From: an uncultured Bacteroidota bacterium
GTDB lineage: Bacteria > Bacteroidota > Bacteroidia > UKL13-3
DNA length: 33,579 nucleotides
Direction of reading: 5' to 3'
NCBI GenBank assembly: GCA_903927505.1
Contig: CAIYNF010000209.1
Coordinates: 1-33,579, forward strand
The position numbers were made by a program, and so were the translations under genes. The notes under the pieces were generated by a model. The model saw nothing but the letters and a program-made list of their open reading frames with translations, was not told the origin of the DNA and searched no databases. This document shows, piece after piece, positions 1 to 33,579 of the stretch (positions are counted from its first letter, which is position 1; every line of letters begins with the position of its first letter).

Positions 1-1
1 A

Positions 2-682
2 TGGAAGCCAAAAGAGCATGCTGCAGGTTCGGGTAAAGAAAATGGCTTAGGTGATAAGGCTTGGAAAAATTCTAACGATATCCTAATAATGAAAAAGGAT
101 GCGGATAAAGGTCCTAAGGTTTGGTATTATGAAATGACTCCTACAGAATTTTATGAAGTTACTGCCACTGAAGTTTACAGCAAAGGAATTTCATTTTTGG
201 TAAAACCTAAAGATGGCGGGGGATATGGTGATCCAGATTTAAAAACGGAGGATATCAATATTGCCATAGCACCACCTAAATTAACCAGAGGTTATATTTA
301 TCCAGTGCCTGCAATTGTATTGCCAAATGAAATGACAAGCATTTATTATGACAATCCAATTGATACAAATATTGGTATGAAAGATTTAGCGGCTGGTGAT
401 GCTTATTTATGGATTAAGTGCACAGGTACTGACACCATAACAGGCGCTACGGTTGTTTATCAGCCTTCTAGTTTCTTTAATGCTGCTAATAATGCAAAAT
501 TGGAAATGGGTAAGGATCTGGTAGCAGGTAAATTTTATTTAACATTTTTACCTAGTGCATTTTTCGGGTTCAGTCCAACATTTAAACCAAAGGAAATGGA
601 ATGCACTGTAAGGAAAAAGGTTTATATAGATACCAAAGACCGAACAACGGAACAGCCAAAAATTAAAGTTGGCTGTGATTAA
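2..682 (+). CDS. C-terminal part of unrecognised secreted-type protein (5' truncated)
   Basis: The reading frame is open from base 2 to the TAA at 680-682, so the true start lies outside the window; an internal ATG at 89 is not needed as a start. The visible 226 residues have no membrane segment or catalytic motif that I recognise. The region after the WYYEM segment has alternating hydrophobic and polar stretches, which suggests beta-sandwich modules. It loosely resembles the C-terminal modules of Bacteroidota cell-surface proteins, but I cannot name a family. It ends in a Cys-Asp pair (KVGCD). A strong terminator follows 10 nt after the stop, so it is the last gene of its transcript. Function unknown. 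Confidence 0.75.
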   Translation, partial: WKPKEHAAGSGKENGLGDKAWKNSNDILIMKKDADKGPKVWYYEMTPTEFYEVTATEVYSKGISFLVKPKDGGGYGDPDLKTEDINIAIAPPKLTRGYIYPVPAIVLPNEMTSIYYDNPIDTNIGMKDLAAGDAYLWIKCTGTDTITGATVVYQPSSFFNAANNAKLEMGKDLVAGKFYLTFLPSAFFGFSPTFKPKEMECTVRKKVYIDTKDRTTEQPKIKVGCD

Positions 683-692
683 TGAAATTCTT

Positions 693-722
693 AAATGCAA
701 CTTCTCTTCAGAAGTTGCATTT
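693..722 (+). terminator. Rho-independent terminator after the truncated first gene
   Basis: Perfect 13-bp inverted repeat (693-705 pairs with 710-722) with a CTTC loop at 706-709, running into TTTT. It lies between the stop at 682 and the PAP2 start at 741, and so separates the two transcription units. Confidence 0.85.
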
Positions 723-740
723 TTGTTTTAATATTGTCCC

Positions 741-1376
741 ATGAATTTGCGCAATCCAATTTTCTTATTTGGTTTCAGTGTCCTTTTAGGCTTGTTGTTG
801 CTGGTTCAAATAGGCAATGCACAATTGGGTATTAGCTTATGGATTAACCAATATCACAATGTTGTATTTGATTTTCTTTGCTTAAATGGAACCTATTTAG
901 GGGATGGATGGTTGATTGTAATTACTTCTTTATTGCTTTATTATTTTAACCCACGTTTGGCGTTGGGAATTTTGTTAGCCTACGCTATCAGCGCAGGATT
1001 TACACAATTACTGAAGTTGTTTGTGTTCTCAGATAAACATAGGCCTTTGTGGTTTTTGGAACAAATGCAGCAGGTACAATACTATTTTGTAGATGGCGCA
1101 GAAAAAAACTATAACAACAGTTTCCCCTCTGGGCATACTACATCGGCATTTGCCGTATTTTCAATTATTGCCTTGTTGTACCCGAAAAATATAATTCAAG
1201 TTTTGTGTCTTTTCTTGGCTGTTTTTACTGCCTTTACAAGGATTTATCTCTTACAACATTTCTTGATAGATACTTGTGTGGGGGCTACAATTGGCGTGTT
1301 AGGTGCTTATTTTGTTTTTTATATTTTGCTTGAAAAAGGAAACTTAGATTTTATCCTAAAATTACATCGTAAATGA
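741..1376 (+). CDS. PAP2-family membrane phosphatase
   Basis: Integral membrane phosphatase of the type 2 phosphatidic acid phosphatase superfamily, 211 residues with about six hydrophobic segments. The phosphatase signature is visible: an RP pair in SDKHRP (about residue 96) after a basic segment, PSGH at about 130-133, and TR-x5-H-x3-D at about 165-176 carrying the catalytic His and Asp. The Lys before RP is spaced K-x8-RP rather than the usual K-x6-RP. Family members dephosphorylate lipid phosphates such as undecaprenyl diphosphate, phosphatidylglycerol phosphate or lipid A; the substrate cannot be read from sequence. Its stop overlaps the start of the GT39 gene (ATGA), so the two are translationally coupled and probably act on the same lipid-linked material. 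Confidence 0.9.
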   Translation: MNLRNPIFLFGFSVLLGLLLLVQIGNAQLGISLWINQYHNVVFDFLCLNGTYLGDGWLIVITSLLLYYFNPRLALGILLAYAISAGFTQLLKLFVFSDKHRPLWFLEQMQQVQYYFVDGAEKNYNNSFPSGHTTSAFAVFSIIALLYPKNIIQVLCLFLAVFTAFTRIYLLQHFLIDTCVGATIGVLGAYFVFYILLEKGNLDFILKLHRK

Positions 1377-3034
1377 AAAATTTCTTATTGAAATATGATG
1401 TGCCTTTGGTAGCACTTTTGGGAATGGTTTTATTTATTCCTTTCCTTGGTTCTGTTCATTTGTTTGACTGGGATGAGGTAAATTTTGCAGAATCGGCACG
1501 TGAGATGTTATTGAGTGGAAACTACCAAAAGGTGCAAATTAATTTTATGCCTTTTATGGAAAAGCCGCCTTTGTTCTTTTGGCTGCAAGCCGCTAGCATG
1601 AAGGTTTTTGGGGTAAATGAATTTGCTGCTCGTTTCCCCAATGCCCTTATTGGAGTTGTTACTTTGGCATTGGTTTATAAAATTGGTAAGCGTTGGTTCA
1701 GCCCGCAATTTGCTTTTTTCTGGGTCTTATTTATAACAGGTTCTCTTACGCCGCATTTGTATTTTAAAACAGGTATTATAGATCCCTTATATAACCTATT
1801 TATTTTCTCTGCTATCTATCAATTGTTTTTGTATGTACGAACCAAAGCTGTTGCGCATGCATGGTTTATTGGTTTGTTTGTTGGTTTGGCAATTATTACA
1901 AAAGGCCCAGTTGCTGTGGTAGTTTTGGTATTGTGTTTTTTAGTTTATTGGGTACTCAATCATTTTAAGAAATTCTTTCTTTGGACTCATTTATTTTACG
2001 CAACTTTTGCTGCTTTTATGGGAAGTGCCTTGTGGTTTGGTTTTGAAACAATAGAAAACGGGCCGGGTTTCTTAATTGAGTTTATCAAATACCAAGCCGA
2101 TTTGTTTTTACATCCTGTAGCCGGCCATGGACAGCCATTTTGGTATCATCCCGTGGTTTTATTATTGGGTTGTTTTCCTGCGTCTATTTTTGCTTTGCCC
2201 ATTTTGTTTAAACGCAAATTGTCTTTAGAAAATGAGGCGCAACAAATTTTGGTAAATATGATGCAATTGTTTTTCTGGGTGGTGCTTATCTTGTTTAGCA
2301 TTGTAGAAACCAAAATTGTTCATTATAGTTCTTTGTGTTATTTGCCACTCACCTTTATGGCGACTTATTACTTGCATACATGGTCTTCTGCGAAATTGTT
2401 TTTCTCATGGACGCAAGGAATTTTATTTGCATTTATTGGTTTATTGCTTTCAATTATTTTTGTAATTTTACCTCAAACAGATAATTTAAAGCACTATTTT
2501 ATTCCATTTATCAAAGATAGTTTTGCTGTTGCTTCATTGTCTGTAAGTGGCAACTGGCTTGGATATGAGAGTTTGTTGGGCATACTATTTTTTGTGGTAC
2601 TTTGCTATGTAATTCTACTTTTTATAAGGAAGCAAGTAAATTATGGAACCTTTTTATTTTTGGCATTCACCTCTGTTTTTATTCCTGCGCTTTTGTTATT
2701 TGTTGCACCACGTATTGAGAAATACAGCCAAGGTCCAGCCATTGAATTTTTTGAGAGTTTGCAAGGTAAAGATGTGTATATAGAAACCTTAGGTTACAAG
2801 AGTTACGCGCAATATTATTATGGCCGAACCAATGCGCATGAAAATATAAATGCCACAGATTTACATTGGTTGCAAACTGGCAAATTAGATAAGGATGCCT
2901 ATTTTTCTTTGCATGTTAATAATGTAAACGACCATATTAATGCAAGCATGCACGAAGTTGGAAGAAAAGGAGGCTTTGTGTTTTTTAAACGCAATGCCAA
3001 TGATAATTTACTAGAAAATATAGTTAAACCCTAA
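1373..3034 (+). CDS. GT39/ArnT-like membrane glycosyltransferase
   Basis: Polytopic glycosyltransferase of the dolichyl-phosphate-mannose-protein mannosyltransferase/ArnT clan, 553 residues. The first extracytoplasmic loop carries the acidic pair in DWDEVNFAESAREM (about residues 32-45) and the EKPPLFFWL motif (about 61-69) typical of the family. About ten hydrophobic helices follow and then a short soluble tail. Such enzymes move a sugar from a polyprenyl-phosphate donor to lipid A, protein or another lipid acceptor at the outer face of the inner membrane. The start at 1373 overlaps the PAP2 stop by 4 nt. The 3' end overlaps the convergent TonB receptor gene by 24 bp, leaving no room for a terminator. 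Acceptor and donor are unknown. Confidence 0.9.
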   Translation: MKNFLLKYDVPLVALLGMVLFIPFLGSVHLFDWDEVNFAESAREMLLSGNYQKVQINFMPFMEKPPLFFWLQAASMKVFGVNEFAARFPNALIGVVTLALVYKIGKRWFSPQFAFFWVLFITGSLTPHLYFKTGIIDPLYNLFIFSAIYQLFLYVRTKAVAHAWFIGLFVGLAIITKGPVAVVVLVLCFLVYWVLNHFKKFFLWTHLFYATFAAFMGSALWFGFETIENGPGFLIEFIKYQADLFLHPVAGHGQPFWYHPVVLLLGCFPASIFALPILFKRKLSLENEAQQILVNMMQLFFWVVLILFSIVETKIVHYSSLCYLPLTFMATYYLHTWSSAKLFFSWTQGILFAFIGLLLSIIFVILPQTDNLKHYFIPFIKDSFAVASLSVSGNWLGYESLLGILFFVVLCYVILLFIRKQVNYGTFLFLAFTSVFIPALLLFVAPRIEKYSQGPAIEFFESLQGKDVYIETLGYKSYAQYYYGRTNAHENINATDLHWLQTGKLDKDAYFSLHVNNVNDHINASMHEVGRKGGFVFFKRNANDNLLENIVKP

Positions 3035-5287
3035 AGTTGGCATTATAGGAAGTTGGTTGATGCGCCTATAGTTGAGCCTGTCAAAGAAGAAAATATTTTC
3101 TCTGTTGTAAACATTGGTAGCAGATAAAATCCAACTCATGGTTTGGTGTTCCCTAATATAAAATTTCTTTGAAATAGACGCATCCAAACGATGGAAATAA
3201 GGAAGTCTTCCTGTATTTACATCGGTGTAATAAATACCAGGATTTCCATTTTGGCTATTGGTATTTGAACCTACGCCATTTTGGAAATTAAGCATTTCAT
3301 AAAAACCTTGTGTTTGCGTAAACGGAAAGCCCGAACCAAAATTCCAACGTGTATTTAAACTCCAACTTTTTTTATCGCCAAAATTGTAAGTAAACACCAA
3401 GTTGATATTGTGCCTTCTGTCGAAATGGGGCGTGTAATCTCTTCTTCCGTCGTTTCTGGTTACAAAAGTTAAGGAATATACAGCCCAGAAGTAAATGCTA
3501 TTTCTTTCATACTTTAACCTTGCATCTGCACCATAAGCTTTACCTGTTTCTTTAATTACGTCTCCTCGCAAGTAGTAAGGTCTCCAGAGGTTATAGCTGT
3601 TATCATCATATACCTTATCTCGGTTAATATTGGTAATTTGGCTGTAATTTTTTAAGAAGCCTTCAAAGTTTAACTCTACATATCTGCCTAAATCTATCTC
3701 TGTACCCAAAACATAATGTTCTGCGGTTTGCCTGCGAATATCGCTGTTTACTTTTTCCGGACTCGATAAGAAACCATAAAATAAATTTACTACATCTTGG
3801 TCGCTCACTGCTGCCATTAAATTCTGGCTATAAGTTCCTGCTGCAAATTTTACGCGCACATTGCTACTTACATTATACTTTAACCCTAGTCTTGGTTCGA
3901 GGCTACCTTCACTTAATGAAGCATAATAAACCACACGCATACCGGGTTCAATCACCAGTCTTTTAAACACTTTGCGGTATTTCAAAAATGCATGAATTTC
4001 CGATGAATTGTCGTCTTGAAACAATTTTCTGCCAACACCATTTGTGTAGTTAAAATTGGTAGCCATGCCAATGGCGTCAAAGCCATATTTGATATCGTCT
4101 TTGCCAATAAAATTTGTGAAATTAATGGAGGCATTAAAACTGCTGATACTACTTTCGCGCGGCAAATTATCTGCGCTGTGTTGGTTCATCTTGTAGTTTG
4201 AGTAACCTACATTGGCATTGATAATTGAATTGGAACCATCAGGAATAAGCATGGCATTTCCACCACCACCTGAAGACGTCCATGCATATTGGTTACTTGG
4301 GAAATTGGTATTGTCTGCAAAGTGGAAACCAAACAGATTTATGCGACTGCCATTAGGAGATATATTAGAAATTTTTCCGTAAATATCGTTGAATGTATAA
4401 GGTAGGCCATTGCCCTGATCTGCATAATTGTAGAGGGTTTTGGCGGTTTTGTCTAGGTATGATGTTTTGTAAGAAAACAAATAAGAAGCACTGCCTCCAT
4501 CTTCCGTAAATTTACGAATGGGCCCTTCGAGTAAAATTTTTGCAGTAATTGGGTTTGCAGAAACTTTTCCGGAGAATTTTTTCTTATCGCCTTCTCTTGT
4601 ACTTACATCAATAATACCGCTCACACGACCACCATATTGGGCGTTAAAGCCACCAGAGCTCACTTCCGCATTTCTAATAATATCGGCATCAAAAACAGAA
4701 AAGAGGCCAATGCTATGGAATGGATTATAAATAATCATTCCATCAATCATTACTTTGTTCATAACAGGCGGTCCGCCTCTAATATAAAGTTGACCACCTT
4801 GGTCGCCACTAAAATTTACACCAGGCAAAACCTGTAAATACTGCACCAAATCTGGCTCACCGCCAAATGTGGGCAGTTGTTTAAGTTCTTTTTGAGTAAT
4901 GGTATTGGAAGAAATATTTACATTTTCCTTTGCTTTTTGTCTATCGGCCTTAATGTCTACAGTATTCAGTTCTAAATGTTTCGATTTGAGGTAGAGATTT
5001 TGTGTTACAATTCTACCTTCTCCAACTATTACTTTTGCAAATGAAGTGTCGTAACCAATGCTAAAACAAAGAAGGGAATAGGAGCCGGGCCTTACTTTTG
5101 ATAAAGAATAAAAGCCATTGGCATCTGTAGCCTTTCCTATCATTAATTCCCGGATAACTACATTGGTAAAAATAATGGGTTCACCTGTTTCTTTGTCGTA
5201 CACAAAACCTCTAATTTCTCCCGTTTGGGCAAGTAAGCTTTGAATGGATCCAAGGAAAAGAAGGATGAAACAGATTTTTTTAAGCAT
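3011..5287 (-). CDS. TonB-dependent outer-membrane receptor with carboxypeptidase-regulatory-like domain
   Basis: 758 residues. A signal peptide (MLKKICFILLFLGSIQSLLAQ) is followed by a CarboxypepD_reg-like beta-sandwich (about 24-100), a plug domain (about 115-235, with LPTFGGEPDLVQYLQVLPG and the YIRGG segment) and a 22-strand-type barrel ending in the aromatic NYIF terminus expected of outer-membrane barrels. Bacteroidota use such receptors for TonB-driven uptake of large or scarce ligands. No SusD partner lies beside it, so it is not an obvious SusC/SusD polysaccharide-uptake pair; the ligand is unknown. It is divergent from the export gene at 5441 across a 153-bp gap and convergent with the GT39 gene. 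ATG start at 5287. Confidence 0.93.
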   Translation of the reverse strand: MLKKICFILLFLGSIQSLLAQTGEIRGFVYDKETGEPIIFTNVVIRELMIGKATDANGFYSLSKVRPGSYSLLCFSIGYDTSFAKVIVGEGRIVTQNLYLKSKHLELNTVDIKADRQKAKENVNISSNTITQKELKQLPTFGGEPDLVQYLQVLPGVNFSGDQGGQLYIRGGPPVMNKVMIDGMIIYNPFHSIGLFSVFDADIIRNAEVSSGGFNAQYGGRVSGIIDVSTREGDKKKFSGKVSANPITAKILLEGPIRKFTEDGGSASYLFSYKTSYLDKTAKTLYNYADQGNGLPYTFNDIYGKISNISPNGSRINLFGFHFADNTNFPSNQYAWTSSGGGGNAMLIPDGSNSIINANVGYSNYKMNQHSADNLPRESSISSFNASINFTNFIGKDDIKYGFDAIGMATNFNYTNGVGRKLFQDDNSSEIHAFLKYRKVFKRLVIEPGMRVVYYASLSEGSLEPRLGLKYNVSSNVRVKFAAGTYSQNLMAAVSDQDVVNLFYGFLSSPEKVNSDIRRQTAEHYVLGTEIDLGRYVELNFEGFLKNYSQITNINRDKVYDDNSYNLWRPYYLRGDVIKETGKAYGADARLKYERNSIYFWAVYSLTFVTRNDGRRDYTPHFDRRHNINLVFTYNFGDKKSWSLNTRWNFGSGFPFTQTQGFYEMLNFQNGVGSNTNSQNGNPGIYYTDVNTGRLPYFHRLDASISKKFYIREHQTMSWILSATNVYNRENIFFFDRLNYRRINQLPIMPTLGFNYIF

Positions 5288-5361
5288 AAGGGTCTATTTG
5301 ATTGGCATTGCCATATTTTTAGCGGCACGAATATACTAGGACGGGGCAAAATAACGTTAAT

Positions 5362-5395
5362 TTTGTTTTGTGCTATTAAAATTGCTGTAAAATTG
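5362..5395 (+). promoter_or_regulatory. Candidate Bacteroidota-type promoter of the polysaccharide cluster
   Basis: TTTG at 5362-5365 is followed after 22 nt by TAAAATTG at 5388-5395, one mismatch from the Bacteroidota -7 consensus TAnnTTTG. This lies 46 nt upstream of the SLBB gene start. The match is imperfect and the region is AT-rich, so this is suggestive only. Confidence 0.3.
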
Positions 5396-5440
5396 TCGTA
5401 AATCCTTATTTTGCGCTATTCTTAACGAAATTAAAACTGA

Positions 5441-7918
5441 ATGAACAGAACTATTGTGGAGGATAAAAAGTCGATTTTAAGAACTTTGCCTATTGTATTA
5501 ATGGTTATGGCATTGCTTATGACTTTTTCTCAAAAAACCTTGGGTCAAAGCAATCTTAAGCCCAATCAGAATTTAGCTACCCTTAAGGTGGATGAATTGA
5601 GTGATGAGCAAGTAATTAATTTTTACCAGCAATTTATTGCCAGTGGAATGGGTGAAGATGAGCTGCAATTTGAGCTCGAAAAACGCAAATTGCCTGCTTC
5701 AGAAATCACTAAAATATCAAACCGAATTGATGATTTAAAGAAATCGGGTCGGATCAAAACAAAAACAGACTCAGGAAAAAGCAAAATTGATCCAAGCAGA
5801 ACTGCGCCGAACCAAACAGATATCAATCCATTTGAAAGCATGATGCCTAGGATTTTTGGAGCAGAGCTTTTTAACAATCCAAAATTAAGTTTCGAACCCA
5901 ATTTAAAAATGGCAACTCCTTTGAACTATCAATTGGGTCCAGATGATGAATTGATCATAGACATTTTTGGGTATTCAGAACAAAGTTATCAAGTAAAGGT
6001 AAGTCCGGAAGGACATGTGCGCATTCCAAATCTTGGTCCTGTTCAGGTTTTAGGACTTACGGTTGACCAAGCGCAAAAGAAAATTACGACACAATTAATT
6101 AAATTGTATCCGCGCATTGCCAGTGGAGAAACTTCGGTTTCTGTTAATTTGGGAAGCATTAGAAGTATAAAAGTAACTATATTGGGTGAAGTAAATTTGC
6201 CAGGAACTTATAGTTTGCCTTCATTGGCTACAACCTTTAATGGTTTGTATGCATCGGGTGGTCCAAACTTAAACGGTTCTTTCCGTAATATAAAATTGGT
6301 TCGAGCCAATAAGGTTATTGCAAAAATTGACATGTATGATTTTTTAATCAATGGCAATAGCAAAGGAAATATTCCTTTAAAAGACCAAGATGTAATTAAA
6401 GTTGAGCCTTATGATGCAAGGGTTGAATTAAAAGGATATGTGAAACGCGAAGGCTTTTTTGAGGTGTTGCCAAAAGAAAATTTAGCTAATTTATTGGCTT
6501 ATGCTGGTGGTTTTACGCCATCTGCCTATACCAATAGAATTAAGGTGGTTCGAAACAATGGCTCACAAAAAAGTGTAGCCGATGTAGAGAAAACTGCTTA
6601 TGCAATGTTCCTTCCTAAAAATGGCGATGTGTTTATGGTGGATAGTATTTTAAACAGATACGAAAACCGTATTTCTATAGAAGGTGCTGTGTTTAGACCA
6701 GGTTATTTTAGTTTGGAAGGCAATAACAGTTTAAAGAAATTAATTGCCAATGCAGATGGGTTAAAAGAAGATGCTTTTACCAGCAGAGCAACTATTGTAA
6801 GGAAGAAAATGGATAACAGTTTAGAAGTGTTGTCGGTAGATTTAAATGAGGTATTAAATGGTTCGGGCGATATTTTGTTGCAGCGTGAAGACAAGGTAAA
6901 CATAGCCTCTAAAACCGAAATGAGAGAATCTTTTAGCATAACTATAACTGGTCAGGTTTTAAAGCCAGGTAAGTTTCCTTTTGCCGAAAACATGCATGTA
7001 GAAGATTTGATTATTATGGCAGGAGGCCTAAAGGAAGCAGCGTCAATAGATAATATTCAAATAGCTCAGCGCATCAATACGGTTGATAAGAAGAGTTTGC
7101 AATCGAGTATTTCAAATGTGATTGTGTATGCGGCTCAAAAAGATTTGAGAAGTAAAAGCGATAGCACGTATACGCTAAAACCTTACGATGTGATTACCAT
7201 ATTAGCACAATCTGGTTACCAAGAGCAAAAACAAGTAATTGTAAATGGTGAGGTAATGTATCCTGGAACCTATGTGTTGTCTAAGTCAAATGAGCGTATT
7301 TCAGATTTGTTAAAGCGTGCGGGAGGCATAACTGCAAAGGGATTTCCGGGTGGCGCTATATTAATTAGGGCTAAAGGGAAATCTTACCAAGATAATATTT
7401 TAAAAGAAAACAAAATTGAAACCCTTCGTAAATTAAGCAAGGATACCTCAAAACTTTCAGATGAAATTGAAAGAGAAGTTTCCAAAACTGTAGATATAGT
7501 TGGTATTAATTTGGATAATATTTTAAAAAATCCTGGTTCAAAAGAAGATTTGTATTTGCGCGAAAATGATGTGTTAGAAATTCCTTTTGTAAAACAAACG
7601 GTATTGGTGAGTGGCCAGGTTTTGTATCCTGTTAGATCTAGATTTACTGGAAGTGGCAGATTGCGCAAGTATGTATCAAGTGCAGGTGGTTTTAGTTCCG
7701 AGGCATTAAGAAGTCGTACCTATGTTGTATATGCCAATGGCACGGCCAAGGACACACGAAATTTTTTGTTTATTAAATTTTATCCAAAGGTGAAACCGGG
7801 TTGCGAAATTGTGGTGCCAGTGAAAGAAACGCGCAGGGCTATTAGCACAATGGAAGCAGTAACCATTGCCTCAAGTTTAACAAGTATGTTATTAATTATT
7901 TCAACTTTACTTAAATAG
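5441..7918 (+). CDS. Wza-like polysaccharide export protein with multiple SLBB domains
   Basis: 825 residues. An N-terminal hydrophobic signal segment (about 15-36) is followed by a charged linker, then a Poly_export domain (about 160-240, NYQLGPDDELIIDIFGY), then about six tandem SLBB-type repeats recognisable by recurring G-x-V-x-x-PG-x-[YF] motifs (for example ILGEVNLPGTY, ITGQVLKPGKF, VNGEVMYPGTY, VSGQVLYPV). A C-terminal hydrophobic helix (about 800-824) may be the outer-membrane-spanning segment, as in Wza. Wza proteins form the export channel for capsule, O-antigen-like or exopolysaccharide chains. It is longer than E. coli Wza (about 380 residues), which is common in Bacteroidota. First gene of the plus-strand polysaccharide operon; the Wzz-like gene starts 11 nt after its stop. 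Confidence 0.93.
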   Translation: MNRTIVEDKKSILRTLPIVLMVMALLMTFSQKTLGQSNLKPNQNLATLKVDELSDEQVINFYQQFIASGMGEDELQFELEKRKLPASEITKISNRIDDLKKSGRIKTKTDSGKSKIDPSRTAPNQTDINPFESMMPRIFGAELFNNPKLSFEPNLKMATPLNYQLGPDDELIIDIFGYSEQSYQVKVSPEGHVRIPNLGPVQVLGLTVDQAQKKITTQLIKLYPRIASGETSVSVNLGSIRSIKVTILGEVNLPGTYSLPSLATTFNGLYASGGPNLNGSFRNIKLVRANKVIAKIDMYDFLINGNSKGNIPLKDQDVIKVEPYDARVELKGYVKREGFFEVLPKENLANLLAYAGGFTPSAYTNRIKVVRNNGSQKSVADVEKTAYAMFLPKNGDVFMVDSILNRYENRISIEGAVFRPGYFSLEGNNSLKKLIANADGLKEDAFTSRATIVRKKMDNSLEVLSVDLNEVLNGSGDILLQREDKVNIASKTEMRESFSITITGQVLKPGKFPFAENMHVEDLIIMAGGLKEAASIDNIQIAQRINTVDKKSLQSSISNVIVYAAQKDLRSKSDSTYTLKPYDVITILAQSGYQEQKQVIVNGEVMYPGTYVLSKSNERISDLLKRAGGITAKGFPGGAILIRAKGKSYQDNILKENKIETLRKLSKDTSKLSDEIEREVSKTVDIVGINLDNILKNPGSKEDLYLRENDVLEIPFVKQTVLVSGQVLYPVRSRFTGSGRLRKYVSSAGGFSSEALRSRTYVVYANGTAKDTRNFLFIKFYPKVKPGCEIVVPVKETRRAISTMEAVTIASSLTSMLLIISTLLK

Positions 7919-7929
7919 GTTCTCTGAAA

Positions 7930-8997
7930 ATGCAGGTAGAAGTAAATATGTTAAAGGAAAGGGTAAATCATTATCTCAACTTTATTAAAAGCAAGAAAGT
8001 TGTTTTCTTAGTTTTGATAGGTGTTTCCATGTTAGTGGGCTTGTTGTATGCAAGCTTTAAGAAGCCAAAGTATGAGTCGAACCTAAGTTTTATTATCAAT
8101 GAAAATGACAAAGGAATAGGAGGGTCATTGCTTTCATTGGCTGGACAATCAGGATTGTTAATGGGTTCGGGTGGTATGACGCCCAACGAAGATAAAATTA
8201 TGTTTTTGTTTTCTTCTCGCAAGATTTTAGGTGAAGCTATGATGCAAAAATCCATTGCTTACAATGGGGAAGATTTAATAGCCAATCAACTTATTGAAGA
8301 GCTAAAAATAAAATCCTATATAGGTGGGGACACCTTAATGGATGGTTTTGAGAAAATAAAATCGAGCCGCTATGAGGATTTAACAAAACAAGAAAACAAA
8401 GCTATTGATATCATTATTGATGTATTGTTAAAAGGTAATTTTATAAGATTTGAAGCGCTTAAAAAGAAGTCTTTGGTTGGCCAAGGTACAGGAGTAATTC
8501 TCTTGCAGGCAGAGCTGAAAGACGAATTGCTTTCAAAAGCATTGGTTGAACAAGTTTATGTGGCATTGAGTGATTTTTACATTAATAATGCCATTCAAAA
8601 ACAACAATCAAACGTTGACTTACTGCAACACAAAGTAGATTCTATTAGTTCCCTTTTGAGAGAAAATGAAAATGCTTTAGGCGCTGAGTCTGATTATAAT
8701 TTTAGCACTTTTAAGGCAAGCGGCAGAATTAAAGAATACCGCCTAAAGCGCGATATTGAAATGCTGTCTGCCATCTATGGAGAAGTGATGAAAAATTACG
8801 AATTGGCAAAACTTACCTTAGAGCAGCAAAAGCCATTTTTCAAGGTGATTGATTCTCCATCGTTGCCATTGAAAGCAATTTATAAATCCAAAATAAAGTA
8901 CACTTTGTTGGCTGGTTTCGCTGCCGCACTTGGTTTGTTAGGCTATTTTAGTTTTATCTATTTTAGAAGATTGAATGCTCAAAAATTACCTAACTAG
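7930..8997 (+). CDS. Wzz/chain-length-determinant-like protein without kinase domain
   Basis: 355 residues with the polysaccharide co-polymerase topology: a TM helix at about residues 24-42, a large periplasmic part with predicted coiled coil (about 215-290), and a second TM helix at about 325-348 following a P-x-x-P segment (SPSLPLKA). Wzz proteins set polymer length and couple Wzy polymerisation to Wza export. There is no C-terminal tyrosine-kinase (BY-kinase) domain and none is encoded nearby, unlike Wzc. The start at 7930 is ATG; a second ATG at 7948 (MLKERV) is also possible. The downstream flippase gene starts inside its last 23 bp. Confidence 0.88.
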   Translation: MQVEVNMLKERVNHYLNFIKSKKVVFLVLIGVSMLVGLLYASFKKPKYESNLSFIINENDKGIGGSLLSLAGQSGLLMGSGGMTPNEDKIMFLFSSRKILGEAMMQKSIAYNGEDLIANQLIEELKIKSYIGGDTLMDGFEKIKSSRYEDLTKQENKAIDIIIDVLLKGNFIRFEALKKKSLVGQGTGVILLQAELKDELLSKALVEQVYVALSDFYINNAIQKQQSNVDLLQHKVDSISSLLRENENALGAESDYNFSTFKASGRIKEYRLKRDIEMLSAIYGEVMKNYELAKLTLEQQKPFFKVIDSPSLPLKAIYKSKIKYTLLAGFAAALGLLGYFSFIYFRRLNAQKLPN

Positions 8998-10261
8998 CAT
9001 TTTTAAAAGCGCCACTTTTTTCAAGGTATCTTTGTTGTCTTCTGTTTCAAGCGGACTTAGAATTCTTGTAAATTTTATTATAGGTAAGTTTTTAGCGGTT
9101 ATGGTTGGTCCAATTGGCTTTGCTGTCATTGGGCAATTGAATAATTTCATTTCTATCATCCATGCATTTGGTTCGGCAGGTGTTAATTTAGGTTTAACTA
9201 AGTTTGTGTCTCAATACCACGACCAACAAACTCAGCAACAAAAATTTGTAAGGTCTGCATTTTACCTCATGCTGCTTTGTACCTTTTTTGCTAGTGTTAC
9301 AAGTATTATTTTTTCTAGACCAATAGCCAATTATTTGTTTGGCGATGAAGCTTATTCCAAATACATTATACTCATTTCAGTGGTATTGTTGTTATACAAT
9401 ATTGGTCAGCTATTATTGGCCATTGTAAACGGATTTAAATTGTTTAATAAATTTATATTAAGCAATGTTTTAATAAGTTTATCTGGATTAGGATTAAGCG
9501 TTGTTGGTATTTATTTCTACCAATTGCAAGGTGCCATTTATGCCACTATTCTTAATTTAATTTTTTATTTGGTCTGGGTTTTTTTCTATGTTAGAAAGGA
9601 ACCTTGGTTTAAATGGGAGCTTTTAAAGCCGCAACATTTTAAAGAAGAAACCAAACGCTTGTTGTCTTTTTCTTTTATGTTTTTAATATCTGCCAGTGTA
9701 ATTCCTTTTGTACAATTGTTGCTCAGAACCTTTATCAGTGAAAAGCTTTCTGTAATAGATGCAGGATATTGGGAGGCCCTCAATCGCATTAGCCAAATGT
9801 CTATTTTGGTGTTAACCTCTGCATTTAGCACGTATTATATGCCGCAATTGGCCCAAACTAAAACGCATACAGCATTAAAGGCAGAAGTACACAAAACATT
9901 TAAATGGGTAATGATAATTACCATTGGAATTTTATTGCCGTTCTATTTGTTTAGAGAGGTTTTGGTAAATTTGTTATTGAACAAATCATTTGCACTCATC
10001 AATGATCTTTTTGCCTTTCAATTGTTGGGTGATTTGTTTAGGATGTTGAGCTTTGTATTTGCTTATGTATTATTGGCAAAAGCTAAAACTTGGCAATTTA
10101 TATTTGCAGAGGTTTTCTTTGGTCTCGCTTTGTTATTGTCAACGCTCTTTTTTATTCCTACTTTTGGTTTAATAGGAAGTACTTACGCATATTTTGTGAG
10201 TTATTTCCTTTACTTTATTTTGGTTTACATTTTATTCAGGTATCATAAGTGGAATGGGTAA
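8975..10261 (+). CDS. Wzx-type oligosaccharide flippase
   Basis: 428-residue polytopic protein with about twelve hydrophobic segments. The N-terminal half has the look of the O-antigen translocase/MOP superfamily (FKVSLLSSVSSGLRILVNF, GPIGFAVIGQLNNF). It would flip undecaprenyl-linked repeat units from the cytoplasmic to the periplasmic face. It overlaps the Wzz-like gene by 23 bp and the downstream GT4 gene by 8 bp, so all three are probably translated from one message. Specificity cannot be read from sequence, but the neighbouring 3-acetamido-3,6-dideoxyhexose genes suggest the unit it carries. Confidence 0.9.
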   Translation: MLKNYLTSIFKSATFFKVSLLSSVSSGLRILVNFIIGKFLAVMVGPIGFAVIGQLNNFISIIHAFGSAGVNLGLTKFVSQYHDQQTQQQKFVRSAFYLMLLCTFFASVTSIIFSRPIANYLFGDEAYSKYIILISVVLLLYNIGQLLLAIVNGFKLFNKFILSNVLISLSGLGLSVVGIYFYQLQGAIYATILNLIFYLVWVFFYVRKEPWFKWELLKPQHFKEETKRLLSFSFMFLISASVIPFVQLLLRTFISEKLSVIDAGYWEALNRISQMSILVLTSAFSTYYMPQLAQTKTHTALKAEVHKTFKWVMIITIGILLPFYLFREVLVNLLLNKSFALINDLFAFQLLGDLFRMLSFVFAYVLLAKAKTWQFIFAEVFFGLALLLSTLFFIPTFGLIGSTYAYFVSYFLYFILVYILFRYHKWNG

Positions 10262-11282
10262 GGAAATTGCCATATTGCTATATAGTAAAACGCCTTCTGG
10301 CGGATTGAAAGTGCTTTTTCGCATTGGCAATGGATTGCTCCAAAGAGGTCACCAGGTGAAATTTTATATTGCCGAAGATGAAGGCTGTTATGCCCTGGAA
10401 TATGAAAATGCTTGTGAGTTAATTCATTCAGAAAAGCCTATTCCATACCGTTTATTTAGGCGCTTAAAGTATTTGATGCAATTGGAAATTAGAGCTGATA
10501 TTGTTTTGGCTACCTATTTCCCAACGGCCATAGCTGCCTATTATAATGCTAAAATAGAAGGGCAATTGTTTTACTACGTGCAGGCAAATGAAACGCATTT
10601 CTTTTCTTTTAGAATTAAAACACTCATCAGGCGTTTTCACTATTTTTTATTGGCGCATTTGTCCTATAAATTGCCAATTTCTAAAGTTATTAATTGCTTT
10701 GGTTCAAGTCTGGGTTTGCCTAAAGCGCAATATACTGAGGTTCCTCCAGGTATTGATCCAAGTATTTACTACCCGCGTGCGCGTAGCAACAAGCGTTTAA
10801 AAATTGGACATATTTCTCGTCAGGAAATTAGAAAAGGGAGTGAAGAGTTTTTTACTGCCATGAAAAATTTGCGTGCCCAGGGATTTGAATTTGATTTGTT
10901 AATTGCTTACAACAAATGTACCCATACCCAAGGTTTGGAATTTGAGGTGCAAATGCCAAAAAATGAAAATGAATTGGCTGCATTTTATGCTTCTTGCGAT
11001 ATAGTGCTTTCAACTGTTTGGGAAAAGGGTTTTGCCTATCCGCCTTTGGAGACAATGGCTTGCGGTAGTTTAAGTATAGCAACCCCAATAGATTATGGAA
11101 CCCCTTCTGTAGATTTTGTACCTATTGAAATAAACAATGCAAAAGGCATTGAAGAAGCTATTAAATGGGTAATTCATCATCCTGAAGAAGCAGAAAAAAT
11201 AAGGTTAAATGGGATCAATTTATCTCAACATTACCATTGGGATAAAATAATTGATAAGTGGGAAAGGCTTTTTTTATGCTAA
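10254..11282 (+). CDS. GT4-family glycosyltransferase
   Basis: 342 residues with the GT-B fold layout. The N-terminal domain starts with a glycine-rich loop (TPSGGLKVLFRIGNGLLQRGH, residues about 13-33). The C-terminal donor domain has IGHISRQEIRKG (about 183-194) and the acidic signature EKGFAYPPLETMACG (about 262-276), with E-x8-E instead of the usual E-x7-E. It would add a sugar to the undecaprenyl-linked repeat unit on the cytoplasmic face. The sequence resembles rhamnosyltransferase-like GT4 enzymes, but donor and acceptor are not determinable. It overlaps both neighbours (8 bp with the flippase, 7 bp with the polymerase). Confidence 0.88.
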   Translation: MGKEIAILLYSKTPSGGLKVLFRIGNGLLQRGHQVKFYIAEDEGCYALEYENACELIHSEKPIPYRLFRRLKYLMQLEIRADIVLATYFPTAIAAYYNAKIEGQLFYYVQANETHFFSFRIKTLIRRFHYFLLAHLSYKLPISKVINCFGSSLGLPKAQYTEVPPGIDPSIYYPRARSNKRLKIGHISRQEIRKGSEEFFTAMKNLRAQGFEFDLLIAYNKCTHTQGLEFEVQMPKNENELAAFYASCDIVLSTVWEKGFAYPPLETMACGSLSIATPIDYGTPSVDFVPIEINNAKGIEEAIKWVIHHPEEAEKIRLNGINLSQHYHWDKIIDKWERLFLC

Positions 11283-12610
11283 AAACACTTCAATTTAAAT
11301 ACCAAATTGTATTCTATTTATTGTTGGGGTATATGTTGATTAATATACCACTTTACCTGCAATCTTTTTTGCTTCCTGTTACCATTATTCGTTTTCAAAT
11401 AATAGACCTAGCAGCATGGACATTAATTTTTACCGTAATGTTTTATTTGTTGTTTGCAAAGAAAATTGTTATTCAAATTGATTCGGGTATTCTTAAATGG
11501 TATTTGATTTGGATTGGTTTTTCAATGGTTTCTGTTGTGGCCTTGTTGCGCTTTAATTACCAAATAGTATACGATTTGTATTTGTTCTATTTCCTAATGA
11601 CCTATTTCGTTTTACTCTTTGTTTTGGCTATTGGGTTCGAACCAAATGCTTATAAAAGTTTAGATAAATTGATCAAACAAATCCCACAAATACTCAGCAT
11701 AATTTACCTGCCTATTTTATTACTGGCCATTGTTCAGTTTGTGTTTCATGATAATTTCTTGAGCATGAATACCGACGAAAAAACCATGCAAGCAAGCAGT
11801 GATTTGCTAGGTACTTTCAGGCCGCGTTCGGTGTTTAATTCTTCCTATGAATTGGGACTATTGGCAACCTTGGTTTTTGCCTTTCATTTTCCAAATATCT
11901 GGGGAAAATTCCTTCAAGTAAAATCCTATCATTGGCTTATGTGCTTCATTGGATTGGCTGGAATTCTAATTTCGCAAACCCGCAATGTGTATTTTATTGC
12001 CTTGATGTTTGTGGTGAATTTTATTTTAGTTAAACAGTTTTTTAAGTATAAGTTTTGGCTAAAAGCAATGCCTGTATTATTTGTGCTACTCTTGTCTTCT
12101 GTACTTGTATTTATGGCCTTTCAAGCTTTGTCTGGCAATTTGTTATCAGACTTTTTTAGCAATGAATCTACCTTTGTGCGATTCGCTTTTCTTTATACTT
12201 TAATGGAAGGACTGGTGCTCAAAGGTTCTCCATTAGATTTATTGTTTGGTTGGGGCCTCATGCAGCATGCAGGTGATTCTAATATTATTTCCATTTTCCC
12301 TAACATTTATAATTCAGAAGATGGCGCTTTGGGAATTGACAACCTGTTTTTTGGTATGTTTTTAAACCAAGGATTAATTGGTTTGGGTATTTTTTTAACC
12401 TTGTTTTATAAGGTTTGGAATAAGTTGTGTTCCTTGAGTTATGAAAGCATGCACCCATTTTATTATAGCGTTATGGCTTTGTTTGGAGGCTATTTAGGTG
12501 CAGGTGTGTTTAACCTAATTCAGGTTAGTGTTTATAGCAATTTGTTGTGGTTTTTTGCTTTTTTGGTTTTGGCACATCATTATGCGCAATATGAAAAAAA
12601 AAGCAATTAG
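11276..12610 (+). CDS. Wzy-like O-antigen polymerase/ligase family membrane protein
   Basis: 444 residues with ten to twelve hydrophobic segments and a long polar loop in the second half (about 295-360), the topology of Wzy/O-antigen ligase proteins. Sequence conservation in this family is low, so the call rests on topology plus position between flippase and glycosyltransferases. I chose the ATG at 11276, which overlaps the preceding stop by 7 nt; a GTG 18 nt upstream is less likely. The stop overlaps that of the convergent aminotransferase gene by 4 bp. One copy of the GGTTCGAACC palindrome lies inside the gene at 11634. Confidence 0.82.
11634..11643. repeat. GGTTCGAACC palindrome, copy 1
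   Basis: Inside the polymerase gene, read as part of the codons for Gly-Phe-Glu-Pro. Flanks are TTG and AAA; this is the only copy without the TC extension on either side. Confidence 0.8.
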
Positions 12611-13716
12611 TTGCTTTCAAAAAACAGCTTAATTTTTTCGCAGATAAAGTTCAATTGTTCCTCGCTTAACCCAGGGTATAAGGGCAAGCTCAAGGCGGTT
12701 TCTGCAATTTCTTCTGCCAATGGAAAATCGCCTTTTTTATAATTCAATTCTTTGTAGGCTTCTTGCAAATGGGGTGGAATAGGGTAGTGAACCAAAGTGC
12801 CAATATTGTTTTCATTTAAAAATGAAATTAGCGCGTCTCTTTTTTGTGTTCGAACCAAAAATATATGATATACATGGTCGGCAAGCGCTGCCGTTACGGG
12901 TAAAATTAGTTCTGGTATGTTCTTAAGCTTTTTGTGGTAAACTGCGGCAAGCGCTTTTCTTTCTGCTGTCCATTGCTGCAGTCTTTTTAATTTAACACTT
13001 AAAAATGCAGCTTGTAATTCATCTAAGCGAGAATTAAAACCTTTTACTTGGTTGTAATATTTTTTCTCTGAACCATAATTTCTCAATACCCTAATCTTTT
13101 GGTCAAGCTCATTGGAGTTAGTGGTAATAGCACCCGCATCACCTAGAGCACCGAGGTTTTTTCCAGGATAAAAACTAGTGGCATTGGCATTTCCAAAAGA
13201 GCCCGTCATTTTTCCATTGTAATAAGCTGCTTGCGCTTGCGCATTGTCTTCAAGAACCCACAAATTGTATTTGCTGGCAATGGCCATAATTGCATCCATT
13301 TCACAGGCTTGTCCATATAAATGAACCGGAATAATTCCCTTTGTTTTAAGGGTAATTTTTTCTTCTATTTGATTGGGGTCAATATTATAAGTAGCCAAAT
13401 TTGGCTCAACAGGAACAGGAATGGCTCCCAAATAGGAAACAGCCAGCCAGGTAGCTATATAAGTGTTAGAAGGCACAATTATTTCATCTCCTTCTTTTAC
13501 ATCTAAAGCTTTTAAGCTTAATATCAATGCATCTAGTCCATTGGCTACTCCAATACAATATTGGGTAGATGAATATTGCGCGTACTCTTTTTCAAAAGTT
13601 TTTACTTTCTCACCTAAAATATACCAAGCAGATTGAAAGGTTTCTTTAAATGCGGCGTTTATTTCTTCCTCAATTTCTTGATTCGTTTTCTCAAATGATA
13701 AATAGGGGATTTTCAT
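12607..13716 (-). CDS. fdtB: DegT/DnrJ/EryC1 PLP aminotransferase, FdtB/QdtB-like
   Basis: 369-residue sugar aminotransferase of the DegT/DnrJ/EryC1/StrS family. The PLP-binding lysine is visible in [17 protein letters not shown] (about 183-199), the substrate/PLP region in [16 protein letters not shown] (about 54-69), and EDNAQAQ (about 155-161) holds the Asp that contacts the pyridine nitrogen. With the FdtA-like ketoisomerase and the acetyltransferase upstream it would convert dTDP-3-keto-6-deoxyhexose to the 3-amino sugar (Fuc3N or Qui3N) with glutamate as donor. Its ATG overlaps the acetyltransferase stop (ATGA), so the three genes form a tight minus-strand operon inside a plus-strand cluster. 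Choosing between fdtB and qdtB needs a phylogeny. Confidence 0.85.
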
Positions 13717-14273
13717 AATTGGATCATTCCGTTTTCTGTTAGTTTAAAGATTTCTTGGTCCTCAGAAATCCAATGGTCACTTTCAGATTGTTGAATTAAT
13801 TTTCTTCCTTTTTTGTCGACCCATGCTCTTACTATAGCTGGGTTGCCATAAACCAAGGCGTGGTCTGGTACATTTCTGGTTATTACCGATCCAATGCCTG
13901 ACATGGCATATTTGCCAACCGTTACACCTGCTAAAATGGTTGAGTTGGCGCCAATGGAGGCCCCTTCTTTTACCAAAATTGGATTGGCTTCTACGTACTG
14001 TTTGCTTCTTGGGCGATTGTCGTTTGTGAAAACAACATTGGGGCCTAAAAACACATCGTTTTCTATGGTAGCACCTTCCCAAATATATATGCCAGATTTG
14101 ATGGTTACATTGTTTCCAATACTTACACCACTTTCAATAAAACAATGGTCGCATATATTACAATTTGAGCCAATGCTTACATTTTTTAAGATATGTACAA
14201 AAGCCCAAATTCTTGTATCCTCGCCAATTGTGTCGGTTTCAACCAAAGCATGTGAGTGGATAAAATTTGCCAT
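13713..14273 (-). CDS. Hexapeptide-repeat sugar N-acetyltransferase (FdtC/QdtC/WxcM-N-like)
   Basis: 186 residues forming a left-handed beta-helix: repeated [LIV]-G-x4 hexapeptides run from about residue 15 ([18 protein letters not shown]) to about 145 ([22 protein letters not shown]). NDNRPRSKQ (about 83-91) is the loop seen in dTDP-3-aminosugar acetyltransferases. It would acetylate the 3-amino group made by the neighbouring aminotransferase, using acetyl-CoA. I chose the ATG at 14273, which forms a TAATG overlap with the upstream ketoisomerase stop; an ATG 12 nt further upstream gives MGEI as a prefix. It is coupled to the aminotransferase by an ATGA overlap. Confidence 0.86.
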
Positions 14274-14683
14274 TATTTCCCCCAAACTTTTAAAAATTGA
14301 TCGTAATCTCTTATATAATCTTCCGCATCATAATCTGTTGAAGCAAAAACCAATTGTATAGCGGTATGCGAATACTGCATGGTATGCCAAACATTGGGCG
14401 GAATGTAAACGCCAATATTGGGTTCGGTTAATACAAAGGTTTGTATTTTTTTATCAGCCGTTTCTGTGGTTACAATTATTTTTCCTGTAACGGCAAATAA
14501 AACTTGTTCTGTTAAATGATGGGCATGTCTCCCTCTTACAATGCTTTCTGGCGTGTAATAGGTCCAAAAAGCTCTCTTAATAGGGTAGGGTATTTGCTTT
14601 GAGTCTCCAATAGAGATGTACCCAAAAGCACTTTCACCTATACGTTTCATTTCTACTAAATGCGGTTCTTTGTATTCTTTCAT
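14273..14683 (-). CDS. fdtA: dTDP-4-keto-6-deoxyglucose 3,4-ketoisomerase (FdtA/QdtA, WxcM-like cupin)
   Basis: 136-residue single cupin (RmlC-like). The family signature RGRHAHHLTEQVLFAVTG lies at about residues 50-67, with the conserved histidines of the active site, and YIPPNVWHTMQY at about 94-105. These enzymes isomerise dTDP-4-keto-6-deoxyglucose to a 3-keto product, the first committed step to dTDP-Fuc3NAc or dTDP-Qui3NAc. I chose the ATG at 14683; a TTG 18 nt upstream is possible but unneeded. RmlA and RmlB, which make the substrate, are not in the window. First gene of the inverted cassette, divergent from the GT2 gene at 14818. Confidence 0.87.
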   Translation of the reverse strand: MKEYKEPHLVEMKRIGESAFGYISIGDSKQIPYPIKRAFWTYYTPESIVRGRHAHHLTEQVLFAVTGKIIVTTETADKKIQTFVLTEPNIGVYIPPNVWHTMQYSHTAIQLVFASTDYDAEDYIRDYDQFLKVWGK

Positions 14684-14772
14684 TTTGTGTTCAGTTCTCA
14701 AATTTAATGGGAATGTGCAGGATTTAAAAATACTTATTTTTTGATTGAAATCCCAAAACTTGAGTTATTTCC

Positions 14773-14804
14773 CTTTAAATCAAGCTATCGGTGTTGATTT
14801 AAGG
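14773..14804. promoter_or_regulatory. AT-rich inverted repeat just upstream of the TTG-start GT2 gene
   Basis: TTAAATCAA (14775-14783) and TTGATTTAA (14794-14802) form a perfect 9-bp stem around a 10-nt spacer, extendable by a G-T wobble and a C-G pair. A T-run follows (14808-14814). It could be an operator for the divergent pair or a weak terminator/attenuator. It also overlaps the purine-rich AAGGAAG (14801-14807), which may be the ribosome-binding site of the TTG at 14818. Confidence 0.35.
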
Positions 14805-14817
14805 AAGTTTTTTTATC

Positions 14818-15717
14818 TTGTGCCAAATTAAACTTGGTTTGGATATATCCATTATTATTCCTTTTTATAAGCGTATTGACCAGCTGCATCAATTGCTAAC
14901 ATCGATTAAGAAATCTTTGTTACAATTGTCTATTGGCAAGCAGGTGCAATTAATAGTGGTAATAGATTCTATTGAAAATACAACTGAGGAAATCCATCAA
15001 ATTTGTGATTTTCATTTTCAAGATTTGCAATTTGTTCATTTGTTACTACTTAAGAATGAGCAAAACCTTGGTGTGGCAAAGTCGCGCAATCATGCATTGC
15101 TCAGCGCTAGGGGAACATTTTTACATTTTATCGACCAAGATGATGAAATAGAAATTGACTTTTATCCAAAAGTTTTTGATGCTTTACAGTTGAGTGATTT
15201 TGTTTTGGTAAATGGTTTCTTTAGGCCACCTAATCCTAAAAAACAATACAAAATATTTTATTTTGAACCGGAACTTACGTTTAAGAATTTGATTTTAGAT
15301 GATTTTGTGCGCTCGCCCGGACAAGTAGTATTTAAAAGCAGTTTGGTTCAAGGAATGTTATTTCCTGAAACCAATTTGCACAAAGGTTGTGATGACCGTT
15401 TTATGTGGATTTTACTGTTTTTACATCATCCAGCAATTAAAGCAACTTATGTAAAACAAGCACTTTATATAGCCCATTTGCATGCCAATAATTTTGGTTC
15501 AGACAGCCAACAATTAATGGCTTGTTCTGCAGAAGTATGGGCTAATTTTTCTTCGTTTAATTTCGGTTCGAACCAAAAATTTGTGGAGGAGAATAAAAAA
15601 GTTATTCAATTTATTTTAGGGCAAAATAAAAGTTTTGCTAATCGCTTATTGTTTTTAAAATACAAATACAGGCTCAATAGAACTGTGAGGTATTTGATTA
15701 AATTGGCTAAACAATAA
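14818..15717 (+). CDS. GT2-family glycosyltransferase (TTG start)
   Basis: 299 residues with the GT-A fold: the strand DISIIIPFYKRIDQLHQLL at the N-terminus, NLGVAKSRNHALLSARG (about 82-98), and the metal-binding D-x-D in FIDQDDEIE (about 103-111). It would transfer a sugar to the growing repeat unit. An in-frame stop lies at 14800-14802 and no ATG precedes the GT-A core, so the start must be a non-ATG codon: TTG at 14818 (AAGGAAG upstream), or TTG at 14839 directly before the first strand. It contains one GGTTCGAACC palindrome at 15565. First gene of the second plus-strand glycosyltransferase run. Confidence 0.85.
   Translation: MCQIKLGLDISIIIPFYKRIDQLHQLLTSIKKSLLQLSIGKQVQLIVVIDSIENTTEEIHQICDFHFQDLQFVHLLLLKNEQNLGVAKSRNHALLSARGTFLHFIDQDDEIEIDFYPKVFDALQLSDFVLVNGFFRPPNPKKQYKIFYFEPELTFKNLILDDFVRSPGQVVFKSSLVQGMLFPETNLHKGCDDRFMWILLFLHHPAIKATYVKQALYIAHLHANNFGSDSQQLMACSAEVWANFSSFNFGSNQKFVEENKKVIQFILGQNKSFANRLLFLKYKYRLNRTVRYLIKLAKQ
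15565..15574. repeat. GGTTCGAACC palindrome, copy 2
   Basis: Inside the GT2 gene, encoding Phe-Gly-Ser-Asn as TTC-GGT-TCG-AAC. Extended form TTCGGTTCGAACC on the plus strand. Confidence 0.85.
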
Positions 15718-15732
15718 ATTCTCTTTTATAGC

Positions 15733-16782
15733 ATGATTTCTAAGCCAGTCCATATAGCCCTAATTTTGCCTTCACTTGCTAATACGGGGCCTATCATAGT
15801 TTCACAGCAATTAATTATTGCCTTAAAGCAGCGTATAAATTTTACGGTTTTTTATTTCGATCCAATTCATGAAATTGATTTGGAGGTGGAGTGTATTCAA
15901 ATTAGATTTATGCAAAAGGTAGATTTCTCGAAATTTGATATCATTCACTGCCATATGTTTCGCCCAGATTTATACGCACGTTGGCATGGTTTGCATAAGA
16001 AGCATAAAGTGGTAAGTACCATTCATCAATATATCAATGAATCCTTGATATTTTCATATGGTCCATTGATAAATAAATTTTTTAGTCCCATTTGGAAATG
16101 GAGTTTAAAGAAAAATGCTGCCATCATTACCCTTACCAAACATATGGCTGAGCTATATAAGCGCGAAAAATTGAACAAGGAAATTTTGCCAATATACAAT
16201 GGCGTTGCGCTGCATAAGCCAACAAAAGATTTGGCAAACGATGAAGAATACAAAGAAATAAAAGCTTGCTACCACATCATTGGTTCCATTTCTCAATTAA
16301 TCAATAGAAAAGGACTGTCGCAAATAATTGAGGTACTCTCAAAAGATGTTAACCTGTTTTACATTGCGGTAGGCGATGGTCCTGAGCTGTCTTTGCTCAA
16401 AAAGAGAGCTTTTGAAGCTGGTGTTTCTAATAGGGTTTTGTTTGTTGGGCATGTTACTCATGCCAAAGATTATTTGTCTTTAATAGATGTTTTTGTTATG
16501 CCGTCTTTTTCAGAAGGATTTGGTTTGGCAATGGTGGAAGCCGTTGCAGCTAAGGTTCCTGTAGTATGTTCTTCTATTGAAAGTTTTCATGAATTGTTTG
16601 ATAAATCAGAAGTGTATTTCTTTGAAATAAACCATACAGATTCCTTGTTAAAGGCCATTCATGAAGCTGTAAAAGATGTCGGTAAAAAATCTGATAAGGC
16701 CTTTGTTAAATATGAAAGTGCCTATTCTTCCAATAAAATGGGTGAAAGTTATTTAAAGCTTTACCAAAAACTTTTAGCATAA
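15733..16782 (+). CDS. GT4-family glycosyltransferase
   Basis: 349 residues, GT-B fold. The N-terminal domain starts HIALILPSLANTGPIIVSQQL and includes a DIIHCHMFRPDLYARW segment (about 75-90). The donor-binding domain has IGSISQLINRKGL (about 182-194) and the canonical E-x7-E motif in SFSEGFGLAMVEAV (about 258-271). It would add a sugar to the lipid-linked repeat unit. The ATG at 15733 is 15 nt after the preceding stop. Donor and linkage are unknown. Confidence 0.9.
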   Translation: MISKPVHIALILPSLANTGPIIVSQQLIIALKQRINFTVFYFDPIHEIDLEVECIQIRFMQKVDFSKFDIIHCHMFRPDLYARWHGLHKKHKVVSTIHQYINESLIFSYGPLINKFFSPIWKWSLKKNAAIITLTKHMAELYKREKLNKEILPIYNGVALHKPTKDLANDEEYKEIKACYHIIGSISQLINRKGLSQIIEVLSKDVNLFYIAVGDGPELSLLKKRAFEAGVSNRVLFVGHVTHAKDYLSLIDVFVMPSFSEGFGLAMVEAVAAKVPVVCSSIESFHELFDKSEVYFFEINHTDSLLKAIHEAVKDVGKKSDKAFVKYESAYSSNKMGESYLKLYQKLLA

Positions 16783-16812
16783 TTAAAAAGTTAATAGGGT
16801 ATAGGTTTGCTT

Positions 16813-16824
16813 AACAGGCCTGTT
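16813..16824. repeat. 12-bp perfect palindrome between glycosyltransferase genes
   Basis: AACAGGCCTGTT followed by TTCTTTTT, in the 59-bp gap between the GT4 gene and the GTG-start GT2 gene. As a hairpin it has only a 4-bp stem with a GGCC loop, so it is a poor terminator; a protein-binding site is possible. Confidence 0.35.
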
Positions 16825-16841
16825 TTCTTTTTATTTGTTGG

Positions 16842-17663
16842 GTGAACCAAGAAATTAAAATTAGCGCATCCCTAGTCTTATACCGCCATCGGTTCGAGCA
16901 AATTAGCGAACTTATTTCTGCATTTGCACAATTTGGATTCCCAATGCACCTTTATGTTGTAGATAATTCGCCAACAGATGCTATTCGCAATCATTTTGAT
17001 GATTTGTCATTTGTAACGTATATTTTTCCCAATGAAAACCTGGGTTATGGCAAAGCCCATAATTTGGCCATCAAACAAATTTTGGATGAAAGTGATTACC
17101 ACTTGGTTTTAAACCCAGATATTATAGTAAATGAAGCGGCCTTAAAAGACATGCTTGCCTATTTGCAAGCAAATGTAAATGTGGGCTTGCTTATGCCTAA
17201 GGTGCTCTATGCAAATGGTGAAACGCAATACTTGTGTAAGTTGTTTCCTACACCTTTTGATCTTATTATGCGTAGGTTTATTCCTGCTTTTATTTCTGGT
17301 GCTTTGCAAAAGCGTTTAGATCAATATGAATTGAAACACAAAGATTATAAGCAAATGATGGAAGTGCCCAATTTGTCGGGTTGCTTTATGTTGTTGCGCG
17401 TAGAGGTTTTAAAAATTGTAGGCCTTTTTGATGAAAGCTTTTTTATGTACTTAGAAGATACAGATTTGAGCCGACGAATTAATATGCAATTTAAAACAAT
17501 GTATTATCCTGAGGTATCTATTGTACATCATTACGAAAAAGGTTCTTATAAAAGTTTTAAATTATTGAAATACCATATTGTTTCTGCTTTTAGGTATTTT
17601 AATAAATATGGTTGGTTTTTTGATACGGTTAGAACAACCATTAATGGAAGGATGAAAGCATGA
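16842..17663 (+). CDS. GT2-family glycosyltransferase, rhamnosyltransferase-like (GTG start)
   Basis: 273 residues. The layout matches WbbL-type GT2 enzymes: SASLVLYRHRFEQISELI (about 8-25), YVVDNSP (about 38-44), ENLGYGKAHNLAIKQ (about 64-78), the NPDI metal-binding motif (about 91-94), and a C-terminal LSGCFMLLRVEVLKIVGLFDESFFMYLEDTDLSRR stretch (about 177-211) with the ED-D acceptor motif. Many such enzymes use dTDP-rhamnose, but that is an inference from family resemblance. GTG start at 16842; no suitable ATG exists upstream. Its stop overlaps the next gene (ATGA). Confidence 0.88.
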   Translation: MNQEIKISASLVLYRHRFEQISELISAFAQFGFPMHLYVVDNSPTDAIRNHFDDLSFVTYIFPNENLGYGKAHNLAIKQILDESDYHLVLNPDIIVNEAALKDMLAYLQANVNVGLLMPKVLYANGETQYLCKLFPTPFDLIMRRFIPAFISGALQKRLDQYELKHKDYKQMMEVPNLSGCFMLLRVEVLKIVGLFDESFFMYLEDTDLSRRINMQFKTMYYPEVSIVHHYEKGSYKSFKLLKYHIVSAFRYFNKYGWFFDTVRTTINGRMKA

Positions 17664-18433
17664 AAGTGTCTGTAATTACTGCCGTTTTCTCTAATCAGGC
17701 TTTTATTCATGATGCCATCAATTCTGTGCTTTCTCAAAAGAATGTGGAGATAGAATATATTATTGTTGATGGTGGTTCTAAAGATGGAACGGTAGAAGTT
17801 GTTTTATCATACGGGGATAAAGTTTCTAAGTTTATTTCCGAACCAGATGAAGGGGTTTATTTTGCCCTCAATAAAGGAATAGCAATGGCTACCGGCGATG
17901 TTATAGCCTTGTTGCATAGTGATGATTTTTACGCGCATCCGTATGTTTTATCGCAAGTAGTTGAAGCTTTCAAGCAAGATAATTGTGATGCCGTTTATTC
18001 TAATTTGTATTACGTAAAAGGTTCCAACACCAATAAAATAATCCGTCTTTGGGATTCTGGTGAATACCATTCCAAAGATTTTTACAAAGGTTGGATGCCA
18101 CCCCATCCTGCATTTTTTGCCAAGCGTGAAGTTTACCAAAAGTATGGCGCCTTCAATACCTTGCTTAAATCGGCCGCAGATTATGAATTAATGTTGCGCT
18201 TAATATTTAAGCACCAAATTAAATTGTTTTATATACCCAAGTTCTTTGTAAAAATGCGTACCGGTGGAGCAAGTAACCGTTCCCTACTCAATAGGTTCAA
18301 AGCAAATATAGAAGACCGTAAAGCTTGGCAAATAAATGGTTTGCAACCGCTTTGGTATACCTTACTTTTAAAGCCTTTGGTGAAATTATTTCAATACCGT
18401 TTTTTTAGTTATTTTCGACCCAATAATTCCTAG
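17660..18433 (+). CDS. GT2-family glycosyltransferase
   Basis: 257 residues. The GT-A core begins at the first residues (VSVITAVFSNQAFIHDAINSVL), followed by IIVDGGSKDGT (about 34-44), EPDEGVYFALNKGIAMATGD (about 60-79) and the metal-binding HSDD (about 85-88). The C-terminal part has HPAFFAKREVYQKYGAF, typical of WcaA-like and colanic-acid-type GT2 enzymes. The start is coupled to the preceding GT2 gene by ATGA. Last glycosyltransferase of the run; the RidA-family gene starts 2 nt after its stop. Confidence 0.9.
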   Translation: MKVSVITAVFSNQAFIHDAINSVLSQKNVEIEYIIVDGGSKDGTVEVVLSYGDKVSKFISEPDEGVYFALNKGIAMATGDVIALLHSDDFYAHPYVLSQVVEAFKQDNCDAVYSNLYYVKGSNTNKIIRLWDSGEYHSKDFYKGWMPPHPAFFAKREVYQKYGAFNTLLKSAADYELMLRLIFKHQIKLFYIPKFFVKMRTGGASNRSLLNRFKANIEDRKAWQINGLQPLWYTLLLKPLVKLFQYRFFSYFRPNNS

Positions 18434-18435
18434 TT

Positions 18436-18843
18436 ATGAGCATTCATTCAGATAAAGCACCAGAGCCTGTAGGCCACTATCCACACGCAAAAAGAGTTGG
18501 AAATTTATTGTTCCTCTCAGGTGTAGGCCCAAGAGAAAAAGGCACCAAAATAATACCTGGTGTAAACCTCGATGAAAACAAAAATATCCTATCTTACGAT
18601 ATCGAAATTCAATGTCGTTCTGTTTTTAACAATATTAAAAATATTTTAGAAGACGCAGGAAGTAGTTGGGATAAAATAGTAGATGTAACCGTTTTCCTTA
18701 CCAATATGAAAGACGATTTTGCTGCCTACAATAAGTTATGGGCAGAGTATTTTGCCATTGATCCTCCTTGCCGCACCACCATTGAAATCAATTGTCTCCC
18801 AACACCTATTGCCATTGAGCTGAAAGTGATTGCCACTGTTTAG
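18436..18843 (+). CDS. RidA/YjgF-family protein, 2-aminomuconate deaminase-like
   Basis: 135 residues, normal for the family. It has the RidA core: AKRVGNLLFLSGVGP (about 18-32), a middle segment with NIKNILEDAGSSWDKIVDVTVFLT, and the conserved arginine in PCRTTIEINCLP (about 112-123) that binds the substrate carboxylate. RidA proteins hydrolyse reactive enamine/imine intermediates released by PLP enzymes; the closest subgroup by eye is the 2-aminomuconate deaminase type. It lies 2 nt after a glycosyltransferase and so is probably cotranscribed with the polysaccharide genes, perhaps by chance or because the cluster contains a PLP aminotransferase. Its TAG stop is also the first bases of the heptad-repeat element. 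Confidence 0.88.
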   Translation: MSIHSDKAPEPVGHYPHAKRVGNLLFLSGVGPREKGTKIIPGVNLDENKNILSYDIEIQCRSVFNNIKNILEDAGSSWDKIVDVTVFLTNMKDDFAAYNKLWAEYFAIDPPCRTTIEINCLPTPIAIELKVIATV

Positions 18844-18927
18844 CCTCTGGCTGCTGGCCTCTAGCCGCTAGCATTTTTTTCCAGCAAAATGAGAACTTCG
18901 TTCTCATTTTGCCAGAAGCCAGAAGCC
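18841..18927. repeat. GC-richer heptad repeat flanking a hairpin, from stop codon to stop codon
   Basis: Left arm: four heptamers of form NNCTRGC (18845-18872: CTCTGGC, TGCTGGC, CTCTAGC, CGCTAGC) following TAGC. Right arm: the same kind of heptamer in reverse complement (18911-18927: GCCAGAA twice, then GCC). Between them lies a perfect hairpin. Left-arm bases 18849-18858 can pair with 18911-18920 with one mismatch, so the whole element can fold as nested stems. It overlaps the TAG stops of both convergent neighbours. Confidence 0.75.
18884..18912. terminator. Bidirectional hairpin terminator between RidA and alcohol dehydrogenase
   Basis: Perfect 13-bp stem (18884-18896 with 18900-18912) around a TTC loop. 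The stem is A-rich on the left and T-rich on the right (AAAA/TTTT), and a T-run also lies on the left side (18874-18880). It serves the convergent genes on both sides. Confidence 0.65.
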
Positions 18928-19967
18928 TACTCCGCGTTTAAGTCAATAACAAATCTGTATTTCACATCATTGTTCAGCATGCGCTCATAAGCGGTATTTA
19001 TTTCGCTTAATTTAATCATTTCTACGTCGCAGTATATTTGGTTTTCGGCGCAAAAATCTAACATTTCTTGTGTTTCTTTTGTGCCACCAATGCCAGAACC
19101 ACTTAAGTTTCTTCGTTTGCTGATTACGCTTCTATGACTAAATTCTGTAGGTACCGCAGGTATGCCCAATAAAACCATTGTGGCATCGCGTTTTAACATG
19201 GTCATGAAGAAATTTAAATTATGCTCTGCCGAAACCGAATCAATAATTAAATCGAATTTGCTATTGCAGGTGGCAGCCTCTGCCGCATTTTTATAATTTA
19301 CAAATTGATGCGCACCCAAGGCCAAAGCATCTGCTCTTTTGTTTTCCGAAGAACTTAAAACAGTAACTTCTGCACCAAATGCTACACCAAATTTAACGGC
19401 CATATGTCCTAAGCCACCTAATCCCAATACACCTAATTTACTGCCCTTGCCAACTTTCCAGTGTCTCAATGGTGAATAGGTAGTAATTCCTGCACACAAT
19501 AAAGGTGCAACTCTGGTTAAATCCATTTTAGGGTCAATGCGCAACGCATATTGTTCATCAACCACCATGCTTTTTGAATAGCCACCATAAGTTGGTAAAT
19601 TTTCTCCTGGTACTTTGCTATTGTAGGTCCAAACTATGCCCCCTTCACAAAAATTTTCTTCACCGTCTTTACATGGATTGCAAGTTCTGCAGCTATCCAC
19701 AAAACAGCCAACACCAACTATATCGCCAATTTTATATTTGCTTACATGTGATCCAATTTTTACAACTTTACCTACCACTTCATGACCAGGAACAATAGGG
19801 TAGGTGGTGCCGCCCCAATCATTTTTTACTTGGTGGATGTCGGAATGACAAACACCGCAATAAAGAATATCCATTTGTATGTCATGCGGTCCTGGTTCTC
19901 TTCTTTCAATGGCATGCGGAATAAGGGCTGAGTCTTTGTCTAATGCGGCGTATGCTTGGGTATTCAT
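18927..19967 (-). CDS. Zinc-dependent NAD(P) alcohol dehydrogenase (cinnamyl-alcohol dehydrogenase/YahK type)
   Basis: 346 residues in the medium-chain dehydrogenase family. The catalytic zinc ligands are in CGVCHSD (about 35-41) and GHEVVG (about 59-64). The structural zinc cysteines are in CRTCNPCKDGEENFC (about 92-106), and the Rossmann loop is GLGGLGHMAVK (about 174-184). Such enzymes reduce aldehydes to alcohols, usually with NADPH. I chose the ATG at 19967 (MNTQAYAA), where family members begin; an in-frame ATG at 20060 would add a 31-residue tail of no recognisable character. It is divergent from the helicase gene across about 127 bp and convergent with the RidA gene. Confidence 0.92.
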   Translation of the reverse strand: MNTQAYAALDKDSALIPHAIERREPGPHDIQMDILYCGVCHSDIHQVKNDWGGTTYPIVPGHEVVGKVVKIGSHVSKYKIGDIVGVGCFVDSCRTCNPCKDGEENFCEGGIVWTYNSKVPGENLPTYGGYSKSMVVDEQYALRIDPKMDLTRVAPLLCAGITTYSPLRHWKVGKGSKLGVLGLGGLGHMAVKFGVAFGAEVTVLSSSENKRADALALGAHQFVNYKNAAEAATCNSKFDLIIDSVSAEHNLNFFMTMLKRDATMVLLGIPAVPTEFSHRSVISKRRNLSGSGIGGTKETQEMLDFCAENQIYCDVEMIKLSEINTAYERMLNNDVKYRFVIDLNAE

Positions 19968-20094
19968 TTTGTTAAATTTTAGAAGCTCAAAGGTAAATAT
20001 TTTTTGCTGCAATTGTCTGTTAAGGTTTTGCTTACTTGCCTTTGGCGTAACGGAAATCATTAATCTTCCCTATCTTGCAAGAAAATATACTAAT

Positions 20095-21330
20095 TTGACT
20101 TTCGAAGACTTTTATTTCGACTACGGGCTCATGGATGGATTGGATGCCATGGGATTTAATAAACCAACCCCCATTCAAGCACTTGCTATTCCTGTGATTT
20201 TAGAACACAAGGATTTAATTGCTTGTGCCCAAACAGGTACTGGTAAAACTGCAGCATATGTTTTGCCTATTTTAAATAAAATTGCAGAATCAGACCATAG
20301 CCATTTAAATACGCTCATACTTGCCCCAACGCGCGAATTAGCCATGCAAATTGACCAACAAGTGGAGGGTTTCAGTTATTATGTGCAGGTAAGTTCAATT
20401 CCAATTTATGGAGGGGGCGATGGCGCCACTTGGGATCAACAAAAACGTGCCCTAAAACAAGGTGCTGATATCATCATTGCCACACCTGGTCGCTTAATTT
20501 CTCAATTGGCTTCTGGTGATATAGATTTTTCTCACCTACAGCATTTGGTATTAGACGAGGCAGATAGAATGCTGGATATGGGCTTCTACGACGATATTGT
20601 TAAAATCATCTCCTATCTGCCAAAAGACAGGCAAACGCTCTTGTTTTCGGCAACAATGCCGCCTAAAATTAGAACACTGGCCGCTAAAATTTTATACAAG
20701 CCAGAAGAAATTAGCATTGCCATTTCTAAACCTGCAGCAGGTATTTTGCAACAAGCTTACCTAACTTATGATGCGCAGAAAATACCTTTGTTAGGAGAGA
20801 TTTTTAAAGCACAAGCTTTTCAAAGTGTGATCATTTTTGCAGGTACCAAAGAGAAGGTTAAAAGCTTGCAATTTGAGCTTAAGAAAATAGGCCTGAAGGC
20901 AAAATCATTCCATTCGGATCTTGAGCAAAAAGAACGCGAAGAATTAATGAATGAATTTAGAAGTAGAAAAGTTCAAGTATTAATTGGTACAGATATTTTA
21001 TCGCGCGGTATAGATGTGGATGGAATAGATTTGGTTGTAAATTTTGATGTACCGCCAGATCCAGAAGATTATGTGCATAGAATAGGTAGAACCGCCAGGG
21101 CCGAATCTAAAGGTACGGCCATCACTTTTATTAACGAAAAAGACCAAAGACGGTTCCATGCCATTGAAGCATTAATAGAACGAACCATTGATAAATTACC
21201 CCTTCCAGAAGCATTAGGAACAGGTCCTTTGTACGAACCAAGTAAGCGCTTAGAAAAACCTCATTTTAGAAAAGGTCCTTCTAATAGATCAAATGGAATT
21301 GGGAGGTCTGGTCAGTTTCATAAGAAATAA
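20095..21330 (+). CDS. DEAD-box RNA helicase, RhlE-like (probable TTG start)
   Basis: 411 residues from the TTG at 20095. It has the Q motif with upstream aromatic residues (FEDFYFDYGLMDGL then GFNKPTPIQ), motif I AQTGTGKT, Ia PTRELA, Ib TPGRL, II DEAD, III SAT, and the helicase C motifs VLIGTDILSRGIDVDG and YVHRIGRTAR. A short basic tail (SNRSNGIGRSGQFHKK) replaces the long RNA-binding extensions of larger members. These enzymes unwind short RNA duplexes in ribosome assembly, RNA decay or cold adaptation. The TTG start gives the MTFEDF terminus expected in Bacteroidota. The frame stays open upstream to 19879, overlapping the divergent dehydrogenase, but that part encodes no helicase sequence. 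Confidence 0.9.
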   Translation: MTFEDFYFDYGLMDGLDAMGFNKPTPIQALAIPVILEHKDLIACAQTGTGKTAAYVLPILNKIAESDHSHLNTLILAPTRELAMQIDQQVEGFSYYVQVSSIPIYGGGDGATWDQQKRALKQGADIIIATPGRLISQLASGDIDFSHLQHLVLDEADRMLDMGFYDDIVKIISYLPKDRQTLLFSATMPPKIRTLAAKILYKPEEISIAISKPAAGILQQAYLTYDAQKIPLLGEIFKAQAFQSVIIFAGTKEKVKSLQFELKKIGLKAKSFHSDLEQKEREELMNEFRSRKVQVLIGTDILSRGIDVDGIDLVVNFDVPPDPEDYVHRIGRTARAESKGTAITFINEKDQRRFHAIEALIERTIDKLPLPEALGTGPLYEPSKRLEKPHFRKGPSNRSNGIGRSGQFHKK

Positions 21331-21342
21331 GTATTGGGTTTT

Positions 21343-22374
21343 ATGCAAAAGAACAATTTCGATTTCTTAAGATTTGTTTTTGCCCTCATTGTGGTGCTTT
21401 CGCATATTGTAGATCTTTCGCAGCATCCAGATTTGCTTTTTCTCAAAAAATATTTCGATTCACATTTATCGGTTACTGGTTTTTTTATTATCAGTGGTTA
21501 CCTCATTGCTGGAAGTTATGTAAATACCAAGGATACGCGTAAATACTTTGTAAAACGTGCTAAACGGCTGCTTCCGGCGTATATTTTTGTTGTTTTGTTT
21601 GCAGCAGTAATGTTTTCATTTATCAGTACGCAAACATTTGCCACTTATTTTTCTTCGCCGCAATTGTATAAATATTTATTGAGTAATTTAAGTTTCCTCA
21701 ATTTCTTGCAACCATGTCTGCCGGGTGTTTTCGGTTCGAACCTACTTTGCACAGTGAATGGCGCTTTATGGACAATTAAAGTGGAGGTGAGTTTTTACCT
21801 TTTTCTTCCAATCTTAATCTATATTATTCATAGGTTCGATAGGAAATTTTGGGTTTTTGGTTTGCTTTATTTCTTAGGCTTGAGTTATCAATTTGGTCTA
21901 AAAGCATTATCGCTGATGAAGCCTGAAAAGGCTGCCTTCTTTGAGGTTTTGCAACACCAATTGCCAGGCTTCTTGACTTATTTTATGGCAGGTATTTCTT
22001 TGTATTATTTCAAGGATATTTTTCAGAAATATAGAAATAGTTTAAGCCTAATTTCCTTGCTTGTTTTTGTGATAGAATATTATTTTAATTGGGAAGTATT
22101 TCGCCCAATGGCCATGGCAATCTTAATTTTATATTGTGCTACTGGCTTTAAATTTCTTAATAATTTCGGGCGTTATGGCGATTTCTCTTATGGAATTTAT
22201 ATCTACCATTTTCCAATCATCCAAACTGCTGTAAGTTTGCAATTGTTTCAATTGTATCCACCGTTTTTAGTGGGTTTTGTCATCCTAGTTTGCCTTGGAA
22301 CTACGGCTTATGTATCATGGAATTTGTTGGAGAAAAGATTTTTGCAGCGCACATTGCACAGGCAAAATAGTTAA
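21343..22374 (+). CDS. Acyltransferase family 3 (OafA/YrhL-like) membrane protein
   Basis: 343 residues with about ten hydrophobic segments. It begins with the family's NNFDFLRFVFALIVVLSH, which holds the catalytic-type histidine (about 19), followed by GFFIISGYLI (about 46-55). These proteins O-acylate extracellular polysaccharides, lipopolysaccharide or peptidoglycan. It could decorate the polysaccharide made by the cluster upstream, but it lies 3 kb away and follows the helicase by only 12 nt. I chose the ATG at 21343 over a TTG 9 nt upstream. It contains one GGTTCGAACC copy (21733). Its stop is separated by one base from the stop of the convergent histidine kinase gene. Confidence 0.9.
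   Translation: MQKNNFDFLRFVFALIVVLSHIVDLSQHPDLLFLKKYFDSHLSVTGFFIISGYLIAGSYVNTKDTRKYFVKRAKRLLPAYIFVVLFAAVMFSFISTQTFATYFSSPQLYKYLLSNLSFLNFLQPCLPGVFGSNLLCTVNGALWTIKVEVSFYLFLPILIYIIHRFDRKFWVFGLLYFLGLSYQFGLKALSLMKPEKAAFFEVLQHQLPGFLTYFMAGISLYYFKDIFQKYRNSLSLISLLVFVIEYYFNWEVFRPMAMAILILYCATGFKFLNNFGRYGDFSYGIYIYHFPIIQTAVSLQLFQLYPPFLVGFVILVCLGTTAYVSWNLLEKRFLQRTLHRQNS
21733..21742. repeat. GGTTCGAACC palindrome, copy 3
   Basis: Inside the acyltransferase gene, again encoding Phe-Gly-Ser-Asn as TTC-GGT-TCG-AAC. Extended form TTCGGTTCGAACC on the plus strand. Confidence 0.85.
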
Positions 22375-22375
22375 C

Positions 22376-24232
22376 TTATTTAAAAGTAATTGTAAACGAA
22401 GTTCCTCTGTCCACCTCACTACTTATTTCAATATTACCTTTCATGGCTTGTATGTGAGATTTAACTAAATACAGTCCAATTCCCTTGCTATCACTATGCT
22501 TGTGGAATTTTTGGTAAAGTCCAAATACCCTGTCTTTAACCTTGTTTAGGTTCATGCCAATGCCATTGTCTTTATAAGTTAAAATGGTTTTTCCATCTTC
22601 TCTTCTGCTTCTTATTTTAATTTGAGCCGGTACATTTGGCTTCGCATATTTAATAGAATTTGTAATAAGGTTTTGGAAAACACTTTCCATATAAGATGAT
22701 ATAAGCACACAATCTGGCGCCTCATCAAAATTAACATCAAATTCAACTTTAGCCTTATCAATTTGTTGTTCAATTCCTTGAATTGTTTTGTTGAATAGTG
22801 ATTGAAATGATAACCTGATAAAATCTAAACTTGTGTTTTCTTTTATGATTAAAGTTTTAATCAAATCATTCAAAGTTTCGTTTAATTTTTCTGTTGATTT
22901 TTTAAACCCAAATATTAATTCCTTTGTAGTCTTGTCTTCAACTAAATCCAGGTCTATTAAGTCTATAATGCCCACCAAATTTGTAACTGGTGCGCGTAGG
23001 TTATGTGAAGTGATATAGGTAAATTGTTTTAACTCGTTGTAACTTGAGGTTAATTCTTCAATCAACTTCTTCTTTTCCTCTTCAAATAAAATTCTATCTG
23101 TAATGTCTTCATTTACCACCACATAATTTGTCTTTTTACCTTTTTCATCAAATACAGGTGAAACAATTGCTTGTTCATAAAAGCGTTCTCCCGTTTTTCT
23201 TTTGTTAGAAAAAACGCCTTTCCATGTGTGTTCAAGTGTAATCATATCCCACATGGTTTGTTGCACATTGCTTTCGTTAATTTTAGATTGAATAGATTTG
23301 AAGTTTTGTCCAATTATATTAGATTTTTCAAATCCTCCATTTTTACAAAATGTTGGATTTACATATTCTATTATTCCATCTGTGTTTGTAATCAACATAG
23401 ATGCACCAGATTGTTCAATGGCCAACATGAACTTCTTTATATTGTTTTCACTTTGTTTTATTTTTGTAATATCAAGGCCGTAACCAATTATAAAAATAAG
23501 TTCATTATTTTCATCAAAAACAGGCGACATTTTTCTTACCACCCATTTTTTCTTTCCATTTGCTAAAGTTAACTCTTCTTCAATTTCAAATTCTTCTCTT
23601 AGGTTTAGAACGCGTTCAAAATTCTTTCTTCTTTCTAAAGCAATTGCTAATGGTTTATTGTATTTTTCTATATAATCAAAATCGTCGCGACCAATAATCC
23701 ATGATCTTTTTTCTGGATCTGCAAGGGCAATTAGATTAGCGAATAAATACTTATGTTCGAGACTAAAAACGGCAATATCAGAAGGGATATTGTTTAAAAT
23801 AGTTTCGTAAAACACTTTTTGTTTATTTAATTCTGATTCTTTTTGCGTGTTGTATAATTCTAATTTCTTTTTATTAAATTGGTCGGCAGATTGCTTGTTT
23901 TCTTGCTGAAATAACACTAAATAATGCGTTTCAAACTCGCCTTCTAGTAAATCCACAGTTAGGTTAAATCCAACAAATTCACCATCCTTTTTCAATAAAA
24001 TTTGTTCGCCAATAAAAGTTGTTTCTATTGAATCTTTTTCTTCTTTTACAGCGAAAAAATTGATCAATCTGTTATGTAAGATTTCTTCCTTAGTGTATGC
24101 TAACTTTTCTATAAAATAATTATTTGCATCCATAATTTCTCCATTTTTGGATATAATTACAACGCCTAATAGCCTGTTATTAAAAAGACTATTCAGTAAA
24201 ATAGAAGAGTTATTTGATTTTGTGAAATTCAA
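22376..24232 (-). CDS. PAS-domain sensor histidine kinase (the only complete kinase of the locus)
   Basis: 618 residues, soluble, no membrane helix. There are three PAS domains at about 16-115, 137-265 and 267-395. A DHp domain follows with the phospho-acceptor His in SHNLRAP (about 411), then HATPase_c with N box FQNLITNSIKYA (about 523-534), G1 DNGIGM (about 560-565), F box FGLYQKFH (about 575-582) and G2 SKGIGLYLVKS (about 587-597), ending EVDRGTSFTITFK. This is the HNLRAP subgroup common in Bacteroidota. The likely phosphorylation partner is the stand-alone receiver 15 nt upstream. The start is a TTG at 24232, because no ATG precedes the first PAS domain; initiation slightly elsewhere is possible. 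Last gene of the four-gene operon. Confidence 0.92.
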   Translation of the reverse strand: MNFTKSNNSSILLNSLFNNRLLGVVIISKNGEIMDANNYFIEKLAYTKEEILHNRLINFFAVKEEKDSIETTFIGEQILLKKDGEFVGFNLTVDLLEGEFETHYLVLFQQENKQSADQFNKKKLELYNTQKESELNKQKVFYETILNNIPSDIAVFSLEHKYLFANLIALADPEKRSWIIGRDDFDYIEKYNKPLAIALERRKNFERVLNLREEFEIEEELTLANGKKKWVVRKMSPVFDENNELIFIIGYGLDITKIKQSENNIKKFMLAIEQSGASMLITNTDGIIEYVNPTFCKNGGFEKSNIIGQNFKSIQSKINESNVQQTMWDMITLEHTWKGVFSNKRKTGERFYEQAIVSPVFDEKGKKTNYVVVNEDITDRILFEEEKKKLIEELTSSYNELKQFTYITSHNLRAPVTNLVGIIDLIDLDLVEDKTTKELIFGFKKSTEKLNETLNDLIKTLIIKENTSLDFIRLSFQSLFNKTIQGIEQQIDKAKVEFDVNFDEAPDCVLISSYMESVFQNLITNSIKYAKPNVPAQIKIRSRREDGKTILTYKDNGIGMNLNKVKDRVFGLYQKFHKHSDSKGIGLYLVKSHIQAMKGNIEISSEVDRGTSFTITFK

Positions 24233-24247
24233 TTTTTTAAAATTGTT

Positions 24248-24670
24248 TTATGAGAAATATTTCAAGAAAGTTTCTGAGTTGACCAATTGATTTAAATTGT
24301 CATCTGTTAATGGTTTTGTAATAAATCCCATAATGAGAGGATGACTAGCAGCCCTTTCTTCGTCTTTAGGGTCAACACTAGAACTTAAGATATCGATTTT
24401 AATTTGAGGGAATTCATGTTGGTATTTTTTCTCAAATTCTTCTAAGAAATCCCAGCCATTCATTATAGGCATGTTTATGTCCAAAAATATAATTTCTGGA
24501 ATAACTCTTTCATCCTCTGGAAGTGTCATTTGTTGCTCAAAATAATTTGCAGCTTCTTCACCATTTTCGGCAGTTATTACTTCTTCGCAAAAATTAGATT
24601 TTTTTAGTCTTAATTTACAGATCATGAGCGTTACATCGTCATCATCTACCAGCATTACTCTTTGTATCAT
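24248..24670 (-). CDS. CheY-like single-domain response regulator
   Basis: 140 residues, one receiver domain only. The acidic pocket is DDDD (about 8-11), the phospho-acceptor Asp is in FLDINMP (about 63), the Ser/Thr switch is in DILSSS (about 94-99), and the conserved Lys is in TKPL (about 119). All are intact. No DNA-binding or enzymatic output follows, so it must signal by protein contact or act as a phosphate shuttle or sink. It starts one base after the stop of an out-of-frame HATPase remnant, showing that it was once placed directly behind a complete kinase. The downstream kinase starts 15 nt after its stop. Confidence 0.93.
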   Translation of the reverse strand: MIQRVMLVDDDDVTLMICKLRLKKSNFCEEVITAENGEEAANYFEQQMTLPEDERVIPEIIFLDINMPIMNGWDFLEEFEKKYQHEFPQIKIDILSSSVDPKDEERAASHPLIMGFITKPLTDDNLNQLVNSETFLKYFS

Positions 24671-24671
24671 T

Positions 24672-24755
24672 TTATTGTTGTATAAATATTATTGTAAATG
24701 TTGTTCCTTTATTTTGTTCACTTTCTACTTTAATTTCCCCTCTCATGTTCTGCAC
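24672..24755 (-). pseudogene. Remnant of a HATPase domain C-terminus, out of frame with the upstream PAS/DHp gene
   Basis: In the frame ending with the TAA at 24672-24674, the minus strand encodes VQNMRGEIKVESEQN then KGTTFTIIFIQQ. This aligns with the end of the complete kinase in the same operon (IQAMKGNIEISSEVD then RGTSFTITFK), which is the last strand and loop of HATPase_c. The PAS/DHp gene upstream ends in a different frame at 24730. So about 125 codons of ATPase domain are missing between DHp and this fragment. Confidence 0.85.
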
Positions 24756-26574
24756 GTTCGGTTTCGTTTTCTTTGAATATTAAGGTATTTATTAAATCAT
24801 CCAAGGTATCATTCAATATTTTTGTGGATTTTTTGAATCCATCAATTAGGTTTTTACTTGTTTCATCGAATATTTCACTTGTATCGGCCAAATCAATAAT
24901 GCCCGTTAAATTAGTTAATGGCGCACGTAAATTATGGGTAATAAAAAATGAAAATTGTTTCAATTCATTGTATTTAATAGCTAATTCGTTAATTAGCTTT
25001 TCTTTCTCTTCTTCTAATAAAATCCTTTTAGTGATTTCTTCTTTAACTGCCACATAATTTGTCTTTTCTCCCTTTTCATTTAAAATAGGAGAGATGGTTG
25101 CATGTTCCCAATATAGATCTCCATTTTTCTTCCTGTTGCAAAATGTACCTGTCCAAGTTTTGTTGTTGCTTAGCTGATTCCAGAGATCTTTATGGGTTTC
25201 TGGTTCTGTATAACTGGATTTTAAAAACCGGGGATTTCTTCCTATCGTTTCCTCTTGTGAATAGCCTGTTGTTATACAAAACGCAGGATTTACATATTCT
25301 ATTTCACCATCCAAATTTGTGATCACAATGGAGGCGGCACTTTGTTCAATGGCTTGCGAATACTTTCTGATTTTAGCAGCGTTTTTTATCTTTTCCGTAA
25401 TGTCTATTGCACTTCCAATTACTGCCGCTTCACCTTGGTAAATTATCCTAGCTCCATGTGTTTCCATGTTTAAAATTTCTCCTGCTTTGGTTATTACCCT
25501 AATTTCGAAATCTTCATTTAATTTGTTTCCTAAAAGCCTTTCCTTTAATCTTTCCTGAAATATATTAAGGTCGTCAGAATGAATAAAAGTTGAATGATCT
25601 AAACTGTATATTTCATTTTTAGTATATCCTACACTATTTGCCAATTTTTCATTTACAAAAACAAAACCTTTTTTTGTTATTATATAAATTCCTACAGGTG
25701 AATTTTCTACTAAGTTTCTAAATTTGTTTTCGGATTCAATTAGTAACAGTTTCTGTTTTCTTTGCTTTGTTACATCTTCTTCAGTTGCTACCCAATTAAT
25801 GCATGCTCCAGCATTGTTGAAAACAGGCATTATTTTAAAGCTATTCCAAAAAGTTGTACCATTTTTTCTGTAATTAATAATTTCAAATTCGCCTGCTATT
25901 TCTGCTTGAATGCAATCTCCAAGTTTAATCAAGTCAGTAAAATCTGTTTCTGGGCCATTAAAAATGTTTATTTGTTTTCCTATAATCTCGGTATCAGAAT
26001 AGCCTGTCATTTTACACATGGCATTATTTGCGAAAATAATTTCCGGAATAGCGCCATTTTTAGGAGCATCTGTTATAATAATTCCTTCTGTGGTATGACC
26101 AATTATTTTTTCATAAAGCAAAACCTTTTTTTCAATGTCACTTAGTGCTTTTGCTTCTCCGTCAAATTGAAAAACGGGTTTTGTCTCCATTGTTTTTATT
26201 CCTGCAATACGCAATAAATGGCCCTTGTAATCACTAGTTATTTCAGATGTAATTACAACTTTGAAATTATGGCCTTTGCTATTTGTAGCTTCGGCAATAA
26301 ATTCATTGCTTTTTGGAAATTTTATGAACGCTACATGGTTTTGCTTAGCTATTTCTTTGTATTCTGGTGAAAATAAATCGCTAAATGATTCTCTAAGTAA
26401 ATTGCCTCTATTAGTTAAAAATATTTCCTCGCAGTAATTGTTACAATCAATAATTTCACCTTTCTCGTCAATAACCAGCAGCCCAATTTTTTGTCCGTCA
26501 AACAGCTTGCCAATCAACATAAGTTGTTCGTTTAAGCTGTTATTGTTGAAAGGATAATTTGGGGTCAAATTCAT
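24730..26574 (-). CDS. Multi-PAS sensor with DHp domain but no ATPase domain (truncated histidine kinase)
   Basis: 614 residues, soluble. There are four PAS domains at about 28-130, 155-275, 282-400 and 402-530. A DHp domain (about 530-597) follows with the phospho-acceptor motif THNLRAP. It matches the DHp of the complete kinase in the same operon at 44 of 67 positions by my alignment, with the His, Arg and Pro all kept. The protein then stops after KENETERAEHERGN, and the N, G1, F and G2 boxes are absent. The second PAS domain lacks the cysteine of LOV photoreceptors. The out-of-frame HATPase tail at 24672-24755 shows that the loss is a deletion. It may be non-functional, or it may heterodimerise with the complete kinase. 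It follows the 1316-residue gene by 20 nt. Confidence 0.88.
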   Translation of the reverse strand: MNLTPNYPFNNNSLNEQLMLIGKLFDGQKIGLLVIDEKGEIIDCNNYCEEIFLTNRGNLLRESFSDLFSPEYKEIAKQNHVAFIKFPKSNEFIAEATNSKGHNFKVVITSEITSDYKGHLLRIAGIKTMETKPVFQFDGEAKALSDIEKKVLLYEKIIGHTTEGIIITDAPKNGAIPEIIFANNAMCKMTGYSDTEIIGKQINIFNGPETDFTDLIKLGDCIQAEIAGEFEIINYRKNGTTFWNSFKIMPVFNNAGACINWVATEEDVTKQRKQKLLLIESENKFRNLVENSPVGIYIITKKGFVFVNEKLANSVGYTKNEIYSLDHSTFIHSDDLNIFQERLKERLLGNKLNEDFEIRVITKAGEILNMETHGARIIYQGEAAVIGSAIDITEKIKNAAKIRKYSQAIEQSAASIVITNLDGEIEYVNPAFCITTGYSQEETIGRNPRFLKSSYTEPETHKDLWNQLSNNKTWTGTFCNRKKNGDLYWEHATISPILNEKGEKTNYVAVKEEITKRILLEEEKEKLINELAIKYNELKQFSFFITHNLRAPLTNLTGIIDLADTSEIFDETSKNLIDGFKKSTKILNDTLDDLINTLIFKENETERAEHERGN

Positions 26575-26594
26575 TTTTTGTTTCTTGCTATTTT

Positions 26595-29500
26595 TTAATT
26601 AATTGCATTCCAAGTAAGCGCCTCTTTTGAAATTAAGGTTTGGGCACTTTCTTTATTAATAGGCTTGTTTATATAGTTTTTTACACTAGGAAAGTTTAAT
26701 AGTTTTTGTTTAATAATTGGGTCTGGGTTCGAACCGAAAATAATTACGGGTGATTTTAATTCTAGCTGTTCATATTCTGCTAAAAATTCCCATCCAGATT
26801 TCCGCAACAAGTTCAATTCTAGTAAAATAATATCATTGCCTTTGTCGCCCTTTGATTTTAGATAGGATAAAGATTCATCAACCCCATTGAAACATATTAT
26901 TTGAACTGGGTCAACATATTTTGAAAGAATAAGAGTGCTAATTTTACTTGAAATATCATCCTCGTCAATCAAAATAATCTTGTCTATCCGCTTTAAACTA
27001 TCAGCAATAATTAGTTCTTCTTTTAAAGGAATATTAATTCTTTCCACCAATTTTTTGATTGCTTCATTTGCTTTTTTAAAGGTGCCCTTGCTATGTGAAA
27101 ATATTTCTTTTAAGTCTTTGTCAGCAAAGTCTAAGTCTTGCGCCAGTTCTGCAATGGCTTGGAGTTTATGAAATTCGTGACTTAATTCAAATGATGTAAT
27201 GAAGTTTAGGTCTTTTAATAAGTTAATTAAATTGTTAACATCAATTTCGCGTTGTTTTAAGTGTGAAATATTTTGTGCCATTAAAATAATTTCAAATTTG
27301 CCTGTATCTGTATTTATTGATTTAATTAGGTTTAGCTCATATACTTTCGACTCATTAAAATTATCTACCTTTTCAATTGTGAAATTTAATGTTCCTGCTT
27401 TTTTAACCTGCTCAATCATTTTGAAGAAATTTTCTTTATCCTTTGTATCTTCATTGTTTAATAAATTCTCCCCCTGATTTAATTTTACGCCAAATTTATT
27501 CTGACCCTCTTCAACCGCATATTTACTTGAATAGAGAATGTTCATGTCCTCATCTATCAGCACAAAAACAGATTTTGTATGTTCAATAATAGTTTGTATC
27601 CTATTTTCGGCATATTGATTTCTGGCTCCAATAACTCTTTTATTTATCGCGTCTTCAATTTTGTTTGTAAGCACGTTGAGGTAAACCTGTTTTTGAATCC
27701 TATACTCCTCTGAGTTTAAAACTTCCTCTTTTTGTATTAGATAAAAATTAGCCTCACCAGTTTTTTTATCAATTGTTTCAAATTTTTCTGTATTAGCAAG
27801 CGTATAACTTGGGTCTATATTTTCACCAAAAACAGTATTGTCGTATATAATTTGTAGCAAACTATTACTTGTTTCATTTTTAGGATTATAAATGTTTGTT
27901 ATTTCAGATAAAATTTTTGTTGTATTAAATTCATTGTTGCTTATCAAATCTTGAACCAGTCGAATAGCATTTAAATTTTTAATTTTCTTATCTAAAATAA
28001 TCTTGTTGCTCTTTGTATTTATTATAGCTCCAAGCCATTGACAAATCAAGCCTAACAGTGCCTTTTCATCTTCTAAGAATTTTAAATTAATAGGATAAAA
28101 TAAATGAATACTGAAATTTTCTTTATTGTTAATTAAGCACTGCTCACTTAATTCATTTTTTGAAGGATTAAAATTTTTGCTTACAAATTCTAAATTTCCG
28201 TAAATCACTTTTATAGATACATGGTCGGAATATTTCCATCCTAATGGCAGCATTTTAATAAACTTTTCAATTAATTCATTAACACCCATGGTGTCTTTTT
28301 GCATCAATTTTGATAGCCTACCCAATAGCCACATTTCTCGCTCCCTTATATGGCTTTCGGTATTTGCCATTTGGGCATCTATTTCCGCTAAACGGATACG
28401 TGTAATGTCTTTTGCAATTTTCGAATAACCAATTATTTTGTTTTGTTGATCGCGCAGGGGTGATACCGATAAATTAATATGGATGGTTTTTCCTTGCTTG
28501 TTAATTCTAACGGTTTCTAAATTTATTACGCTCTCTCCCTTGGATATCTTTTTGATGATTTCATTTTCTTCATCAATTTTGTTTTTACCAATAAGGCTAA
28601 ATCTATCCTTTCCAATTGCCTCCTCAGGTAAATAGCCAAACACATTTTTAGCCGCATCATTCCAAGATGTTATTTGCCCTTCTAGATTAATCGAATAAAT
28701 TGCCTCTTCTGCACTTGAAGCCAATCTGTTTAATATGGTAGCTTTTTCTTCAATTACCTTTTTATCTGTCATGTCCCACCTAATAGCTAAATATTGGTAG
28801 GGCTTTTGGTTGGTATCTAAAAAAGGGAAAATAGTGGTATCATACCATTTCTCTTCTCCAATTTTATCAATATTTTTAATTTCTCCTGACCAAATATTTC
28901 CAGCGCTAATGGTATTCCAAAGTTCTTTCCAAAACGACTTTGGATGAAATCCTGAATTGATAAATTTATGGTTTGTTCCTAAAATTTCACTTGACTTAAA
29001 ACCGAAAGTTTTTTCAAAATTTTCATTTACCTTGGTAATTAATCCTTCAGTATCTGTAATTGAAATAATAGCAATGGCATCTAAGGCAGATTGGTAATTG
29101 GTTAATATTTTTTTAGATTGGTCTAGTTCTTGTCCAAATTGAATACTTTGTTTGTTTTTGCGAATAGCAGAAATAGCAAAGGTTAAATTATGGGCACATC
29201 TTTCCAATACAATTGCTTCTCTATTGTCAAAAGCGTTTTTGTTTCCAGAATATATAGCAATACTTGCTTTTTCTTTACCTTCAATATCTATGTATATGCT
29301 AATGCTAGATTGGATGCCATATTGTTGTGATATTTCTCTCCATTGTTTGTCGTTTTTGTCTTCTTGTAAGGAATTAACAATGCAAGTTTTTTGAGTTAAA
29401 ATATTTGTTGCAACTGAACCTTTAAGAATTTCATCATGGTTTAGGTTGAAGTTTAATTTGGATGCATATGCTGTTTCACCTGCCACATAATTCGGAATAA

Positions 29501-30545
29501 TGGTATTTGCCTTTTCATTATTTTTTTCAAAATAGGCAAGCCAAGCCAGTTTGTAATTCCCTTTTTTTGCTAATATATTTAAGAATTCTTTGATCAAACT
29601 TACTTCATCTTTGTTTATTAAAATGAGATTGTTTATCTCATTTAATAAAGTTAAATCATGTATGTATTTTTTGAGGCTATTTTCATTGCTTTGGTTTTTC
29701 TTTTCAAGTTGAACCGATTTTAAGGCATAGGTTAAATTGGCCGCAATTCTCTCCATCACCAATCTCTCATGATCGTCAAACGAATTTTCGTCGGCAGAGG
29801 CAATACTAAATACCCATTTTTTTTCTTCGCCTAAATCTATTGGCAATAAGATTAAGTTTCTAAGATTTAGTTCTAGCCCAGGCAATAGCTCTGTAATTTG
29901 ATTTTCCTCTAATTGAATGGCAATTCCAGTAGATTCGTCTTGTCTTTCCGCCCAATCTTTATACATTTTCTGTATAAACTTTGATTGGTTAAACTGCTCA
30001 TCAGCTATATATAACTCAGATTCTTTGAACCAAATTTCTAAATAGCTGGGATTGCATTTCCCAACCCAAGCCAATTGGTATTTGCCTGTTTTAACCATGA
30101 TTTTGCATAAACCATCAAATAATTCTGCTGGTTCATAGTTCTGCTGAATGCACTCGTTAATGGCATTTAGTAATTGAAGTTCTTTGTTTTCTTTTATAAA
30201 TTTTTGCTCATTGCCATACAGGGGTTTACCAATAGATATAACAGAATTTTGCAGCCTGTTCCAATACATGGTCCAAACCAGGTAAATATATTTCCCTGTT
30301 TTATGTTTAAAGCCAGATTCAAAATTTACAGCAGCATCTTCATTAGTAGCAATTTTAGTTTCTACTGCATGAAGTTTGCTTTTTTCAATATCTAAAAAGT
30401 CTTTAAATTTTTTCCCAATTAATTCTTGAGGCAAATAACCCGTAATTTCATAAACAGCAGGGTTTGCTTTTACACAAAAGCCCTCTTGGTTTATTTCAAT
30501 TAGCAAATTGCTTCCTATGGAATTGTTTTCTTCTGTTAAAGGCAT
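26595..30545 (-). CDS. Giant PAS/GAF sensor with degenerate DHp and C-terminal pseudo-receiver
   Basis: 1316 residues, soluble. Domains in order, with rough limits: PAS 12-110; GAF-like 125-290 and 295-465; PAS 480-600 and 605-730; GAF-like segments 735-985; PAS 990-1110; a DHp-like helical pair 1110-1185 with SHEFHKLQ in place of SHELR-x-P; and a receiver 1188-1305. There is no HATPase domain between the last two. In the receiver, the acidic residues (D1194-D1197 region) and Lys1294 are kept. The phospho-acceptor Asp is Glu1243 (LLELNLL instead of LLDxNMP), and the Ser/Thr switch position is Gly1271. It therefore should not accept phosphate normally. First gene of the minus-strand operon. 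Confidence 0.9.
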   Translation of the reverse strand: MPLTEENNSIGSNLLIEINQEGFCVKANPAVYEITGYLPQELIGKKFKDFLDIEKSKLHAVETKIATNEDAAVNFESGFKHKTGKYIYLVWTMYWNRLQNSVISIGKPLYGNEQKFIKENKELQLLNAINECIQQNYEPAELFDGLCKIMVKTGKYQLAWVGKCNPSYLEIWFKESELYIADEQFNQSKFIQKMYKDWAERQDESTGIAIQLEENQITELLPGLELNLRNLILLPIDLGEEKKWVFSIASADENSFDDHERLVMERIAANLTYALKSVQLEKKNQSNENSLKKYIHDLTLLNEINNLILINKDEVSLIKEFLNILAKKGNYKLAWLAYFEKNNEKANTIIPNYVAGETAYASKLNFNLNHDEILKGSVATNILTQKTCIVNSLQEDKNDKQWREISQQYGIQSSISIYIDIEGKEKASIAIYSGNKNAFDNREAIVLERCAHNLTFAISAIRKNKQSIQFGQELDQSKKILTNYQSALDAIAIISITDTEGLITKVNENFEKTFGFKSSEILGTNHKFINSGFHPKSFWKELWNTISAGNIWSGEIKNIDKIGEEKWYDTTIFPFLDTNQKPYQYLAIRWDMTDKKVIEEKATILNRLASSAEEAIYSINLEGQITSWNDAAKNVFGYLPEEAIGKDRFSLIGKNKIDEENEIIKKISKGESVINLETVRINKQGKTIHINLSVSPLRDQQNKIIGYSKIAKDITRIRLAEIDAQMANTESHIREREMWLLGRLSKLMQKDTMGVNELIEKFIKMLPLGWKYSDHVSIKVIYGNLEFVSKNFNPSKNELSEQCLINNKENFSIHLFYPINLKFLEDEKALLGLICQWLGAIINTKSNKIILDKKIKNLNAIRLVQDLISNNEFNTTKILSEITNIYNPKNETSNSLLQIIYDNTVFGENIDPSYTLANTEKFETIDKKTGEANFYLIQKEEVLNSEEYRIQKQVYLNVLTNKIEDAINKRVIGARNQYAENRIQTIIEHTKSVFVLIDEDMNILYSSKYAVEEGQNKFGVKLNQGENLLNNEDTKDKENFFKMIEQVKKAGTLNFTIEKVDNFNESKVYELNLIKSINTDTGKFEIILMAQNISHLKQREIDVNNLINLLKDLNFITSFELSHEFHKLQAIAELAQDLDFADKDLKEIFSHSKGTFKKANEAIKKLVERINIPLKEELIIADSLKRIDKIILIDEDDISSKISTLILSKYVDPVQIICFNGVDESLSYLKSKGDKGNDIILLELNLLRKSGWEFLAEYEQLELKSPVIIFGSNPDPIIKQKLLNFPSVKNYINKPINKESAQTLISKEALTWNAIN
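26726..26735. repeat. GGTTCGAACC palindrome, copy 4
   Basis: Inside the pseudo-receiver of the 1316-residue protein. On the minus strand it reads TTCGGTTCGAACC and encodes Phe1270-Gly-Ser-Asn, exactly where the receiver's Ser/Thr switch residue is expected. Confidence 0.85.
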
Positions 30546-30648
30546 ATGAATAGCGGTAAAGGTTGGGCTATTTTCGTTTCGAATATATTCAATTACATGC
30601 TAAAATTATAGAAAATAATGCAATTTATCTCGTATAACTGCAATCTGT

Positions 30649-30662
30649 CACAAAAATTTGTG
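30649..30662. promoter_or_regulatory. Short inverted repeat in the divergent sensory promoter region
   Basis: CACAAA and TTTGTG separated by two bases, in the 198-bp gap between the divergent 1316-residue sensor gene and the PAS membrane protein gene. Its position fits a shared operator, but it is short and AT-rich. I found no convincing TTTG/TAnnTTTG promoter pair in this gap. Confidence 0.25.
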
Positions 30663-30743
30663 GTTTTGAGTTATAAATTAAACAGAAAATGCATATTTCT
30701 TTCTACTATTGTATTGAAAAGTCTAGCCTAAATAATAATTATC

Positions 30744-31397
30744 ATGGATCCCAAACAAAAGTATGAAGATATTGCTCTCAAGAAATCTGTTTTGCCTGTT
30801 TTGTTCTATTTAATCTTATGCGCAGTCTTGTTTTTTGCCATTGAACAAGTAAGCATGAAAACAAATGGATTTTTGGGTGTAGACAATGTCAAAGTAATAC
30901 AAATTCTAAAAGTAATAGTAATTGGTTTTATAAGCACCTTTCTTGTTTTTTGGCTCGTTTACAAGTATAAATTTGTTTCAGTAAATGCCTCCTTAAATTC
31001 CTTTTCAGTGGTCAATTCATCGCCATATGCTGAGTTTGTGGTGCGTGCAAAAGATTATTCCATACAGGCATGTAGTCCTATTATGAATAGACTTTTGGGC
31101 TATTCCTCAAACGAAATAAAAGCGCTAAGCCTTCGTGATATTTTGTCTGAAAATGCTTTCAAATTATTGATCGATGCCAATGAAAATAAGCAATACGTTA
31201 ACCGTGATTTTCCCGACCTGCATTTTGTTGATAAAAGCCGTGGCCTCATGAGTTTTGCTGCAAATGTAATGCGCCTAGAAATGCTCGATAAGGAGTATAT
31301 ACTTTTCCGTTTGCATGCCGATAAAATTTCTGGTGGCAGCGCGGTAGAAGAAATGGAAGTGAATAAAAAAGATAGTAAACGAAATTTTCAGTTTTAA
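30744..31397 (+). CDS. Two-helix membrane protein with a single cytoplasmic PAS domain
   Basis: 217 residues. There are hydrophobic helices at about 17-36 and 49-72 with a short loop between, then a PAS-like domain (about 78-195, containing YAEFVVRAKDYSIQACSPIMNRLLGYSSNEI, which matches the PAS core pattern). A charged tail (EEMEVNKKDSKRNF) ends the protein. There is no kinase, cyclase, methyl-accepting or DNA-binding domain. It is divergent from the operon of PAS sensors, which suggests a membrane-located partner or antenna for them. A bidirectional terminator follows its stop directly. No known family name can be given. Confidence 0.8.
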   Translation: MDPKQKYEDIALKKSVLPVLFYLILCAVLFFAIEQVSMKTNGFLGVDNVKVIQILKVIVIGFISTFLVFWLVYKYKFVSVNASLNSFSVVNSSPYAEFVVRAKDYSIQACSPIMNRLLGYSSNEIKALSLRDILSENAFKLLIDANENKQYVNRDFPDLHFVDKSRGLMSFAANVMRLEMLDKEYILFRLHADKISGGSAVEEMEVNKKDSKRNFQF

Positions 31398-31433
31398 AAA
31401 AAAAGCGAAGATTGAATAATCTTCGCTTTTTTT
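31398..31433. terminator. Bidirectional terminator between PAS membrane protein and fabI
   Basis: A 16-bp stem (31398-31413 with 31418-31433), core GCGAAGATT/AATCTTCGC, GAAT loop, with an A-run on one side and a T-run on the other. It works for both convergent genes and abuts the stop at 31397. Confidence 0.88.
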
Positions 31434-31452
31434 ATCACAAACATTTGCTGTT

Positions 31453-32274
31453 CTATTTTGCTTTATTTTCTAATAATTTAAATACATCATAACTAAAGCC
31501 TGTATTGCTAAAGCCACCATCGTGGAACAGGTTTTGCATGGTAACCATTCTGCTTAAATCAGAGAACATTAACACACAATAATCTGCGCATGCCTCTGCA
31601 CTGGCATTTCCTAATGGTGATAATGCTGATGCATAATCAAAGAAATCGCCAAATCCTTTTACGCCAGAACCTGCAGTAGTAGGGGTAGGACTCTGACTAA
31701 TTGTATTAATCCTTACCTTGTCTCTTTTGCCATAATGGTAGCCAAAACTTCTGGCAATTGATTCTAATAATGCTTTTGCATCTGCCATTTCATTGTAATC
31801 TGGGAATACTCTTTGTGCTGCTATATAAGTTAATGCAACCACAGATCCCCATTCAGAAATAGCCTCCATTTTATAACAAGTTTGCAATAACCTATGTAAG
31901 CTCATTGAACTAATATCGTATGTTTCATGACTGAATTTATAATCTAAATCAGTATAAGTTCTGCCTTTGCGAATATTTAAACTCATACCTACAGAGTGTA
32001 AAATGAAATCTATTTTACCGCCTAATATTTCTACTGATTTACTGATTAAATTTTCCATGTCTTCGTTTTTACTAACGTCGCATGCAATAATTTGTGCATT
32101 GTTGCACATGGCTGCTAAATTGTTAATCTCGCCCATACGCATGGCTATTGGCGCATTGGTTAAAACAAATTGTGCACCCTGTTCATGGCATTTAAGCGCC
32201 ACTTGCCAAGCTATACTTTTGTCGTTTAATGCACCAAAGATGATGCCTTTTTTGCCTTTCAATAGATTATTCAT
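31453..32274 (-). CDS. fabI: Enoyl-ACP reductase FabI
   Basis: 273-residue short-chain dehydrogenase that reduces trans-2-enoyl-ACP with NADH in fatty-acid elongation. The cofactor segment is GIIFGALNDKSIAW (about 10-23), ILHSVGMS lies at about 91-98, and the two active-site regions are LTYIAAQRVFPDYN and DYNEMADAK, giving the FabI pattern Y-x6-K. SQSPTPTTAGSG (about 194-205) corresponds to the substrate-binding loop. Length is normal. The ATG at 32274 is preceded by a 340-bp regulatory gap shared with the M1 peptidase, with an inverted repeat 47-76 nt upstream. It is convergent with the PAS membrane gene. Confidence 0.95.
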   Translation of the reverse strand: MNNLLKGKKGIIFGALNDKSIAWQVALKCHEQGAQFVLTNAPIAMRMGEINNLAAMCNNAQIIACDVSKNEDMENLISKSVEILGGKIDFILHSVGMSLNIRKGRTYTDLDYKFSHETYDISSMSLHRLLQTCYKMEAISEWGSVVALTYIAAQRVFPDYNEMADAKALLESIARSFGYHYGKRDKVRINTISQSPTPTTAGSGVKGFGDFFDYASALSPLGNASAEACADYCVLMFSDLSRMVTMQNLFHDGGFSNTGFSYDVFKLLENKAK

Positions 32275-32320
32275 AGAGATTTATGATGTTTTGCTGCAAG
32301 TTTAAGGATATTTTCTGAAT

Positions 32321-32350
32321 AATAAATTCCAATTCCTACTAGAATTTATT
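32321..32350. promoter_or_regulatory. Inverted repeat upstream of fabI
   Basis: AATAAATTC and GAATTTATT form a perfect 9-bp inverted repeat with a 12-nt spacer, 47-76 nt upstream of the fabI start. It could be an operator for a fatty-acid regulator; it is AT-rich, and no regulator is known here. Confidence 0.4.
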
Positions 32351-32430
32351 CTATAACTTATCCAAGATAGGATTTTTCAAACATTTCACATTAAAAAGGC
32401 CGCCAATTCTATATTTTATTGCTATTTATC

Positions 32431-32440
32431 GGTTCGAACC
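32431..32440. repeat. GGTTCGAACC palindrome, copy 5
   Basis: Intergenic. Extended form ATCGGTTCGAACC. It lies 158 bp from copy 6 in the same orientation of the extended motif. Confidence 0.85.
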
Positions 32441-32490
32441 TAATGAAATTAGAGTAAATACATACTCCCAATAGATGCTCTTTTAATAAT

Positions 32491-32510
32491 ACTTGAAGAT
32501 AATTTCAAGT
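32491..32510. promoter_or_regulatory. Inverted repeat ACTTGAA-N6-TTCAAGT
   Basis: Perfect 7-bp half sites with a 6-nt spacer, midway between palindrome copies 5 and 6 and about 105 nt upstream of the peptidase start. It looks like a dimeric-regulator site; this is not tested. Confidence 0.4.
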
Positions 32511-32588
32511 CTATTCTTTCTGCGAATATGCAAAATATACCTATTTTGCCTTCCTATTCTTGTGCTTAAAACTTTAGCGTTTTTAATC

Positions 32589-32598
32589 GGTTCGAACC
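32589..32598. repeat. GGTTCGAACC palindrome, copy 6
   Basis: Intergenic, extended form ATCGGTTCGAACC, ending 16 nt before the M1 peptidase start codon. It may fall in the 5' leader of the mRNA. Confidence 0.85.
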
Positions 32599-32614
32599 CA
32601 TTCTTGCTTAAAAT

Positions 32615-33579
32615 ATGATGCGATTTATTTCTGTTTATTTACTTCTTTTTATACCGTTTGGTTCAAGCCAACTTATTGCTAAAACACCCAAATTGCGTAA
32701 TAACTATGATGTTTTATCCTATGCAGTAACATTAAAAGTGCAGCCTGATAAGAAGTCAATTGAAGGGGCCAATAAAATTACCATCTGTGCCCTCAAAAAC
32801 TTACGTGCTATTGAATTGGATTTGTTTCCTCAAATGCAAATTTCCGCTATCAATGGTGAAACTCAAAATCTCGCTTTTATCCGCGATTCTACTACTTTTC
32901 AAATACATTTTCTTGAAAAAGTGAACATGGGCGACACCCTTTCTTTTGTGGTGAATTTTGCCGGCAAACCTGTTATTGCTAAAAATGCCCCTTGGGATGG
33001 TGGTTTTGTTTGGGCTAAAGATAGCAATCACAATTCCTGGGTTGGCCTTGCCTGCGAAGGGATTGGTCCTTCATGCTGGTTGCCTTGCAAGGATGAATGG
33101 AATGATGAAGCGCTTCATTGCACTGTTAAATTAATTGTTCCAAACGGATTAACGGGTGTAAGTAACGGTAAGCTTATAGGCAAGAAAATTAGGATGGATG
33201 GCTTTACCGAATTTGATTGGCAGGTATTAAGTCCTATCAATTCCTATAATATCTCCGTAAATGTGGGCGATTATGCGCATATAGAAGACGTGTATGTGAA
33301 CGAAAAAGGGGGGCAGCTTTCCCTCGATTATTATGTATTAAAAGACAATATTGCCGAAGCCAAAACGCATTTCCAACAAGTTAAAAGAATGCTCCAAAGT
33401 TTTGAGAAATATTTTGGTCCTTACCCCTTTTATGCAGATGGGTATAAATTAGTGGAAACACCCTATTGGGGAATGGAACACCAAAGCTGTGTAGCCTATG
33501 GTAATAATTATCAAAACAACAAATTTGGTTTCGATTTTATTATTGTACATGAAAGTGGGCACGAGTGGTTTGCCAATAG
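32615..33579 (+). CDS. Secreted M1-family metallo-aminopeptidase (3' truncated by window)
   Basis: 321 complete codons are visible and the frame is open at the window end. A signal peptide (MMRFISVYLLLFIPFGSSQL) leads into the beta-rich N-terminal M1 domain (about 25-210). Two M1 hallmarks follow: WGMEHQS (about 288-294), the Bacteroidota variant of the GAMEN exopeptidase motif, and HESGHEW (about 313-319), the HExxH zinc-binding motif. The second glutamate zinc ligand lies beyond the edge. Such enzymes trim N-terminal residues from peptides, here in the periplasm or at the surface. ATG at 32615 with a second ATG directly after; divergent from fabI. Confidence 0.92.
   Translation, partial: MMRFISVYLLLFIPFGSSQLIAKTPKLRNNYDVLSYAVTLKVQPDKKSIEGANKITICALKNLRAIELDLFPQMQISAINGETQNLAFIRDSTTFQIHFLEKVNMGDTLSFVVNFAGKPVIAKNAPWDGGFVWAKDSNHNSWVGLACEGIGPSCWLPCKDEWNDEALHCTVKLIVPNGLTGVSNGKLIGKKIRMDGFTEFDWQVLSPINSYNISVNVGDYAHIEDVYVNEKGGQLSLDYYVLKDNIAEAKTHFQQVKRMLQSFEKYFGPYPFYADGYKLVETPYWGMEHQSCVAYGNNYQNNKFGFDFIIVHESGHEWFAN

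Follow-up and report, generated by a model that had tools for sequence, protein, structure and literature searches.

A histidine kinase gene of an uncultured Bacteroidota bacterium, here called HK1 (24730..26574, minus strand), is one of two tandem kinase genes and was probably inactivated by a recent internal deletion that is itself probably real; the end of the ATPase domain can still be read out of frame behind it. The window analyzed, which is the whole stretch of 33,579 bases, constitutes one contig (C209) of a draft genome of 2.82 Mb (209 contigs, 99.67% complete), and two MAGs of a 'Jr' series, both Bacteroidetes, are its nearest named relatives at the HK1 locus. HK1 is located in a minus-strand operon that encodes, in this order, a 1316-aa PAS/GAF protein (26595..30545), HK1, a single-domain response regulator (24248..24670; Pfam Response_reg, E 2.5e-16), and HK2 (22376..24232), an intact paralogous PAS-DHp-HATPase kinase (HATPase_c, E 1.2e-17). 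The regulator showed 90% identity to the regulator at the matching position in genome G016, and HK2 showed 79% identity to the kinase at the matching position there. Downstream of the regulator, a second kinase is present in the window and in G016, and a second single-domain regulator in G001, G005, G006, G010, and G011.

The first protein of the operon, which was assigned by Pfam and a predicted model, has an unusual C-terminus of its own. Its last 218 residues (26598-27251, minus strand) comprise a DHp-like hairpin and, immediately after it, a REC domain; no HATPase domain lies between the two, and this layout is kept in eight genomes of the genus. The hairpin carries the motif SHE[FL][HY]KL[QE] with an invariant histidine, and Pfam returned no HisKA match in this region.

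What remains of the kinase HK1

HK1 encodes a product of 614 aa with four PAS regions and a DHp region. Our ORF check reproduced the frame described in the sequence-only reading, including its coordinates, its peptides, and its end at 24730 (...NTLIFKENETERAEHERGN). A Pfam search (24,736 models) detected PAS_9 in four stretches and HisKA below threshold (residues 540-594, E 0.022), and no HATPase_c match was found in the 614-aa product. Because HisKA also fell below threshold in two intact kinases, HK2 and the orthologue described below, the DHp region of HK1 (24793..24957, minus strand) was assigned from the alignment and the H-box. The phospho-acceptor H547, which lies in the sequence THNLRAP, was invariant across ten aligned kinases, and HK1 and HK2 resemble each other in this histidine and in the H-box. 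The predicted structure of the last 104 residues consists of two helices (2-52 and 61-103), with block pLDDT values that are 83-94 to about residue 90 and then drop to 57 and 46 over the tail read out of frame. Foldseek matches to the modelled DHp were weak (best E 0.13), the top ones being DHp domains or kinases of ERS1, a bacteriophytochrome, CpxA, and the RetS-GacS complex. The DHp of HK1 is complete and is predicted to form an uninterrupted hairpin.

Kinases of the HisKA family that lack the ATP-binding boxes are not expected to autophosphorylate. HK1 has the DHp and histidine of an active HisKA-type kinase, but not the HATPase_c domain with its N, G1, F, and G2 boxes, and judging from its sequence the 614-aa product should not bind ATP or autophosphorylate. 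In its own genome, HATPase lies beside HisKA in 20 of 23 HisKA matches; HK1 aside, HisKA without an adjoining HATPase was seen in a gene at a contig edge (C194) and in a 181-aa frame that was matched weakly (C64).

The out-of-frame remnant and the intact orthologues

Between HK1 and the regulator, another minus-strand frame of 27 codons plus stop (24672..24755) reads VQNMRGEIKVESEQNKGTTFTIIFIQQ and ends with a TAA at 24674-24672, leaving a single base before the regulator ATG at 24670, exactly as the sequence-only reading had it. That reading had also identified this segment as the last strand of a HATPase domain and had predicted that a protein search would find HATPase_c C-termini, and this is what we observed: the 27 residues alone matched positions 85-107 of the 111 of Pfam HATPase_c (E 0.0033, 24,736 models). 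When the C-terminus of the G016 kinase was used as a query against the genome of the window, it matched the remnant site with 73% identity over 30 residues (E 1.4e-5), colinear with the operon. In a family-wide search, the query carried 12 arbitrary leading residues and all matches listed fall in the part from query residue 10 onwards, which is essentially the remnant; among these, the best one outside the own genome was the C-terminal end of the G016 kinase, and the others sit in long open frames, as expected for kinase C-termini. Chance is not a reasonable explanation for the remnant.

The orthologue in G016 (CANFSD010000007.1, Bacteroidetes MAG Jr-16oct17-39) shares with HK1 its operon position, four PAS regions, DHp, and C-terminal HATPase strand, the last of these surviving in HK1 as the remnant. 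HK1 showed 69% identity to this kinase over residues 1-609, and the last residues of the kinase, VHAMRGIISVESEINKGTTFTIIFIQ, align with the remnant. However, the G016 kinase is encoded by one open frame of 756 aa with a complete ATPase domain, whereas HK1 lacks 371 nt net relative to G016, which is not a multiple of three, and is frameshifted; the earlier estimate of about 0.37 kb or 125 residues is close to this. The missing segment contains the N (SIFQNMVSNSIKY), G1 (DNGIGMD), F (GLYQKFH), and G2 (GIGLYLVK) boxes. At the junction (24755..24757, minus strand), homology to G016 stops on the left at GAA (24757), followed by one unassigned C (24756), and resumes on the right from GTG (24755), and the alignment with G016 revealed no zone of double homology.

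Full-length orthologous kinases, whose ends adjoin the regulator start, were found in six genomes (G001, G005, G006, G010, G011, and G016), which is the intact locus that the earlier reading had proposed to look for in sister genomes. Those of the five genomes other than G016 are open frames of 742-985 codons with a complete ATPase domain, again followed by the regulator, and no other genome among those compared shows the truncated form. Taken with the colinear, recognizable HATPase tail, these orthologues uphold the claim that the ATPase domain of the gene as assembled was lost by internal deletion. With intact orthologues and a frame-shifting lesion that left a readable remnant, HK1 shows the sequence signs expected of a pseudogenised kinase. 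The closest relative, G015 (89% amino-acid identity), could not be used for dating the loss, because its contig ends within the HK1 gene at residue 564, ~125 nt before the breakpoint; this regulator and HK2 are both absent from the G015 bin.

Origin and age of the deletion

We consider it likely that a recent deletion with frameshift, specific to this lineage or strain, left HK1 catalytically dead and the regulator to HK2. The ancestral HK1 would have been an ordinary kinase with PAS, DHp, and HATPase parts, encoded in a conserved operon; ~371 nt would then have been deleted, either in this lineage or in the sequenced strain, taking with them almost all of the ATP-binding domain and changing the frame. 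Because of this shift, translation ends 59 nt ahead of the regulator start, not right beside it. At 73% identity to G016, the remnant has not diverged further than the intact part (69%), which indicates that, compared with the split from G016, the loss is young. Deletion between repeats was set aside because G016, the closest intact relative and our proxy for the ancestor, has no usable repeat at the breakpoints; when its two 60-nt breakpoint regions were compared, no exact match was longer than 9 nt, and that one lies away from the junction. An illegitimate deletion is therefore likelier than recombination between repeats. An exchange tract that reaches up to the deletion (homology-facilitated illegitimate recombination) was also considered, as ~100 nt spanning the HK1 stop and the beginning of the regulator gene share 88-96% identity with G016; it was dropped, since this stretch is alike in other congeners too.

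The sensor half of HK1 (about 25430-26560, minus strand) is ~97% identical to G015 (L068, G015:C56), while its flanks are about 65-90% identical, and the 8.7-kb stretch aligned with G015 is ~83% identical overall. Codons 1-385 have a dS of 0.13 and a dN of 0.029 against G015, but codons 386-540 have a dS of about 2.2, which suggests that ~1.1 kb was recently exchanged between species, or that one of the two contigs is chimeric. Similarly, ~700 nt of HK2 (23073-23772, minus strand) are ~90% identical to G016 (L069, G016:C7) where neighbouring parts are 50-80% identical, possibly another exchange tract. When the substitutions were polarised with G016, eight amino-acid changes fell on the window side and one on the G015 side, but the counts of synonymous and non-synonymous sites stayed proportionate (13:12 vs. 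5:7; Fisher p 0.73), which does not demonstrate relaxed constraint. Most of the visible conservation of the HK1 sensor and DHp is older than the deletion.

The mosaic in the sensor half could also be produced by chimeric assembly of coexisting species, and it raises the question of whether the kinase of the population is intact and the contig either misjoins its flanks or carries a rare deletion allele of a minority strain. The genome is a draft in 209 contigs, and the interruption of the G015 contig in the same gene, so close to the breakpoint, may mean that the locus is hard to assemble. However, assembly collapse normally requires a repeat at both ends, and the 9 nt shared by the G016 breakpoint regions are no repeat of assembly k-mer size. 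Moreover, the junction has no zone of double homology, the window contains no Ns, and the missing segment was found on none of the other contigs of the genome when these were searched. We thus regard an artefact or a minority-strain junction as unlikely.

A possible role for the truncated protein

HK2 is a candidate for the remaining phosphodonor of the regulator, which is probably now driven by this intact kinase. Translation of the regulator, which is probably coupled to the kinase stop in the relatives, may be reduced. Because the DHp of HK1 is complete, phosphorylation in trans would be physically feasible; HK2, a candidate by its position and the similarity of its DHp, would be the nearest donor. 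According to such split-kinase logic, the truncated HK1 would be retained as an ATPase-less sensor whose DHp either forms a dimer with HK2 or serves as its docking site, HK2 would use its ATPase domain to phosphorylate H547 in trans, and the phosphoryl group would pass to the regulator encoded between HK1 and HK2. The predicted hairpin and the H-box shared with HK2 are consistent with this, as is the first protein of the operon, where a conserved DHp-like region already occurs with no HATPase. In addition, separate HisKA and HATPase genes have been predicted in bacteria, and split EnvZ was active in vitro (PMC3591291). Against it, the truncated form occurs in no other genome, an out-of-frame loss with a readable remnant is what a young accident is expected to leave, and the polarised substitution test gave no signal of selection. 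HK1 is a HisKA protein without HATPase on the same protein, but it does not have the phosphatase motif H(E/D)xx(N/T), by which a survey marked bifunctional split kinases (PMC3591291); it reads H547-N-L-R-A. Retention of HK1 as such a sensor seems improbable to us, and it is highly doubtful that HK1 is becoming a split-kinase subunit that still senses and receives its phosphoryl group in trans from its tandem paralogue.

HisKA proteins without HATPase made up 3.66% of 42,417 in SMART in the 2013 survey (PMC3591291), so that the class itself is not new. Like these proteins, HK1 has a phospho-accepting domain and no recognizable ATP-binding domain, but in HK1 the loss is legible as a deletion in a single genome, and the end of the domain persists out of frame. 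A possible likeness is that to CheA3 and CheA4 of Rhodobacter sphaeroides (PMC3591291), where a histidine protein without ATPase and a separate kinase are found near the same regulator. However, the CheA kinases are a different class, CheA3 has phosphatase activity and is itself a conserved, required partner (PMC3591291), and HK2 is a complete kinase, unlike the complementary half in the CheA3/CheA4 pair.

The deletion in HK1 is well documented by sequence comparison and ordinary in kind. It is mainly a warning for annotation, since the 614-aa gene is not to be labelled an active histidine kinase. HK1 would represent an early stage of the loss of a catalytic domain beside an intact tandem paralogue and, should the truncated sensor indeed be kept, an illustration of how split kinases can begin.
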